A stretch of 64,000 nt of DNA, taken from Rhodococcus sp. RD6.2. Its GTDB lineage: Bacteria; Actinomycetota; Actinomycetes; Mycobacteriales; Mycobacteriaceae. Location: contig NZ_CVQP01000007.1 of the NCBI RefSeq assembly GCF_001040705.1, positions 428,422-492,421 on the forward strand, in the 5' to 3' direction. The position numbers and the translations under genes are program-made. Below are positions 1 to 64,000 of this stretch, in pieces. The notes under the pieces were generated by a model that was not told the DNA's origin, did no database searches, and saw only the letters and a program-made list of their open reading frames with translations. Position 1 is the stretch's first letter; every line of letters begins with the position of its first letter.

Positions 1-714
1 GGTTTCGACCGAATCGCCTTCCGCAAGTTCGGTTGTCACGCGGACGTCATCATTGTCGATGAGCTCCCTGGACCGGTCCAGCACCTGCCGGGTGTGGGCG
101 ACGGCGGCGGCGTGAGCGGCCGCGTCGGTGTCCGCCTTCGGGTGCCGGTCGAGGGCGACCAGGGACACCAGCCGGAGCGGGGTGTCGGTGCGTTCACAGG
201 CCCGAGCGGCCGTGCGCAGCACCACGTCTGCGCCCTCACGTTCGCCGATCGCGCAGGTGACCTCCCGGACCTTCGGTACGTCGTGGGTGCGGGTTCCGCG
301 TGGTGCCAGCGCGATCGGCACGTGCGACGAGTGCAGCAGGCTGCTCGCGATGGTGCCGATGCCGTGCCGCCCGATCAGTCCGTCGCCGGCAGCGCCGATG
401 ACGATGGCCTGGGCGCCGAGTCGCGCGGCCTCGTTCAGCAGGCCCTGTGCGAACGAGTCGTCGAAGCACAGGTGCACCTCGGTGTCGACGTCCTCGGGGA
501 CCGTGGCACGGGCCTCGGCGAGCCACCGGTTCGCCTGCCGGACCAGCACACTGTCGTAGCCGGGATCGGTCGGCACCCGGGTGGGTACCGTCCGGTCCGG
601 CGGGACGATCATGCAGATGTCGAGGGTGGCGCTGAGGCTGCGTGCGAGACGCACACCGAGTGCCAGACCGTCCGCACCACTCGGAGTGGCGAGATAGCCG
701 ACCACCAGGCGCAT
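1..714 (-). CDS. Universal stress protein, tandem Usp domains (3' end outside window)
   Basis: Only the first 238 codons are present; the gene runs off the left edge. The product begins MRLVVGYLATPSGADG, and the first Usp domain ends with the ATP-loop pattern G-x2-G-x9-G-T (GAAG...GIGT) followed by SSLLHSSHVPIALAPRG. A second Usp-like domain starts at about residue 150 (TCAIGEREGADVV). Usp proteins are small cytoplasmic nucleotide-binding stress proteins of mostly unknown target. The gene lies 62 bp downstream of gabD on the same strand, so it may be the last gene of the GABA operon, or may have its own promoter in that gap. The length beyond the edge is unknown. Confidence 0.85.
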   Translation of the reverse strand, partial: MRLVVGYLATPSGADGLALGVRLARSLSATLDICMIVPPDRTVPTRVPTDPGYDSVLVRQANRWLAEARATVPEDVDTEVHLCFDDSFAQGLLNEAARLGAQAIVIGAAGDGLIGRHGIGTIASSLLHSSHVPIALAPRGTRTHDVPKVREVTCAIGEREGADVVLRTAARACERTDTPLRLVSLVALDRHPKADTDAAAHAAAVAHTRQVLDRSRELIDNDDVRVTTELAEGDSVET

Positions 715-776
715 GGGGAACTCCGTTCGGGTAGTGGGGAATTCGGGCCGGCGGTGAACGCAGGCCCGCGGTGCAC

Positions 777-2234
777 TCAGGCAGACAGGGCGATGTACTT
801 CGTCACGAGGTACTCGTCGATTCCTTCGACGCCGCCCTCGCTTCCGAGTCCCGACTGCTTGACCCCGCCGAACGGGGCGGCCGGGTCCGAGATCACGCCG
901 CGGTTGATGCCGACCATCCCGGATTCGAGGGCCCCGGCCACCCGCATCGCCCGGTCCAGGTCGCGGGTGTAGAAGTACGCTGCCAGACCGTATTCGGTGG
1001 CGTTGGCCGCCGTGATCGCCTCGTCTTCGGTGTCGAAACCGCGGATCACGGCGACCGGTCCGAAGATCTCCTCGCGGACGATCCGCGCGTCGGCGGGAAC
1101 CTCGTCGAGCACCGTGGGCTCGTAGAACCAGCCGGGTCCGTCGATGACGTGGCCGCCGGTCCGCACGCGCGCACCCGCGGCGACGGCCTCGTCGACCAGG
1201 GACGCGACCGCGTTGCGCTGCTTCTCGTTGATCAGCGGACCGAGCTGAGATCCGTCCAGGTGACCGGCGCCGACCTTGGTCGCCGCGATCCGCGCGGTGA
1301 GTGCCGCAGTGAACTCCTCACGCACGTCGTTGTGCACGAGGAATCGGTTCGCAGCCGTGCACGCCTCGCCGCCGTTGCGCATCTTCGCGGCCATCGCGCC
1401 CTCGACGGCACTGTCGAGGTCGGCGTCGTCGAAGACGATGAACGGGGCGTTGCCACCGAGCTCCATCGAGGTGCGCAGCACTTGGTCGGCGGACTGCTCG
1501 ATGAGGATCTTGCCGACGCGGGTCGAGCCGGTGAAGGTGACCTTCCGCAGCCGCGGATCGGCCAGCAGGGGTGCCGTCACGCCGGCGGCGTCGAAGGTCG
1601 GAAGCACGGACAGGACACCGGCCGGGAGCCCCGCCTCGGCGAAGGCCTCCGCGAGCAGCAGCATCGTCAGCGGAGTGTCCTCCGCCGGCTTGACGATGAC
1701 CGTGCATCCCGCGGCGAGGGCGGGCCCGATCTTCCGGGTGCCCATCGCCAGCGGGAAGTTCCACGGGGTGACGGCCAGGCACGGGCCGACCGGCTCCCTC
1801 GTCACCAGGATCCGGCCGTTGCCGGACGGCGCCTGGGTGAACCGACCCTGGATCCGCACCGCCTCCTCGCTGAACCAGCGCAGGAACTCGCTTCCGTACG
1901 CGACTTCGCCGCGAGCCTCGGCGAGGGTCTTGCCCATCTCGAGCGTCATCAGCAGCGCGAAATCCTCGGTGCGCGCGGTGACCAGCTCCCACGCCCGGCG
2001 CAGGATCGCCGACCGCTCGCGCGGGGACGTGGCCGCCCACTGTGCCTGGACGCGGCACGCCGCGTCCAGTGCCGCGAGCGCGTCCTTGCCGGTCGCGTCG
2101 GCGACCTCGGCGATGCGCTCACCCGTCGCCGGGTTCAGCACGGCGAACGAGCCGCCGTCGACGGGGTCGGTCGCGGCGCCGTCGATCCACAGGCGGGTGG
2201 GGACGGAGGCGAGGAGGCTGTCGATGCTGTTCAT
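777..2234 (-). CDS. gabD: NAD(P)-dependent succinate-semialdehyde dehydrogenase
   Basis: The 485-residue aldehyde dehydrogenase is predicted to oxidise succinate semialdehyde to succinate in the last step of the GABA shunt. It shows the ALDH hallmarks VTPWNFPLAMGTRKIGPALA, the general-base motif ELGGNAP and the catalytic-Cys motif GGEACTAANR (Cys292), and has the usual family length. The ATG at 2234 (MNSIDSLLASVPTRLWIDG) was chosen because the frame remains open far upstream but only by running into gabT. It follows gabT with a 32-bp gap on the same strand, so the substrate produced by GabT is consumed by the next enzyme. Substrate assignment rests on context plus family; a broad-range ALDH cannot be excluded. 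Confidence 0.9.
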   Translation of the reverse strand: MNSIDSLLASVPTRLWIDGAATDPVDGGSFAVLNPATGERIAEVADATGKDALAALDAACRVQAQWAATSPRERSAILRRAWELVTARTEDFALLMTLEMGKTLAEARGEVAYGSEFLRWFSEEAVRIQGRFTQAPSGNGRILVTREPVGPCLAVTPWNFPLAMGTRKIGPALAAGCTVIVKPAEDTPLTMLLLAEAFAEAGLPAGVLSVLPTFDAAGVTAPLLADPRLRKVTFTGSTRVGKILIEQSADQVLRTSMELGGNAPFIVFDDADLDSAVEGAMAAKMRNGGEACTAANRFLVHNDVREEFTAALTARIAATKVGAGHLDGSQLGPLINEKQRNAVASLVDEAVAAGARVRTGGHVIDGPGWFYEPTVLDEVPADARIVREEIFGPVAVIRGFDTEDEAITAANATEYGLAAYFYTRDLDRAMRVAGALESGMVGINRGVISDPAAPFGGVKQSGLGSEGGVEGIDEYLVTKYIALSA

Positions 2235-2266
2235 GATCGGTCCTGTTCGAGAGGGCGGACGGAAGG

Positions 2267-3607
2267 TCAGACGGCGGCGCGGATCGCGCCCTCGATGACG
2301 GTGAGCGCGTCGTCGAGCAGCTCGTCCCCGATCACCAGCGGCGGCAGGAGCCGGATGACGTTGCCGTAGGTGCCGCAGGTCAGCAGGATCACGCCCTGCT
2401 CCAGGGCACGGGCCGCGATGTCCTTGGTGACGGCGGCGTCCGGCTCGTCGGTGCCGGGCTTGACGAACTCGACGGCGAGCATCGCCCCGCGGCCGCGGAC
2501 CTCGCCGATCGCCGGAACCTCGTCGGCGAGCGCGCGCAGACGCGTCGTCGCGACCTCGCCGATGTGGCGGGCACGGGCGGGCAGGTCGTTCTCGCGCATC
2601 GCCTCGATCGCGGCGAGCGCGGCGGCGCAGGCGACCGGGTTGCCGCCGTAGGTGCCGCCCAGTCCGCCCGGGTGAACCTTGTCGAGCAGGTCGGCGCGGC
2701 CGGTGATCGCGGACAGCGGCATGCCGCCCGCGATGCCCTTCGCCATCGTGACGATGTCCGGGACGATGCCCTCGGCGTCGGATGCGAACCAGTCGCCGGT
2801 GCGGGCGAAGCCGGACTGGACCTCGTCGGCGATGAACACCACACCGTTCTCGCGAGCCCACTCGACAAGCGTCGGGAGGAAGCCCTCGGCCGGCACGATG
2901 AAGCCGCCCTCGCCCTGGATGGGCTCGATGATGATCGCGGCGAGCGACTCGGCGCCGATCTGCTTCTCGATCTGGGTGATCGCGCGCCGCGCGGCCTGCT
3001 GACCGGTCAGTCCGGGCTGGTCGCGGAACGGGTACGACATCGGCATCCGGTAGATCTCCGGAGCGAACGGACCGAAGTTCGTCTTGTAGGGCATCGACTT
3101 GGCGGTCAGCGCCATCGTCAGGTTGGTGCGACCGTGGTACGCGTGGTCGAAGGCGACGACCGCGTCGCGGCCGGTGGCCAGGCGCGCGACCTTGATCGCG
3201 TTCTCGACGGCCTCGGCTCCCGAGTTGAACAGCACGGTGCGCTTCTCGTGGTCGCCGGGCGTCAGGACGGCGAGTTCCTCGGCGACCTGGATGTAGCTCT
3301 CGTACGGGGTGACCATGAAGCAGGTGTGGGTGAACCGGCCGGCCTGCTCGGCGACCGCGGCGGCGACCTTCGGGTCGGACGCGCCGACGTTGGTGACCGC
3401 GATTCCGGAGCCCATGTCGATCAGGGAGTTGCCGTCGACGTCGACGATCACGCCGCCGTCGGCGTCGGCAGCGTAGACCGGGACGCTGGATCCGACACCG
3501 GCCGCGACCGCGGCGCGGCGGCGTGCGGTGAGCGCGGCGGACTTCGGGCCGGGCAGCGGGGTGACCAGGGCGCGCTTCTGGGGCAGGCGGTACTCGATGG
3601 TGCTCAT
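2267..3607 (-). CDS. gabT: 4-aminobutyrate aminotransferase
   Basis: This 446-residue class-III aminotransferase transfers the amino group of GABA to 2-oxoglutarate, giving succinate semialdehyde and glutamate. The fold-type I pattern is clear: the PLP-binding segment IADEVQSGFARTG, Schiff-base Lys290 in TMAKGIAGGMP, and the cofactor-phosphate region NSGAEAVENAIKVAR. The N terminus (MSTIEYRLPQKRALVTPLPGPKS) is typical of actinobacterial GabT. The gene sits between the aminobutyraldehyde dehydrogenase (69 bp upstream) and gabD (32 bp downstream), all on the minus strand. No amino acid permease is seen in this operon. Confidence 0.93.
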   Translation of the reverse strand: MSTIEYRLPQKRALVTPLPGPKSAALTARRRAAVAAGVGSSVPVYAADADGGVIVDVDGNSLIDMGSGIAVTNVGASDPKVAAAVAEQAGRFTHTCFMVTPYESYIQVAEELAVLTPGDHEKRTVLFNSGAEAVENAIKVARLATGRDAVVAFDHAYHGRTNLTMALTAKSMPYKTNFGPFAPEIYRMPMSYPFRDQPGLTGQQAARRAITQIEKQIGAESLAAIIIEPIQGEGGFIVPAEGFLPTLVEWARENGVVFIADEVQSGFARTGDWFASDAEGIVPDIVTMAKGIAGGMPLSAITGRADLLDKVHPGGLGGTYGGNPVACAAALAAIEAMRENDLPARARHIGEVATTRLRALADEVPAIGEVRGRGAMLAVEFVKPGTDEPDAAVTKDIAARALEQGVILLTCGTYGNVIRLLPPLVIGDELLDDALTVIEGAIRAAV

Positions 3608-3676
3608 GCGGATTGGTCCTTCGGAATCTCTTGTGCGAAAAGGTGAATCGGTCGGTCGGCGCTCAGGTGTGCGCGC

Positions 3677-5107
3677 TCAGTCGTGGGCGCTCATGACGTG
3701 CTTGAGGCGGGTGTAGTCCTCGACGCCGTACGCGGACAGGTCCTTGCCGTAGCCGGACTGCTTGAACCCGCCGTGCGGCATCTCGGCGACCAGCGGGATG
3801 TGGCAGTTGATCCACACCGCTCCGGAGTCGAGCGCGACCGACATGCGCTGGACCGTGCCGTGGTCCCGGGTCCACACGCTCGCGGCCAGGCCGTAGTCCA
3901 CACCGTTGGCCATCTCGACGGCCTGCTCCTCGTCGGTGAACGACTGGACGGTGATCACCGGACCGAAGGTCTCCTCCTGCACGATCGCGTCGTCCTGCGC
4001 GACATCGGTGACGATCGTCGGGGCGAAGAAGTAGCCCGTGTCGCCGATCCGGTTGCCGCCGGTGCGCACCTTCGCGTGGCTCGGCAGTGCGGCGATCTTC
4101 TCGACGACCCGCCCGAAGTGCGCGGCGTTGTTGAGGGGGCCGTAGAAGGCGTCCGGGTCGTCGGGGAGTCCGGGGGTCAGGGCCTCGGCCTTCGCGACCA
4201 GCGCGTCGACGAACGCGTCGTGGATCGACTCGTGTACCAGCACGCGCGTCGCGGCGGTGCAGTCCTGGCCGCCGTTGAAGATGCCCGCTTCGGCGATGCC
4301 GCCGGCAGCCTTGTCGATGTCGGCGTCGGCGAACACAACAGCGGGCGCCTTGCCGCCGAGTTCGAGGTGGGCGCGCTTGACCTGTTTCGCGGCGGAGACC
4401 GCGACGGCGATGCCGGCGCGAACCGATCCGGTGATCGAGACCAGGCCCAGCGCCGGATGTTCCACCAGGGAGGCACCCGTGGCGGCATTGCCGAGGATCA
4501 CGTTGAGGACGCCGTCGGGCAGGATGCCCTGCGACAGGCGGGCGAGCACGAGCGTGCTCTCCGGGGTGGTGTCGCTGGGCTTGAGGACCACGGTGTTGCC
4601 CGCCGCCAGCGCGGGCCCGATCTTCCAGATCGCCATCATGAACGGGTAGTTCCACGGAGTGACCTGACCGACCACGCCGATCGGCTCACGCCGGACGTAG
4701 GAGGTGAAGCCCTCCATGTACTCGCCCGCGGACTTGCCCTCGAGCAGGCGAGCGGCACCGGCGAAGAACCGGAGTTGGTCGGCTCCGACCTTGACCTCCT
4801 CTGCGGCGACGACGGCCTTGGGCTGGCCGGTGTTGCGGCACTGCGCCTCGACGATCTCGTCGGTGTGCGCCTCGATGGCGTCGGCGAGGGCGAGGAGTGC
4901 GGTCTGGCGCTGACCGGGTGTGGTCCGCCCCCAGGTGCGGAAGGCCCGCTGGGCAGCCTCGACGGCGGCGGCGACGTCGGCTTCGGTGGAGACCGGCGTG
5001 CGGGCGACGACTGTCTCGTCGACCGGGCTGACGAGGTCGATGGTCTCGCCCGACGCCGAATCCACGAAGGCGCCGTCGATGTAGTTCTTCAGCAGGTCGA
5101 TCGTCAT
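3677..5107 (-). CDS. Gamma-aminobutyraldehyde dehydrogenase (putrescine degradation type)
   Basis: The 476-residue aldehyde dehydrogenase is the first gene of the minus-strand GABA operon. The motifs VTPWNYPFMMAIWKIGPALA, ELGGKAPAVVF and GGQDCTAATR (catalytic Cys283) are intact. Placement ahead of gabT-gabD suggests that it converts 4-aminobutanal, the product of putrescine oxidation or transamination, into GABA. A longer open frame begins at 5161, but the ATG at 5107 (MTIDLLKNYIDG) is preceded by an AGAGGA sequence at workable spacing and matches the normal ALDH N terminus. Betaine-aldehyde or another omega-amino aldehyde is an alternative substrate. No putrescine oxidase gene is in the window. 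Confidence 0.8.
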   Translation of the reverse strand: MTIDLLKNYIDGAFVDSASGETIDLVSPVDETVVARTPVSTEADVAAAVEAAQRAFRTWGRTTPGQRQTALLALADAIEAHTDEIVEAQCRNTGQPKAVVAAEEVKVGADQLRFFAGAARLLEGKSAGEYMEGFTSYVRREPIGVVGQVTPWNYPFMMAIWKIGPALAAGNTVVLKPSDTTPESTLVLARLSQGILPDGVLNVILGNAATGASLVEHPALGLVSITGSVRAGIAVAVSAAKQVKRAHLELGGKAPAVVFADADIDKAAGGIAEAGIFNGGQDCTAATRVLVHESIHDAFVDALVAKAEALTPGLPDDPDAFYGPLNNAAHFGRVVEKIAALPSHAKVRTGGNRIGDTGYFFAPTIVTDVAQDDAIVQEETFGPVITVQSFTDEEQAVEMANGVDYGLAASVWTRDHGTVQRMSVALDSGAVWINCHIPLVAEMPHGGFKQSGYGKDLSAYGVEDYTRLKHVMSAHD

Positions 5108-5334
5108 CGTGGGTCGGTCCTCTCGAACGGTTGGGCGGCACCGTGCGGGTGTGCCTGGCACCGCCGTCAGATCTGGACGGCACGCCGTCGTGTGAGATCT
5201 CCTCGCGGTGGTCCTCTAAATGTGCGGTGCTTCACAACTCCGGACATCTGCCAGAATGTCGAGTGAGGTCAGGTCGGATTCGCCATTTTGTCGGGGCGGG
5301 TCCGCGCGACACCCGTGGGTGACTTGGAGGCGTG
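5108..5334. promoter_or_regulatory. Divergent control region between the GABA operon and the PucR-type regulator
   Basis: This 227-bp intergenic region must hold both divergent promoters. It contains an interrupted inverted repeat GACAT-N8-ATGTC at 5243-5260, a candidate site for the adjacent PucR-type activator. A strong Shine-Dalgarno sequence (GGAGG, 5325-5329) favours ATG 5335 over GTG 5332 as the regulator start. No convincing -35/-10 pair was found for either side. Confidence 0.4.
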
Positions 5335-6861
5335 ATGGCCCTTCCTGTCAGGTGGTTGCTGTCGCAGCCCGAACTTGCACTGAAGCTGATGGCGGGCGCC
5401 GGCGGGCTCGACGCCGACGTGACCTTCGTCGTGACCACCGAGCTGAGTGATCCGGCACGCTGGCTCTCGGGTGGCGAGTTGCTGCTCACGACAGGGATCG
5501 CGTTGCCCTCGTCCGCGGTGGATCGCCGCGCCTACCTGCAGAAGATTGCCGAGTGCGGCGTCGCGGCCGTCGGCTTCGGGGTCGGCCTGTCCCACCCGTC
5601 GGTCCCCGAGGACCTCGTCACGGCCGCCGACGAGTACGGCCTGCCGTTGCTGGAGGTGCCGCTGCCGACGCCGTTCGTGGCGGTGGCGAAGAAGGTCACC
5701 GAGCGTCTCGCGGAGCTGCGGTACGAGTCCATGCTGCGCGCCTCGCGAGCGCAGCCCCGGATGACTCGCTCCGCGATCCAGGGAGGCGTCTACGCGACGA
5801 TTCGTGAGCTGTCGGTGGCCTGCTCCGCGACCGTCCTGCTGCTGGATCCGTCCATGCGGGTCATCGAGGCGTACCCGGACGGCGTCGACGAGGCCGTCGT
5901 CGCCGAGGTCGCGGATCTGGCCGCGAGCGGATCGGGATCGGTCGCGAGCAGCGTCGCCCGGAGCAGGACCGGCGCGACGGTCGCCGTGCAGGTCATCACG
6001 GGTGGCAACGTCGTCCACGGATACCTGGCTGCGATCAGCGACAGCTCGCTCGGACACGTGGAACAGATCCTGCTCGGTCACGCGAACTCGTTGCTGGCCT
6101 TGGATTTCGAGAAGCCGCATCGACTGAGGGCCGCGCAGAACCGGCTCAACAGCGAGGCGATCGGGCTGCTCCTGTCGACCGAGATCAACCTCGCTCCCGC
6201 GCGCGCACAGATGCGTCAGGCCGCGGACAGCGACGGGCTGATCAGGGCCATGACCGTGCTCTGCGATTCCGACGACGCCGTCCAGCGGGTCGTCGACGTG
6301 GTCGACGCGATCATGACCGCCGATGCCCGCCAGACCTTCGTCCGACGCGACGAGATGCGCGTGACGGCGCTGCTTCGCGGTCGGGACGGATCCGACGTCG
6401 CCCGCAGGCTGGTGCGTGAACTCGGGTCGCGGCAGGCGAAGTCGATCCGGGTCGGACTGAGCACCGTCCACCCGGTCGACGACGTGACCGACGCGGTCCA
6501 GCAGTCGGCACTGACGGCCTCGGCCGCGGCATACGGCGGACAGCCGGTCGAGTTCGAGTCCATGACCGGCAGTGCGCTGCTGACCTTCCCCGAGTCCCGC
6601 CGCGTCCTCGACGAGTTGGCCGAGACGATGATCGCGCCCCTCGTCGCTCACGACCGGGAGCAGGGCACCGACCTCGAGGCGTCGCTGCGTGCCTATCTCG
6701 AGGCGAACGGGCACTGGGAATCCGCCGCCGCGACGATCGGCGTCCACCGGCACACACTCCGCAGCCGCATCACGCGGATCGAGGACCTGCTCGGCTGTGA
6801 TCTCGACGTCGCGCGGGTGCGGGCGGAGCTCCTGCTGGCGATCATCGCGCGACAGGGGTGA
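5335..6861 (+). CDS. PucR family transcriptional regulator, probable regulator of GABA catabolism
   Basis: The 508-residue protein has the PucR N-terminal sensing domain (MALPVRWLLSQPELALKLMA, then WLSGGELLLTTGI) and a C-terminal PucR-type helix-turn-helix (HWESAAATIGVHRHTLRSRI). Members of this family usually act as ligand-responsive activators of neighbouring catabolic operons; the divergent aminobutyraldehyde-gabT-gabD operon is the obvious target, but this is inferred. GTG 5332 lies only 2 bases from the ribosome binding site, whereas ATG 5335 has normal spacing, so the ATG was chosen. The last 20 bp overlap tail-to-tail with the glutamate dehydrogenase gene on the other strand. Confidence 0.85.
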   Translation: MALPVRWLLSQPELALKLMAGAGGLDADVTFVVTTELSDPARWLSGGELLLTTGIALPSSAVDRRAYLQKIAECGVAAVGFGVGLSHPSVPEDLVTAADEYGLPLLEVPLPTPFVAVAKKVTERLAELRYESMLRASRAQPRMTRSAIQGGVYATIRELSVACSATVLLLDPSMRVIEAYPDGVDEAVVAEVADLAASGSGSVASSVARSRTGATVAVQVITGGNVVHGYLAAISDSSLGHVEQILLGHANSLLALDFEKPHRLRAAQNRLNSEAIGLLLSTEINLAPARAQMRQAADSDGLIRAMTVLCDSDDAVQRVVDVVDAIMTADARQTFVRRDEMRVTALLRGRDGSDVARRLVRELGSRQAKSIRVGLSTVHPVDDVTDAVQQSALTASAAAYGGQPVEFESMTGSALLTFPESRRVLDELAETMIAPLVAHDREQGTDLEASLRAYLEANGHWESAAATIGVHRHTLRSRITRIEDLLGCDLDVARVRAELLLAIIARQG

Positions 6862-9800
6862 CGGCGGTGACGCCGCCGCCCGGCGCGACGGCGGTGCGCA
6901 CGGCGAGGGCGATCTCCGCGCCGACCACGCAGCCCCGCACGGCGTCCGCTCGGCCGTCACGACGGAGTTCGTCGATCATCGAGGTCAGGCGCGCCGCGCC
7001 GGTCGGGTTCGAGGAATGCCACCGGTCGACGGCGGCGGTGATCGGCTCGTCTGCTCCGAGATCGGACAGGATCACCTCGACGAGTGCATGCCAGCGTTCC
7101 CGGAGGTCGTCGGTGACCACGTCGGCGGCCATCGTGTCCCAGTACCCGGTCTGGGTGTCTGCCGCGATCGCGGCGCACAGCCAGTCCAGACCCAGCGCGG
7201 CGCCGAGTTCGCGGTAGGCCTGGGCGGCGCGGGTCACGTGGTGGCCGGTGCGTGCCGCCGTGTCCGCCAGTGCGGGCGCCTGCGCCAGCACGCGCAGCGT
7301 GGCGAGGTCCGATTCGAGCCGCCCGGACAGTCGGGGAAGGGCGCCGGTGAGCTCGCGCACCGCGTCGGCGAGCCGGGAACCGTCCGCGGCGGCACCGTGA
7401 CCGCCGCGGCGTGCCCGCAGGAGCCAGGACGTCGCGCGTTCGATCAGTTCCTGGACCCCGGACAGCAGGTCCAGGCGGGTCTGCCGTCCGATGTCGGGAA
7501 GGGCGAGGACGTCGTTCCAGATCCGGTCGACGTCGAACGCGGACCGGACCACCGCGTAGGCGGTGACGATCTCGGCCGTGGTCGCACCGGCGCGCTCCTC
7601 GAGGCGATGGATGAACCCGGGGCCGACGCGGTCGATCAGCTGGTTCGCGACGACCACCGCGATGATCTCGCGGGCGACGCGGTGCCCTCGCAGATCAGGT
7701 CCGGCGACGGCGCGGATCCGAGCCGGGAAGTACTCGTCGAGCAGGCCGGCGAACGCGGGGTCGTCCAGATCGGCGGAGTCCAGGAGTTCGCTCCGAACGA
7801 GGTTCTTCGAGCGGGCGAGCAGAACCGCGATCTCGGGACGGACCAGACCCGTGCCCGCGCGCCTGCGCGCCGCCAGTTCGGTGCGTGACGGGAGGACGTC
7901 CGCCGCCCGGTCGATGCTCGTGGCGTCCTCGAGGTTCTCGATCAGGCGCTCGTGCCTGCTGAGCAGGAACGAGGCGTTGGCCTCGGCGAGGCTGATCGCC
8001 AGGGTCTGCCGGTCGCAGTCGCCCAGGACCGAACGTGCGATGTCGTCGGCCACGTCGGCGAGCAGCGCGTCACGCGCGTCCGAGGAGAGGACGCCCGAGT
8101 GCACCGCGGAGTCGAGCGCGATCTTGAGATTGACCTCGCGATCGGAGGTCGCGACGCCTGCGGCGTTGTCGATGAAGTCGGCGTTGACGCGTCCGCCGCC
8201 GAGTGCGTACTCGACCCGCGCGCGCTGGGTCAGGCCGAGGTTGCCGCCCTCACCGATCGCCCGGCAGCGCAGGGTGTCGGCGTCGACGCGCACCCCGTCG
8301 TTGGCGGGGTCCGCTGCGTCGGTGTGCGACTCCGTCGACGCCTTCACGTACGTCCCGATGCCGCCGTTCCACAGCAGGTCGACCTGGGCGCGCAGGAGAG
8401 CGCGGATCACCTCGTGCGGTGCCAACTCGGTGGCGTCGACGCCGAGGCGGCGCCGGGCCTGCGGGGACAGCGGGATCGACTTCGCCGTCCGCGGCCAGAC
8501 TCCGCCGCCGCGCGAGACGGCGGCGCGGTCGTAGTCGTCCCAGCTGCTGCGTTCGAGGGAGGCGAGGCGTTCCCGTTCGCGGTACGACTGCTCGGGGTCC
8601 GGATCGGGGTCGAGGAACACGTGGCGGTGGTCGAAGGCGCCGACGAGGCGGATCTGCCTCGACAGCAGCATCCCGTTGCCGAACACGTCCCCCGACATGT
8701 CTCCGACACCGACGACCGTGAACGCGTCGGTGTCGACGTCGGTGCCCGCCTCGGCGAGATGGCGGCGCACCGAGCACCAGGCGCCGCGGGCGGTGATGCC
8801 CATCTCCTTGTGGTCGTATCCGGTCGCCCCGCCGGAGGCGAACGCGTCCCCGAGCCAGAAGCCGCGCCCGAGGGCGATGCCGTTGGCGAGGTCCGAGAAG
8901 CGCGCGGTTCCGCGGTCGGCGGCCACCACGAGGTACGGGTCGGGGCCGTCGTGGACGACCGTCTCGGCCGGATGCACGGTGACCCCGTCGACGACGTTGT
9001 CGGTCACGTCGAGGAGCGCGCCGACGAACGCCGAGTACGCCCTCTCGATGTCAGCCGGCTCGGTCGTACCTCGAACCACGAACGCGCCCTTGGCCCCGAT
9101 CGGCACGATCAGCGAGTTCTTCACCACCTGCGTGCGCATCAGGCCGAGGACCTCGGTCCGGAAGTCGTCGCGGCGATCCGACCAGCGCAGCCCGCCGCGC
9201 GAGATCGGCCCGCCGCGGACATGGCTTCCCTCCACATCGGCGGAGTGGACGAAGATCTCCCGGTGCGGGACGACCGTGGCGGGCAGGCACACCCGGGACG
9301 GGTCGAGCTTCAGGGCGATCGGCGCGCCGTCCTGTACGTGCGCCCGAAACCAGTTGGTGCGCAGGGTCGCCGAGACGACGGACCACAGCCCGCGCAGCAG
9401 CCGGTCCTCGTCGAGCGTCGCGGTGGCCGCGACTGCGGCCGTGAGCGTGGCCTCGGCGCCGGCCACGGCCGCGTCCCGGTCCTCGAGTCGGGGGTCGAGC
9501 CGGGCGCGGAACAGCGCCACCAGCGCCCGCACGTACTCCGGCCGGGCGGCCAGGAGGTCGATCACCGACGTGCTGGACAGTTCGAGTCCGCACTGACGGG
9601 CATATCGGGCGAGCGCACGCACCACGACGGCCTCGCGCCACGGCAGGCCCGCGGTGGCGACGAGCCGGAGGTAGCCGTCCACCTCGACGGCGCCCGTCGT
9701 CGCGGCCACGAAGGCGTCGGACACCAGGGCCTCCGTCGCCGCGTCCCACTCGAGCGCTCCGGTGTGGAACGTGAATCGGTGGACCGACGCCGTGTCGAGG

Positions 9801-10036
9801 TCGCCACCCACCAGATCGTGCGTGGCCACGCACAGGTCCAGATGGGCGAAGGTCGCCACCAGGTCGGCGAGGAGCGGCGTACCGCCCTGCGGCCAGACCA
9901 CTTCGGCGTGCAGCGTGTTCCCGTCCGGCGTGTTCGCGTTGCCGGCCGTCGGCGAGAACGTGAGCGTCGGCACGTCGAGGACGGCGCTGGTGGGAACGGA
10001 ACCGTCGGTGGACACCGACGACAGGACGCGACTCAT
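6842..10036 (-). CDS. NAD-dependent glutamate dehydrogenase, 115-kDa class
   Basis: The 1064-residue enzyme oxidatively deaminates glutamate to 2-oxoglutarate and ammonia. The core signature [24 protein letters not shown], here positions roughly 270-300, is followed by [19 protein letters not shown], which is typical of large NAD-GDHs. It is much shorter than the roughly 1600-residue mycobacterial type and corresponds to the 115-kDa class. ATG 10036 (MSRVLSS) is preceded by GAGGGAG and preferred over an upstream in-frame ATG at 10165. Glutamate made by GabT is a natural substrate, which fits the neighbourhood. The 3' end overlaps the 3' end of the PucR-type regulator by 20 bp. Confidence 0.88.
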   Translation of the reverse strand: [1064 protein letters not shown]

Positions 10037-10167
10037 GTGACTCCCTCGAGGCGAATGTGCTTGCCGCCAGTCTTGTTCGGGGGAGACCTGTGCCACATCC
10101 ACCACATCGGAGTGTGAGGCGTGTGGGGATGCGCCCTTTCGTCGATGTCCGGCGGTCCCGCCCATCC

Positions 10168-10203
10168 CGGACAGTCATACCCACGGGGGGTATGATATGG
10201 GCA
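10168..10203 (+). promoter_or_regulatory. CsoR operator inside a leaderless csoR promoter
   Basis: The 8-bp arms TCATACCC (10175-10182) and GGGTATGA (10188-10195) are perfectly inverted around ACGGG, the G/C-tract form of CsoR/RcnR-type operators. The operator fills the spacer of a predicted promoter: -35 CGGACA (10168-10173), 17-bp spacer, -10 TATGAT (10191-10196). The expected start of transcription falls at about 10203, which is the A of an in-frame ATG, so the message is probably leaderless. Apo-CsoR bound here would block RNA polymerase directly, giving copper-inducible autoregulation of csoR-copZ-copA. Confidence 0.75.
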
Positions 10204-10484
10204 TGAACGGATACTCGGCCGAGAAAGAAGCCCTCCTCAAGCGGCTGCGGCGCATCGAGGGGCAGGTCGCGGGCATCTCCCGGATGGTCGACGACGACCG
10301 CTACTGCATCGACATCCTCACCCAGGTGTCGGCGGTGACGAGCGCGCTGCAGTCGGTCTCCCTCAAGCTGCTCGACGAGCACCTCTCGCACTGCGTCGTC
10401 GAAGCGGCACGCCAGGGTGGGCCCGAAGCGGACGCGAAGGTCAAGGAGGCGTCCGCCGCCATCGCCCGTCTCGTCAAGTCCTGA
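10203..10484 (+). CDS. csoR: Copper-sensing transcriptional repressor
   Basis: The 93-residue all-helical DUF156/CsoR protein carries the Cu(I) ligand triad Cys35 (RYCID), His60 and Cys64 (EHLSHC) with exactly the C-x24-H-x3-C spacing of M. tuberculosis CsoR. Binding of Cu(I) releases the operator and derepresses the downstream copper export genes. An alternative ATG lies 6 bp upstream (10197), but the predicted transcription start at 10203 makes the second ATG the likely leaderless start. The gene is followed after 25 bp by the copper chaperone and then the ATPase in one operon. Confidence 0.9.
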   Translation: MNGYSAEKEALLKRLRRIEGQVAGISRMVDDDRYCIDILTQVSAVTSALQSVSLKLLDEHLSHCVVEAARQGGPEADAKVKEASAAIARLVKS

Positions 10485-10509
10485 CACACCCCCGCTGGAA
10501 GGCACAGAC

Positions 10510-10713
10510 ATGCAGAGCACCTACACCGTCGCCGGAATGACCTGTCAGCACTGCGTCGCGTCCGTCACCGAGGAGTTGACCGAGATCGCGGGCGTCACCG
10601 AGGTCGTCGTCGACCTCGGAACCGGCCGCGTCGACGTGACCAGCGACGCCCCGCTCGACCGGGCCGCCGTCGCCGCGGCCGTCGAAGAGGCGGGATACGA
10701 GCTGACCTCGTGA
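10510..10713 (+). CDS. copZ: Copper chaperone, heavy-metal-associated (HMA) domain protein
   Basis: The 67-residue protein is a single HMA domain with the Cu(I)-binding motif MTCQHC near the N terminus and the usual beta-alpha-beta-beta-alpha-beta length. It is expected to bind cytosolic Cu(I) and pass it to CsoR or to the P-type ATPase. ATG 10510 is preceded by GGAAGG; the longer open frame beginning at 10417 lies within csoR in another frame and was rejected. The stop codon overlaps the GTG start of copA (GTGA), implying translational coupling. Confidence 0.9.
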   Translation: MQSTYTVAGMTCQHCVASVTEELTEIAGVTEVVVDLGTGRVDVTSDAPLDRAAVAAAVEEAGYELTS

Positions 10714-12926
10714 CCGGCGGTGCCGTTACGCCGCGCGAGGCCGAGCGGGCGGGCGCGCGATCATCCGACGTCGACGTCGACTTCGACATCGGCGGCATGA
10801 CCTGCGCCTCCTGTGCGAGTCGGATCGAACGCAAGCTCGGCAAGCTCGACGGCGTCACCGCGACGGTGAACTTCGCGACCGAGCGGGCGCACGTCAGCAG
10901 GCCCGACGGCGTGTCCGTCGACGACCTCGTCGCGGCGATCGAGTCGGCCGGCTACACCGCCGCCGAGGTCGCCGAGGAACCCGAAGACGACGGGGCGCGC
11001 ACCGATTCACTCGGCCCGCGCCTGCTGGTGTCCGCGGTGGCCGGTGTGCCGGTGGTCGCGCTGTCGATGATTCCGGCGCTCCAGTTCGACTACTGGCAGT
11101 GGATCTGCCTCGCGCTCACGACCGTCATCGTGTTCTGGGGTGGTTATCCGTTCCACCGCGCGGCCCTGATCAACGCCCGGCACGGCGCGTCGACGATGGA
11201 CACCCTGGTCTCGGTCGGCACCCTCGCCGCCTACGGATGGTCGTTGTGGGCCCTGGTGTTCGGCACCGCGGGACACATCGGGATGACGCACGAGTTCTCC
11301 TTCGGGCTCGGAGCGCACGACCCGTCCGGTCAGCTCTACCTCGAGGTCGCGGCGGCGGTGACGGTGTTCCTGCTCGCGGGCCGGTACGCGGAAGCGAAGG
11401 CGAAAAGGCGTGCGGGAAGCGCTCTTCGGGCCCTGCTCGAAGTCGGAGCCAAGGACGTCGCAGTTCTCGGTGCAGGCGACGAGGAGACGCGGATCCCGGT
11501 GCAGCACCTGCGGGTGGGGGACCGGTTCGCGGTCCGGCCCGGAGAGAAGATCGCCACCGACGGTGTCGTGCTCCGCGGCCGTGCAGCCGTCGACGCGTCG
11601 ACGATGACCGGCGAGTCGGTGCCCGTCGACGTCGCCGAGGGCGACGCCGTGGTCGGCGGCACCGTGAACACCGACGGACACCTGGTGGTGCGGGCCGACA
11701 AGGTCGGTGCCGACACGCAGTTGGCGCACATCGCCAAGATGGTCACCGACGCGCAGAACGGCAAGGCCGAGGTCGCGCGGCTCGCCGACCGGGTGTCGGC
11801 GGTGTTCGTGCCCGTCGTGCTCGTGCTCGCCGCGCTCACCCTCGGCGGCTGGCTGCTCACCGGTCACGCCGCGACCGAGGCGTTCACCGCGGTCGTCGCC
11901 GTCCTCATCGTCGCCTGCCCCTGCGCGCTCGGACTGGCCACGCCCACCGCTCTTCTCGTGGGCACCGGCCGTGGCGCGCAGCTCGGCATTCTGATCCGTG
12001 GGCCCGAGGTCCTCGAACAGACCAAGCGCATCGACACCGTGGTCCTCGACAAGACCGGCACCGTCACCACCGGAACGATGATCGTCCGTTCCGTCGTGGC
12101 TGCGGACGGTGAGGACCGCGACCGCGTGCTCGCGTTGGCCGCGGCTGTCGAGTCGGCGTCGGAGCATCCGGTGGCGCGGGCGATCGCCGCCGCAGGCGCC
12201 GGGTCGTTCGCCGTGGCCGACTTCTCGAACCGTGCGGGTGTCGGCGTCGTCGGCACCGTCGACGGGCTGCGGGTCACCGTCGGCAGGCCCGAGCATGCCG
12301 TTCCCGCGGAGTTGGCCGGCGCGTTCGACTCCGGTGACACCACGGTCGCGGTCTCGTGGGGCGGCGCCGTCCGCGGTGCGATCGGCGTCGCGGACGCGGT
12401 GAAACCCACCAGCGCCGAAGCGATCTCGCAGATCCGGGCGCTCGGGATGACGCCGGTCCTGCTGACCGGCGACTCCGAGTCCGTGGCGCGCCGCGTGGCC
12501 GACGAGGTGGGGATCGAGCGGGTGATCGCCGGGGTTCTTCCCGACGAGAAGGCTGCCGAGGTCGGCCGGTTGCAGGGTGAGGGCCGCGCCGTCGCGATGG
12601 TCGGCGACGGCGTCAACGACGCCGCCGCGCTCGCGACCGCGGACGTCGGGCTCGCGATGGGGACCGGCACCGACGCCGCCATCGAGGCGGGCGACCTGGT
12701 CCTCGTCCGCGGTGATCTGCGGTCGGTTCCGCAGGCGATCCGGCTGGCTCGGGTGACGCTGAACACGATCAGGGCGAACCTGTTCTGGGCCTTCGCCTAC
12801 AACGTGGCCGCGATCCCGTTGGCGGCGTTCGGCCTGCTCAACCCGATGATCGCGGGTGCCGCGATGGCGGCGTCCTCGGTGTTCGTGGTCGGCAACAGCC
12901 TGCGCCTGCGACGTTTCGCCCGGTAG
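10710..12926 (+). CDS. copA: Copper-translocating P-type ATPase
   Basis: The 738-residue P1B-type ATPase exports Cu(I) across the membrane. It has one N-terminal HMA domain (GGMTCASCASR), the intramembrane metal motif C403-P-C405 in VACPCALGLATP, the TGES actuator loop, the phosphorylation site D447KTGT and the hinge GDGVNDAAAL. Eight transmembrane helices of the P1B type can be placed. It begins with GTG inside the copZ stop codon. Its end is followed after 16 bp by the left arm of a long palindrome that may also act as its terminator. Cu(I) rather than another metal is supported by the CPC motif and the CsoR/CopZ partners. Confidence 0.93.
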   Translation: MTGGAVTPREAERAGARSSDVDVDFDIGGMTCASCASRIERKLGKLDGVTATVNFATERAHVSRPDGVSVDDLVAAIESAGYTAAEVAEEPEDDGARTDSLGPRLLVSAVAGVPVVALSMIPALQFDYWQWICLALTTVIVFWGGYPFHRAALINARHGASTMDTLVSVGTLAAYGWSLWALVFGTAGHIGMTHEFSFGLGAHDPSGQLYLEVAAAVTVFLLAGRYAEAKAKRRAGSALRALLEVGAKDVAVLGAGDEETRIPVQHLRVGDRFAVRPGEKIATDGVVLRGRAAVDASTMTGESVPVDVAEGDAVVGGTVNTDGHLVVRADKVGADTQLAHIAKMVTDAQNGKAEVARLADRVSAVFVPVVLVLAALTLGGWLLTGHAATEAFTAVVAVLIVACPCALGLATPTALLVGTGRGAQLGILIRGPEVLEQTKRIDTVVLDKTGTVTTGTMIVRSVVAADGEDRDRVLALAAAVESASEHPVARAIAAAGAGSFAVADFSNRAGVGVVGTVDGLRVTVGRPEHAVPAELAGAFDSGDTTVAVSWGGAVRGAIGVADAVKPTSAEAISQIRALGMTPVLLTGDSESVARRVADEVGIERVIAGVLPDEKAAEVGRLQGEGRAVAMVGDGVNDAAALATADVGLAMGTGTDAAIEAGDLVLVRGDLRSVPQAIRLARVTLNTIRANLFWAFAYNVAAIPLAAFGLLNPMIAGAAMAASSVFVVGNSLRLRRFAR

Positions 12927-12942
12927 GAGCAACTTGCGTTCA

Positions 12943-12979
12943 CACCGCCATACTTGAACACTGTTCAAGTATGGCGGTG
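12943..12979. repeat. Perfect 37-bp palindrome, candidate TetR-type operator and/or terminator
   Basis: Two perfectly complementary 18-bp arms (12943-12960 and 12962-12979) flank a single central C. The core TTGAACACTGTTCAA resembles operators of TetR-family repressors. The right arm contains the ATG at 12971 proposed for the monooxygenase. The same sequence in RNA would form an 18-bp stem with almost no loop, so it could also stop transcription of the copper operon. Confidence 0.7.
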
Positions 12980-14494
12980 ACGTGGAACAACGAGATGCGA
13001 TCGACTCGGGTGCTGGTGATCGGAGCCGGGTTCGCCGGACTCGGCATGGCAGCCCGCCTGCAGCGTGCGGGCATCCGTGACTTCGTGGTCCTGGAGAAGG
13101 CCGGAGACCTCGGCGGAACCTGGCGGGACAACACCTACCCGGGTTGTGCCTGCGACATTCCGTCGGTGCTCTACTCGTACTCCTTCGCGCGGGGCGACGG
13201 GTGGAGCGATGCCCGGGCCCGGCAACCGGAGATCCTCGACTACCTGCGCACACTCGGCAGCGGGTTCGCCGACCGCATCGAGTTCGGCGCCGAGGTGGTC
13301 CGCGGCGAGTGGGACGAGGGCGCGGCGCGTTGGACGGTGGTCACCGCCGACGGCCGCGCGTTCGAGGCGCAGTTCCTCGTCGCCGCGACCGGCGCCCTGC
13401 ATCTGCCGAAACGGCCGCGGATCGTCGGCGTCGACTCCTTCGCCGGTCCGGTGGTCCACACGGCCGACTGGGACGAGCGCATCGACCTCGACGGCAAACG
13501 CGTCGCCGTCATCGGCACCGGGGCGTCCGCGGCGCAACTGATCCCGGAGATCGTCGAGCGAGCAGGCGCGGTGGACGTGTACCAGCGCACCCCGGCGTGG
13601 GTGCTCCCGCCGCTCGGAACGCGGCCACCGCGGCTGCCGCGCCTCGCCCGGATCGGCTGGTACTGGCGCGCGGAGGCGACGGCTCCCGCCTTCGCCGGGT
13701 CGACGGTGGCGTCCGCACTGATGCACAGGCGCGCAGTGCGGCACCTGCACGCGCAGGTGGCCGACCCCGAGCTCCGGCGCGCCCTGACACCGGACCATCG
13801 CATCGGATGCAAACGGATCATCCGGTCGGACAACTACTTTCCCGCCCTCGCGTCGGGGTCGACCCGCGTTGTGACGACGGCCGTCGGCCACGTCACCCCG
13901 ACCGGGATCGTCACGGCAGACGGCGTCACCCGACCCGCCGACGTCCTGGTGTACGCGACCGGATTCCGGGTCGCCGGGTCGCTGGCCGCCCTGCCGTTGA
14001 CCGGGCGCGGCGGCACGACACTGCAGCAGCGGTGGATGAGTGGCGGCGTCCGGACGCACCACGGGATCACCGTCGCGGGCATGCCCAACCTGTTCCTGCT
14101 GTCCGGTCCCAACACCGGCCTCGGCCACAACTCGGTGGTGTTCATGATCGAGTCGCAGATCCGGTACGTCCTGGACGCGATCAGGGCGCTGGACCGGGTC
14201 GGCGCCGCGGCGCTCGACGTTCGCGAGGAGGTGCAGGAGGCGGTGGACGCCGGGGTGCAGCAGCGGCTGCGGCGCGCGGTGTGGAGCACAGGTGGTTGCG
14301 GAAGCTGGTATCTCGACGGCCGTGGTCGCAATCACGCTCTGTGGCCGGGATTCTCGTGGAAGTACCGGTTGCGGACCCGTCGGGTCCGGTTGCGGGACCA
14401 TCATCTGATCGGGGCGAGCGCCGGGGCATTTCGATCCGGACAATCTCCGCAGCGTCCCCTAGTGTTGGACGGAGTTCGTCAGACGCAGAGGTGA
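12971..14494 (+). CDS. Flavin-containing (Baeyer-Villiger-like) monooxygenase
   Basis: The 507-residue protein has an FAD Rossmann motif (VLVIGAGFAGLGMAARLQ), a second NADPH Rossmann motif (VAVIGTGASAAQ) and between them the BVMO fingerprint FAGPVVHTADWD (F157-W168, matching FxGxxxHxxxW-D). It should use NADPH and O2 to oxygenate a ketone or heteroatom; the substrate is unknown. The start is uncertain: ATG 12971 lies inside the palindrome and lacks a ribosome binding site, while ATG 12995 (MRSTRVLVIG) begins just before the FAD motif behind a weak GGAA. The lipoprotein gene starts 12 bp downstream, so the two are probably cotranscribed. No TetR gene is adjacent. Confidence 0.82.
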   Translation: MAVTWNNEMRSTRVLVIGAGFAGLGMAARLQRAGIRDFVVLEKAGDLGGTWRDNTYPGCACDIPSVLYSYSFARGDGWSDARARQPEILDYLRTLGSGFADRIEFGAEVVRGEWDEGAARWTVVTADGRAFEAQFLVAATGALHLPKRPRIVGVDSFAGPVVHTADWDERIDLDGKRVAVIGTGASAAQLIPEIVERAGAVDVYQRTPAWVLPPLGTRPPRLPRLARIGWYWRAEATAPAFAGSTVASALMHRRAVRHLHAQVADPELRRALTPDHRIGCKRIIRSDNYFPALASGSTRVVTTAVGHVTPTGIVTADGVTRPADVLVYATGFRVAGSLAALPLTGRGGTTLQQRWMSGGVRTHHGITVAGMPNLFLLSGPNTGLGHNSVVFMIESQIRYVLDAIRALDRVGAAALDVREEVQEAVDAGVQQRLRRAVWSTGGCGSWYLDGRGRNHALWPGFSWKYRLRTRRVRLRDHHLIGASAGAFRSGQSPQRPLVLDGVRQTQR

Positions 14495-14506
14495 CGGGGT
14501 TGGATC

Positions 14507-15700
14507 GTGAAGGTTGTCGATGCCGGCGCAGTCCTGGGTGCTGTCGTGGTGGTCGCTTCGGTACTGGTCGCGTGCGCGCCGCCCGCGCCGCCCGCGCCGC
14601 TCGTGGCCGGACCGGAGGTGTCGGTGACAACCGTCCTCGACGGGCTGGCGAAGCCATGGGACGTGGTGGAGGCGCCGGACGGGGCGATCCTCACCGGTGA
14701 GCGGTCGGGTCGGTTCGTTGTGTTGCGGCCGGACGGCTCGTCGGGGGAGGTCGCGGCCGACCTGGCGGACCTGTTCGCGGCAGGCGAGACCGGGCTGATG
14801 GGAATCGCGTTGTCCCGCGACTTCGCGTCGAACCGCACCCTGTTCACGTGCCAGGGGCACCAGGATCCCGGCGGGGCAGGTTCCGTCACCGGGCGGCTCG
14901 ACACGAGTTCGGTCGATGGTGCGGGACGAGACGTGCGGGTGGTGTCCTGGACCGTCGACGAGGGCTGGACACAGCTCACGCGCGGCGCCGACGTCCTCAC
15001 CGGCCTCCCCGTCACCTCGACCGGCAGGCACGGCGGCTGCCGGGTGTTCGCGCACCCCGACGGCACCCTGTACATCGGTACCGGCGACTCGACGTCTCCG
15101 ACCGCCCCGCAGGACCCGGCGTCGCTCGGGGGAAAGGTGTTGCACGTCAACGTGGACGGCACCCCCGCCGCGGGAAACCCCGATCCCGCCCGCCCGGTGT
15201 TCACCCTCGGGCACCGCAACGTCCAGGGACTGGCGTTGCAGCCCGGCACCGGCCGCCTCTACGGAATCGAACAGGGCACCAGGGCCGACGACGAGGTGAA
15301 TCTGCTGAGCGCCGGATCCAACTACGGTTACCGCCCGGACCGCAGGCCCGCCGTCTACGACGAATCGGTTCCCATGACCGATCCGGATCGGGTGCCGGGA
15401 GCCGTTGCCGCGGTGTGGAGTTCGGGTGCGCCGACCATCGCGACGCCGGGCGGCACGTTCCTCGACGGTGCGATCTGGGGGCCGTGGGCCGGAACCCTCG
15501 TCGTCACCAGCCAGCAGGAGCGGAAGCTGGTGCTGCTGCGGCTCGCCGACGACGGACTGTCCGTCACCGAGCAGGCCGTCGCGCTGGAAGGGCAGTTCGG
15601 GCGGTTGCGATCGGTGACGCTCGCATCGGACGGTGCGCTTCTCGTCACCACCGACAACGGTGCGGCCGACAAGGTTCTCCGCGTCACGCCCACGTCCTGA
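14507..15700 (+). CDS. LppZ-like lipoprotein, glucose/sorbosone dehydrogenase-type beta-propeller
   Basis: The 397-residue product starts with a lipoprotein signal ending in the lipobox LVAC (Cys23), then a proline-rich linker and a GSDH/YliI-type beta-propeller (LAKPWDVVEAPDG, GLMGIALSRDF, GGKVLHVNVDGT, LGHRNVQGLALQP, GSNYGYRPDRRPAVYDES). Relatives are PQQ-dependent sugar dehydrogenases or non-catalytic propellers; mycobacterial LppZ is of this type. It would sit anchored on the outer face of the membrane. GTG 14507 is chosen because it precedes the signal peptide. It follows the monooxygenase by 12 bp. The activity is not deducible. Confidence 0.78.
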   Translation: MKVVDAGAVLGAVVVVASVLVACAPPAPPAPLVAGPEVSVTTVLDGLAKPWDVVEAPDGAILTGERSGRFVVLRPDGSSGEVAADLADLFAAGETGLMGIALSRDFASNRTLFTCQGHQDPGGAGSVTGRLDTSSVDGAGRDVRVVSWTVDEGWTQLTRGADVLTGLPVTSTGRHGGCRVFAHPDGTLYIGTGDSTSPTAPQDPASLGGKVLHVNVDGTPAAGNPDPARPVFTLGHRNVQGLALQPGTGRLYGIEQGTRADDEVNLLSAGSNYGYRPDRRPAVYDESVPMTDPDRVPGAVAAVWSSGAPTIATPGGTFLDGAIWGPWAGTLVVTSQQERKLVLLRLADDGLSVTEQAVALEGQFGRLRSVTLASDGALLVTTDNGAADKVLRVTPTS

Positions 15701-15718
15701 CGCCCCGCGAAACTCCCA

Positions 15719-17638
15719 CTACGGTCGGAGCATCGCGGCGCCGCGTACCGCTGCGGGGATCCCGAATCCTTCGACGAGGGTGAGCGCGTGCGGGCGCAGT
15801 GACCGACAGCGTTCGTTGACGCCGCGGGTGACGGCCTTCGCCCGCTCCACCGACAGGTGCCGGTGCTCGATGAACCACGCCTTGTCGTCCTCGATCACCG
15901 ACAGCGCGTACAGGTCGCACAGGTCGCCGAGCAGCGCCGCGGCCTCCTCGTCGACGCACGAGTCGATACCGGCGACGAACGCCTCCAGCACCACCCTGTC
16001 GATGTGCGCCTGCGCCGCACGCAGCACGTGATCCTGCACGAAGTTGAACGCGTCGAACGGGTCGTCCTCCCGCTTGCTCGCACCCTGCAGTCTCCGCGCC
16101 GCCGTCGACAGCAGGTACTCCTCGCGGTCGGAAAACATCGTCAGCTGGGTGCCGCGGTTGAACAGGCTTCCGTCCTCCTCGTTGTCCTGCCGGGTGTCGA
16201 GGATGGTCTGGATGATCTGCTGCGCGGCGGTGCGCTTCTTGACCACGTCGGAGACGGTCGTGGCGGCGAACCGCATCCACTCGACGGGGCTCATCCCGCG
16301 CACCTCCTCGGCGTACGAGGTGAGCAGCTCCTTCGCGACGAGCTGCGTGAGGACGTGGTTGTCGCCCTCGAACGTGGTGAACACGTCGGTGTCCGCCTTC
16401 AGGGTGACGAGACGGTTCTCCGTCAGATAGCCCGCGCCGCCGCAGGCCTCGCGGCACTCCTGGATGGCGCGCGTCGCGTGCCAGGTGTTCGCGGCCTTCA
16501 GCCCGGCTGCCCGCGCTTCCAGTTCCCGCTGCTCCTGCGGATCGACCTCCTCCGCCGTCTGGATCTCGTGCAGCCGGGTGACGAGCTCGTTCTGTGCGAA
16601 GTGCAGTGCGTAGGACCGGGCGATCAGCGGCAGCAGTCGACGTTGATGCACCAGATAGTCCATGATCAGCACTTCGTCCCCGGATTCGGGACGGTCGAAC
16701 TGCCTGCGCTGCAGGGCATATCGGGTCGCGATGTCCAACGCGACCCGGGCGCCCGCGCCTGCCGCGCCCCCGACCGTGACCCGGCCGCGGACGAGGGTGC
16801 CGACCATGGTGAAGAACCGGCGGGTGGGGCTGTCGATCGGGGACGAGTAGGTGCCGTCGGCCGCGACGTCCGCGTAGCGGTTCAGCAGGTTCTCGCGGGG
16901 AATTCGCACGTGTTCGAAGACGATCCGGCCGTTGTCGACGCCGGGTAGCCCGCCCTTGAATCCGCAGTCGGAGGTGACGACACCGGGCAGGTCGGCGCCG
17001 TCGTCGTCGCGGATCGGAACGAGGAAGCAGTGCACTCCCTTCGACTCCGGTTCCTCATCGGGGCCCGCGGTGATCAGCTGCGCGAACACCGCTGCCATGC
17101 GGGCGTGCTGCGCCGCGCCGCCGATGTAGTCCTTGCGTGCCGACGGCGTCGGTGAGTGGACCACGAACTCCCCGGCGTACGCGTCGTAGGTGGCCGTGGT
17201 TTCGAGGGCCTGGACGTCGCTGCCGTGACCGGTCTCCGTCATGGCGAAACACCCGAGGAGATCGAGATCGATGGTCGGACGGACATACCGTTCGTGATGG
17301 GGTGCGGTGCCGAGGTTTTCGATCGCACCGCCGAAAAGACCCCACTGCACTCCCGACTTGACCATCAGCGAGAGGTCCGACATCGCGACCATCTCGATGG
17401 CCGTCACGGCGGCGCCCACGTTCCCGGTTCCGCCGTGATCCGATGCGAAACCGTCTGCTGCGAAACCCGACTCGGTGAGGAGGTGCATCTGACTCAGCGT
17501 CTTCGCGCGGGCTTCGGCGAGATCGGGGGTGAAATGGGGCGTGAACTCCGGCCGGGAGAGGTCGCTGCGCACCTTCTCGCGCACGTCGTTCCAGCGTCCG
17601 TCGAGTGTGGTCCGGAGATGGTCTGCCGTGGTAGCCAT
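15719..17638 (-). CDS. Acyl-CoA dehydrogenase/oxidase family protein (ACOX-like)
   Basis: The 639-residue flavoprotein is longer than ordinary acyl-CoA dehydrogenases (about 380-400) because of a C-terminal extension. The core motifs CFAMTETGHGSDVQALETTATYD (residues about 130-150) and TFEGDNHVLTQLVAKELL resemble acyl-CoA oxidases. CREACGGAGYL lies in the FAD/dimer region. It probably introduces the 2,3-trans double bond in fatty acyl-CoA; chain length and electron acceptor are unknown. It begins only 9 bp after the modC stop on the same strand, with no good ribosome binding site, so either it is read from the mod transcript or it has a leaderless start (TAGGTT lies 7 bases upstream). It is convergent with the LppZ-like gene. 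Confidence 0.82.
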   Translation of the reverse strand: MATTADHLRTTLDGRWNDVREKVRSDLSRPEFTPHFTPDLAEARAKTLSQMHLLTESGFAADGFASDHGGTGNVGAAVTAIEMVAMSDLSLMVKSGVQWGLFGGAIENLGTAPHHERYVRPTIDLDLLGCFAMTETGHGSDVQALETTATYDAYAGEFVVHSPTPSARKDYIGGAAQHARMAAVFAQLITAGPDEEPESKGVHCFLVPIRDDDGADLPGVVTSDCGFKGGLPGVDNGRIVFEHVRIPRENLLNRYADVAADGTYSSPIDSPTRRFFTMVGTLVRGRVTVGGAAGAGARVALDIATRYALQRRQFDRPESGDEVLIMDYLVHQRRLLPLIARSYALHFAQNELVTRLHEIQTAEEVDPQEQRELEARAAGLKAANTWHATRAIQECREACGGAGYLTENRLVTLKADTDVFTTFEGDNHVLTQLVAKELLTSYAEEVRGMSPVEWMRFAATTVSDVVKKRTAAQQIIQTILDTRQDNEEDGSLFNRGTQLTMFSDREEYLLSTAARRLQGASKREDDPFDAFNFVQDHVLRAAQAHIDRVVLEAFVAGIDSCVDEEAAALLGDLCDLYALSVIEDDKAWFIEHRHLSVERAKAVTRGVNERCRSLRPHALTLVEGFGIPAAVRGAAMLRP

Positions 17639-17647
17639 ACAGCCAAC

Positions 17648-18745
17648 CTAGCGAACGTGTGCCGCGAGCGCGGGATGCAACGACACCTCCTGCGCCTTGA
17701 CCACGAAGAACACCCGCCTTCCCGGGACCAGGTCGAGTTCGGCGACCGAGGCGGGCGTGACGTCCGCTGCCAGGCCGGTGCTGCCGTCCTGGTTCTCCTC
17801 GGCGCGGACGCGTATCGCGGCCCCGTGCATCTCGAGTTCGTCGATGGTGACGGCGAAGCAGTTGCGTGGACTGCCGTGCGGGGGTTCGATGTGCACGGCC
17901 ACCGCGGCAGGCCGGAACAGCGCGACCGCCTGCGGTCCGGACCCGGCTTCGTCCGACCCGGTGACCCCGGAAACGATATCGCCCCAAGGTGTTTCGATGG
18001 TATCGGTGCCGACCTGCACGCCGGTGAGGAGGTTGACGCCCGCGATCCGCGCGGCGAAGGCGCTGCGCGGCGTCGCGAGGACGTCACGGACCGTGCCGGA
18101 CTCGACGATGCGCCCCGACTCGACGACGGCCACCCGGTCGGCGAGGGCGAGGGCGTCGAGCAGGTCGTGCGTGACGATCACGGCGGTTCGTCCCTGCTCC
18201 CGCAGGACGCGGCGAAGCAATCTGCGCAACGCGGGCGCGACCGCGACGTCGAGAGCGGCCATCGGCTCGTCGAGCAGCAGCAGTCGCGGCTCCGCGGCAA
18301 GCGCCCGGGCGATCGCGATCCGCTGGGCCTGGCCGCCGGACAACTGCGCCGGGCGCCTGCCCGCGAGGTCCGCGGCATCGACCTCGCCCAGCCAGTGCGC
18401 GGCGATCGACGCGGCCGCGGCGCGGGACACCCCACGGCTGCGCGGGGCGAATGCGACGTTCGCGGCGGCGGTCATGTGCGGGAACAGGAGCGGTTGCTGT
18501 GACAACAGTGCGACACCCCGGTCGTGGGGCGGCACGAGCACCCCCGCCGCGGTGTCGGTGAGCGTCCGCTCGCCGAGGGTCACCGTGCCCTCGTCGGGGT
18601 GCAGCAGTCCGGCGATCAGACCGAGCAGCGTCGACTTGCCCGCACCGTTCGGACCGAGGACGGCCAGGACCTCGCCGTCACCGAGCGCGACGTCGAATGC
18701 GGCGCCGCGGTGGGCGAGTCGGGCCCGGACGCGCAGGTCGCTCAC
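17648..18745 (-). CDS. modC: Molybdate ABC transporter ATP-binding protein
   Basis: The 365-residue protein contains Walker [10 protein letters not shown], the ABC signature LSGGQAQR, Walker [13 protein letters not shown] and H-loop VTHD, followed by a C-terminal TOBE/Mop-like domain (about residues 290-365). The GTG start at 18745 overlaps the modB stop by 4 bp (GTGA), so the two subunits are translationally coupled. It powers uptake of molybdate, possibly also tungstate, through ModB. The neighbouring molybdopterin nitrate reductase gives the likely consumer of the metal. Confidence 0.93.
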
Positions 18746-19554
18746 AGCACCGCCGCCGACCGGCGGTGGGTCAGAAGCACGATGCCTGCCGCGACGACGA
18801 TCAGCAGCAGGGACAGGGCCACCGCGGCATGCGGATCGGTTTCGCGCTGCAGGTAGATCTCCAGAGGCAGGGTGCGGGTGACACCCTGCAACGACCCGGC
18901 GAAGGTGATGGTCGCGCCGAACTCGCCGAGCGCGCGGGCGAACGCGAGGACAGCACCCGATGCCAGGCCCGGCAGGACCAGGGGCAGCGTCACGCGGCGC
19001 AGCACAGTCGTCGGACGGGCGCCGAGCGTCGCTGCGACCTCCTCGTAGCGGCGGCCCGCCACGTGGAGTGAGCCTTCGAGGCTGACCACGAGGAACGGCA
19101 GCGACACGAACGTCTGCGCCAGCACGACCGCGGTGGTCGAGAATGCGATCCGAATGCCGAACGCCTCCAACGGCTCGCCGAGCAGGCCGTTGCGTCCGAA
19201 CGTGTACAGCAGCGCGATGCCGCCCACGACGGGAGGCATCACCAGCGGAAGCAGGACCAGCGAACGCAGCGCCGATCGGCCGCGAAACCGTCCGCGCGCC
19301 AACACCAACGCCAGTGGGATGCCGAGGAGGATGCACGCGACGGTGCTCGCCGTCGCCGTCCTCAGGCTGAGCAGCAGTGCGGTGCGCGCGGACTCGGAGG
19401 TGATGAGGGAAACGAAGTTGCCCCAGTCGATCTCGAGGAGAACCGCGACCAAGGGGAGAATCAGGAACGCGGCACCGACCGCGGCGGGCACGTACGTCCA
19501 ACCGGGCAGTCCGACGCGCACCTGCCCGCCCGGATCGCGCGACGCCTGGCTCAC
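18742..19554 (-). CDS. modB: Molybdate ABC transporter permease
   Basis: The 270-residue protein has about six transmembrane helices and the inner-membrane permease EAA-loop ([31 protein letters not shown]), with the ModB-type [13 protein letters not shown] segment. It forms the membrane channel for molybdate with ModC. It lies 28 bp downstream of the HTH-Mop regulator and overlaps modC, so the minus-strand order is regulator-modB-modC, with modA divergent instead of in the operon. Confidence 0.92.
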
Positions 19555-19582
19555 GGCGCCGGGGTTCCCGACCTCGGCCGCG

Positions 19583-19987
19583 TCACGACGTCCCCTCCGG
19601 CGTCTCGACGATGACAGTGGTGGCCTTCACCATCGCGACGGCCACCGAACCGGGTTCGAGTCCGAGTTCCCGGACCGACGCGCTGCTCATCAGGGATACG
19701 ACGGTGAACGGTCCGCACTGCATCTGCACCTCGGCCATCACGGTGTCGGTGGTGACCTTGGTGACCAGGCCGACGAACCGGTTGCGTGCCGACGTGCCGG
19801 AGCCGAGGGGATTCGGCGGGGGAGCCGCGTGCAGGGCGGCGAACTCCGCGAGCACCTTCCCGTCGACGACCTTGCGGCCCGCCGCGTCCTTCTCGGCGGG
19901 CAGCGCTCCGCTGTCGATCCAGCGGCGAACGGTGTCGTCGCTGACCCCGAGCAGGCCGGCGGCATCCTTGATGCGCAGCGACGGCAT
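19583..19987 (-). CDS. HTH-Mop (TOBE) DNA-binding protein, probable molybdate-responsive regulator
   Basis: The 134-residue protein combines an excisionase/MerR-like helix-turn-helix ([24 protein letters not shown], residues 4-27) with one Mop/TOBE domain ([25 protein letters not shown]...VATVIVETP region, residues 66-131) that binds oxyanions such as molybdate. This is a compact functional analogue of ModE, although ModE has a different HTH. ATG 19987 is chosen for its GGAGGAG ribosome binding site; an upstream ATG at 20068 lacks one. It is the first gene of the operon with modB and modC and divergent from modA, which places it well to control both. Confidence 0.82.
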
Positions 19988-20324
19988 GGTGTGCTCCTCC
20001 ACATGGTGCGACGGAATCTCCGCGCGTCCGGTTATGCGGACGCATTCTGGAGATTCTGCCGCATTCACGGATCAGGCGTAGCGGGACCTCCGTGGATCGG
20101 GGTGGTTGCGCCGACCGTGGCCGGAATCGTGCGTTCCGCTCCGAGCGGCCGCATATGGAAGAGGCATACTCGGAGAGATTCGGTTCATTGGCACGCAACT
20201 GCGTAGTAATTGAGCGAATGTGTCCGCGTGTGAGAATCGATGAGAAATCGACGTGGGTGTGGTTCTCGATCCTGTCATCGGAGCCCACCCGCCCACACGT
20301 CCGCGACAACCCAGGAGAACATCG
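19988..20324. other. Divergent intergenic region between HTH-Mop regulator and modA
   Basis: This 337-bp stretch holds no credible gene. It must contain the promoters of modA and of the regulator-modBC operon. A tandem imperfect 10-bp direct repeat, TGAGAATCGA/TGAGAAATCG, occupies 20231-20250, one helical turn apart, and ATTCTG occurs twice near 20044-20057. Either could be a binding site for the HTH-Mop protein. I see no Moco riboswitch consensus and no E. coli-type ModE box. Confidence 0.45.
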
Positions 20325-21128
20325 ATGAAGAGGCTGTTCGGCACCACCCTGCTGGCCCTGACCGCGACAACCGTCCTTGTGGCCGGATGCTCGTCGAACT
20401 CCGACACGGACACGACGACCACGACCACCGGATCAGCGTCCTCCGATCAGATCACCGGCGACCTCACGGTGTTCGCAGCGGCGTCACTCAAGGCCACGTT
20501 CACGAAACTGGGCGAGCAGTTCGAAGCGGATCATCCGGGGACCGATGTCGCGTTCAACTTCGCCGGGTCGTCCGACCTGGTCGCCCAGTTGACGCAGGGC
20601 GCACCCGCCGACGTCTTCGCCTCCGCGGACACCGCGAACATGACCAAGGCCGTCGACGCCGGCCTCGTGGACGGAAGCCCCACCAACTTCGCCACCAACA
20701 CCCTCACCATCGTGACGCCGCCCGGGAACCCGAAGAACATCACCTCGTTCGCCGATCTCGCGGCTCCCGGTAACCAGGTGGTCGTGTGTGCGCCGCAGGT
20801 GCCGTGCGGCGCGGCGACCAAGAAGATCGAGGATGCCGCCGGGGTCGACATCGCGCCGGTCAGTGAGGAGTCGTCGGTCACCGACGTCCTCGGCAAGGTC
20901 ACCACCGGGCAGGCCGACGCCGGACTGGTCTACGTCACTGACGCGGCCGGTGCCGGCGACGCCGTGGTCACCGTCGACTTCCCCGAGTCGGCCACTGTCG
21001 TCAACACCTACCCGATCGCTTCTCTGAAGAGCACGCAGAACCCGTCCGCAGCAAAGGCTTTCGTCGAACTGGTCACCGGTCCCGTCGGGCAGCAGGTCCT
21101 CGCAGGCGCCGGTTTCGCCGCACCCTGA
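20325..21128 (+). CDS. modA: Molybdate ABC transporter substrate-binding lipoprotein
   Basis: The 267-residue lipoprotein (signal MKRLFGTTLLALTATTVLVAGC, Cys22) has a Thr-rich linker and then the ModA fold: LTVFAAASLKATFTKLGEQF, the anion-site segments FAGSSDLVAQLTQGAPADVFASAD and TGQADAGLVYVTDA. It captures molybdate outside the membrane for ModBC. ATG 20325 follows AGGAG at good spacing; an in-frame start at 20253 would bury the signal peptide and was rejected. modA is transcribed away from modBC, unlike the classical modABC operon, and faces the nitrate reductase gene across a double-hairpin terminator. Confidence 0.93.
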   Translation: MKRLFGTTLLALTATTVLVAGCSSNSDTDTTTTTTGSASSDQITGDLTVFAAASLKATFTKLGEQFEADHPGTDVAFNFAGSSDLVAQLTQGAPADVFASADTANMTKAVDAGLVDGSPTNFATNTLTIVTPPGNPKNITSFADLAAPGNQVVVCAPQVPCGAATKKIEDAAGVDIAPVSEESSVTDVLGKVTTGQADAGLVYVTDAAGAGDAVVTVDFPESATVVNTYPIASLKSTQNPSAAKAFVELVTGPVGQQVLAGAGFAAP

Positions 21129-21164
21129 CCCGCTCGACGGGGAACCGAACGACACTCAATCGGA

Positions 21165-21213
21165 CTCGGGTCGCCGCCGACCCGAGGGGTCCGCGCATCG
21201 CGCGGGCCCCTCG
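21165..21213. terminator. Two overlapping hairpins between convergent modA and nitrate reductase
   Basis: Hairpin 1 has a 9-bp perfect stem CTCGGGTCG/CGACCCGAG (21165-21173 and 21178-21186) with a 4-nt loop. Hairpin 2 has a 14-bp stem (21183-21196 and 21200-21213) with one G-U pair and a 3-nt loop. They share 21183-21186, so only one forms fully at a time. Neither has a U tract, which is common in high-GC actinobacteria. They can serve both convergent genes. Confidence 0.65.
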
Positions 21214-21228
21214 ACGCGTGTCGGTCCC

Positions 21229-24200
21229 TCAGTAGACGTCGCGGACGTAGCGCTTCTCGGCCGCGAGTGCCTTGACGTACGCCTCCGCGCTGCGCGGCGC
21301 GAGCTTGCCGTGCTGTGCGACGATGCCGCAGAGCGCGTGGTCGACGTCCTTGGCCATCCGGTTCGCGTCACCGCACACGTAGAAGTGGGCGCCGTTCTGC
21401 AGCCACCTCCACAGCTGGTCGCCGCGTTCGCGCATGCGGTCCTGGACGTAAACCTTCTCAGTCTGGTCGCGGGAGAACGCGAGGTCGAGTTCGGTGAGGA
21501 GGCCGTCCCGGCGGAGTTCCTCGATCTCCTCCCGGTAGTAGAAGTCCGTGGCGGCGTGCTGCTCGCCGAAGAAGAGCCAGTTCGGTCCCGCGTGGCCGAG
21601 GGCTCGCCGTTCGTGCAGGAACGCACGGAACGGCGCGATGCCGGTGCCGGGCCCGACCATGATCATCGGCGCGTCCGGGTCGGCCGGGGGCCGGAAGTGC
21701 CGCGACTTCTGCACGAAGATGCCGATCTCGTCGTCGGCGGCATGGTCGGCCAGATAGGTCGAGCAGACTCCGCGGCGAGGGACGCCGTGGAGGTTGTACC
21801 GAACCGCGGAGACCGTCAGCTGCACCTCGTTCGGATTCTCCTTCGGGCTCGACGAAATCGAGTACAGGCGCGGCTGAAGGGGTTTGAGCACCGACAGCCA
21901 CTCGTCGATCGAGGCACGGAACGGCGAGCGGCTGAACAGGTCGAGGGACTGCCTGCCCCATGACCAGTCGTCGAGCAGTTCCTTGTTCTCGGGCTTCATC
22001 ATCATCGCGAGCTCGGCGTCGTGGGTGCGCTCGTGCGTGAAACGGAGCAGATCGCCGGTGATACGGGTGATCTCCAGGTGGTCGACGAGTGCCCGACGCA
22101 GTGTCATCGCGCCGTGCTCGGCGATGTCGACCGTCGCGTCGCCGTCGAGTCCGGTGGTGGCGAGCCACTCCTCGACGAACGGAATGCTGTTGCGCGGCCA
22201 CACCCCGAGCGCATCACCGGCCTCGTACTCCAGGGTGCCTTCGGGAAGGTGGAAACCGAACTGCCGCACGTCCTTCGCCGACCCCGACATCGAGAGGGTG
22301 ACATTGCGTTTCAGTGCGGTCACCAGCGGACTCTTCCTGCTGTACTGCGGCGCTTCGGCGGGTGATTCGACGGCAGTGGAGGTCGCCGTCGTCGCGGGCG
22401 GCGTCGCCGTCGGGGCGTTCGCGCCGCCGGACGCGGGAGCGGCGCGCAGTGCATCGGTGACCGCGGTGAGCCACGCGCCCGCGGCGTCCTCGAAGTCGGG
22501 TTCGCAATCGACCCGGTCGAGGATGCGGACGCCGCCGAGTTCGGCGAGGCGGGCGTCGAGTGTGCGTCCGTGGCCGCAGAAGTCGTCGTAGTTGGAGTCG
22601 CCGAACGCGAGGACGGCGTAGCGGGTGTCGGTCAGGCGCGGTGCGGTGTCGGCGGACAGCGCGTCCCACAGACCGGACCCGTTGTCCGGCGCGTCGCCGT
22701 CACCGTAGGTGCTGGTGATCACCAGCAACTCCCGCGTCCCCGCGAGATCGGCAGCCGCGAAGGTGTCCATGTCGTGCAGTGCAGCGGGTATCCCCGACCG
22801 GGCGAGGGCGGCCGTGCAGGTGGCGGCGAACTCCTCGGCCGTGCCTGTTTGAGATGCCCACAGCACGACGATCGGGGCGCGCTCGGGCTCCGCGCCCCCT
22901 GCGGGATCCGGGGATGGCGCAGTACCGGGAACGGCACTGCGGGAGAACAGTCCGGCCAGGACGCCATCGATCCAGGCTCGGGTGGGCACGTCGAACGGGG
23001 CGGCGGCGGGAAGCGCAGGCACGCCGGGAGTGCCGCGACCCTCGTCGGTCCGCAGTCCAGCGATCAGCCCGGCGAGGTAGGTGCGCCCGGTCGCATCGAG
23101 GGCGGGCGCCGGCTGCGCGGCGACACCGAGAAGGTCGGCGAGAGTGTCGATCCGGGACATGGTGTGCACCTCCGTCGGTGTCCGGCCAGGTGGGAGCGCG
23201 GCGGGTGGAGTGTGCGCCGGCGCCGCCGCGGCGGGTGCCGCCGGCCCGTCGACGGCAGCGACCTTCGTCAGAGTGACCGCGCACGCCTTGAACTCAGGCT
23301 GCTGGGACACGGGATCGATCGCGTCGTTGGTGACGGCGTTGATCGCCAGGTACTCGCCGAACACGTCGTTCCAGTGGAACGGTGCGAAACAGTTTCCCGG
23401 CCGCACCCGATCGGTGACGACGGCGGGGAGCACCGCGCGACCGCGGCGCGACGCCACCTCGACGCGATCCTTGTCGACGACGCCGAGTCGTGCGGCGTCG
23501 TCCGGGTGCAGTTCGACGAACGGCCCCGGGTTCAGTTTGTTCAACTTCGCGACCTTGCCGGTCTTGGTCATCGTGTGCCACTGGTGCGCCAGCCGTCCCG
23601 TGTTCAGCAGGAACGGGAAGTCGTCGTCGGGCATCTCGGCGGGCAGCATGTGCGGGCGGGCGAAGAACGCCGCCCGTCCGGTCGAGGTCGGGAACGCCAG
23701 GCGGGGAGTCGTGCCGTCGTCGCGGACGAGGAGCTGTTGGCTCACACCGTCGTTGAGGTAGCGGATCGGGTGGCGGTCGGTCGTGACGCCAGGCGGGCAC
23801 GGCCACTGGATCGGCTGCTGCCGCAGCCGCTCGTACGTGACGCCGCGCAGGTCGTATCCCGTTCGCGGATTGGCGAACTGCCTGATCTCCTCGAACACCT
23901 CCTCGGCCGACGCGTACGTGAAGGCGTCGGCATAGCCCATCTCGCAGGCGATCCGGGCGATGATCTGCCAGTCCGGGATGGACTGCCCGGCCGGGTCGAC
24001 GGCCTGCCGAGAGAGCGTGAGGTTGCGTTCGGAGTTGATCATCACCCCGTCCGACTCGGTCCACAGCGCGGCAGGCAACAGGATGTCGGCATACGCGTTG
24101 GTCTCGGTGTCGAGGTAGGCGTCCTGGGCGATCACCAGGTCGGCCTTCTCCAGGCCCGCGAGCACGGTCCTGCGGTTGGCCACGCTCGCAACGGGATTGG

Positions 24201-25452
24201 TGCAGATGATCCAGCAGGCCCTGATCTCGCCGTCGGCCATGCGGGAGAACATGTCGATCGTTCCGCTGCCGACCTCCGTGCGCAGCGACCCGCGCGGGAT
24301 GCCCCATCGGTCCTCGACGAAGTCGCGGTCGGCGGCGGACGTCACCGCACGCTGGCCGGGCAGTCCCGGGCCCATGTAGCCCATCTCGCGCCCGCCCATC
24401 GCGTTCGGCTGGCCGGTGAGCGAGAACGGACCGCTGCCGGGCTTGCAGATCGCGCCGGTCGCCAGGTGCAGGTTGCAGATCGCGTTGGTGTTCCACGTGC
24501 CGTGCGTGCTCTGGTTGAGTCCCATCGTCCAGCAACTCATCCAGTTGGCTGCCTCACCGATCCACTGCGCCGCGGTGCGGATGTCGGCCTCGGGAATTCC
24601 CGTGACCTCGCTGACCCGATCAGGGGTGTACTCGGACAGGAAGGCGGGCATGGCATCCCAACCCTCGGTGAACTCGGCGATGAACGCGGGGTCGGTGTGT
24701 CCGTTCTCGGTGATCAGGTGCAGCAGTCCGTTGAGGAGGGCGAGGTCGGTGCCGGGGGCGATCTGCAGGAACATGTCGGCCTTCTCCGCGGTGGCGGTGC
24801 GCCGGGGGTCGACGACGATGAGTTTCGCGCCCGCCTTGACCCGATCCATCATCCGCAGGAAGAGGATGGGATGGCAGTCGGCCATGTTGGCGCCGATCAC
24901 GAAGAAGACGTCGGCATGGTCGAAATCCTGATACGAGCCGGGCGGACCGTCCGCGCCGAGCGACTGCTTGTAGCCGGTACCCGCGCTGGCCATGCACAGC
25001 CGCGAGTTCGACTCGATCTGGTTGGTGCCGATGAAGCCCTTGGCCAGCTTGTTGGACAGGTACTGGGCTTCCAGCGACATCTGTCCCGAGACGTAGAGGG
25101 CGACCGCGTCCGGCCCGTGCTCGTCGACGATCGCGCGCAGCCCGGCGGCGGTCCGGGAGATGGCGGCGTCCGTCGATGCGGCCTGGGCAGGAGCCCCTCG
25201 TCGCGGTCGCAGGTAGGCCGATTCCATGCGGCCGGGTGCGGCCAGCAGATCGGCGGTCGTCGTCCCCTTCGTGCACAGGCGACCGAAGTTCGTCGGATGG
25301 TCCGTGTGTCCCGACGCTCTTGCCGCTCGTCGTCGGCCGGTCTCCGGATCCGTGGTGATGTCCAGGACGAGACCGCACCCGACCCCGCAGTAGGCGCAGA
25401 GTGTCTCGACCCTGTGGTCGCTCCCGGTTTTCCCCACGCGTCCTCCGCCCAT
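21229..25452 (-). CDS. Single-chain assimilatory nitrate reductase fused to flavodoxin/NADPH-flavin reductase
   Basis: The 1407-residue protein joins two enzymes. Residues about 15-780 are a molybdopterin (Mo-bisMGD) nitrate reductase with an N-terminal [4Fe-4S] site Cys19-x2-Cys22-x3-Cys26...Cys60 and [19 protein letters not shown]. Residues about 855-1000 form a flavodoxin ([13 protein letters not shown]), and residues about 1040-1407 an FNR-like FAD/NADPH module ([34 protein letters not shown]). Electrons can thus pass NADPH-FAD-FMN-Fe/S-Mo in one chain to reduce nitrate to nitrite. ATG 25452 is used; GTG 25437 has better-spaced GGAGG and is an alternative. A still longer frame (to 26064) overlaps hxlR and was rejected. 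No nitrite reductase is adjacent. Confidence 0.92.
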
Positions 25453-25668
25453 GACTCCTGGCCGACTGTTGTTGTGGTCGCCCGCCGGCTTCGGTCCGAC
25501 ACGATCGATCGTCGACGACCGATGTTTCGCGGTCCGTTCTCCGATGTTGCGGGTGTGTGACGGATGCCCACTCCCCGTTTCCGAACGTCCCGAGTTCGGG
25601 CGCGATCGGCCGGGCATCGGGTTTCCGCCCGGAGACGGCTCCTGGGTCTGGAATGTAGACTCAGCTGC

Positions 25669-26091
25669 ATGACCACGTTGGCGGACACGTTGTCCCTGCT
25701 GGGCGAGCGGTGGGCGCTGCTCGTCGTCCGCGAGGTGTCGCTCGGACTGCGGCGCTTCGACGAGCTGCGGGATGCGACCGGGGCGCCGCGCACCGTGCTC
25801 TCGGATCGGCTCCACCGGCTCGTCGCGGCGGGGGTGCTGGCCACCCGCGAGTACCGCGTCCCCGGCAGCCGGGCGCGGCTCGAGTACACCCTCACCGATG
25901 CGGGCCTGGAGCTGCTTCCGGTTCTCGCTGCACTCACGGAATGGGGGGAGCGGCACCTCGAATCGGGCGCGGTGCCCGACGTGTCCTACCGGCACGGCGG
26001 CTGCGGCGGTCACGTCGGCATTCGCCTGGTGTGCGACTGCGGAACGGAAGTCGCTCCGGGACAACGGCTTCTCGCCCAGGTCAACCGATGA
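25669..26091 (+). CDS. HxlR-type winged-helix transcriptional regulator
   Basis: The 140-residue protein has the HxlR core: [49 protein letters not shown]. The C terminus carries a His/Cys cluster ([17 protein letters not shown]) that could bind a metal ion. The conserved N-terminal redox Cys of classical HxlR proteins is not included in the chosen reading. ATG 25669 has no ribosome binding site, but TAGACT at 25656-25661 sits at -10 distance, suggesting a leaderless message. It lies 31 bp ahead of the thioredoxin-like gene, with which it probably forms an operon. The regulated genes are unknown. Confidence 0.82.
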
Positions 26092-26122
26092 TCACTCCAT
26101 CCGACAGGAAGAAGGCCCACTC

Positions 26123-26458
26123 GTGACGATCGCCACCACCTCCGATTCCCGGTTCGCCGCCGACGTCCTCGGCTCCGACCTACCGGTCCTCGTCGACTTC
26201 ACCGCCGAGCGGTGCGGGCCCTGCCGGATGATCGCCCCGGTACTCGAACAGATCGCAGCCGAGCACCAGGGCCGTATGCGGATACTTTCGCTCGACGTCG
26301 CCGCGAACCCCGTCACGACCGGCGAGTACCAGGTGATGGGCACGCCGACCCTGGCGCTGTTCGTCGGCGGGGAACGGGTCGTCCGGCTCGTCGGCGCGAA
26401 GTCGAGGGTCGCGATCCTGCGCGAGGTCGAGCCGCACCTGCCGGGCGAGAACCGCTGA
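26123..26458 (+). CDS. Thioredoxin-like protein with RCGPC active site
   Basis: The 111-residue protein has a complete thioredoxin fold: LPVLVDFTAERCGPCRMIAPVLEQIA, LSLDVAANPVTTGEYQVMGTPTLALF with the cis-Pro, and a C-terminal GAKSRVAILREVEPHL. Both redox cysteines of CGPC are present, but the invariant Trp before them is replaced by Arg. It should act as a cytoplasmic disulfide reductase, perhaps with an altered redox potential or partner. The GTG start at 26123 is preceded by GGAAGAAGG. It follows hxlR directly, and its end is 2 bp from the convergent Lrp gene. Confidence 0.85.
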   Translation: MTIATTSDSRFAADVLGSDLPVLVDFTAERCGPCRMIAPVLEQIAAEHQGRMRILSLDVAANPVTTGEYQVMGTPTLALFVGGERVVRLVGAKSRVAILREVEPHLPGENR

Positions 26459-26460
26459 CG

Positions 26461-26937
26461 TCACCGTGGTTCGGGCGCGGCGGCCCACACCAGCTGCACG
26501 CTCCGCGGCGGGATCGGGGTCTCCAGCGCTATCGCCGTCGAGGAGCGCAGCACGTGCCTACCGTCGACGATCTCGTTGATCACCCGTTGCAGGTCCGCGT
26601 GCGTGCGGGCCACGACGCGGATGAGTAGATCGCCTGCGCCGGTGGTCGTGTGGGCCTCGAGCACCTCGGGGATCGCGGACAGGTGCTCGATGACGGCGCT
26701 GTGCCCCTGCCCCTGCGCGATCTCCAAGGTCGCGAAGGCCGTCACCGGGAATCCCAGCGCCGCGGCGCCCAGGGTGGGGGAGCGGTCGGCGATCACACCG
26801 GACCGTTCGAGCCGGTCGAGCCGCGACTGCACCGTTCCTCGCGCGACCCCGAGGCGCCGCGACGCCTCGAGCACCCCGATTCTCGGTTCGTCGTGCAGGA
26901 GTTCCAGCAGCAGGGCGTCGAGGCGATCCAGTGTCAT
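26461..26937 (-). CDS. Lrp/AsnC family transcriptional regulator
   Basis: The 158-residue protein has an N-terminal AsnC-type HTH (GVLEASRRLGVARGTVQSRLDRLERSGVI) and a C-terminal RAM ligand domain (VTAFATLEIAQ...VLEAHTTTGAGDLLIRVVARTHADLQRVINEI). Such proteins bind amino acids and often control the adjacent gene. Here it is divergent from hpd across 119 bp containing an Lrp-like palindrome, so it probably regulates tyrosine catabolism and itself. Confidence 0.88.
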   Translation of the reverse strand: MTLDRLDALLLELLHDEPRIGVLEASRRLGVARGTVQSRLDRLERSGVIADRSPTLGAAALGFPVTAFATLEIAQGQGHSAVIEHLSAIPEVLEAHTTTGAGDLLIRVVARTHADLQRVINEIVDGRHVLRSSTAIALETPIPPRSVQLVWAAAPEPR

Positions 26938-26985
26938 GTCGATCTCCTGATCACTTTGTCCAGGGTCGAGGGCGTATGGCCCAGC

Positions 26986-26999
26986 ATTCTGTACACAAT
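26986..26999. promoter_or_regulatory. Lrp/AsnC-like operator between lrp and hpd
   Basis: ATTCTGTACACAAT is an imperfect 14-bp palindrome of the form ATT-N-TGTACA-N-AAT with an AT-rich character rare in this genome. It lies midway between the divergent Lrp-type regulator and hpd. The assignment to the neighbouring regulator is an inference. Confidence 0.5.
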
Positions 27000-27020
27000 G
27001 ACCAGCGTCAACGCTCGTGA

Positions 27021-28259
<1,239 letters not shown>

Positions 28260-28345
28260 CCCGCTCGCCCTGGGGACGGTGGCGGCCGTCGTCCGGTCTC
28301 GTTGCGGTGGCGAACGGAGCCCGCATCGTGTTTCATCGGGGGACT

Positions 28346-28720
28346 ATGAGCGCAGTCACTCGCATCGCACGAATCGGCACGGTCGCGGCCGGAGCCGTCG
28401 CCGTGCTTGCCTCCACCGCCGCCGTCGCAACGGCAGCCCCGACCGCCGCGTCGGTCGCCGAGCGGTTCACACCACTCGCCGGCGGGTCGCACACCGAGTA
28501 CGTCGTCAACCCCGTCGTCACCCAGGACGACCTGCTCTACACGAACAAGGACGTCACGACGATCCCCGGCGTGATGGCTCACAGCATCGACGGCCGTAAC
28601 TTCTCGTTCTACCGGGTCGTCGGCGGTGTTCGCATCTCGATGGCCCGCATCAACGAGGTCTGCCTGCCCACCGGCGTCTGCCACGGACTCATCGTGGACG
28701 CGCCCAGCCCCGTCTTCTGA
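28346..28720 (+). CDS. Small secreted protein of unknown function
   Basis: The 124-residue product has a typical Sec signal peptide (MSAVTRIARIGTVAAGAVAV..., predicted cleavage after ATAAP near residue 32). The mature part has only two cysteines (VCLPTGVC), which may form a disulfide, and segments HTEYVVNPVVTQDDLLYTN and FYRVVGGVRISMARIN. No known domain is recognised. The ATG at 28346 is the first placing the signal peptide at the N terminus; a frame open from 28256 was rejected. It is followed by a strong terminator, so it is a single-gene unit. Confidence 0.65.
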   Translation: MSAVTRIARIGTVAAGAVAVLASTAAVATAAPTAASVAERFTPLAGGSHTEYVVNPVVTQDDLLYTNKDVTTIPGVMAHSIDGRNFSFYRVVGGVRISMARINEVCLPTGVCHGLIVDAPSPVF

Positions 28721-28764
28721 TCACCGACCCCGCCGTCTGATCGACGCCGACTGACCAACGCTCC

Positions 28765-28801
28765 GGTCGAGGCCCGGGACCCTGCGTCCCGGGCCTCGAC
28801 C
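28765..28801 (+). terminator. 16-bp stem-loop terminator after the small secreted protein
   Basis: A perfect 16-bp stem (28765-28780 and 28786-28801) closes a 5-nt loop CCTGC. It starts 44 bp after the stop codon and lies 80 bp before hemL, separating the two units. No U tract follows. Confidence 0.75.
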
Positions 28802-28881
28802 CGTTCGTGACCGGCCCGTCGACCACGCATCAACGACACCCTGTCGTTGTCCAGATATCGGGAACTGGGACACTGGGGGCC

Positions 28882-30195
28882 GTGACTGTCACCCCGCCTG
28901 ATGCGTCCCGGTCCGCACAACTCTTCGAACGGGCCTCCGCGGTCATCCCGGGTGGCGTGAACTCCCCGGTCCGCGCGTTCGGGTCGGTCGGTGGCACGCC
29001 GCGGTTCATCGCGTCGGCGAAGGGCAGCACCCTCACCGACGTCGACGGCAACGACTACGTCGACCTCGTCTGCTCGTGGGGACCGATGATCCTGGGACAC
29101 GCGCACCCCGCTGTCGTCGAGGCCGTGCGCGAGGCCGCCGTCGGCGGACTATCCTTCGGCGCCCCGACCGAGGGCGAGATCGAACTCGCCGAACTGATCG
29201 TGAACCGCACGTCCGTCGAGCAGGTTCGCCTGGTCAACTCGGGCACCGAGGCGACGATGAGTGCCGTCCGCCTGGCCCGCGGCTTCACCGGCCGCACCAA
29301 GATCGTCAAGTTCGCCGGCTGCTACCACGGTCACGTCGACGCCCTGCTCGCCGAGGCCGGCTCCGGGCTCGCGACGTTTGCGCTGCCCACCTCGCCCGGT
29401 GTCACCGGCGCCCAGTCGTCCGACACGATCGTCCTGCCCTACAACGACCTCGCCGCGGTCGAAGAGGCGTTCGCCGCCCATCCCGGCGAGATCGCCTGCG
29501 TCATCACGGAGGCCGCCGCGGGCAACATGGGCGCGGTCGCGCCGCAGCCAGGATTCAACCTGGGTCTGCGCCGCCTGTGCACCGAGCACGGGGCTCTGCT
29601 GATCATGGACGAGGTCATGACCGGCTTCCGCGTCAGCCGCTCCGGCTGGTATGGCATCGACGGGGTCGCGGGCGACCTCACCACCTTCGGCAAGGTGATG
29701 AGCGGCGGCCTGCCCGCCGCGGCATTCGGTGGCCGTGCCGACGTCATGAACCACCTCGCGCCTGCCGGTCCCGTCTACCAGGCGGGCACCCTGTCGGGTA
29801 ATCCCGTCGCCGTCGCCGCCGGCCTCGCCAGCCTCAAAGCCGCAGATCAGGACGTCTACGACGCCCTCGAACGGAACGCCGCGACACTCGGCCGCCTGCT
29901 CGGTGACGCACTCCACGAGGCAGGCGTGCGGCACCAGGTGCAATTTGCAGGCACCATGGTGAGCGTGTTCTTCGCCGACCGACCCGTCACCAACTACGCG
30001 GAGGCGAAGGCCAGCGACACCTGGCGGTACCCCGCCTTCTTCCACGCGCTGCTCTCCCGCGGCGTGTACGCACCGCCCAGCGCGTTCGAGGCATGGTTCG
30101 TCTCGTCCGCGCTCGACGACGCCGCATTCGACCGCATCGCCGAGGCCGTCCCCGCCGCGGCAGCGGCCGCAGCAGCGGCGACGCCGAGCAGCTGA
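28882..30195 (+). CDS. hemL: Glutamate-1-semialdehyde 2,1-aminomutase
   Basis: The 437-residue PLP enzyme makes 5-aminolevulinate from glutamate-1-semialdehyde, the second step of the C5 heme pathway. [67 protein letters not shown] and Schiff-base Lys271 in [10 protein letters not shown] are diagnostic. GTG 28882 fits the usual N terminus; the frame remains open to 28807. The C terminus carries an Ala-rich run (about 15 Ala residues) not part of the fold. It leads a cluster for heme and cytochrome c maturation. Confidence 0.94.
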
Positions 30196-30238
30196 CCCGA
30201 ACCTGACAGACCACGCCCACGCACCCGGAGCAGACCAC

Positions 30239-30907
30239 GTGACAAGCCCCCAGCAGACGCCGTCCGCAGAGCCCGCCGCATCCCGCACGATCGTCCATGT
30301 CCTGCGCCACGGCGAGGTCCACAACCCGAAGGGCATCCTCTACGGGCGACTCCCCGGCTACCGGCTCTCCGTCACGGGGCAGGCGCAGGCCCGCACGGTC
30401 GCGTCGGTGCTGTCGGGCCACGACATCACCCATGTCGTGGCATCGCCGCTGCAGCGCGCCCAGGAGACGGCCACCCCGATCGCCAGCGCGCACGGGCTGA
30501 CGCTCGCCACCGACGACAACCTCATCGAGGCAGCCAACGACTTCGAAGGCCTGAAGGTGTCCGTCGGGGACGGTGCGCTGCGTCGCCCGCGGCACTGGCT
30601 CAAGCTGCGTGACCCGTTCACACCGTCGTGGGGTGAGCCGTACCTGCAGATCGCGCACCGGATGCTGGCCGCCGTCAACGCCGCGCGCGTCGCGGCCGTC
30701 GGGCACGAGGCCGTCTGCGTCAGCCACCAGTTGCCGGTGTGGACGCTTCGCCGGTTCCTGGAAGGTGAGCGGCTCTGGCACGACCCGCGGAACCGGCAGT
30801 GCGCGCTGGCATCGTTGACCTCCCTGGTCTACGAGGGCGACACCCTCGTCGACATCGTCTACTCCGAACCGGCGGGAGCGTCGGATCCGACGGTGACCGG
30901 GGCATGA
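30239..30907 (+). CDS. Histidine phosphatase family protein (phosphoglycerate mutase-like)
   Basis: The 222-residue protein has the LRHGEV catalytic-His motif near residue 23, the second His in CVSHQLPVW and conserved SPLQRAQETATPIA. It is likely a phosphatase, not a glycolytic mutase. It starts with GTG behind CCGGAG, 43 bp after hemL, and its stop overlaps the start of the TlpA-like gene (ATGA). The conserved place between hemL and the cytochrome c genes is also seen in mycobacteria, but no substrate is known to me. Confidence 0.87.
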   Translation: MTSPQQTPSAEPAASRTIVHVLRHGEVHNPKGILYGRLPGYRLSVTGQAQARTVASVLSGHDITHVVASPLQRAQETATPIASAHGLTLATDDNLIEAANDFEGLKVSVGDGALRRPRHWLKLRDPFTPSWGEPYLQIAHRMLAAVNAARVAAVGHEAVCVSHQLPVWTLRRFLEGERLWHDPRNRQCALASLTSLVYEGDTLVDIVYSEPAGASDPTVTGA

Positions 30908-31551
30908 CCAGGCGCTTCGCGCTCGTGCGCGGTTCAGGGATCTCTGGAACACCGAAACGCGCACGAGTGCTCGCCGCCCTGCTGTCGTGCCTGGTCCTGG
31001 GGACCGTGGCCACCGCATGCGCCACCGGCGACGACGCCGTGGCGACCGGCGGCACCTTCGACTTCGTCTCGCCCGGCGGCCAGACGGAGATCCTCTACGA
31101 CCCGCCCGCCGACCGCGGAACCATCGGCAACCTCACCGGCGAGAACCTCATGGACGAGGGGCAGACCCTGTCCCTGTCGGACTTCGAGGGCCAGGTCGTC
31201 GTCGTCAACCTGTGGGGTCAGTGGTGCGGACCGTGCCGCGGCGAGGCCGACGACCTCGAGAAGGTCTACGAGGCCACCAAGGACCAGGGCGTCGCGTTCC
31301 TCGGCATCAACGTCAAGGACCCGCAGCGCGACAAGCCGCAGGACTTCGTCACCAACTACGGCGTGACCTTCCCGTCGATCTGGGATCCGTCGATGCGCAG
31401 CCTCGGTGCTCTCGGCGGCAGCTACCCGACCAGCGTCATCCCGTCCACGCTCATCCTCGACCGCCAGCACCGCGTCGCGGCCGTGTACCTGACGGCGCTG
31501 CTCGCGGACGACCTGCAGCCCGTGGTGGAGAGGATCGCGGCGGAGCAGTGA
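30904..31551 (+). CDS. TlpA/ResA-like thioredoxin lipoprotein for cytochrome c maturation
   Basis: The 215-residue protein has a lipoprotein signal with lipobox VATAC (about residue 38), then a TlpA-type thioredoxin domain with LWGQWCGPCRGEADDLEKVYE and the cis-Pro in TSVIPSTLILD. It is expected to face outward and to reduce the CxxCH cysteines of apocytochrome c, receiving electrons from CcdA encoded next. ATG 30904 overlaps the phosphatase stop (ATGA). Its own stop overlaps the ccdA GTG (GTGA), giving a chain of translational coupling. Confidence 0.9.
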   Translation: MTRRFALVRGSGISGTPKRARVLAALLSCLVLGTVATACATGDDAVATGGTFDFVSPGGQTEILYDPPADRGTIGNLTGENLMDEGQTLSLSDFEGQVVVVNLWGQWCGPCRGEADDLEKVYEATKDQGVAFLGINVKDPQRDKPQDFVTNYGVTFPSIWDPSMRSLGALGGSYPTSVIPSTLILDRQHRVAAVYLTALLADDLQPVVERIAAEQ

Positions 31552-32369
31552 ACAGCATGATTCTCGCGCAGGGCGTCGGCGAGACCTTCCAGTCCACCGC
31601 GGCGTCCGGGCCGCTCCTTCTCGCGTTCCTCGTCTGCATCCTCGCCGGGCTCGTCTCGTTCGCGTCGCCGTGCGTCGTGCCGCTCGTCCCCGGCTACCTG
31701 TCGTATCTGGCCGGAGTCGTCGGAGCGGAGGCCCCGCCGGTGACCGCCGAGCAGGCCGTCGTGCGCACCGAGACGCGGACCGCTCGACTGCGGGTCGCAG
31801 GCGCGGCGGCGCTGTTCGTCGCCGGCTTCACGGTCGTGTTCGTGCTGGCCACGATGACGGTGTTCGGGACGATGTCGGCGCTGTCGGTGAACCGCGAGAT
31901 GTTCCAGCGGATCGGCGGCGTCGTCACGATCGCGATGGGCCTGGTGTTCATCGGACTCGTGCCCGCGCTCCAACGCGACGTGCGGTTCGAGCCACGCCGG
32001 ATCTCCGGACTGGTCGGGGCGCCGCTGCTCGGCGGCGTCTTCGCACTCGGCTGGACGCCGTGCCTCGGCCCGACGCTGACCGGCGTGCTCACCGTCGCCG
32101 CAGGCACCGAAGGGGCCACGGCTGCCCGCGGACTGATCCTGATGATCGCCTACTGCCTCGGGCTCGGTCTGCCGTTCGTGATCCTCGCGTTCGGGTCGGC
32201 CGGCGCGCTGCGCGGAGTCGGCTGGCTTCGCCGCAATGCCCGCGTCATCCAGGTCTTCGGTGGCGTGATGCTCGTGGCGGTCGGTGTCGCGCTGGTGACC
32301 GGTGCCTGGGACGTGTTCGTGGGATGGGTGCGCGATGCATTCGTCTCGGATGTGACGCTGCCGATCTGA
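31548..32369 (+). CDS. ccdA: Cytochrome c biogenesis thiol-disulfide transporter CcdA
   Basis: The 273-residue protein has six transmembrane helices and the two conserved Cys sites FASPCVVPLVPGYLSYLAG and GWTPCLGPTLTGVL that relay electrons from cytoplasmic thioredoxin to the outer side. GTG 31548 overlaps the upstream stop; ATG 31557 with GGAG 11 bases before it is an alternative. It works with the preceding TlpA-like lipoprotein and the following ResB-CcsB haem ligase. Confidence 0.92.
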   Translation: MNSMILAQGVGETFQSTAASGPLLLAFLVCILAGLVSFASPCVVPLVPGYLSYLAGVVGAEAPPVTAEQAVVRTETRTARLRVAGAAALFVAGFTVVFVLATMTVFGTMSALSVNREMFQRIGGVVTIAMGLVFIGLVPALQRDVRFEPRRISGLVGAPLLGGVFALGWTPCLGPTLTGVLTVAAGTEGATAARGLILMIAYCLGLGLPFVILAFGSAGALRGVGWLRRNARVIQVFGGVMLVAVGVALVTGAWDVFVGWVRDAFVSDVTLPI

Positions 32370-32383
32370 TGACGGCAGACGAG

Positions 32384-32390
32384 AAGGAGG
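32384..32390 (+). promoter_or_regulatory. Shine-Dalgarno sequence deciding the resB start
   Basis: AAGGAGG is an ideal ribosome binding site placed 5 bases before GTG 32396. It shows that resB begins there and not at ATG 32369, which overlaps the ccdA stop. Confidence 0.8.
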
Positions 32391-32395
32391 ACGCA

Positions 32396-34078
32396 GTGAC
32401 GGACGAGAGCCGGACCGCGGTTCCACGGCAGTCCGCCGCGGGACGCCTGGTTGCCCTCGTGCGCAACACCTGGCGCGGACTGACATCGATGCGGACCGCG
32501 CTGGTCCTGCTGTTCCTGCTCGCCATCGCGGCGATCCCCGGGGCGCTGCTGCCGCAGCGCAGTCTCAACGCGGGCAAGGTCGACGAGTACATCGCCAACC
32601 GCCCGACGCTGGGTCCCTGGATGGACCGCCTCGAACTGTTCGACGTGTTCGGCAGCTTCTGGTTCACCGCCATCTACGTGCTGCTGTTCGTCTCGCTGAT
32701 CGGCTGCATCACCCCACGGTGCTGGGAGCACTTCCAGGCATTGCGCACCAAACCGGTCGCGGCGCCGCGCAGGCTGTCGCGCCTGCCGCATCACTCGGAG
32801 ACCGTTGTCGCCGCCACCCCGGATGAGGTCGTCACGGGTGCGCTGAGCCGGCTGCGCGGCTGGAAGACCGTCACCCGCTCGGGCGACGACCTGCGAGGGG
32901 GCCGCCCCGGCGAGATCACCGTGTCCGCGGAGAAGGGCTACCTGCGCGAGGCGGGGAATCTCGTGTTCCACCTCTCGCTCGTCGGACTCCTCGCCGCGAT
33001 CGCCATCGGCAAGCTGTTCGGCTACGAAGGTCAGGTCATCGTCATCGCCGACGGCGGCCCCGGCGTCTGCACGACCTCACCCGCCGCCTTCGACTCGTTC
33101 CGTGCCGGATTGGAGGAGGACGGCCTGGGTCTGACGCCGGTGTGCGTGAAGGTCAAGGACTTCACCGCCGACTACCTCGAGAACGGTCAGGCCGAGATGT
33201 TCACCTCGAACGTCGAGTACCAGGCAGGCGACGACCTCGCGACCAATACTTGGCGCGAGACCCAGCTGCGCGTCAACCACCCGCTTCGGGTCGCGGGCGA
33301 CCGCGTCTACCTGCAGGGCCACGGGTACGCGCCGACCTTCACGGTCACGTTCCCGAACGGCGAGACCCGCACGGAGACGCTGCAGTGGCGTCCGGACGAC
33401 GCGACGACGTTCCTGTCGAGCGGCGCGATGCGGTTCGATCCGCCGGGCGGCTTGTATCCGGACGAGACCGAACGCCGGAAGAACCAGATCGGCATCGAGG
33501 GCTTGTTCGCTCCGACGGCGCTGTTCCACGGCGAGTTGCTGACGTCGAGCTTCCCGGCCCTCAGCGATCCCGCGGTGGCCATCGACGTCTACAAGGGCGA
33601 CACCGGACTCGACACCGGTAACCCGCAGTCGATCTTCTCGCTGAGCAAGGAACTGGTAAATCAGGGCCGGATGGTGAAGGAGGCCCGGGTGAACCTGTAC
33701 CCGGGCGAGTCCACGACCCTGTCCGACGGCACCGTGGTCCGGTTCGACGGCGCCACGGACTTCGTCAACCTGCAGGTGTCGCACGATCCGGCGCAGACAT
33801 GGGTGCTGGTGTTCGCGGTGACGATGCTGGGTGGGCTGCTGGTGTCGTTGCTGGTCAAGCGGCGTCGCGTCTGGGTGCGTGTGTACCCGGCGCCGGCCGG
33901 ACAGGATGCCGACACGGTGTCGGATACATTGGTCGAGGAACCACGACGTACCGTAGTAGAGCTGGGCGGGCTCGCCCGCACGGATCAAGCCGGCTGGGGC
34001 GACGAGTTCGACCGGCTCGCAGAGCGGCTGCTCGAAGACCTCGGGCGACCGACCGACACACCGCACAGCCGCGACTGA
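32396..34078 (+). CDS. resB: Cytochrome c biogenesis protein ResB (System II)
   Basis: The 560-residue protein has three N-terminal transmembrane helices (MRTALVLLFLLAIAAIPGALLPQ; FWFTAIYVLLFVSLIGCITPR; NLVFHLSLVGLLAAIAIG), a large outer domain (about residues 210-470) and a last helix (WVLVFAVTMLGGLLVSLLV) with a cytoplasmic tail. Together with CcsB it forms the haem transporter/ligase that attaches haem to apocytochrome c outside the membrane. The start was set by the AAGGAGG motif. The gene is 26 bp after ccdA and 19 bp before ccsB. Confidence 0.92.
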   Translation: MTDESRTAVPRQSAAGRLVALVRNTWRGLTSMRTALVLLFLLAIAAIPGALLPQRSLNAGKVDEYIANRPTLGPWMDRLELFDVFGSFWFTAIYVLLFVSLIGCITPRCWEHFQALRTKPVAAPRRLSRLPHHSETVVAATPDEVVTGALSRLRGWKTVTRSGDDLRGGRPGEITVSAEKGYLREAGNLVFHLSLVGLLAAIAIGKLFGYEGQVIVIADGGPGVCTTSPAAFDSFRAGLEEDGLGLTPVCVKVKDFTADYLENGQAEMFTSNVEYQAGDDLATNTWRETQLRVNHPLRVAGDRVYLQGHGYAPTFTVTFPNGETRTETLQWRPDDATTFLSSGAMRFDPPGGLYPDETERRKNQIGIEGLFAPTALFHGELLTSSFPALSDPAVAIDVYKGDTGLDTGNPQSIFSLSKELVNQGRMVKEARVNLYPGESTTLSDGTVVRFDGATDFVNLQVSHDPAQTWVLVFAVTMLGGLLVSLLVKRRRVWVRVYPAPAGQDADTVSDTLVEEPRRTVVELGGLARTDQAGWGDEFDRLAERLLEDLGRPTDTPHSRD

Positions 34079-34097
34079 CGCGCAGGAGAGACAAAGC

Positions 34098-35072
34098 ATG
34101 CCGATCAACGAGACCTTGTCGCACTACAGCGACCTGGCGTTCGAATCCGCGTTCGCGATCTTCGTTCTGGCGTTCGTACTGCTCATTGCGCAGTACGCAA
34201 CGACCAGGGCCCGTGCTGTTCAGGAGCGCGAGCTGGTCGCCGCAGGCGGGGTGCCCGCCGCGCCGTCGGCGCAGGTCCCCGGCAGGGTGAGCGAGCCGCA
34301 GGGCAAGCCGATGTCCGAGCGGCTCGGCAACATGGCGATGGCCGTGCTCGTCGTCGGTGTCGTCCTGCAGTGGGCGGCCATCGTCCTGCGTGGCTTCGCC
34401 ACCGAGCGCTTCCCGCTGGGCAACATGTACGAGTTCGTGAGCATGGCAGTCGCCGTGGCGACTGCAGTCGGCGTCGCGACGCTCCGCAAGCAGCAGTACC
34501 GGTCGCTGTGGGCGTTCCTGCTGATCCCGGTGCTGATCCTGATGTTCCTCGCGGGCACCGTGCTCTACGCGGACGCGGCACCCGTCGTCCCCGCGTTGCG
34601 GTCCTACTGGCTGCCCATCCACGTGACCATCATCAGCGTCGGCAGTGGCATCTTCCTCGTCTCCGGCGTCGCCAGCATTCTGTTCCTGCTGCGCATCCGG
34701 CAGCCCAAGGGGGAGGAGTCGACCGGTCTGATCGGTCGGCTCGCCGCGCGCCTGCCCGACGCCCAGACCCTCGACCGGCTCGCCTACAAGACGACGATCG
34801 TCGCGTTCCCGATCTTCGGTGCGGGCGTCGTACTCGGGGCGATCTGGGCGGAAGCGGCGTGGGGCCGATTCTGGGGCTGGGATCCGAAGGAGACTGTCTC
34901 CTTCATCACCTGGGTCATCTACGCCGCATACCTGCATGCTCGCGCGACGGCCGGCTGGCGCGACACGCGCGCCGCGTGGATCAATGTCGCCGGCTTCGTC
35001 GCGATGCTGTTCAACCTCTTCATCATCAACATGGTGGTGTCCGGGTTGCACTCCTATGCCGGTCTGAACTGA
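34098..35072 (+). CDS. ccsB: Cytochrome c biogenesis protein CcsB (CcsA family haem ligase)
   Basis: The 324-residue membrane protein has about eight helices and the haem-handling tryptophan motif WGRFWGWDPKE (about residue 255-265), with conserved His residues in LPIHVTI and YLHARA. It transports haem and ligates it to apocytochrome c with ResB. ATG 34098 follows AGGAGAGA. It ends the cytochrome c operon; a 142-bp gap precedes the PBP-like gene. Confidence 0.93.
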   Translation: MPINETLSHYSDLAFESAFAIFVLAFVLLIAQYATTRARAVQERELVAAGGVPAAPSAQVPGRVSEPQGKPMSERLGNMAMAVLVVGVVLQWAAIVLRGFATERFPLGNMYEFVSMAVAVATAVGVATLRKQQYRSLWAFLLIPVLILMFLAGTVLYADAAPVVPALRSYWLPIHVTIISVGSGIFLVSGVASILFLLRIRQPKGEESTGLIGRLAARLPDAQTLDRLAYKTTIVAFPIFGAGVVLGAIWAEAAWGRFWGWDPKETVSFITWVIYAAYLHARATAGWRDTRAAWINVAGFVAMLFNLFIINMVVSGLHSYAGLN

Positions 35073-35214
35073 CCTTTCGTCGGATGGCGGAGGTTCGGAT
35101 CACGTCGCTGCACGGAGTGGATAACGCTACGTGCACGGAACCGTGGCGGACTTGTTACCGCTTATCTCAGGTGGGTGCATGTACTGGACACACTTGGTAA
35201 CGGATGATCGAGGC

Positions 35215-36861
35215 ATGCGGACTAGGGGGCGTGGGCGCCGACTGCGGATTCTGGGCGCGGTCGCACTCTGTGCTGCGCTGCTCCTGGCGGTCGGTCTCGT
35301 ATCAGGGGTCTTCGCCAAGCCGAAGGACGACGCCCCGACCGTGCTCGCGAGCTACATGGACGCCCTCAACGACGGTGACATCGACGAGGCCGCCGAACTG
35401 ACGTCCTATCCGAACGCCGCCAGGGACGCGATGGCGCAGGCGTTCGACGCGTTGTCGCCGGAGTCGGTGGAGTTCGAGGTCAACCAGATCATCAACCTCG
35501 ACGTGGATTCCGGAATGTTCAACGGCGTCGCCACCTGGAATCTCGGCCCGGACAGGTCCTGGACCTACAACGTGGACGGCTGGGTCCGCCACCTCTCCGT
35601 CGGGTGGCGAGTGTCGTGGAACCCCGGCACCTTCATGCCGGGAATCGGCAACGGGCGGACCGTCCGGCTGGACCGGACCGACGCCGCCCCGCCCACGGTG
35701 TTCGACATCGCGGGCAAGCCCATGATGACCGAGCAGACCATCAACGCGGTTCGTCTCGACCCCACCCTGACCAGGGATCCGATCGCCAGCTCGATCGCGC
35801 TCGCGAAGGCGATCGAGCCGGTCGCGCCGCTGATCACGGCGGAGGAACTGCAGCAGGAACTCGCGGCGTCGAACGGTGAGCGCATCACGGCCGTCAACCT
35901 GCGCGACGGCGACTACGCCGTCCTCGAGGACGACCTGCGCGCGGTTCCCGGTGTCGTGGTCGAGAGCAACCCGCGCCTGATCACCATAGACCGCCGGGTG
36001 TACGGACCCGTCGTCGACGCGATGCGCAGCGTGTGGCAGGCCAATCGCGACGAGACGCAGGGCTGGGCGATCAACTCGGTCGACCCGAACGGACAGGTCA
36101 CCCGGCTCACCGGCCACCAGGGACCGCCCGGACCCGACATCCGGTCCACGATCGAACCACGCATGCAGATGGCCGCCGCCGACGCTGCGGTCAGCGTCGG
36201 AACCCCCTCCGCGATCGTCGTGATGCAGCCGTCGACGGGCGCGATTCTCGCCGCCGCGCAGAACAATCAGGCCAGCGAGGTCGGGCCGATCGCCTTCACC
36301 GGCACCTATCCGGCGGGATCGACCCTCGACCTGGTGCGGACCGCCGCGCAGGCGCAGGGCGTCGACGTCGAGCAGGCCGCGAAGCAGCTCGGGATCGGCC
36401 TGCAGTACAAGATTCCCAACCTCGAACAGGAGACGGTGTCCTTCGCAGGCGACGGCCCCAACCTGATGCGGGGAACCACCGACCGTGACGACGACGCCGA
36501 GGTCAGCCCGTTCGGAATGGCACTGGTCGCGGCGTCCATCGCGCGCGGCGCCCCGACGGTCCCGATCATCGCCGCCGGACAGCCCGCGACCACCGACGAG
36601 GAACTGGTGCAGTTGCCCGCAGTGGTCACCGACCAGTTGCGGGGGATCATGCGCGCGACCGTCCACGGCGGTCCGGCCTCATTGCTCGCGGGCTGGGGTG
36701 ACCTGATCGGCGCGACCGGTAACCACGGCGACGACCAGTGGTTCTACGGCTCGAAGGGCGACCTCGCGTTCGCCGTCTACGTCGAGGACGCCGACGGCAG
36801 TGACCTCGCGGTCAAGGTGACGGACCGGCTGTTCAAGGCACTGGCCAAGCCGTCGGAGTGA
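35215..36861 (+). CDS. PBP-like protein with MecA-type N domain and degenerate transpeptidase motifs
   Basis: The 548-residue protein has one N-terminal transmembrane helix (ILGAVALCAALLLAVGLVSG), a MecA_N/NTF2-like domain (VLASYMDALNDGDIDEAAEL, about residues 40-150), a PBP dimerisation-like region and a transpeptidase fold. Where active enzymes read YPPGSTFK, this reads YPAGS369TLD372, so the catalytic Lys is Asp; the KTG triad reads ATG (residues 500-502). No SxN motif is found, and the segment that normally carries it is largely missing. The fold is probably retained as a scaffold or regulator of wall synthesis. ATG 35215 is chosen; the frame is open to 35131. Confidence 0.78.
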   Translation: MRTRGRGRRLRILGAVALCAALLLAVGLVSGVFAKPKDDAPTVLASYMDALNDGDIDEAAELTSYPNAARDAMAQAFDALSPESVEFEVNQIINLDVDSGMFNGVATWNLGPDRSWTYNVDGWVRHLSVGWRVSWNPGTFMPGIGNGRTVRLDRTDAAPPTVFDIAGKPMMTEQTINAVRLDPTLTRDPIASSIALAKAIEPVAPLITAEELQQELAASNGERITAVNLRDGDYAVLEDDLRAVPGVVVESNPRLITIDRRVYGPVVDAMRSVWQANRDETQGWAINSVDPNGQVTRLTGHQGPPGPDIRSTIEPRMQMAAADAAVSVGTPSAIVVMQPSTGAILAAAQNNQASEVGPIAFTGTYPAGSTLDLVRTAAQAQGVDVEQAAKQLGIGLQYKIPNLEQETVSFAGDGPNLMRGTTDRDDDAEVSPFGMALVAASIARGAPTVPIIAAGQPATTDEELVQLPAVVTDQLRGIMRATVHGGPASLLAGWGDLIGATGNHGDDQWFYGSKGDLAFAVYVEDADGSDLAVKVTDRLFKALAKPSE

Positions 36862-36877
36862 CCGGTCGGGCGACGGG

Positions 36878-37078
36878 TCACTCCTTGGGGTCGCTCGCGT
36901 TCCCGTCCGGCGTCTCCCCGGACTTGCGGTGATTCTGCCGGTCGACCTGCCACAGGAACTCGGGGTCGTCGTCGGGACCGACCACTCCTCGAGCGGGGGT
37001 CCGTGTGTCGGGCCCGAATCCCTTCCACAGCAGCACGGCAAGCGTCACCAGTCCGATGAGCGCCAACAGGTAGATCAC
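36878..37078 (-). CDS. Small single-span membrane protein
   Basis: The 66-residue product has one N-terminal helix (MIYLLALIGLVTLAVLLWKGFG) and an acidic-polar tail (VVGPDDDPEFLWQVDRQNHRK). It starts with GTG 37078 behind a perfect AAGGAGG (complement of 37085-37091, spacing 6), which strongly supports it as real. It is convergent with the PBP-like gene, separated by 16 bp, and downstream of the thiolase terminator, so it needs its own promoter. Function unknown. Confidence 0.75.
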   Translation of the reverse strand: MIYLLALIGLVTLAVLLWKGFGPDTRTPARGVVGPDDDPEFLWQVDRQNHRKSGETPDGNASDPKE

Positions 37079-37130
37079 GACGCACCTCCTTCATCCCAGG
37101 CTAGTCGCACGGACAGGCCCGTCACAGGGC

Positions 37131-37173
37131 GAAGGGCACCTTCGGCCGGACGGACCGGTCGAAGGTGCCCTTC
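37131..37173 (-). terminator. Long hairpin after the thiolase gene
   Basis: Perfect 14-bp arms (37131-37144 and 37160-37173) extend inward through a G-U pair and CCGG/CCGG to give about 19 bp around a 5-nt loop ACGGA. It lies 13 bp beyond the thiolase stop on the minus strand. No U tract is present. Confidence 0.75.
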
Positions 37174-37185
37174 ACCATGGAATTG

Positions 37186-38376
37186 TCAGACGGAGACGAT
37201 AACCGACGAGCCGTGGCCGAACAGTCCCTGGTTGGCGGTGATGCCGACGCGGGCGCCGTCGACCTGACGGCCCTCGGCCTGCCCACGCAGCTGCCAGGTC
37301 AGCTCGCAGACCTGTGCGAGCGCCTGGGCCGGGACGGCCTCACCGAAGCACGCCAGACCACCGGACGGATTGACCGGGATCCGGCCACCGATCGTGGTGT
37401 CGCCAGCACGGAGCAGATGCTCGGCCTCGCCGCGCTTGCACAGGGCGAGATCCTCGATCCAGTCCAGCTCGACCGAGGTGGCCAGGTCGTAGACCTCGGC
37501 GACGTCGACGTCCTCCGGCGAGATGCCGGCCTCCTCGTAGGCCGCGTGACCGATGGACTCCTTGAACGTCAGCTCCGGAGCCGCCACCGCGGACGCCGAG
37601 TCGGTGGAGAAGTTCGGCATGTCCATGATGGTCTGCGGGAACGTGGGGGTGACGGTGGAGATCGCACTGATCCGAACCGGATCCACGATGCCCATCTTGC
37701 GGGCGTACTCCATCGACGTGACGAGCACGGCCGCACCACCGTCGGACGTGGCGCAGATGTCGAGCAGGTGGAGAGGGTTGGAGACCACGGGGGAGGCCAG
37801 CACGTTCTCGACCGTGACCTCCTTGCGGTAGCGCGCGTTCGGGTTGCTCAGGCCGTGCCTGGCGTTCTTGACCTTCACGTTGGCGAAGTCCTCGGAGGTG
37901 GCGCCGTAGAGGTCCATGCGCCGACGTGCGTTGAGGGCGAAGTAGGCCGGGTTGGTCATGCCCATCAGGCGGAAGCGCAGCCAGTCCGGATCATCCCAGC
38001 GCTCGCCTGCGACGGGCGCCAGGAAGCCCTTCGGGGTGGTGTCCGCGCCGACGACGAGGGCGACCTCGCTCAGACCGGCCAGGATGCGGGCGCGGGCGGT
38101 GTCCAGTGCCTGGGCGCCGGTGGCGCACGCCGCGTACGACGTGGCGACGCGGGCGCCGTTCCAGCCGAGCGCCTGGGCGAACGTCGCGCCTGCGACGTAT
38201 CCGCCGTAGCCGTTGCGGACGGTCTCGCCGCCGACGATGTAGTCGACGTCCTGCCACGGCACGTTGGCGTCGGCCAGTGCGGCACGCGCGGCGGCGACGC
38301 CGTACTTGACGAACGAGTGGCCCCACTTGCCCCACGGGTGCATGCCGACACCGAGGATCGCGACGTCCTTGCTCAT
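37186..38376 (-). CDS. Thiolase / lipid-transfer protein (SCP-x thiolase type)
   Basis: The 396-residue thiolase-superfamily protein has the reactive Cys in SYAACATGAQALDTAR, GGETVRNGYGG near residue 50 and the C-terminal NPSGGLACFGEAVPAQALAQ and GHGSSVIVS. It resembles the actinobacterial lipid-transfer (Ltp) thiolases that act with a DUF35 partner in steroid or fatty-acyl side-chain breakdown. Its ATG overlaps the stop of the DUF35 gene (ATGA), so the two subunits are made together. A KstR-type box upstream of the pair points to the steroid regulon. Thiolysis versus retro-aldol cleavage cannot be decided here. Confidence 0.85.
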   Translation of the reverse strand: MSKDVAILGVGMHPWGKWGHSFVKYGVAAARAALADANVPWQDVDYIVGGETVRNGYGGYVAGATFAQALGWNGARVATSYAACATGAQALDTARARILAGLSEVALVVGADTTPKGFLAPVAGERWDDPDWLRFRLMGMTNPAYFALNARRRMDLYGATSEDFANVKVKNARHGLSNPNARYRKEVTVENVLASPVVSNPLHLLDICATSDGGAAVLVTSMEYARKMGIVDPVRISAISTVTPTFPQTIMDMPNFSTDSASAVAAPELTFKESIGHAAYEEAGISPEDVDVAEVYDLATSVELDWIEDLALCKRGEAEHLLRAGDTTIGGRIPVNPSGGLACFGEAVPAQALAQVCELTWQLRGQAEGRQVDGARVGITANQGLFGHGSSVIVSV

Positions 38377-38831
38377 GCCTGCTGCTCCTCGTTCTCGGTG
38401 GTGCCGCCGGTGACGGGCTTCCAGGCCCACATCGTCCGGTCGCCGGTCTCGTCGGTGTAGATGGTCTCCACGACCAACTCCACCTGGTTGCCCACCGTCA
38501 GGTCGTCCACGCCGAAGCCGTTTGCGGCCTGGCCGAGAATCACGATGCCCTCGGGCAGTTCGACCGCGACGAGTGCGAACGGCACGTACGGGTCGCTGAT
38601 CGGGATGTACGGGGCCGGCGGCTGGTACTGGGCGTCCGTGTACGACCAGACGGTGCCGATGCGGGAGAGTTCGGTGTCCGCGAACTCCTCGCCGGAGCAT
38701 GCGGGGTTCTTGCAGAAGGTCAGCTCGCGCGGGAACGAGATGGTTCCGCACGAGGTGCACTTGCTGCCGATCAGGGCCGGCTCGGGGCCGGTGGTGAACC
38801 AGCCCTCGACGGCGGGGGTCGCGTCGCTCAT
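38373..38831 (-). CDS. DUF35 OB-fold protein with zinc ribbon, thiolase partner
   Basis: The 152-residue protein has an N-terminal rubredoxin-like zinc ribbon with four Cys (CTSCGTISFPRELTFCKNPAC) and a C-terminal OB fold (IGTVWSYTDAQYQPPAPYIP, VALVAVELPEGIVILGQ). DUF35 proteins bind the adjacent thiolase-like protein and complete its active complex. ATG 38831 is preceded by GAGG at normal spacing. The upstream KstR-like box lies 51 bp away at the predicted transcription start. Confidence 0.87.
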   Translation of the reverse strand: MSDATPAVEGWFTTGPEPALIGSKCTSCGTISFPRELTFCKNPACSGEEFADTELSRIGTVWSYTDAQYQPPAPYIPISDPYVPFALVAVELPEGIVILGQAANGFGVDDLTVGNQVELVVETIYTDETGDRTMWAWKPVTGGTTENEEQQA

Positions 38832-38881
38832 CAACGTCCTCATCTGCTGGGGCAACCCGCTCGGATCACGACACGAACGGG

Positions 38882-38902
38882 TAGAACGTGTTGCAGTATT
38901 AC
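38882..38902 (-). promoter_or_regulatory. KstR-type operator over the DUF35-thiolase promoter
   Basis: TAGAACGTGTTGCA (38882-38895) matches the KstR consensus TNNAACNNGTTNNA at every fixed position. On the minus strand a -10-like TAATACT (38901-38895) abuts it, placing the expected transcription start inside the box. This is the geometry of direct repression by KstR, the TetR-family repressor of cholesterol catabolism genes. Confidence 0.6.
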
Positions 38903-38973
38903 ACGAAATCGGTCCGCAGCGAGGGAGAGTTCCCGGCCAGCGAGAGGCGAGTTTCGGGTATAGGTTGAGCGGC

Positions 38974-39939
38974 ATGGTCGCCGCCGGCTCGCGGGACGCC
39001 ACCTCGATCGAGGTCGGCGACCGGTCGGTGCGCATATCCCACCCCGACCGCGTCTACTTCCCGGAGAGCGGGACGACCAAGCTCGACCTCGTCCGGTACT
39101 ACCTCGCCGTCGGCGACGGTATCGTCCGCGCGCTCCGGGAACGGCCGTGCATGCTGCACCGGTTCCCCGACGGACTGGACGGCGGCAAGGTGCACCAGAA
39201 GAGGGTGCCGCGAGGGGCGCCGGACTGGCTGCACACTGTCCGTGTCCACTTCCCGCGCTACAACCGCGACGCCGACGAACTGTGCGTCAGCGAACTCGCG
39301 GACGTCATCTGGGCGGTGCAGATGTCGACCGTCGAGTTCCATCCGTGGAACAGCAGGCGCGCGGACGTCGAGAAGCCCGACGAGTGGCGCATCGACCTCG
39401 ACCCCATGCCCGACTGCACGTGGGAACGGGTGCTGCGGGTCGCGGGTGTGGTGAGGGAGGTGCTGGGTGAACTCGGCGCCGTCGGCTGGCCGAAGACGTC
39501 GGGCGGCCGCGGACTGCACGTCTACGTGCGAATCGCGCCGGACCACGGGTTCGCCGACGTTCGGCGTGCGGCACTGGCCTTCGCGCGGGAAGTCGAGCGC
39601 CGCGCACCCGGCGACGCCACCACGACCTGGTGGCGCAAGGACCGGGATCCGGCGGCGCTGTTCGTGGACTACAACCAGAACGCCCGGGACCACACGATGG
39701 CTGCGGCCTATTCGGTGCGGGGCGTCCCGGACGGGCGGGTGTCCGCGCCCCTGCGCTGGGACGAGGTGAACGACGCCGTCCCGGCGGACTTCACGTTCGC
39801 GACGATGCCCGACCGGTTCGCGCGGCTAGGTGACCTGCATGCAGGCATCGACGATGCGGTGTACGACATCGCGACCCTGCTCGAGTGGGCGGACCGGGAC
39901 GAGCGGGACGGCGCCGAGACGCCACCGGAGCCCGACTAG
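38974..39939 (+). CDS. Stand-alone LigD-type polymerase/primase (NHEJ PolDom)
   Basis: The 321-residue protein corresponds to the polymerase domain of LigD: ISHPDRVYFPESGTTKLDLVRYY, the catalytic acidic pair in RIDLDPMPDCTW, STVEFHPWNSR, TSGGRGLHVYVRI and FVDYNQNARDHTMAAAYSVRG. No ligase or nuclease domain is attached. Such proteins add nucleotides at DNA ends in repair. ATG 38974 lacks a ribosome binding site, and TAGGTT at 38961-38966 lies 8 bases upstream, so the message may be leaderless. It is divergent from the DUF35-thiolase pair; no ku gene is in the window. Confidence 0.88.
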   Translation: MVAAGSRDATSIEVGDRSVRISHPDRVYFPESGTTKLDLVRYYLAVGDGIVRALRERPCMLHRFPDGLDGGKVHQKRVPRGAPDWLHTVRVHFPRYNRDADELCVSELADVIWAVQMSTVEFHPWNSRRADVEKPDEWRIDLDPMPDCTWERVLRVAGVVREVLGELGAVGWPKTSGGRGLHVYVRIAPDHGFADVRRAALAFAREVERRAPGDATTTWWRKDRDPAALFVDYNQNARDHTMAAAYSVRGVPDGRVSAPLRWDEVNDAVPADFTFATMPDRFARLGDLHAGIDDAVYDIATLLEWADRDERDGAETPPEPD

Positions 39940-39954
39940 GACCCTCGTCTGCGC

Positions 39955-40170
39955 CTAGTGGACGACGGTGGCCTCGGTGGTGAGCGACTGCAGCAGTGCC
40001 ATGACCTCGGACTCGCGGAAGCGGCGATGGCCGCCGGGCGTGCGGAGGGAGCCGAGTCGTCCGGCGTGCGCCCAGCGTGTGACCGTCTTGGGGTCGACGT
40101 GGAACAGGGCGGCCACCTGACCAGGGGTCAGCAGTGATTCCTGGGTGGCGTGGAACGCGGGAACGCTCAT
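39955..40170 (-). CDS. BldC-like small MerR-type DNA-binding protein
   Basis: The 71-residue protein is a lone winged HTH with LLTPGQVAALFHVDPKTVTRWAHAGRLGSLRTPGGHRRFRESEV, very close to Streptomyces BldC in pattern and size. BldC proteins bind cooperatively to direct repeats and control development genes. ATG 40170 follows GGAGGG at good spacing. It is convergent with the LigD-type polymerase (15-bp gap) and divergent from the DUF4229-cds1 operon. Confidence 0.88.
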   Translation of the reverse strand: MSVPAFHATQESLLTPGQVAALFHVDPKTVTRWAHAGRLGSLRTPGGHRRFRESEVMALLQSLTTEATVVH

Positions 40171-40333
40171 CGAAACCCTCCGTGAGTAGCAGGTCGGACG
40201 ACAGTGCTGCACATGGTGGCACTCGGACCCCCGGGTACTCGAACTGTCTAAGTTCGGTAAAGGGGAGGTAATTCGCAAATCGGTCAAGTCCGGCAGTCTG
40301 CGGTGCCTGCGTCGAGGTCGGTAACCTGGGAGG
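40171..40333. promoter_or_regulatory. Divergent control region between bldC-like gene and DUF4229 gene
   Basis: The region holds a perfect inverted repeat CGAACT-N5-AGTTCG (40240-40256). TAACCT at 40322-40327 lies exactly 7 bases before the GTG at 40334, indicating a leaderless start for the DUF4229 gene; the GGGAGG next to the GTG is too close to serve as a ribosome binding site. Confidence 0.5.
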
Positions 40334-40639
40334 GTGATTGACAACCCCACCCCTTCCAGTCCCAAGAACAAACTCGCACGCAACCTCGCGCTCTACACCC
40401 TCGCCCGGCTCGCCCTGGTCGTCGTCATCGCCGCGATCATCCTCGGCGTCAGCAGTCTCGTGGGTGCCCCGATCCCGCTCCTCGTGGCGGCGATCTTCGC
40501 GGTCATCATCGCGATGCCGCTGTCGCTGGTGCTGTTCAAGAAGCTGCGCACACAGGTGAACGAGCAGATCTCCGCAGTCGACGCCCAGCGCCGACAGGAC
40601 CGCGACGAACTCCGCTCGAAGCTGCGCGGCGACCGGTGA
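40334..40639 (+). CDS. DUF4229 membrane protein
   Basis: The 101-residue protein has two transmembrane helices ([26 protein letters not shown] and [22 protein letters not shown]) followed by a charged cytoplasmic tail predicted to be helical ([28 protein letters not shown]). The family is widespread in actinobacteria and uncharacterised. It begins with GTG, and its stop overlaps the GTG of the cds1-like gene (GTGA), so the two are translationally coupled. Confidence 0.8.
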
Positions 40640-41730
40640 CCCCGTCCGTCGTCGATCGCAGCGGGCCGCGTGACTGGGTGGACACCGCGGTCCGGCTGAT
40701 CGACGCGGACACCCAGCGCAGTGCCGATACCCACCTGCTGCGGTACCCGCTGCCACCCGAGTGGAACGTCGCGCTCTATCTCAAGGACGAGTCGACGCAC
40801 GTTACCGGCAGCCTCAAGCACCGGCTCGCGCGGTCGCTGTTCCTGTACTCGATCTGCAATGGCTGGATCACCGAGAACACCACGGTGATCGAGGCGTCGT
40901 CGGGATCGACCGCCGTCAGCGAGGCGTACTTCGCGAAACTGCTCGGCCTCGACTTCGTCGCGGTGGTGCCCCGCAAGACCAGTCCCGCGAAGATCGCGCT
41001 CATCGAAGCGCAGGGCGGACGCTGTCATCTCGTCGACCGGCCGTCCGAGATCTACAGCGAGGCGCAACGGCTCGCCGACGAGGTCGGCGGGCACTACATG
41101 GACCAGTTCACACACGCAGAACGCGCGACGGACTGGCGCGGCAACAACAACATCGCGGAGAGCATCTTCCATCAGATGCGACTCGAGCAGCACCCCGTAC
41201 CCGACTGGGTCGTCGTTGGTGCGGGCACCGGCGGAACGAGTGCCACCATCGGCCGCTACATCCGATACCGGCGCCATGCCACCCGACTCCTCGTCGTCGA
41301 CCCCGAGAACTCGGCGTTCATCGGTGGCTACGAGACCGGCTCGAGCGACTACGAGACCGGGATGCCGTCCCGGATCGAGGGCATCGGCCGACCTCGCGTC
41401 GAGCCGTCGTTCGTCGGCCAGGTCGTCGATCGCATGACCACCGTCCCGGATGCCGCGTCCATCGCCGCCGCCCGCCACGCGAGCACCGTGATCGGGCGTC
41501 GCGTCGGCGGCTCCACCGGCACCAACCTGTGGGGTGCGTTCGCACTGCTCGCCGACATGATCGCGAGCGGGCGCAGCGGTTGCGTTGTGACGCTGATCTG
41601 CGACGGCGGCGAACGCTACGCCGACACCTACTTCGACGACGACTGGGTGCGGGACCAGGGGTTCGACCTCACCGGCCCGACCGACGTCCTGAACACCTTC
41701 GCCGCGACGGGTCGCTGGACCGCCGGCTGA
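40636..41730 (+). CDS. cds1: PLP-dependent cysteine desulfhydrase, Cds1-like
   Basis: The 364-residue fold-type II PLP enzyme has the Schiff-base Lys61 in [12 protein letters not shown], the substrate loop [19 protein letters not shown] and the phosphate-binding [16 protein letters not shown]. It resembles mycobacterial Cds1 (L-cysteine desulfhydrase, giving H2S, ammonia and pyruvate) more than cysteine synthase CysK. It overlaps the DUF4229 gene. A different O-acetylserine or cystathionine-type activity is possible because the family is hard to split by sequence. Confidence 0.8.
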
Positions 41731-41748
41731 CCGGATCCGTCACGGCAA

Positions 41749-41785
41749 GGTGCTGCAGCACCCGGTACGGCGCTGCAGCACCCGG
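41749..41785. repeat. Direct repeat of a GC-rich palindromic unit between convergent genes
   Basis: The 14-bp unit GCTGCAGCACCCGG occurs at 41752-41765 and 41772-41785 with a 20-bp period, each holding the palindrome CTGCAG. The pair fills the 56-bp gap between the convergent cds1-like and ABC exporter genes and may act as a weak terminator. Confidence 0.4.
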
Positions 41786-41786
41786 G

Positions 41787-43673
41787 TCACGGTGTGACGA
41801 CAGCGTGCTCGTCGGTGTCGGCGAACTGGGTGCGGTAGAGCTCCCCGTACCGGCCGCCCGTGGCGAGGAGTTCGGTGTGCGTGCCCCGTTCGACGACGCG
41901 ACCGCCCTCGACGACCAGGATCTGGTCGGCGGCGCGAATGGTCGACAGGCGGTGCGCGATCACCACCGACGTCCGGCCCGCGAGCGCCTCACCGAGGGCC
42001 TCCTGCACCGCCGCCTCCGACGTCGAATCCAGGTGGGCGGTGGCCTCGTCCAGGATCACCACCCGGGGGTGTGCGAGCAGCAACCGGGCGATGGTCAGCC
42101 GCTGACGTTCCCCGCCGGACAGGCGGTACCCGCGCTCACCGACCACGGTGTCCAGGCCGTCGGGCAGTGACCGGATCAGCTCGTCGAGCCGCGCCCGGCC
42201 GAGCACCTCCCACAGTTCCGCTTCTGTCGCCGACGGCCCCGCCAGCAGCAGGTTCGCCCGGATCGACTCGTGGAACAGGTGGCCGTCCTGGGTGACCATC
42301 CCGACAGCCGCCCGGATCGAATCCGCGGACAGGTCACGAACGTCGACGCCGCCGAATCGGACCGCTCCGCTGTCGGTGTCGTAGAGCCGCGGCAGCAGCT
42401 GCGCGATCGTCGACTTGCCTGCACCGGACGACCCGACCAGTGCGATCATCTGGCCCGGTTCGGCGCGGAACGAGACGTCGTGCAGCACCTCGACGCCGCC
42501 GCGGTTGTCGAGGGTCGCGACCTCTTCGAGTGACGCCAGCGACACCTGGCTCGCAGCCGGATACGCGAATCGCACGTGGTCGAACTCGACGGACAGCGGT
42601 CCGTCCGGCAGCGGCGCCGGATCGGTGGGTTCGACGATCAGAGGGCGCAGGTCGAGGACCTCGAAGACCCGCTCGAAGCTGACCAGCGCGCTCATCACCT
42701 CGACGCGGGCCGACGCGAGTGCGGTCAGCGGCGCGTACAGGCGCGTCAGCAGCAGCGCCAGTGCCACCACGGACCCCGGCTCGAGCCTGCCGTTGAGCGC
42801 GTACCAGCCGCCGAGGCCGTACACCAGCGCCAACGCCAGCGCGGACACCAGCGTCAGCGAGGTGACGAACGCGGACTGTGTCATCGCGGTGCGGACACCG
42901 ATGTCGCGGACGCGGTGCGCGCGGACCTCGAACTCCGCGGACTCCTCGCGCGGCCGGCCGAACAGCTTGACCAGGGTGGCGCCGGGCGCGGAGAATCGTT
43001 CGGTCATCTGCGTGCTCATCGTCGCGTTGTGATTGGCCGCCTCCCGCTGCAGGACGGCCATCCTCGCGCCGATCCGGCGGGCAGGCAGGACGAACACCGG
43101 CAGCAACAGCAGCGACAGGACCGTGATCTGCCACGAGATCCCGAGCATCACGATCAGCGTCAACACCAACGTCACGAGATTCGCGACGACCCCGGACAGG
43201 GTGTCGCTGAAGGCGCGCTGCGCACCGATGACGTCGTTGTTGAGCCTGCTGACGAGGGCACCTGTGCGGGTGCGGGTGAAGAACGCGATCGGCATCTTCT
43301 GCACATGGTCGAAGACCGTCGTGCGCAGGTCGAGGATCAGGCCCTCACCGATGTTCGACGACAGGTACCGGTTGTACAGGCCGAGCGCTGCTTCCACGAT
43401 GGCGATCACGGCGATCGCCACCGCCAGCCACACGACCACCGACGCGTCGGTACCGGAAACGATCGCGTCGACCACCCGTCCCGCCAGCACCGGAGTCGCG
43501 ACCGCCAGCGCCGCACTGGCGACGCTGACGACCAGGAACAGTGCGATCGCCCGCCGGTGCGGCCTCGCGAACGTCAGGATGCGCCGCACCGTCGCCATCG
43601 AGAACGGCCTGCGGTCGTTCTGGGCGTTCATCATGCGGTACATGGAATTCCAGGCGACCGATTCCATACTCAT
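41787..43673 (-). CDS. ABC exporter, fused membrane and ATP-binding domains
   Basis: The 628-residue half-transporter has a six-helix exporter domain (residues about 40-330) with the coupling region IGEGLILDLRTTVFDHVQKMPIAFFTRTRTGALVSRL, then an ATPase domain with Walker A GSSGAGKST, signature RLSGGERQR, Walker B VVILDEATAHLD and H-loop IAHRLST. It would work as a homodimer exporting a lipid, peptide or drug. The insert between the membrane domain and Walker A (about residues 385-400) is slightly long. The first ATG (43673) was kept; later Met codons are possible starts. Confidence 0.9.
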   Translation of the reverse strand: MSMESVAWNSMYRMMNAQNDRRPFSMATVRRILTFARPHRRAIALFLVVSVASAALAVATPVLAGRVVDAIVSGTDASVVVWLAVAIAVIAIVEAALGLYNRYLSSNIGEGLILDLRTTVFDHVQKMPIAFFTRTRTGALVSRLNNDVIGAQRAFSDTLSGVVANLVTLVLTLIVMLGISWQITVLSLLLLPVFVLPARRIGARMAVLQREAANHNATMSTQMTERFSAPGATLVKLFGRPREESAEFEVRAHRVRDIGVRTAMTQSAFVTSLTLVSALALALVYGLGGWYALNGRLEPGSVVALALLLTRLYAPLTALASARVEVMSALVSFERVFEVLDLRPLIVEPTDPAPLPDGPLSVEFDHVRFAYPAASQVSLASLEEVATLDNRGGVEVLHDVSFRAEPGQMIALVGSSGAGKSTIAQLLPRLYDTDSGAVRFGGVDVRDLSADSIRAAVGMVTQDGHLFHESIRANLLLAGPSATEAELWEVLGRARLDELIRSLPDGLDTVVGERGYRLSGGERQRLTIARLLLAHPRVVILDEATAHLDSTSEAAVQEALGEALAGRTSVVIAHRLSTIRAADQILVVEGGRVVERGTHTELLATGGRYGELYRTQFADTDEHAVVTP

Positions 43674-43790
43674 GGTCGCGCCCCGCTCGTGCTCATGACC
43701 GACTCCGCTCGTCGCCTACGTGTACTTCCGTGTGCAACGTACGGACTGCGTCCGACAATCCCGAAACGGAGCGACGAACCGTCCCGAAGC

Positions 43791-44258
43791 TCAGGGGCAG
43801 CGGGCGGGCGCGTCCTCGGCGAAGGGCTCGTCGTCGGGGAGGACGTACGTGACGAGCATGACGAGGGGGGGTGTGCCCAGGTTGAGCCCGACGTGGTCGC
43901 CGCCGGGCTCCTCCGTGACCCACGACCCGGCGGGGGAGTCGACCCGCGAGCAGTCGGCGAGTACCCGGGAGAGCGTTCCCGAGACGACGAGACCCTGCAC
44001 GTGTCCGTTGTGGTGATGCCAGCCGGTGCTCCCGCCCGGCGCGATCTCGATGCGCCGCAGTGTGCCCTCGACCTCGTCCGGGACCGGGGGATGGCCCGCC
44101 GGTGGCGGCGGGATCAGCGAGGGTGCGAGTTCGAGTTCGGCGAGGGTCTCCGCGGTGACGCCCTGCGGCGGTGTCGCGGCTGCGGGTGCGGTGAAACCGA
44201 TCGCCGCGGCGAGGGCGAGGGCGCCTGCTGTGGTGAGACCAGGGGTCGAGGTGCGCAT
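43791..44258 (-). CDS. Secreted cupin-domain protein
   Basis: The 155-residue product has a signal peptide (MRTSTPGLTTAGALALAAAIGFTAPAAA) and a small cupin with metal-ligand cluster GWHHHNGHVQGLVVSGTL (His residues about 82-87) and C-terminal PGGDHVGLNLGTPP. It probably binds a divalent metal outside the membrane; enzymatic activity is unknown. ATG 44258 was chosen as the start of the signal peptide. Confidence 0.75.
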   Translation of the reverse strand: MRTSTPGLTTAGALALAAAIGFTAPAAATPPQGVTAETLAELELAPSLIPPPPAGHPPVPDEVEGTLRRIEIAPGGSTGWHHHNGHVQGLVVSGTLSRVLADCSRVDSPAGSWVTEEPGGDHVGLNLGTPPLVMLVTYVLPDDEPFAEDAPARCP

Positions 44259-44437
44259 GGCCGTGTCCGTTCGTCGGTTCGGCGGTGTCGTGTCAGTTCC
44301 CTCGGGGCGCGCTCGCGGTGGGGCGGCGCCTCGGAACGCTGTTCTCCGCACCCATCGTCCCGCACCCGGTCCCGGGTCGAGGGGGAATCGCGGTGTGGGT
44401 CCCCATCTGGAACAGGTTCTCGCTATGGTCTGAGCCC

Positions 44438-44914
44438 ATGCGCATTCGTCGTTCCTTCGCCATGGCCGCTCTCGCGGTGACCGCCGCTGCCGCGGCTTTC
44501 GTCCTCACTGCGGGACCCGCCTCGGCCACCCCGGCCGTGTCGGCCGACCCGACGCGCGTCGACTCGGAACTGGAGGCGATCGCCCGTTCCTACATCGATG
44601 CACTGGTCACGCACGACGCGTCTGCGGTGCCCTTCGCGCCGGACGCGACCCGTGTCGAGGCCGGTCTCAAGACCGGGTTCAACGGTCCGCAGCTGCGCTG
44701 GGACCTCGACCACGGCCCGCAGTACCGCGTCATCCAGGGCATTCGGGAGCTCGAACTGTCGGAGGAGAACGGCGTGGTGTCCGCGCGTTTCCTCCTCGAC
44801 GCCGGTTTCGCGGGCGCGAAGCTGATGACCGTCGAGATCGCGGAGACGTTCGAGATCACGGACGGATCGATCCGGACGATCGTCGCGCACATCACCCCGA
44901 AGTTCGGCGCCTGA
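44438..44914 (+). CDS. Secreted NTF2/SnoaL-like protein
   Basis: The 158-residue product has a signal peptide (MRIRRSFAMAALAVTAAAAAF..., cleavage near ASA) and an NTF2-like cone fold (SELEAIARSYIDALVTHDASAVPFAPDATRVEAGLKTG, then LELSEENGVVSARFLLDAG). It resembles a fungal/bacterial SnoaL-like family of unknown role. There is no ribosome binding site; TATGGT (44424-44429) precedes the ATG by 8 bases, so a leaderless message is possible. It is divergent from the cupin gene, and both encode secreted proteins. Confidence 0.68.
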   Translation: MRIRRSFAMAALAVTAAAAAFVLTAGPASATPAVSADPTRVDSELEAIARSYIDALVTHDASAVPFAPDATRVEAGLKTGFNGPQLRWDLDHGPQYRVIQGIRELELSEENGVVSARFLLDAGFAGAKLMTVEIAETFEITDGSIRTIVAHITPKFGA

Positions 44915-44934
44915 CGCCTTCCCGCCCGACGCCT

Positions 44935-44969
44935 GCGGCGCCGCACACCGACTCCGGTGGCGGCGCCGC
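44935..44969. terminator. Bulged GC-rich hairpin between convergent genes
   Basis: The stem pairs GCGGCGCCGC (44935-44944) plus CACCG with CGGTG plus GCGGCGCCGC (44960-44969), with a single bulged A and an ACTC loop. It lies between the NTF2-like gene and the small membrane protein gene and can serve both. Confidence 0.7.
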
Positions 44970-44977
44970 TCGCGTCG

Positions 44978-45280
44978 TCAGCCCTTGCTGATCACCTGGG
45001 ATGCGAGTGCCGTGCCCGCGGCGACGACTCCCACGGACGGCCACGCACCGATCTTCTTCGCCAGCGGATGCGAGCCCCCGAACGCGCCGACGTAGGTGCC
45101 GACGAGCGCCGCTGTGCGGGCGGGCCCCGACGTCCGAGCCCAGTTCGTCGCGCAGACCGCGCCGACCGCGGCGAGGACCGCTCCTCCGAGGGGACGGTTA
45201 CCGGTCTGTCGTGCGACGGCGTATCCGCCGACGATTCCGGCTGCGGCGAGGGCGGATACGGCGGTCTTGGGCAGTGCCAT
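44978..45280 (-). CDS. Small glycine/alanine-rich membrane protein
   Basis: The 100-residue protein has about three weakly hydrophobic helices (AVSALAAAGIVGGYAVARQ; LGGAVLAAVGAVCATNWA; VGVVAAGTALASQVI) and no recognised domain. ATG 45280 has a good AGGAG ribosome binding site. It is divergent from the HTH/Clp-N operon, and the shared 93-bp intergenic region carries the twin operators, so it may belong to the same regulon. Confidence 0.7.
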   Translation of the reverse strand: MALPKTAVSALAAAGIVGGYAVARQTGNRPLGGAVLAAVGAVCATNWARTSGPARTAALVGTYVGAFGGSHPLAKKIGAWPSVGVVAAGTALASQVISKG

Positions 45281-45326
45281 TTCTGATTCTCCTGCTCGGT
45301 TCGGTTGACTCGCTCCACGGTAGCGC

Positions 45327-45374
45327 GTCAACTTTTGTTGACAGGCCGGGGTCGTCAACCTAGATTGACATGTA
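45327..45374 (+). promoter_or_regulatory. Leaderless promoter with two GTCAA-N6-TTGAC operators
   Basis: A consensus promoter is visible: -35 TTGACA (45338-45343), 17-bp spacer, -10 TAGATT (45361-45366), with the expected start at the A of ATG 45374. Two inverted repeats GTCAA-N6-TTGAC lie at 45327-45342 (over the -35) and 45354-45369 (over the -10), 27 bp apart. A further TTGAC half-site is at 45305-45309. A repressor on both sites would shut the promoter. Confidence 0.8.
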
Positions 45375-45592
45375 TGACCGAGGCAACGAATCTCGCGGCA
45401 GCCGCGGGCAGTCCCGATCCCCAGGTCGGCCTGCGTGCAGTGCTCGCCCTCCGCCGCTTGCTGGAACGACTCGAGGCGCTGCAGGTGCAGAGCGCCCGTG
45501 ATCAGGGCTGGTCCTGGCAGGCGATCGCCGACGCGCTCGAGGTCAGCAGGCAGGCCGTACATCAGAAGCACAATCGACGAGGACGGAAGTGA
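45374..45592 (+). CDS. Small helix-turn-helix protein
   Basis: The 72-residue protein has a C-terminal HTH (RDQGWSWQAIADALEVSRQAVHQKHNRRGRK) like sigma region 4 or Trp-repressor-like folds, after a helical N-terminal part (LRAVLALRRLLERLEALQVQSA) that could dimerise. Translation starts at or next to the transcription start, so the mRNA is leaderless. It is the first gene of an operon with the Clp N-domain protein and is the natural candidate to bind the twin inverted repeats in its own promoter. Confidence 0.8.
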   Translation: MTEATNLAAAAGSPDPQVGLRAVLALRRLLERLEALQVQSARDQGWSWQAIADALEVSRQAVHQKHNRRGRK

Positions 45593-45594
45593 CA

Positions 45595-46170
45595 ATGTTC
45601 GAACGTTTCAGTGCGCAGGCTCGCTCTGCGGTCGTTGCGGCTCAGATCGAGGCGAGGGAACTGTCCGCGTCGCGGATCGGTACCGAGCATCTGCTGCTCG
45701 GAGTCGTTGTCGTGGAATCGGAGTCGCCGCTCGGTGAGGTCTTCGCCGGGGTCGGACTGACGCCGGACCAGGTGCGCGCCGATCTCGCCCGCGGCACCGC
45801 GGAACGACCACTGGGTGAGGCCGATGCCGACGCGCTACGGACCATCGGCATCGACCTCGACGCCGTCCGCGACAGCCTGGAGGCGAGCTTCGGGGCAGAC
45901 GCGCTCGCCGCCGACGCGGAGTCACACGATCGGACGGGGTGGTTCGCACGCCGGGCCGGGCACGTCCCCTTCACCCCGCAGGCGAAGAAAGTGCTCGAAC
46001 TCGCATTGCGGGAAGCGTTGGCCCGCAAGGACTCCACGATCGGCGCCGAACACGTGGTGCTCGGACTGCTGCGCGGCGCCGATCCCGCGGCCCTCGCCGT
46101 GATCACCCCCCACGTCGGCGCCGACGAGTTGCGGCGTCAGGTCGTCGCAGTCCTGGACCGCGCGGCCTGA
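45595..46170 (+). CDS. Clp N-domain protein without ATPase (ClpC2/ClpC3-like)
   Basis: The 191-residue protein is built from two Clp repeat motifs: MFERFSAQARSAVVAAQIEARELSASRIGTEHLLLGVV (residues 1-70) and VPFTPQAKKVLELALREALARKDSTIGAEHVVLGLL (about 120-190). These are the N-terminal adaptor/substrate-docking motifs of ClpC, but no AAA+ domain follows. Mycobacterial ClpC2 and ClpC3 are related ATPase-less proteins thought to shield ClpC1 from N-domain-binding antibiotics. ATG 45595 has GGACGGAAG upstream and lies 2 bp after the HTH stop. Its 3' end overlaps the convergent GNAT gene by 34 bp. Confidence 0.85.
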   Translation: MFERFSAQARSAVVAAQIEARELSASRIGTEHLLLGVVVVESESPLGEVFAGVGLTPDQVRADLARGTAERPLGEADADALRTIGIDLDAVRDSLEASFGADALAADAESHDRTGWFARRAGHVPFTPQAKKVLELALREALARKDSTIGAEHVVLGLLRGADPAALAVITPHVGADELRRQVVAVLDRAA

Positions 46171-46688
46171 CGGTCGAGGGCACGTCGCATCGCGATCCGG
46201 GGCCAGGCGTCGAGACCGTGCGCGGCCTCGCGGGCCCGGACCGCCCGCAGTTGCGGCCCGACCTCGGCGTCGGGGATCGGCTCGAATCCCAACCGACGGT
46301 AGTAGGGGCCGTTCCACGGGACGTCCGCGAACGTCGTCAGGGTCAGCCACCGCAGTCCACTGCCGACGCCCCACCGTCCGACCTCGTCGATCAGTTCGGA
46401 ACCGAGCCGACGACCGGCCCAGCGCGGATCCACCGACACCTGCTCGACGTGCGCGCACCCGTCGACCACGTCGGCGATCACGTAACCGACCGTGGTGTCG
46501 CCGATCTCGTCGTCGGACGCGGCGGCCACCCAGAGTCGGCCGTCGCGCAGAACGGCCTCCAGTTCTGCGACCGTGGGTGGGGCGTCGTCGGCGACCGCGG
46601 CCATGCCGATCGCCCGGAAGGGTTCGCCTGCGGCAACCTCGATTGCAGGAAGAAGGTCGAGGTCGGCGGCGGTCGCGGCACGAATCAT
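46137..46688 (-). CDS. GNAT family N-acetyltransferase
   Basis: The 183-residue protein has a single GNAT fold with the acetyl-CoA loop VSVDPRWAGRRLGSELIDEVGRWG (motif A, R/Q-x-x-G-x-G/A) and the later motif B region PYYRRLGFEPI. The acceptor is unknown; small-molecule amines are typical. The gene is convergent with the Clp N-domain gene, overlapping it by 34 bp, and divergent from the holin-like gene 35 bp away. Confidence 0.87.
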   Translation of the reverse strand: MIRAATAADLDLLPAIEVAAGEPFRAIGMAAVADDAPPTVAELEAVLRDGRLWVAAASDDEIGDTTVGYVIADVVDGCAHVEQVSVDPRWAGRRLGSELIDEVGRWGVGSGLRWLTLTTFADVPWNGPYYRRLGFEPIPDAEVGPQLRAVRAREAAHGLDAWPRIAMRRALDRQAARSRTATT

Positions 46689-46723
46689 GGCTCCTGTTCT
46701 ATCCCGTGTGCCAGCATGGGCGC

Positions 46724-47101
46724 ATGAGCTTTCTGTTGCGTCTGGTGATCAACGCGATCGCGATCTGGCTGGCCTCGGAGTGGGTCACCGGTATCGACAT
46801 CGCGACGAAGGACAACGTCAACCCCGTTGTCGTCATCCTCTTCATCGCGCTGGTGTTCACCGTCGTGAACGCTTTCGTCAAGCCGATCGTTCAGCTGCTG
46901 TCCCTGCCGCTGCTGATCCTCACTCTCGGGCTGTTCACCCTGGTGATCAACGCGCTGATGCTGCTGCTCACGGCCTGGATCACCGAGTCGACCGGACTCG
47001 GCATCTCGGTCGACGGCTTCTGGACCGCGGTCTGGGGTGCTCTCATCATCTCCCTGGTCAACATCGTGCTCACGGCGGTGTTCCCGAGCGCGAAACGCTG
47101 A
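46724..47101 (+). CDS. Phage holin family (superfamily IV-like) membrane protein
   Basis: The 125-residue protein has four closely packed transmembrane helices and the family sequence LVINAIAIWLASEWVTGI, ALVFTVVNAFVKPIVQLLSLPLLILTLGLF and GFWTAVWGALIISLVNIVL. Despite the family name, it is a common chromosomal membrane protein (YvlD-like) of unknown function and not evidence of a prophage. ATG 46724 is the first start that gives the full first helix. Confidence 0.85.
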   Translation: MSFLLRLVINAIAIWLASEWVTGIDIATKDNVNPVVVILFIALVFTVVNAFVKPIVQLLSLPLLILTLGLFTLVINALMLLLTAWITESTGLGISVDGFWTAVWGALIISLVNIVLTAVFPSAKR

Positions 47102-47115
47102 CCCGGCGGCCCGCC

Positions 47116-47150
47116 GCACGGTGTGACCGCAACGGTGCGTCACAGCGTGC
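47116..47150 (+). terminator. Hairpin after the holin-like gene
   Basis: Arms GCACGGTGTGAC (47116-47127) and GTCACAGCGTGC (47139-47150) pair at 11 of 12 positions around an 11-nt loop, 14 bp after the stop codon. The TGTGA/TCACA elements look CRP-like, but the spacing is wrong for that family. Confidence 0.6.
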
Positions 47151-47216
47151 CGATAGTCCAGACACACGAGAAAGCGCGTGAGCGGGACCGTTCACGTCGG
47201 CGGCGGGAGACCTGAC

Positions 47217-47660
47217 ATGGGGCGTGCAGGAGTGACGACGTGGCTGGTGGCCGCGGTGGTGGCCGGCATCGGGCTTGCCGGGGCGGCCCCCGCCACGGCC
47301 CAGAGCAGCAGTGCGGGGATCTCCGACCTGCGCATCGGCGTCGGGTACGGATGCCGCACGTCGGGGACCGGTCCTGCAGACTGGCGCACCACCGCCCACG
47401 TCTTCACCACCGTCACGAACACCGGTTCGGCACCGGTCCGTGATGTCGTCGCGCGCGTGCAGGTCCTCGCGGGATTCGCGACCGCGAACCGGGTCGCGGC
47501 GCTCGCACCGGGTGAGTCGGTCACCTTCGACAACGACACCCTCGCGAATGCGTTGATCCTCACCCCGGTTGGTGCCCTCGTGTCCGCGTCCGGGCTCGAC
47601 GCCAATCCACTCGACAACGCGTACGTGGGCCTCGCGCCGTTCGTGTGCTCGGCCCTCTGA
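47217..47660 (+). CDS. Secreted protein of unknown function
   Basis: The 147-residue product has a signal peptide (MGRAGVTTWLVAAVVAGIGLAGAAPATAQ) and a mature domain that looks like a single immunoglobulin-like beta fold (TTAHVFTTVTNTGSAPVRDVVARVQVLAG, VAALAPGESVTFDND), with two Cys (YGCRT and FVCSAL) placed to form a disulfide. ATG 47217 is preceded by GGGAG; a GTG at 47178 is in frame but lacks the site. It is convergent with menA, 7 bp away. Confidence 0.68.
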   Translation: MGRAGVTTWLVAAVVAGIGLAGAAPATAQSSSAGISDLRIGVGYGCRTSGTGPADWRTTAHVFTTVTNTGSAPVRDVVARVQVLAGFATANRVAALAPGESVTFDNDTLANALILTPVGALVSASGLDANPLDNAYVGLAPFVCSAL

Positions 47661-47667
47661 CCGCGGC

Positions 47668-48537
47668 TCAGCCGATCCCGAGCGCGAGGCCGGTGGCGGC
47701 GCCCCACACCAGCATCGTGGCGCCGGTGCCGGCGAGCGCGGGGATGAGCGCCATGCCCTGTGCGCCGGAGCGGATCGGCGAGTTGGCCTTGACGGCGAGA
47801 GGCACCGCCAGCAACCCGAGCAGCGCCCACGGCGTGCGCACCACGAGTACGAGTGTCGCGACGAACGGCACGGTCATCAGGGCGAGGTGCAGGACGCGGG
47901 TGCGGGCATCGCCGAGCAGTACGGCGAGGGTCCGCTTACCCGATTCGGTGTCGGTGGGGATGTCGCGCAGGTTGTTCGCGACCAGGACCGCCGACGACAT
48001 CGACCCGACCGCGATCGCGGCGACCAGTCCGACCCAGTCGACGCGTTCGGCCTGCACGTACTGGGTGCCGAGGACGGCGACGAGACCGAAGAACACGAAG
48101 ACCGCGATCTCGCCGAAGCCGCTGTAGCCGTAGGGGTTCGTGCCTCCGGTGTAGTACCAGGCGCCGACGATGCAGACGGCGCCGACCACGATCAGCCACC
48201 ACGCCGACGTCAGCGCCAACGCGACGCCGGCGACGGCGGCGATCCCGAAGCACGTGAAGGCGGCGCGTTTGACGGCGGACGGTGAGGCGAGCTTGGCGCC
48301 CACGAGCCGGACGGGGCCGACGCGCTCGTCGTCGGTTCCGCGGATGCCGTCGGAGTAGTCGTTGGCGTAGTTCACCCCGACGATCAACGCCATCGACACC
48401 ACCATCGCCAGCAGCGCCTTCCACCACACCGCGCCGTCCAGCGCCGCGGCGGCGCCGGTGCCTGCGAGGACGGGGGCGATCGCGTTCGGGAGGGTGCGCG
48501 GGCGGGCGCCTTCGATCCACTCGGAAACTGAAGCCAT
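47668..48537 (-). CDS. menA: 1,4-dihydroxy-2-naphthoate polyprenyltransferase
   Basis: The 289-residue UbiA-superfamily protein has about eight or nine helices and the prenyl-diphosphate Asp motif [16 protein letters not shown] (about residue 60-75) with a second motif [22 protein letters not shown]. It attaches the polyprenyl chain to DHNA in menaquinone synthesis. ATG 48537 follows GGAAGGATC at good distance and leads into [20 protein letters not shown]. It is divergent from the SARP-like regulator. Confidence 0.94.
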
Positions 48538-48606
48538 ACCCCGATCCTTCCCCACCGGCTTCGCCACAGGGCCGGGGACCCGCGTGGGTGGCTAGCATTG
48601 GCGGCG

Positions 48607-51600
48607 GTGCACCCCGATACGAACGACCTCGCCGTGGCTGCGTCCACCTGTGTCGAGGTGGCACTGCTGGGCGTGGTGTCGACGCGCCGCGGCGGCGAAC
48701 TGGTTCCGGTCGCGGGGCCGAGGGCCCGTAGCCTGCTCGTCGCGCTCGCCCGCACCCCGGGCCGGGTGCGCAGCGCGGCTTCGCTGATCGAGGACGTCTG
48801 GGGCGAAGCCCCGCCGCGGTCACCGGCGAATGCGCTGCACACCCAGATCTCCCGCCTGCGTGCGGCGCTGCCCGACGGGGCGCTCGAGAGTGGGCCCGCC
48901 GGCTATCGACTCGACCTGTCTAGGACCCAGGTCGACCTGACGTTGGCTCGGGTACTCGAGCAGCAGGCGCAGCAGCGGAATGCGGACGGCGACCACGGCG
49001 GTGCCGTCGACGCCGTGCGACAGGCGAAGGCGCTGTGGCGGGGGGAGCCGGGTGCGGACCTGCCGTCCGGGGAGCTGGCGCGCGAACTCGCCGACGACGC
49101 CGCCACGCGGGCGAGCGCCCTCGACCTCGTCGAGCTGACCGCGTTGGTGTCGGCGGGTGCGCTGCGGGAGGCGTTGCCGTTGGCACGTTCCGCGACGGAT
49201 CGGGCCCCGTTGGACGAGCAGGCGCACGGGCAGTTGATGCTGGTGCTTCACGGACTCGGGCTCGGCAACGAGGCGCTGGAAGTGTTCGCGGGGCTGCGTG
49301 CACGGCTGGCGGATCGGCTCGGGACCGACCCGTCGCCGCGGCTGGTCGAGTTGAACGCGGCGGTGCTCACCGGGACGGCTCCCGCCGCCGCCCGTCCGGC
49401 CTTCGATGAGCGGAAACCCGTTGTGACGAGGCAGGATTCCTCGTCGATCGGCTTGCGCGCGGCGCCCAACGCGCTGCTGGGGCGTGACGACGCCATCGTC
49501 GAGATCGAGGATCTTCTCGCGGCTGCCCGTGTCGTGACGATTCTCGGGCCGGGCGGAACCGGGAAGACGCGGATCGCACACGAACTGGGATTGCGCGCCG
49601 CGCACCACGCTCCCGTCGCACTCGTGGAGTTGGCGTCGCTGCGCAGCGGTGCCGACATCATCGCGGCCATCAGCGCCACGCTCGGCGTGGGCGAGGTGGA
49701 GCTCGCGCCCGGAACCGCCCTGACCCGGGCTCGGATCCACGACGCCCGCGACCGGCTACGGGAGGCGCTGTCGGGGCGGCCTTCGCTGCTGATCCTCGAC
49801 AACTGCGAGCACCTGATCGACGACGTCGCGGAGGTCGTCGCCGATCTGGTTGCGGCGAGTGACGGGCTGACGGTGCTCGCCACCAGTCGGGCGCCGATGG
49901 CGATCACCGCCGAGGCGGTGTACCCGCTGCCGCCGTTGCGGATCGACGAAAGTGGTTCGCCGGCAACGGAGTTGTTCCGGATCCGCGCGCAGGCCGTGCG
50001 TCCGTCGGTGCGGTTGGACCCGGCCGTGGTGGCGCGGCTGTGTCGCACCCTCGACGGGCTGCCACTGGCGATCGAACTGGCAGCCGCCCGGGTGCGGACG
50101 ATGACGGTCGAGGACATCAACGAACGGCTCACCGACCGGTTCGCGTTGCTGCGCTCGGGGGATCGGACCTCGCCGCAGCGGCACCGGACCCTGCATGCCG
50201 TGATCGACTGGAGCTGGGACCTTCTCGAGGACGACCAGCGGGCGGCGCTGCGTCGGCTGTGCAGGTTCCCTGCCGGGTTCACCCTGGGCGCTACGGTGGC
50301 GGTCGCGCAGTGGGGCGATGTCGACGACGCCGCCGCCGCGATCGAGGGGCTGATCGGTCAGTCGATGCTCACCGTCGTCGAGGACCATACGGGCCTGCGG
50401 TACCTGATGCTCGAAACCGTCCGCGAATACGGCGAGGAGCAGCTGGCACTGGCCGGCGTCGACGAGGCTGCGGAAGTCGACCGACGAACCTTCGAGTGGG
50501 CAGAGGGATTCTGTCGCACCGCGTCCCGCAGGTTTCTCGACGGCGACCAGGCCGCCGTCTCCCACGATGTCGATGCGGAACACGACAATCTGCTCGCGGT
50601 GCTGCGGCAGGCGCTGGCGCTCGGCCGCGACCGGACGGCGATGACGGTGTTTCCGGTCCTCGGGGCGCTGTGGGTACTGCGCGGTACGCATTCCGAGGTG
50701 CTCGCGTGGGCGCCGCGGATCCTCGACGTCGATCCGGCCGGGGACGAGTGGCGTGAGGTTCCCGGCAACCTTCTCGCTCTGAGTCACCTACTGATCGCAG
50801 GCATCCTGGCATTCACCGGTGTCAGCCGGCCATTGGCGCGGGCTCGGGTCAGGCTGCGTGCGATTGCATGTGACAGAGCTGACCTCGATCCGGCGGTCGC
50901 GACCAGCGCTGCGCTGCTGGTGTCCTCGGCGGCGGGGCGCCGCGGCGCTCGCGTGCTGGTGGCCGCGGTACGGCACCCCGACCGCGCCGCGCGCGAAGTC
51001 GCACTGATGGTGCGCGCGAACCTGCGGGAGAACGGCGGCGACCTGCGCGGCTCCGCCGCCGACGGGGAGGAGGTCCTCGCACTGGCCCGCGCCGCGGGGG
51101 AAGCGTGGACGGTGGCGATGGCGTCCCAGCATCTCGGCAGCCTCGCAGCTCAGTCCGCGCGATACGAGGACGCGGTCCGCTACTACCGGGAGAGCGCCGA
51201 GCTGACGCGGGATCTGCACGCGTACGACGAGTCCGCTGCCCTGCACGGCTACATCGCGTCAGCCCTGCTGGGGCTCGGTCGGGTCGAGGAGGCCGGTCGC
51301 GAACTGGAGCTCGCCGGACCGCTCGCCGCCGCCTCGGACGGTTCGGCCCTGGGCGACCGCTCCCAGGGAGCAGCGGCGATCGCGGTGAGCCGCGCCGAGA
51401 TGGAGTTGGCGTCCGGCGATGTCGAGGCCGGGCTCCGTGGCTACCGGACGGCGCTCGAGCTGGTCGGCAGCGACAATCCCGACCCGTTCGGGCTGATGCT
51501 GGTCGCCGCGGCCGTCGACGCGCACGCCCTCGCGGGCCGTGCAGCGGACCTGGCCGACGTCGTGGACGGGTTCACCGCTCGAATGGTCGATCAGCTCGGT

Positions 51601-51885
51601 CCGGGCGGGCACGGGGACCTGCCCCAGACGGGTGCGGTCGCCTGCGCGATGGGAAGTTTCCGCATTGCGACAGGCGACCCCGTGAGCGGCCTGCGACTGC
51701 TCGCGCTGTCGACGAGATCGGCTGCCAGGCAGGATTTCCCGTCGATGCAGCTGGCTCGGCACCTGGATCTGGCGCGGTCCGTGCTTGGTGCCGCGCCTGT
51801 CGACGAGGCGCTGGCGGACGTGGTAGGTCTGTCGCGTAGCCGTGCCCGGCACCTCATCCTGGATGCGCTTCGCGCCCACGCGTGA
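48607..51885 (+). CDS. Large SARP/AfsR-like transcriptional regulator with NB-ARC-type ATPase
   Basis: The roughly 1092-residue protein has an OmpR-like HTH (SLLVALARTPGRVRSAASLIEDVWGE), a bacterial activator domain (VDLTLARVLEQQAQQR...FAGLRARLADRLGTDPSP, to about residue 245), a STAND/NB-ARC-like ATPase (Walker A GPGGTGKT, residues 314-321; LLILDNCEHLIDD) and a helical TPR-rich C half. Such regulators activate specialised-metabolism or export genes. GTG 48607 is 8 bases after TAGCAT (48593-48598), a possible leaderless start; TTG 48598 is an alternative. No biosynthetic gene cluster is adjacent, only a DrrAB-like exporter. Confidence 0.85.
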   Translation: MHPDTNDLAVAASTCVEVALLGVVSTRRGGELVPVAGPRARSLLVALARTPGRVRSAASLIEDVWGEAPPRSPANALHTQISRLRAALPDGALESGPAGYRLDLSRTQVDLTLARVLEQQAQQRNADGDHGGAVDAVRQAKALWRGEPGADLPSGELARELADDAATRASALDLVELTALVSAGALREALPLARSATDRAPLDEQAHGQLMLVLHGLGLGNEALEVFAGLRARLADRLGTDPSPRLVELNAAVLTGTAPAAARPAFDERKPVVTRQDSSSIGLRAAPNALLGRDDAIVEIEDLLAAARVVTILGPGGTGKTRIAHELGLRAAHHAPVALVELASLRSGADIIAAISATLGVGEVELAPGTALTRARIHDARDRLREALSGRPSLLILDNCEHLIDDVAEVVADLVAASDGLTVLATSRAPMAITAEAVYPLPPLRIDESGSPATELFRIRAQAVRPSVRLDPAVVARLCRTLDGLPLAIELAAARVRTMTVEDINERLTDRFALLRSGDRTSPQRHRTLHAVIDWSWDLLEDDQRAALRRLCRFPAGFTLGATVAVAQWGDVDDAAAAIEGLIGQSMLTVVEDHTGLRYLMLETVREYGEEQLALAGVDEAAEVDRRTFEWAEGFCRTASRRFLDGDQAAVSHDVDAEHDNLLAVLRQALALGRDRTAMTVFPVLGALWVLRGTHSEVLAWAPRILDVDPAGDEWREVPGNLLALSHLLIAGILAFTGVSRPLARARVRLRAIACDRADLDPAVATSAALLVSSAAGRRGARVLVAAVRHPDRAAREVALMVRANLRENGGDLRGSAADGEEVLALARAAGEAWTVAMASQHLGSLAAQSARYEDAVRYYRESAELTRDLHAYDESAALHGYIASALLGLGRVEEAGRELELAGPLAAASDGSALGDRSQGAAAIAVSRAEMELASGDVEAGLRGYRTALELVGSDNPDPFGLMLVAAAVDAHALAGRAADLADVVDGFTARMVDQLGPGGHGDLPQTGAVACAMGSFRIATGDPVSGLRLLALSTRSAARQDFPSMQLARHLDLARSVLGAAPVDEALADVVGLSRSRARHLILDALRAHA

Positions 51886-51914
51886 GTGTGGTGGCTCGAT
51901 CCACCACACTCACG
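51881..51914. terminator. 14-bp bidirectional terminator hairpin
   Basis: Perfect arms CGTGAGTGTGGTGG (51881-51894) and CCACCACACTCACG (51901-51914) enclose the loop CTCGAT. The left arm includes the SARP stop codon. It lies between the convergent SARP and ABC permease genes. Confidence 0.8.
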
Positions 51915-51922
51915 CACGGGGA

Positions 51923-52753
51923 CTAGGCCTTTCGCATGTAGGCGCGGACCGCGATCGGAGCGAAGACGGTCATCACCACCGCGGCGCCGACCAGCGACCA
52001 GACCACCGGCATGCCCACGTGGCCGTCGTTGACGAGTTCGCGGACGGCGGTCACCAAATGCGAGACGGGGTTGACGTTCACGAAGGCCTGCATCCAGCCC
52101 GGCATGGTGTCGGCGGGCACGAATGCGTTCGACATGAACGTCAGAGGGAAGAGCACCAGCATCGACACGCCCTGCACGGTCGACGCCTTGCGCATCACCA
52201 CACCCATCAGGGCGAAGATCCAGCTGATCGCGAACGCGCACACCATCACCAGCACGCCGGCACCGAGGACGCCGAGGATGCCGCCGCCGGGGCGGAAGCC
52301 CATCGCGAATCCGGTGACGAAGGTGATCGTAGTGGCGATCGCATATCGTGCCATGTCCGCGAGCAGCGCCCCCGCGAGTGGTGAGATACGGGCGATGGGA
52401 AGGGATTTGAATCTGTCGAACACACCCTTGTCCATGTCCTCGCGCAGCTGGGTGCCGGTCACGATGGACGCCGTGATCACCGTCTGCACGAGGATGCCGG
52501 GGATGATGATCGGCAGGTACGAGGCCACGTCACCGGAGATCGCGCCACCGAAGATGTAGGTGAACATGATGGTGAAGATCACCGGCTGGATCACGACATC
52601 GAACAACTGCTCGGGATTGTGTTTGACCTTCACCAAGCCGCGATAGGCCATCGTGAGGGACTGCCGGACGGTGTCGGCGAAGCCGACGGTGCGGGAGGCG
52701 GGTGCGGCGGTGTGAGTGGGTGTGCGGGGCGGAGTGGCGACTGCGGTGGTCAT
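51923..52753 (-). CDS. ABC-2 type exporter permease, DrrB-like
   Basis: The 276-residue protein has six transmembrane helices and the ABC-2 pattern: YRGLVKVKHNPEQLFDVVIQPVIFTIMFTYIFGGAI, GVFDRFKSLPIARISPLAGALLADM and LTFMSNAFVPADTMPGWMQAFVNVNPVSHLVTAVREL. It pairs with the ATPase encoded just upstream, whose stop overlaps this ATG (ATGA). DrrAB-type pumps export hydrophobic drugs or lipids; the cargo is unknown. Confidence 0.9.
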   Translation of the reverse strand: MTTAVATPPRTPTHTAAPASRTVGFADTVRQSLTMAYRGLVKVKHNPEQLFDVVIQPVIFTIMFTYIFGGAISGDVASYLPIIIPGILVQTVITASIVTGTQLREDMDKGVFDRFKSLPIARISPLAGALLADMARYAIATTITFVTGFAMGFRPGGGILGVLGAGVLVMVCAFAISWIFALMGVVMRKASTVQGVSMLVLFPLTFMSNAFVPADTMPGWMQAFVNVNPVSHLVTAVRELVNDGHVGMPVVWSLVGAAVVMTVFAPIAVRAYMRKA

Positions 52754-53730
52754 GCCGCGCTCCCTTCTACGTCGGTGGTGTCGTCGGCGCCGTGGCCGGT
52801 GATGGTGAGGAAGACCTCGTCGAGGCTGGGTTTGCTGACCGTGATCTCGTCGACGGTGATGCCGTTGTCGCGCAACCGGATCAGCAGTTCGGGCGTGATG
52901 GAGGTGTCGGTGAGCGGCGCGGTGAGCCGCGCGGCCTCCGGGCTGACGACCACCTCGACGTGGAGCGCCTCGGACAGCAGCACGCGGGTGGCGTCCACGT
53001 CGGCTCGGTCCGCCAGCGTCAGTTGCAGCGACGACGTCCCCACGGATGCCTTCAGTTCGTCTGCGGTGCCGTCGGCGATGACGCGTCCGCGGTCGATCAC
53101 CGCGATCCGGTCGGCGAGCTGGTCGGCTTCGTCGAGGTACTGCGTGGTCAGGAGCACGGTCGACCCCTCGGAAACGAGCCGGCGGATGGTGTCCCACATC
53201 TGCGAGCGGGTGCGGGGATCGAGGCCGGTGGTCGGTTCGTCGAGGAACAGCAGCGGCGGATGGGAGATGAGGCTGGCCGCGAGGTCGAGGCGCCGTCGCA
53301 TACCGCCGGAGAAGTTCTTCAGTGGCCGGTTTGCCGCTTCGGTCAGCGCGAACTCCTCGAGCAGGTCGGTGGTCTTGCGCTTGGCATCCGTCCGGCTCAG
53401 CCCCAGCAGGCGCGAGAAGATCATCAGGTTCTCGGTGGCCGTGAGGTCCTCGTCGACGGACGCGTACTGACCGGTGACCCCGACGAGCGAGCGCACGGCA
53501 GTCGGCTCCGCCACGACGTCGTGCCCGAAGATGCGGGCGTGGCCGGCGTCGGGCCGGAGCAACGTTGCGAGCACGCGAATCGTGGTGGTCTTGCCCGCGC
53601 CGTTGGGCCCGAGCACGCCGTAGACGGAGCCGGTGGGGACGGTGAGGCTGACGCCGTCCACCGCGGTGAACTCACCGAAACGCTTGACGAGCCCCTCCGC
53701 CTCGATCGCGGGCGAAGTCGAGAAGTACAT
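52750..53730 (-). CDS. ABC exporter ATP-binding protein, DrrA-like
   Basis: The 326-residue ATPase has Walker A GPNGAGKTTT, DrrA-type GVTGQYASVDEDLTATENL, signature FSGGMRRRLDLAASLI, Walker B LLFLDEPTTGLDPRTR and an extended C-terminal domain (about residues 235-326) characteristic of drug-resistance transporters (SKPSLDEVFLTITGH). It drives the adjacent DrrB-like permease. ATG 53730 follows AAAGGA. It sits between the SARP regulator and menE. Confidence 0.92.
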   Translation of the reverse strand: MYFSTSPAIEAEGLVKRFGEFTAVDGVSLTVPTGSVYGVLGPNGAGKTTTIRVLATLLRPDAGHARIFGHDVVAEPTAVRSLVGVTGQYASVDEDLTATENLMIFSRLLGLSRTDAKRKTTDLLEEFALTEAANRPLKNFSGGMRRRLDLAASLISHPPLLFLDEPTTGLDPRTRSQMWDTIRRLVSEGSTVLLTTQYLDEADQLADRIAVIDRGRVIADGTADELKASVGTSSLQLTLADRADVDATRVLLSEALHVEVVVSPEAARLTAPLTDTSITPELLIRLRDNGITVDEITVSKPSLDEVFLTITGHGADDTTDVEGSAA

Positions 53731-53803
53731 GCGGTGTCCTTTCGATCTGTGTGGACACCACCGTCACCCCGTCCGCTTGCAGCGACCTTGCACGCGCCTT
53801 GCG

Positions 53804-54961
53804 TCAGGTCTCCGACGAGAACAGCGCGGTGAGCGCGCGGCGGTCGACCTTCCCCGGACCGCGCACGGGCAGTGCATCGAGCAGGTGCAGTTCGCGGGGT
53901 GCCGCGGTCGGATCGAGGGTCCGCGCCACGTGTTCGCGCAGCGCGTCCAGTGTGGGCGCCTGACCTGCAACCGGGATGATCGCGGCCACCACCCGCTGCC
54001 CCAACCGGGTGTCGGGAACCGCGAACACCGCAACTTCCGCGACGTCGGGATGCGTCACGAGCGCAGCTTCGACGACCTGCGGGACGACGGTGAGTCCGCC
54101 GGTGGAGATGGCCTCGTCGAGTCGACCGAGGATGCGCAGCACCCCGTCCTCGACGACGCCGGCGTCGTCGGTGCGGAACCAGCCGGGCTCGGCGAATGCC
54201 GGATGCTCCGGCAGGCCGCGGTACCCCGACGCGAGCGTCGGACCGCCGAGCAGAACCCTCGAGTCGTCGTCGATCCGCAGTCGTACCCCGTCCAACGGAG
54301 TCCCGTCGTACACGCAGCCGCCACACGTCTCGCTCATCCCGTACGTCCGGACGACGGTGATCCCGGCGGCGCCGGCCCGGGCGAGAAGGGGTGCGGGAGT
54401 GGCGGCGCCGCCGAGGAGGACGGCGTCCAGTTCGGCGAGTGCGGCCGCGGCCCTCGGATCGTGCAGGACCTTCACGAGCTGCGTCGGGACCAGCGAGGTG
54501 TACCGGCGCGGACCGGACATCCGCGCGATCGCGTCGGGCAGTACCGTCGGGTCGAATCCGGCCGAGACGTCCACGACCACCGGGTCGGTGCCTGCGAGGA
54601 CGGCCCGGAGCAGGACCTGCATGCCCGCGATGTGGTGCGCGGGGAGGGTCAGCAGCCACGATCCCGGACCGCCGAGCCGGGCGTGGGTGGCGGTGCCGCT
54701 GGCGCGCAGCCCGGCCGCCGACAACTGTGCGCCCTTCGGAACGCCGGTCGTACCGGACGTCGCGACCACCAGCGCCACGCCGTCGGCGATCGGTTCGCCG
54801 GGGCGCAGGGCGTCGGCGAGGCGGGCGGTCTCCCGGGCGTCACCTGCCGGGACGGGCAGCAGTGCCGGACCGGTTCCCGCGAGCATTCGCTCGAGGGACG
54901 GGAGGATCGCCGCGGCGGCCTCACCGGTCGGGACGGGCAGGGCCTGCAGGACGGAACTCAC
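53804..54961 (-). CDS. menE: o-Succinylbenzoate-CoA ligase
   Basis: The 385-residue adenylate-forming enzyme activates o-succinylbenzoate to its CoA thioester in menaquinone synthesis. The P-loop VATSGTTGVPKGAQLS, VRTYGMSETCGGCVYDG, GWFRTDDAGV and C-terminal GKVDRRAL are present. The length is short for the superfamily, like mycobacterial MenE. GTG 54961 overlaps the stop of the upstream flavoprotein gene (GTGA), so menE depends on that gene for translation. Assignment to MenE rests on size, motifs and conserved neighbourhood with menA, DUF3349 and pitA. Confidence 0.87.
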   Translation of the reverse strand: MSSVLQALPVPTGEAAAAILPSLERMLAGTGPALLPVPAGDARETARLADALRPGEPIADGVALVVATSGTTGVPKGAQLSAAGLRASGTATHARLGGPGSWLLTLPAHHIAGMQVLLRAVLAGTDPVVVDVSAGFDPTVLPDAIARMSGPRRYTSLVPTQLVKVLHDPRAAAALAELDAVLLGGAATPAPLLARAGAAGITVVRTYGMSETCGGCVYDGTPLDGVRLRIDDDSRVLLGGPTLASGYRGLPEHPAFAEPGWFRTDDAGVVEDGVLRILGRLDEAISTGGLTVVPQVVEAALVTHPDVAEVAVFAVPDTRLGQRVVAAIIPVAGQAPTLDALREHVARTLDPTAAPRELHLLDALPVRGPGKVDRRALTALFSSET

Positions 54962-56373
54962 CCACCCATGCTGCCAGAGGTCGCGGACGGCCGAATATGT
55001 ACGACCCGGGACTCGCCACCGGACCGCGTGGTCGTGAACCACTTGGAGTCGGGAGGTGCTGTGCGACGGAGGTTTCCGCGGATCACCCGGCACACCGTCG
55101 AGGGTCGCAGCAGGGCGGTCGGGGGGTCGACGAGGTTGGAGACCCGCAGGAACCGCGTCGCCACCACCGGATCGGCGCTCGCGGCGCGGTGCACCCGGGC
55201 CGTGTGCGCGTTGACCAGCCGGGTGCGAGGACTGCGAGTGCCCTCGACGCACGACATCTGGAGGTCGGAGTCCGCGGCTGCGTTCCAGGCGTTGGCGACG
55301 GTGGATCGGATGTCGTGCAGGAAGCGAGGTGCGAGGTCGGCGGTCCCGGCGCCCAGGCAGCCGAGCAGCGCGAGTGCTTCGGTACCGGCAACCGACATGC
55401 CCTGCCCATAGATGGGGTTGAAGCAGCAGATGGCGTCGCCGAACGGCAGGTATCCCGCCGGTAGCGCGACCCGATGATAGTGCCGCCGGACGGTTGTGGG
55501 GATGCGGTAGCGCGTCGGTTCGTCCAGCGGTTCCGTGTCGGCGACGAACCGCCCGAACTCCGGGTCGGGCAACGTCGCCGCGAAGGCCGCGAACCCGTCC
55601 GGCTCGATGGGAGGCTCGTCCCGGCCGTAGCCGGCCAGCGTGACGACCCACGCGTCGCCCTCCTGAGCGAGGACGAGACCGCCGCGGGGCAGCTCCTGCG
55701 TCGCGCCGACGGCAAGCGCAATTCGTCCGTCGTCGGCCGGTTCCCGGCGGAAGTGCCGGGTCGCATAGGCGAGCCGGATGGTCATGCGCTCCTCCTGCGG
55801 CCGCGCGCCGCCGAACTCCTCGAGCCACGGTTGCGTCTGCGAACTGCGCCCGGACGCGTCGACGACCAGGTCGGCGTCGACCATCTCGCCCAGGTCGCTG
55901 CCCGCGTAGCGAGTGATGACGCCGGCGACGCGACCTCGGTCTCCGGTGAATCCGATGGCGGTGCGGTGTTCGGCGATCACCACGTTCGGCAGTGACCGCA
56001 CCCGCTCACGCAACTGCCACTCGATCAGTGGCCTGCTCGCGCCGATGGCCCGGATCCCGGTGGCAGAGGGCGCGAATCGGTGACCGCCGAGCATCCATCG
56101 GGCGCCGGTGCCCACGTCACCGGTCGGTGCGCCCTGCTCGATCAGCTGTGCCGTGAATCCGGGGAAGAGGCGGTCGAACGCCGCAGCGCCGCGCGCGAGC
56201 AGCGCGTGAGCGTGCCTGCCCTGCGGAACACATTTGCGTGCAACGGGATCGGCGGGAAGGGTGTCGCGCTCGAGAACCGTCACCCCGGTGAAATGCTCGC
56301 CGAGCACTCGCGCCGCCAGCAACCCTCCGATGCCTGCCCCGATCACGACGGCATGCTCTCCAACGATGGCCAT
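54958..56373 (-). CDS. FAD-dependent monooxygenase/reductase coupled to menE
   Basis: The 471-residue flavoprotein has the Rossmann FAD motif AVVIGAGIGGLLAARVLGE, the second motif VDADLVVDASGRSS and the FAD ribityl region YLPFGDAICCFNPIYGQGMSVAG, as in PHBH-type monooxygenases, halogenase-like proteins and geranylgeranyl-reductase relatives. No halogenase Lys/WxWxIP pattern is seen. ATG 56373 follows GAGGAG. The stop overlaps the menE start. In the M. tuberculosis order, as I recall it, no such gene lies between the DUF3349 gene and menE, so this looks like an insertion. Substrate unknown; a quinone or prenyl lipid is one idea. Confidence 0.8.
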   Translation of the reverse strand: MAIVGEHAVVIGAGIGGLLAARVLGEHFTGVTVLERDTLPADPVARKCVPQGRHAHALLARGAAAFDRLFPGFTAQLIEQGAPTGDVGTGARWMLGGHRFAPSATGIRAIGASRPLIEWQLRERVRSLPNVVIAEHRTAIGFTGDRGRVAGVITRYAGSDLGEMVDADLVVDASGRSSQTQPWLEEFGGARPQEERMTIRLAYATRHFRREPADDGRIALAVGATQELPRGGLVLAQEGDAWVVTLAGYGRDEPPIEPDGFAAFAATLPDPEFGRFVADTEPLDEPTRYRIPTTVRRHYHRVALPAGYLPFGDAICCFNPIYGQGMSVAGTEALALLGCLGAGTADLAPRFLHDIRSTVANAWNAAADSDLQMSCVEGTRSPRTRLVNAHTARVHRAASADPVVATRFLRVSNLVDPPTALLRPSTVCRVIRGNLRRTAPPDSKWFTTTRSGGESRVVHIRPSATSGSMGG

Positions 56374-56498
56374 CACGGACTCCTCACACTTGCGGATACC
56401 CGCCAGTGTTCGTCTCCGCTGCGCGCCCGGCACGAGTAGGCGACCACTCGACTTCGGCGCCCGGGCCGCGGCGGAACGCGGGTACCGGTCGCACGTGA

Positions 56499-56828
56499 TC
56501 AGGGCGTGTCGGTGGGGTCCTCGTGAGCCCAGTCGGACGCGTCGGCCAGGGGCCAGCCGCCCGCGGCGAGGTGCGCGCGTACCCGTGCGATGTCGGATTC
56601 GAGAGGCATCTCGTCGGTCACCTTGGTGATGAGGACGCCGATGTCGATGCGGTCGATCGTCGAGGGGGGCTGGTTCACCAGCTCGCCGGTCACCGCCAGG
56701 ACCTCGTCGTCGGACAGCCTGCGTCGCAGGAGCGCGATCAGCGGAACGTAGTCCTGCTCGGGAACACCGTTCGGGTACCCGGCGCGCAGCCAGCCGAGTA
56801 TCGACGTGAGAAACGGTGCGAGGCTCAC
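56499..56828 (-). CDS. DUF3349 protein, copy 1
   Basis: The 109-residue protein is a small helical DUF3349 member: WLRAGYPNGVPEQDYVPLIALLRRRLSDDEVLAVTGEL with the C-terminal SDIARVRAHLAAGGWPLADAS. It starts with GTG behind GAGAGGGGG. It is the second of two tandem paralogues, following the other by 16 bp. The family is conserved beside menE-pitA in Mycobacteriales and has no known function. Confidence 0.85.
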   Translation of the reverse strand: MSLAPFLTSILGWLRAGYPNGVPEQDYVPLIALLRRRLSDDEVLAVTGELVNQPPSTIDRIDIGVLITKVTDEMPLESDIARVRAHLAAGGWPLADASDWAHEDPTDTP

Positions 56829-56844
56829 GGGGTACCCCCTCTCG

Positions 56845-57231
56845 TCAGGATTCGTCGGTGGTGTCGGTGTCGTCCGGGTTGGTCTCGTCCGCGTCGGTCT
56901 CGGTGTACAGCTCGTCGCGGTCGATTCCTGCGAGGGGCCACCCTGCGGCGGCGAGGACGGACGCGACTCGCGCGATGTCCTCGGCCGACGGTTCGGTGTG
57001 GGTGACCTCCTCGATCAGGTCGGTGATCTCGTCGCGCGTGATGGTCGGATGCTGCAGCCGTCCCGCCGCTTCCGCAAGCGCCACGGCCGTGTCCTTGATC
57101 TGCTCACTGGTCAGCTGCCGGTGCAGCAGGGCCACGAGCGGAATGCGATCCTTCGGCGGGATGCCCTCCGGATAGCCGGCGCGCAGCCACGTCAGGACCG
57201 AAACGGGGAACGACGGTTTGTCGGTGGTCAC
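56845..57231 (-). CDS. DUF3349 protein, copy 2
   Basis: The 128-residue protein repeats the DUF3349 pattern (WLRAGYPEGIPPKDRIPLVALLHRQLTSEQIKDTAVAL, EDIARVASVLAAAGWPLAGID) and has an extra acidic tail rich in Asp/Thr (about 20 residues). GTG 57231 has GAGAGG 10 bases upstream. It is clearly paralogous to the next gene downstream, so a local duplication has occurred. It lies between the small membrane protein and copy 1. Confidence 0.84.
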   Translation of the reverse strand: MTTDKPSFPVSVLTWLRAGYPEGIPPKDRIPLVALLHRQLTSEQIKDTAVALAEAAGRLQHPTITRDEITDLIEEVTHTEPSAEDIARVASVLAAAGWPLAGIDRDELYTETDADETNPDDTDTTDES

Positions 57232-57278
57232 AGATGATTTGCCTCTCGGGGCCTGGTCTCGCAGCACTGCCATCGCCG

Positions 57279-57563
57279 TCAGAACAGCTGGATACCGAAC
57301 GTGTGGTCGAGGAAGTCCGCCATGATGAACAGGATTCCGGTGACGATCGCGATCACGATGATCGCGAAGCACACTCCCGCGCCGATGGTGGCGAGCGGAT
57401 GTCGCGTGCGGACCTGCGTGCCCGACGCGTCAACGGTCGCGGTGGTGCCGGACCCGAGCAGGCGAAGTCCGAAGGCGAACAGGGCGGGCAGTCCGGCACC
57501 GAGCAGCAGGCCGACAAGAATGACCTGCCAGAGCGATTCGGCGGTCTTCGTCAACAGGTCCAT
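57279..57563 (-). CDS. Small two-span membrane protein
   Basis: The 94-residue product has two helices (WQVILVGLLLGAGLPALFAFGLRLL and LATIGAGVCFAIIVIAIVTGILFI) joined by a hydrophilic loop. It is in the place and orientation of the Rv0544c-type membrane protein next to pitA. It starts 15 bp after the pitA stop, so they are surely cotranscribed; a role in phosphate transport is possible but unproved. Confidence 0.82.
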   Translation of the reverse strand: MDLLTKTAESLWQVILVGLLLGAGLPALFAFGLRLLGSGTTATVDASGTQVRTRHPLATIGAGVCFAIIVIAIVTGILFIMADFLDHTFGIQLF

Positions 57564-57578
57564 GGATCTTCCCCTCGG

Positions 57579-58817
57579 TCAGGCCGACACGTTGTCGGGT
57601 CGGGGCGCGGGCGGGGAGGGGATCTCGTCGACGAGTTCCGCGTCGAGGGCGGCCAGCTCGGCGTAGGTGGCGTCGCCTGCGGGTTCGAGTCGCCCGTCCC
57701 AGTCGGCGTTGACGTTGCTGTGGTCGACGGGCTGACGGCGCGAGCGCAGGTACATCAGGGCGGACAGCGTGAGCAGGATCGCGAAGACCACGAGCACCCC
57801 TGCCAGGCCGCCGATCAGGCTCGCGATGCCCCAGCAGAGCGCCCCGGCGATCGCGGCGGACGGCAGGGTGATGAGCCACGCCACACCCATTCGGCCCGCG
57901 ACACCCCAGCGCACCTCGGCGCCGCGGCGTCCGATTCCGGTGCCCATGATCGAGCCGGTCGCGACGTGGGTGGTCGACAGCGGCAGACCCAGGTGGCTGG
58001 ACGTGAGGATGATCGCGGCCGACGACGCTTCGGCGGCCATGCCCTGCGGTGCGGCGATCTCGACGAGGCCCTTGCCGAGGGTGCGGATGACGCGCCAGCC
58101 TCCGAGGTACGTGCCGAGCGCGATCGCGAGTGCGCAGCTGAGCTTGACCCAGAACGGCATCGGTGCGTTCTCGGTGATGGTGCCGTGCGCGACCAGGGCC
58201 AGGAAGATCACGCCCATCGTCTTCTGGGCGTCGTTGGTGCCGTGCGCGAGCGAGACGAGTGATGCCGAGCAGATCTGGCCGAGGCGGAATCCGCGTTCCT
58301 TGGTGCCGTCGTCGACGCTGTGGGTGATCCGGTAGATCAGCCAGGTACCGCAAGCCGCGACGAGTCCGGCGACGACCGGCGCCAGGATCGCGGGCAGGAC
58401 GACCTTGCTCAGCACACCGCCCCACTCGACACCGTTCACTCCGATGCCGGCGAGTGCGGCGCCGATGAGCCCACCGAACAGGGCGTGCGAGGAACTCGAC
58501 GGGATGCCGAACAGCCACGTCATCAGATTCCAGAGGATGCCGCCGACGAGTCCGGCGAACACGATGACCAGAAGGTCCTCGCCGCCGGTCGAGCTGAGGT
58601 TGACGACGCCCTTCGCGACGGTGGCGGCGACCTCGACCGACAGGAACGCGCCCACCAGGTTGAGGATGGCCGACAGCGCCACTGCGACTTTTGGTCGAAG
58701 AGCCCCGGTGGCGATGGAGGTGGCCATCGCGTTGCCGGTGTCATGGAAGCCGTTGGTGAAGTCGAACCCAAGGGCTGTGACGACCACGACTAGAAGAACG
58801 ATGAGTTCCGCGTTCAC
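57579..58817 (-). CDS. pitA: Low-affinity inorganic phosphate transporter
   Basis: The 412-residue PiT permease has about ten helices and the two inverted signature segments GFDFTNGFHDTGNAMATSIATGAL and LVSLAHGTNDAQKTMGVI, plus GIPSSSSHALFGGLIGAA. It imports metal-phosphate complexes with protons. GTG 58817 (VNAELIVLLVVV) matches the usual start; an upstream in-frame ATG at 58973 would add a nonconserved leader. Downstream on the same strand are the small membrane protein and the DUF3349 pair. Confidence 0.93.
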   Translation of the reverse strand: MNAELIVLLVVVVTALGFDFTNGFHDTGNAMATSIATGALRPKVAVALSAILNLVGAFLSVEVAATVAKGVVNLSSTGGEDLLVIVFAGLVGGILWNLMTWLFGIPSSSSHALFGGLIGAALAGIGVNGVEWGGVLSKVVLPAILAPVVAGLVAACGTWLIYRITHSVDDGTKERGFRLGQICSASLVSLAHGTNDAQKTMGVIFLALVAHGTITENAPMPFWVKLSCALAIALGTYLGGWRVIRTLGKGLVEIAAPQGMAAEASSAAIILTSSHLGLPLSTTHVATGSIMGTGIGRRGAEVRWGVAGRMGVAWLITLPSAAIAGALCWGIASLIGGLAGVLVVFAILLTLSALMYLRSRRQPVDHSNVNADWDGRLEPAGDATYAELAALDAELVDEIPSPPAPRPDNVSA

Positions 58818-59134
58818 AAAACTCAATCTTCCGTTACGACCGCGTAAAAGTCGAGTTGGCCACGGCCTCCCCGACGTGCGATTCCGCACAGGGTCTCCAC
58901 CCCGTGTCGCGAGGTGGTTGCCGAGCCTTCGGAGGCCCGGTCCGCGCGACCGGAATGCCACGTGAGAGGTCACGGAGAAGCGCTGGTGTGGCGGCGCTCA
59001 CGCCACGGTCTCACTCACCGGGAACCACGGAAATCGCGGTGGTTTCGCTGGCTAGCGTCCCCGCATCGAGTGACGCAGAACACTTTTGCGGGCCATCCCC
59101 CATCTGGCCCGCGTCAAGAACGGAGACCCCGAAC
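58818..59134. other. Divergent intergenic region between pitA and the ABC importer
   Basis: This 317-bp region holds no convincing gene. It can fold into several short hairpins, such as CCGGTC-N5-GACCGG (58937-58953) and GTGGCG-N7-CGCCAC (58988-59006). TAGCGT at 59053-59058 could be a -10 for the importer operon, giving a leader of about 70 nt. No riboswitch class is recognised. Confidence 0.4.
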
Positions 59135-60553
59135 GTGCAACCACGAAAGACCGCGAAGCTACTCGCGGCCCTCGCCCTGTCGGCCGCGCTCGCCTCGGCG
59201 TGCGCCACCGACCGCGGCGGCGACGCCGGCGTCCCCACCTCGGGTGGCTCCGGAGACACGGCGTCCGCGTCCGCATCCGACACCGACTTCGGCACCCTCG
59301 CGTCACCGTGCGGGGCCGGCGACGCGAAGGGCGCGACCGATCAGGGTGTCAGCGACACCGAGATCAAGATCGGCTACGGCGACGATCGCGGCTACGCGCA
59401 GAGTCCGGGCCTGAACAAGGAGATGTCCGACGCCGTCTCCGCGATGATCGACTGGTGCAACGAGCAGGGCGGCATCAACGGCCGCACGATCGTCGGCACC
59501 GACTACGACGCGGCGATGACGCAGGCGAACACCGTCATGCAGGAGGCGTGCCGCTCCGAGTTCATGATGGTCGGCCACGGCTTCGCGATGGACCAGACCG
59601 CCGAGCAGACCCGCGTGGCCTGCAACATGGCCGCGGTCCCCGGCTTCACCGTCTCGCCGGACGCCGCCAACGGTCCGATGACCTATCAGGGCGTGCCGTT
59701 CCCGGTGGACTACGCGAACGGCGCAGCCTGGTTCCAGATGGCCCAGCTGCACCCCGACATGCTGAACGACTTCGACCTCGTCGGATCGACGATGCCCACG
59801 ATCATCACGTCGTTGGCCAAGACCCGGTCGATGGCCGAGGCCGCGGGCTTCAAACTCAAGGATTGCGGCGTCACCATCAACTACCAGGGTGAGCCGACGT
59901 ACGTTCCGTTCGCGGAGAAGTACAAGCAGTGTGGCGTCAAGGGACTGTGGACCTCGCGGTCACCGGTGCCGAACGAGTTCAACTTCTTCAAGGCGATCGA
60001 CCAGGTCGGAATGGATCCGATCATCTTCGGTGAGGCCACCTGGTACGGCAGCTCCGCGCAGGCCTTCAACAAGGAGTCCGGTCTGCTGAACAACCTGAAC
60101 GCCGACATGACGTTCCAGATGCTGGAGAACGCCGACAAGGTTCCCGCCGTCGCGAAGTACAAGGAACTGATCGAGGCGGAGGGCGGCAAGACCGCGCTGC
60201 TCGGCATGCAGTCCACGTCCTCGTTCCTGCTGTGGGCGACCGCGGCGAAGGAATGCGGTTCGGACCTGACCCGTCAGTGCATGGTCACCGAACTGTCCAA
60301 GATCCACGAGTGGGACGGCGGCGGACTGCACGCCGTGACCGACCCGGGCAAGAACATGCCCGCCACGTGCGGGCTGATGGTCGGACTCGAAGGCGCCCAG
60401 TACACGCAGGTGTTCCCGGCGGAGTCCGCCGAGTTCGAGTGCAACGACAAGTACCTGATCAAGACCGACGCGGCGACCTGGGGCACCGAGCTCGGCCCCG
60501 ACCGTGTCTCCACCAAGTACCTCGGACCGAACGTGATCAAGCCGCAGGTCTGA
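59135..60553 (+). CDS. ABC importer substrate-binding lipoprotein (branched-chain amino acid/amide type)
   Basis: The 472-residue lipoprotein (lipobox LASAC, about residue 23) has a Ser/Thr-Gly linker and a type-I periplasmic binding fold: EIKIGYGDDRGYAQSPGLNKEMSDAV, GGINGRTIVGTDYDAAMTQANTVMQEAC, PGFTVSPDAAN and YVPFAEKYKQCGVKGLW. It delivers a ligand to the downstream Liv-type permease. GTG 59135 follows GGAGA. Ligands of this family include branched-chain amino acids, urea, amides and aromatic compounds; the sequence does not decide. Confidence 0.85.
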   Translation: MQPRKTAKLLAALALSAALASACATDRGGDAGVPTSGGSGDTASASASDTDFGTLASPCGAGDAKGATDQGVSDTEIKIGYGDDRGYAQSPGLNKEMSDAVSAMIDWCNEQGGINGRTIVGTDYDAAMTQANTVMQEACRSEFMMVGHGFAMDQTAEQTRVACNMAAVPGFTVSPDAANGPMTYQGVPFPVDYANGAAWFQMAQLHPDMLNDFDLVGSTMPTIITSLAKTRSMAEAAGFKLKDCGVTINYQGEPTYVPFAEKYKQCGVKGLWTSRSPVPNEFNFFKAIDQVGMDPIIFGEATWYGSSAQAFNKESGLLNNLNADMTFQMLENADKVPAVAKYKELIEAEGGKTALLGMQSTSSFLLWATAAKECGSDLTRQCMVTELSKIHEWDGGGLHAVTDPGKNMPATCGLMVGLEGAQYTQVFPAESAEFECNDKYLIKTDAATWGTELGPDRVSTKYLGPNVIKPQV

Positions 60554-60636
60554 CCGGACCGGTCTGACTCACGGACTCGCATCGGGGGCGGCGGCGCCAC
60601 GGCACGCCGCCCCCGATCTCGACCAAGGGTTCTCAC

Positions 60637-62925
60637 ATGGACACATTCGTGACGTTCACGATTCTGGGCCTCGTGCTCGGTTCCGTGTACGCGATCGCCG
60701 CCTCCGGGCTGGTGCTCACCTACAACACCTCCGGCATCTTCAACTTCGCACACGGCGCACAGGCCATGCTCGGTGCGTTCGTCTACTGGCAGCTCAGCGT
60801 CGGGTGGGGCGTACCGACCCCGATCGCGCTCGTCCTCGTCCTCGGCGTCTTCGGTCCGCTGATGGGCCTTGGTCTGTACTTCCTGATCATGCGGGGACTG
60901 CGGGACACCGCCGAGGTGACCAAGATCGTCGTCACCGTCTCGATCATGCTCGGCATGCTCTTCCTGTCCCAGTGGTTCTGGCACCCGGAGGATCCCCGCA
61001 CCCTGACGATGTTCTTCGGCGACGACGCCAAGTTCACCGTCCTCGGCGCCACCGTGCGCGTGCACGAACTCCTCTGCCTCGTCGCGGCGATCGCGATCGC
61101 CGTCGGCCTGCGACTGCTCTTCACACGCACCCGGATGGGTGCGACGATGCGTGGCGTCGTCGACGACCCCGACCTGCTCCGCCTGAGCGGGCACAATCCC
61201 GAGCGGATCGCCGGTTTCTCATGGGCGCTGAGCTCGATGCTCGCCGTCCTCGCCGGCATCCTCGTCACCCCGATCAGCGGCGGAACCCTCGAGGCGAACC
61301 TGTTGACGCTGTTGGTGATCGATGCATTCGCGGCGGCCATGTTCGGACGCCTGCGCAGCATTCCGCGAACCTTCGTCGGTGCCATCGTGCTCGGATTGGC
61401 GGGCACCTACCTGCTCGGCTACGCCCCATCGACGTGGACGTGGACGTCGAATCTGCGTGTCTCGCTGCCGATGATCGCGCTGTTCGTCGTCCTCATCGTG
61501 CTACCGCAGGACCGCTTGCGCGGCGCCGCCGTCCGCACCCGCGAGCGGTACCACGTGCCGTCCGTCCGCAAGGCCGTCGGCTGGGGCGTGGCCCTGGTCG
61601 TGATCGTGTACCTGATCCGCCTGCTGATGGTCGAGTCCGCGGTCACCACCCTGACCATCGGCATCTGCTTCGCGATCATAGCGCTGTCGCTGACGGTGCT
61701 CACCGGCTACGCGGGGGAGATGAACCTGGCGCCGCTCTCGTTCGGTGCGATCGCGACGATCGTCGTCTTCCACTTCGGGATCACCGGATCTGGTCTGGCG
61801 CAACGACTCACGCTCGTCGGGGTGATCCTCGGCGTGATCGTCGCCGCTCTCGTCGGTGGACTGGTCGCGCTGCCCGCCTTGCGGTTGCGCGGACTGTACC
61901 TCGCGCTGGCGACGATGGCGTTCGGCGTGTTCCTGTCCAACATGGTGCTGCGCGACACCACCGAACACGAACTGTTCGGGGTGAAGTTCTCCATCTTTAC
62001 CGGAGGCACCCTGGTGATTCCGCCGCTGCAGATCGGTCCGCTCGACCTGGCCGACCCGACCGCCTTCCTGATGACCGTCACCGTCCTGTTCGCGGTGCTC
62101 GGTGTTGTGCTCGTGGCACTGCGCAACAGCGGATACGGCCGCAGGCTCACCGCGATGAAGGACAGTCCCGCCGCGTCGGCGATGCTCGGGCAGAACCTGG
62201 TCGGCCTCAAGCTGGGCGTGTTCGTCATCTCCGCGGGTATCGCCGGGCTCGGCGGCATCCTGATGTCGTCCGCGCTGGGCTCGGTCTCGGGTGAGTCGTT
62301 CACCATCGTCATCAGCCTGTCGCTGCTGATGCTCACCGTCGTCGCGGGCATCGGCTACGTCAGCGGCGCCTTCTTCGGTGGAGTCATGGCCGGTGTCGGC
62401 TTCTCGATCATCATGGTGTCCTTCAACAACCTCGCGAAGGCGCAACCCGACCTCGAAGGTCTGTACCTGCTGCTCGGCAACATCGCGGCGGTCAGCCCGG
62501 CCCTGATCGGTATCGGTGTGGGACACAACCCGTCCGGCAGCGTGCACCAGGTCGTGGAGGGCTACCGCAAGCTGCGCGACGCCAAGCCCGTGCTCGTCGG
62601 CGGCGCCGCGGTCGTCGCGGTCGCGTACCTGTTGGCCCTGACAGGTGTCCTCGACAACTGGTGGTTCGCCTCGATCGCCATCGTCACGGTGTTCGCGCTT
62701 CCCGTCGTCGGCGAGATGGTCATGCCGACAGCCGTTCTCGGTTCGGAGGAAGCGCAGCGACGCCGGCCGATCGATCCCGAGGAAATCGGTGTCGACGTTC
62801 CCTACGGCGACGAGGTCATGGCCCGCGTCGACCGCGAACTGGGCCTGCCCGCCGACACCCGTCCGGCACGCCCGACCGTCGAACGCACCCGGCCCGCGAA
62901 GGAGCTCACCGATGTCGTCTCCTGA
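60637..62925 (+). CDS. Fused LivH-LivM-type ABC importer permease
   Basis: The 762-residue protein joins two permeases normally encoded apart. Residues about 1-295 are LivH-like (ILGLVLGSVYAIAASGLVLTYNTSGIFNFAHGAQ, MGATMRGVVDDPDLLRLSGHN), and about 310-650 LivM-like (LTVLTGYAGEMNLAPLSFGAIA, LRLRGLYLALATMAFG, YGRRLTAMKDSPAASAMLG). A tail with two more hydrophobic segments and a hydrophilic end follows. It forms the whole translocation path by itself. It starts 83 bp after the binding protein and overlaps the ATPase gene by 14 bp. Confidence 0.9.
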   Translation: MDTFVTFTILGLVLGSVYAIAASGLVLTYNTSGIFNFAHGAQAMLGAFVYWQLSVGWGVPTPIALVLVLGVFGPLMGLGLYFLIMRGLRDTAEVTKIVVTVSIMLGMLFLSQWFWHPEDPRTLTMFFGDDAKFTVLGATVRVHELLCLVAAIAIAVGLRLLFTRTRMGATMRGVVDDPDLLRLSGHNPERIAGFSWALSSMLAVLAGILVTPISGGTLEANLLTLLVIDAFAAAMFGRLRSIPRTFVGAIVLGLAGTYLLGYAPSTWTWTSNLRVSLPMIALFVVLIVLPQDRLRGAAVRTRERYHVPSVRKAVGWGVALVVIVYLIRLLMVESAVTTLTIGICFAIIALSLTVLTGYAGEMNLAPLSFGAIATIVVFHFGITGSGLAQRLTLVGVILGVIVAALVGGLVALPALRLRGLYLALATMAFGVFLSNMVLRDTTEHELFGVKFSIFTGGTLVIPPLQIGPLDLADPTAFLMTVTVLFAVLGVVLVALRNSGYGRRLTAMKDSPAASAMLGQNLVGLKLGVFVISAGIAGLGGILMSSALGSVSGESFTIVISLSLLMLTVVAGIGYVSGAFFGGVMAGVGFSIIMVSFNNLAKAQPDLEGLYLLLGNIAAVSPALIGIGVGHNPSGSVHQVVEGYRKLRDAKPVLVGGAAVVAVAYLLALTGVLDNWWFASIAIVTVFALPVVGEMVMPTAVLGSEEAQRRRPIDPEEIGVDVPYGDEVMARVDRELGLPADTRPARPTVERTRPAKELTDVVS

Positions 62926-63688
62926 CCCCACCTTCGACACCCAGCCGATCCTCGAAACCCGCGGTGTGACAGTCCGGTTCGGTGGCCACGTCGCCGTCGA
63001 CAACGTCGGCATCGCCGTCCACGCCGGCAGCGTCACCGGGCTCATCGGGCCCAACGGCGCAGGCAAGACCACTCTGTTCAACACCGTCACCGGACTGCAG
63101 AAGCCGACGTCGGGGCGGGTGCTCATCGACGGCGTCGACGTCACCCGCAAGGCCCCGTACCGGCGGGCCCGGCTCGGGCTGGCCCGCACCTTCCAGCGCC
63201 TCGAACTGTTCCTGTCGCTGTCCGTGCGGGACAACATCCGGGTAGCCGGCGACATCCATCACGCGGGACTGCGGGGCACCGGCGTGCGCGGCAGGCGGGA
63301 CATCGAGGCCGAAACAGACCGGCTGCTCGAGCTCACCGGGCTCGCCGACGTCGCGCACCAGGACGTCTCCGACATCCCCACCGGACGTGCACGTGTCGTC
63401 GAGGTCGCGCGGTCGCTGATGACCGAGCCGCGGGTCCTGCTGCTCGACGAGCCGGCGTCCGGTCAGACGGAGAAGGAAACCGAGGACTTCGCCGAACTGC
63501 TGCTTCGGCTCTCCGGTGAGGGACTCGGGATCTGCCTGGTCGAGCACGACCTGCCGCTCGTCATGCGGGTGTGCTCGCGCATCCACGTCCTCGACTACGG
63601 CAAGCTCATCGCCTCCGGGACGCCGTCCGAGATCCAGAACGATCCCGCGGTGATCGCGGCCTACATCGGAACGGAGGAGGTCGCATGA
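62912..63688 (+). CDS. ABC importer ATP-binding protein, LivG-type
   Basis: The 258-residue ATPase has Walker A GPNGAGKTTL, Walker B VLLLDEPASGQ, H-loop VEHDLPLVM and the LivG C terminus (YGKLIASGTPSEIQNDPAVIAAYIGTEE). In the signature region it reads SDIPTGRARVVEVARSL where LSGGxQ-type motifs are usual (LivG enzymes often have LPYGQQR), so the motif is atypical. ATG 62912 follows AAGGAG. Its stop overlaps the start of the LivF-type gene. Confidence 0.9.
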   Translation: MSSPDPTFDTQPILETRGVTVRFGGHVAVDNVGIAVHAGSVTGLIGPNGAGKTTLFNTVTGLQKPTSGRVLIDGVDVTRKAPYRRARLGLARTFQRLELFLSLSVRDNIRVAGDIHHAGLRGTGVRGRRDIEAETDRLLELTGLADVAHQDVSDIPTGRARVVEVARSLMTEPRVLLLDEPASGQTEKETEDFAELLLRLSGEGLGICLVEHDLPLVMRVCSRIHVLDYGKLIASGTPSEIQNDPAVIAAYIGTEEVA

Positions 63689-64000
63689 CGGCACCCACCG
63701 CCGCCGACACGAACAACGCTGCGCCGCAGCCGGAACCGTTGCTCGAACTCGTCGACGTCCGCGCCGGATACGGCGCGATCGAAGTCCTGCACGGGGTGAA
63801 CCTGGCGCTGGCGCCCGGTGCCGTCGTCGCGCTGCTCGGCCCCAACGGCGGCGGCAAGACGTCGACGCTGAAGATCTGCTCCGGCATCCTGCCGGTGACG
63901 GGCGGCGAGTTCCGGCTCGCCGGCCGGACGGTCAACGGCGCCGACGCCGCCGCGCTCGCCCGACTCGGGATCTGCACCATCCCCGAGGGGCGCGGCATCT
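63685..64000 (+). CDS. ABC importer ATP-binding protein, LivF-type (3' end outside window)
   Basis: Only about 105 codons are present. The product begins MTAPTAADTNNAAPQPEP and then shows LLELVDVRAGYGAIEVLHGVNL, Walker A GPNGGGKTS and the LivF-type segment ARLGICTIPEGRGI. It overlaps the LivG-type gene by ATGA and completes the importer with two ATPases. The Walker A Gly in place of Ala is a tolerated variant. Confidence 0.9.
   Translation, partial: MTAPTAADTNNAAPQPEPLLELVDVRAGYGAIEVLHGVNLALAPGAVVALLGPNGGGKTSTLKICSGILPVTGGEFRLAGRTVNGADAAALARLGICTIPEGRGI

Follow-up and report, generated by a model that had tools for sequence, protein, structure and literature searches.

A two-gene HTH and Clp_N operon in Rhodococcus with spacer-6 GTCAA operators, and its relation to the fused ClpC2 circuit

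The gene pair, its promoter and its operators

The window (the whole stretch of 64,000 nucleotides of Rhodococcus sp. RD6.2 DNA that was analysed) contains a two-gene operon on its forward strand, in which the open reading frames place a helix-turn-helix (HTH) gene first and a Clp_N gene second. The HTH protein P0001, a probable dimeric autorepressor of 72 amino acids, is encoded at 45374..45592 (+), starting from the ATG at 45374. The second protein, P0002, of 191 amino acids, is encoded at 45595..46170 (+) and may act as a mimic of the ClpC1 N-domain. Two alternative starts are available for it in the region 45589..45600 (+), a GTG at 45589 or an ATG at 45595, the former producing the sequence GTGA and a four-base overlap with the HTH stop codon; tight spacing is also found in relatives. 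The obvious comparison is with ClpC2, the fused HTH-Clp_N autorepressor and cyclomarin sponge of mycobacteria (PMC10030653). The order of HTH then double Clp_N, with no AAA+ module, is common to both (PMC10030653), but the pair is made of two genes in different reading frames whereas ClpC2, a single gene, carries its HTH/dimerisation domain in the same chain.

On our reading of which open reading frames are genes, the neighbours on both sides probably lie on the opposite strand. No terminator-like site was found within 45250-46300, nor any Rfam match within 44000-48000. A possible small divergent gene at 44978-45280 (-) encodes an alanine/glycine-rich product of around 100 amino acids for which Pfam gave no match at E 0.01. 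The operators lie in its intergenic region, and it might be co-regulated.

Two exact GTCAA-N6-TTGAC palindromes precede the HTH gene, the distal operator at 45327..45342 (GTCAACTTTTGTTGAC) and the proximal at 45354..45369 (GTCAACCTAGATTGAC), the distance between them being 27 bp. A promoter scan places the -35 hexamer TTGACA at 45338..45343 (+), within the right half of the distal operator, and the -10 hexamer TAGATT at 45361..45366 (+), contained in the proximal one and 17 bp from the -35. This TTGACA-17-TAGATT combination has 10 of 12 matches, where shuffled sequences lead one to expect 0.1 such sites, and is the sole sigma-70-like promoter in 45250-46300. The short distance from the end of the -10 to the ATG, seven bases, makes a leaderless transcript probable. 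The operators thus overlie the -35 and -10 of a predicted leaderless promoter, as likeness to ClpC2 requires: there too, two operators usually cover these elements of a leaderless promoter, and the GTCAA half-sites are the same (PMC10030653).

With up to one mismatch allowed, a scan of the window returned only these two GTCAA-N6-TTGAC sites, both exact; shuffles gave an expected 0.88 sites at this tolerance and two or more in 23 of 100 cases. Genome-wide, the exact spacer-6 motif occurs three times against three for the reversed pattern, in other words at the control rate. The motif count alone therefore says little, and the weight falls on conservation and on the two sites standing in tandem over the promoter. 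Two of the three exact sites are those at the window promoter. The third, at G000:C7:52821-52836 (L005), stands alone, and the frequency of the motif in this genome is no higher than the chance level given by the control.

P0001 is matched in Pfam by generic HTH models only, below their cut-offs (HTH_23, E 5.3e-5). Its structure model has a mean pLDDT of 91 and places residues 61 and 64 one turn apart on the last helix, the putative recognition helix (residues 59-67; 45548..45574, +). A profile of split HTHs matches the N-domain of fused ClpC2 over 50 columns that include this helix (97.1, E 5e-11), the RelI structure 9sdc at E 2.4e-4 and, weakly, the ClpC2 N-domain crystal structure 8ada (E 0.13). 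The ClpC2 dimer has a D46-R57 salt bridge (PMC10030653), and these residues correspond, on our reading of the alignment, to E31 (E or D in 13/13 profile rows) and the invariant R42 of the pair's HTH. No match to this HTH was found in phages.

The preliminary description had seen in P0002 two Clp repeats and no AAA+ domain, and this domain content is borne out: Pfam finds Clp_N (PF02861, E 2.7e-16) in two stretches and AAA+ is absent. By alignment, the cyclomarin-pocket residues are kept, as in ClpC2 (PMC10030653): F2 (45598-45600), along with F126 and E135, which lie in the stretch 45970..45999 (+) and are equivalent to F80 and E89 of ClpC1. The predicted structure of P0002 is close to that of drug-bound ClpC1. 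The table of pocket residues across the family omits 9 of 85 Clp_N proteins, whose starts fall outside the pattern used. Compared with the ClpC1 N-terminal domain, P0002, which stands without the AAA+ modules, is about 45 residues longer, mostly between the repeats, and it is longer there than ClpC2 too. The inter-repeat region (residues 75-109; 45817..45921, +) bears the motif GIDLDAVR, is conserved in the split family and forms helices in the model; because part of it looks like the final portion of the first Clp repeat in ClpC1, the inserted residues are ambiguous.

Distribution of the pair and coexistence with fused ClpC2

All six genomes of the genus contain the pair, each with two spacer-6 operators upstream. 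Identity to the window proteins within the genus is 89-97% for the HTH and only 56-62% for Clp_N. Two genus members (L082 and L083) have an additional, divergent HTH match beside a short Clp_N-like open reading frame, with no perfect GTCAA operators.

A wider survey applied a profile built from 13 split HTHs to 296 class genomes, 154 of which gave a match at E 1e-6; the 130 best-scoring HTH loci, 30 of them chosen automatically and 100 retrieved in addition, were examined. A main family, defined as at least 97 bits in our own profile, accounts for 86 of the 130 loci, one per genome and hence 86/296 class genomes. A Clp_N open reading frame adjoins the HTH in 85 of these 86. The claim in the preliminary description of a dedicated 72-residue HTH partner is upheld by this figure, as well as by both reading frames being where it had placed them, and its concern that the two genes might rarely be conserved together can be set aside. 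The Clp_N start lies no more than 10 bases from the HTH stop in 77/77 scorable loci, 8 of the 85 having been omitted as their Clp_N start did not fit the pattern; the tight spacing and the constancy of the neighbour suggest a stoichiometric partner. At least one perfect upstream operator is present in 79/85 main-family pairs, which agrees with the proposed co-occurrence with GTCAA-N6-TTGAC promoters. Upstream of the 130 HTH loci, with spacers of 0-15 allowed, spacer 6 is found in 155 of 156 perfect palindrome matches; the remaining 345,313 bases of these loci hold five palindrome matches, four with spacer 6. No HTH-Clp_N fusion was found among the 130 spacer-6-type loci, a result that gives no sign of contact in cis and that we count against the explanation favoured below.

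The split-type HTH is present in 27/148 genomes of the genus of G054, which we take to be Mycobacterium. A Clp_N open reading frame lies on the same strand in 27/27 of them and a perfect spacer-6 operator in 26/27, the locus without one being L287. Four plasmid records also have an HTH match. In Rhodococcus fascians plasmid pGS01 (L269 2838-3630) the pair, annotated as a hypothetical protein and a Clp protease N-terminal domain-containing protein, sits with two spacer-6 operators between integrase/recombinase genes. Two spacer-6 operators likewise accompany the pair in a Nocardia farcinica record, and the HTH on a Streptantibioticus plasmid has Ser61 and goes with GTCAG-type sites. From these copies, the module can probably move.

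One idea, that the organism's own ClpC2 had been split to give this pair, was entertained and dropped: searching with P0002 had shown no fused ClpC2, but a fused-profile search located one in this genome at G000:C6:365609-366313. The pair thus coexists with a fused ClpC2 and would be a paralogous second circuit. The resemblance to ClpC2 put forward in the preliminary description accordingly holds as regards a double Clp_N without AAA+, but not in the sense of the pair being this organism's ClpC2, since it is a paralogue whose Clp_N falls on a separate branch. That branch is seen in an unrooted Clp_N tree, which took in 38/76 split and 27/53 fused rows: 38 split rows lie beyond a branch with support 99/94 and 27 fused rows beyond one with support 100/98. 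A recent fission of ClpC2 is not supported by this unrooted tree, where split and fused Clp_N occupy separate, well-supported sides.

Fused ClpC2 occurs in 5/6 genus genomes and, full-length or nearly so by our count from profile rows, in 79/296 class genomes; both systems are present in 42/296 and either in 123/296. We examined 53 fused loci (30 chosen automatically, 20 picked down the list and 3 profile members), and 51 of these yielded 95 operator matches, all with spacer 7. This accords with the published ClpC2 operator, CGTCAAC-n5-GTTGACG, which is GTCAA-N7-TTGAC and thus differs from the spacer of 6 at the pair. The present genome has only two exact spacer-7 sites, both at the fused clpC2 promoter, against four genome-wide for the reversed control. 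As neither motif is commoner than its reversed control, the counts do not bear on insulation, which we infer instead from where the sites lie and how they are conserved, the one-base spacer difference keeping the circuit of the pair apart from that of fused ClpC2 in the same cell.

The domain that reads the operator

Perfect operators are missing from many lower-scoring HTH loci, among which the ones bearing Ser or Thr at HTH residue 61 have GTCAG half-sites, still with spacer 6. Leaving base 5 of the half-site free, a site was found at 116/130 loci. The majority base at each was A at 94 Ala61 loci and G at 14 Ser/Thr61 loci, with no contradictions and eight ties (one Ala61, seven Ser/Thr61). 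The 14 of the 130 loci without a recognisable site are all Ala61, three of them in the main family, and we count them against the favoured explanation. By half-site, Ala goes with 336 A, 23 G, 6 C and 5 T, Ser with 41 G, 18 A and 1 T, and Thr with 15 G and 5 A, so that Ser/Thr proteins are more permissive of A, by tolerance or admixture, than Ala proteins are of G. The association persists on thinning the HTHs to below 70% identity (25/0/0/5, Fisher p 7e-6) and below 60% (10/0/0/3, Fisher p 0.0035).

A mutual-information scan covered 62 of 76 HTH columns and 70 Clp_N columns, many Clp_N columns being too gappy to include. Residue 61 ranks first of the 62 HTH columns, misassigning 0/100 loci, and residue 64, which also covaries with base 5, comes second with one misassigned; the best of the 70 testable Clp_N columns misassigns 6/97. 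An HTH tree from which residues 61 and 64 were masked needs five changes between Ala and Ser/Thr, of which well-supported branches force at least three; as its columns are few and many of its forks open, the count of independent events is uncertain. Two Ala rows within mainly Ser/Thr clades (L170 and L172) both have GTCAA operators. Covariation of a recognition-helix residue with operator base 5 argues that the HTH reads the operator, and lends support to the part of repressor that the preliminary description had given the HTH.

The covariation disagrees with the published placing of ClpC2 DNA reading. Taylor et al. assign it to the Clp_N half, from the weakened DNA binding of R185A/R189A (PMC10030653), an observation that we count against our favoured explanation. 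The term helix-turn-helix is absent from the available portion of that article's text, and its ClpC2 N-domain crystal, 8ADA, comprises residues 4-72, the protein having been proteolysed in the drop (PMC10030653). According to a weak profile alignment (E 0.13), the 8ADA sequence stops at the equivalent of V57, directly before the recognition helix. The position of R189, on our mapping, is Arg in 51/53 fused proteins, unlike the 76 split proteins, where it is mostly Ala (44, with Arg in 8). The two data sets would be compatible if reading of the sequence fell to the HTH and a Clp_N helix contributed affinity, in a kind of hand-over. An HTH in ClpC2 is not in itself new, since RelI resembles the HTH region of ClpC2 by HHpred in the accessible part of another report (PMC13284704). 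Among the literature matches listed, no description was found of the two-gene pair, the spacer difference or the covariation. As read from sequence, the HTH-operator covariation, taken together with the one-base spacer difference, would identify the DNA reader and separate two coexisting circuits, and we regard this as the most valuable result.

A candidate decoy circuit and its alternatives

The account that we favour, and consider rather probable as a whole explanation, is that the pair is a two-gene version of the autoregulated ClpC2 sponge. A dimer of the 72-amino-acid HTH protein would sit on both operators and block the leaderless promoter, while the co-transcribed Clp_N protein would serve as a sensor, stabilising or permitting repression in trans. 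Repression would be lifted once the Clp_N pocket is filled, whether with a cyclic peptide directed at ClpC1 or with unfolded clients of ClpC; large-scale expression of the operon would follow, and the Clp_N protein would absorb the ligand and spare ClpC1. The parts of this scheme differ in strength, and the circuit idea of the preliminary description is in effect half supported. Autorepression by the HTH of its own operon is very probable. By analogy with ClpC2, sensing of a ligand in trans by Clp_N has slightly better than an even chance of being correct, and a decoy role as the main benefit is evenly balanced. Cyclomarin binding, induction by cyclomarin and a physical link between Clp_N and the HTH would be expected from the pocket residues, the fold and the fused ClpC2 circuit as published in the available text (PMC10030653). 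ClpC2 is bound, and yet not induced, by ilamycin and ecumicin (PMC12913811), so that occupancy of the pocket alone need not derepress.

Several members of the HTH superfamily have comparable operators without a Clp_N neighbour, and Clp_N may therefore be a payload that is dispensable for control. Perfect spacer-6 operators accompany three HTHs, which directly precede a LigT-type phosphoesterase (L167), a beta-lactamase-fold enzyme (L210) and an ABC transporter (L214), and two further HTHs with imperfect operators lie directly upstream of AAA_5 proteins (L200 and L204). In the genus of G054 there are also HTH-DUF3887 loci without Clp_N, a group of nine, of which L304 and L307 fall outside the HTH pattern and were unscored: GTCAA-N7-TTGAC lies near the starts in six of the seven scored (7/7 matches having spacer 7), L305 being without a site. 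On a payload model, the HTH alone would repress and be released by another signal, such as its own instability or turnover by ClpC1P, and Clp_N would be only an induced product, a holdase or a competitor for ClpC1 substrates, with no control of the switch. This we think unlikely, though it merits serious attention. It draws on these other partners, including the spacer-7 DUF3887 fusions, and on the much faster divergence of Clp_N than of the HTH noted above for the genus, which we likewise count against our own account. It sits less well with the near-constant Clp_N neighbour of the main family and its closely spaced start, and with fused ClpC2, where ligand site and DNA-binding protein share one chain and, in the available part of the report, cyclomarin hinders DNA binding (PMC10030653).

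Two other readings seem to us highly improbable. Were Clp_N to read the operator, as proposed for the C-terminal domain of ClpC2 (R185/R189), the HTH would mainly dimerise; the poorer DNA binding of the ClpC2 double mutant speaks for this, but residue 61 predicts base 5 better than the top-ranked Clp_N column, HTH-DUF3887 proteins have spacer-7 sites without any Clp_N, and the Arg at the R189 position that fused proteins keep is seldom found in split ones. An equally small chance attaches to a toxin-antitoxin-like pair, with the HTH as an antitoxin relative (like RelI) and free Clp_N as a toxin acting on ClpC1P. The profile match to 9sdc is in its favour, as is the statement, in the accessible text, that some RelI homologues emerged from ClpC2 (PMC13284704). 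Yet fused ClpC2 protects cells from cyclomarin, the gene order and half-sites of the pair match those of ClpC2, and Clp_N proteins are expected to be non-toxic; moreover the RelSI authors, as far as the available text goes, found no likely cis-acting elements upstream of the RelSI operon and report no evidence of RelSI binding DNA (PMC13284704). RelI and the HTH-DUF3887 proteins belong to the same HTH superfamily as the pair's HTH (PMC13284704, available text), which differs from them in its partner.

Returning to the two-gene sponge, a broader reading that we are inclined to accept is that Actinobacteria run two insulated ClpC1-decoy circuits, built from the same HTH superfamily and GTCAA half-site, with spacer 6 in the two-gene form and 7 in fused ClpC2. 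Residue 61 would set base 5, and in ClpC2 the DNA would be read by the N-terminal HTH, the published crystal of which lacks the recognition helix, and not by the drug-binding domain. The HTH would then be a plug-in autorepressor, with Clp_N in cis or trans, DUF3887 or other effectors as input or payload. ClpC1 is a target for drugs against tuberculosis, and the action of cyclomarin-type compounds is blunted by the ClpC2 sponge; if the reading is true, a second, two-gene sponge with its own promoter code, and with the distribution given above for the class (86/296) and the genus of G054 (27/148), would predict where such drugs may be blunted. The covariation also offers a direct test of the ClpC2 DNA reader, the published mutants and the present data pointing to different domains.

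Minor observations concern possible relatives of the pair. The HTH-DUF3887 loci with spacer-7 sites, which suggest an undescribed autoregulated sensor, are L297-L299, L302, L303 and L306; the DUF3887 domain was confirmed in 3/3 proteins tested. M. smegmatis ClpC3 (MSMEG_3761) is described, in the available portions of the sources, as a small Clp protein homologous to the ClpC1 N-domain and upregulated with cyclomarin (PMC10864484, PMC10892018, PMC10454040). Across 396 genomes of the genus of G054, the M. smegmatis ClpC2 domain sequence reached 93% identity at best, so that M. smegmatis itself was not recognised among them; our guess is that ClpC3 may correspond to the Clp_N protein of a pair like this one.
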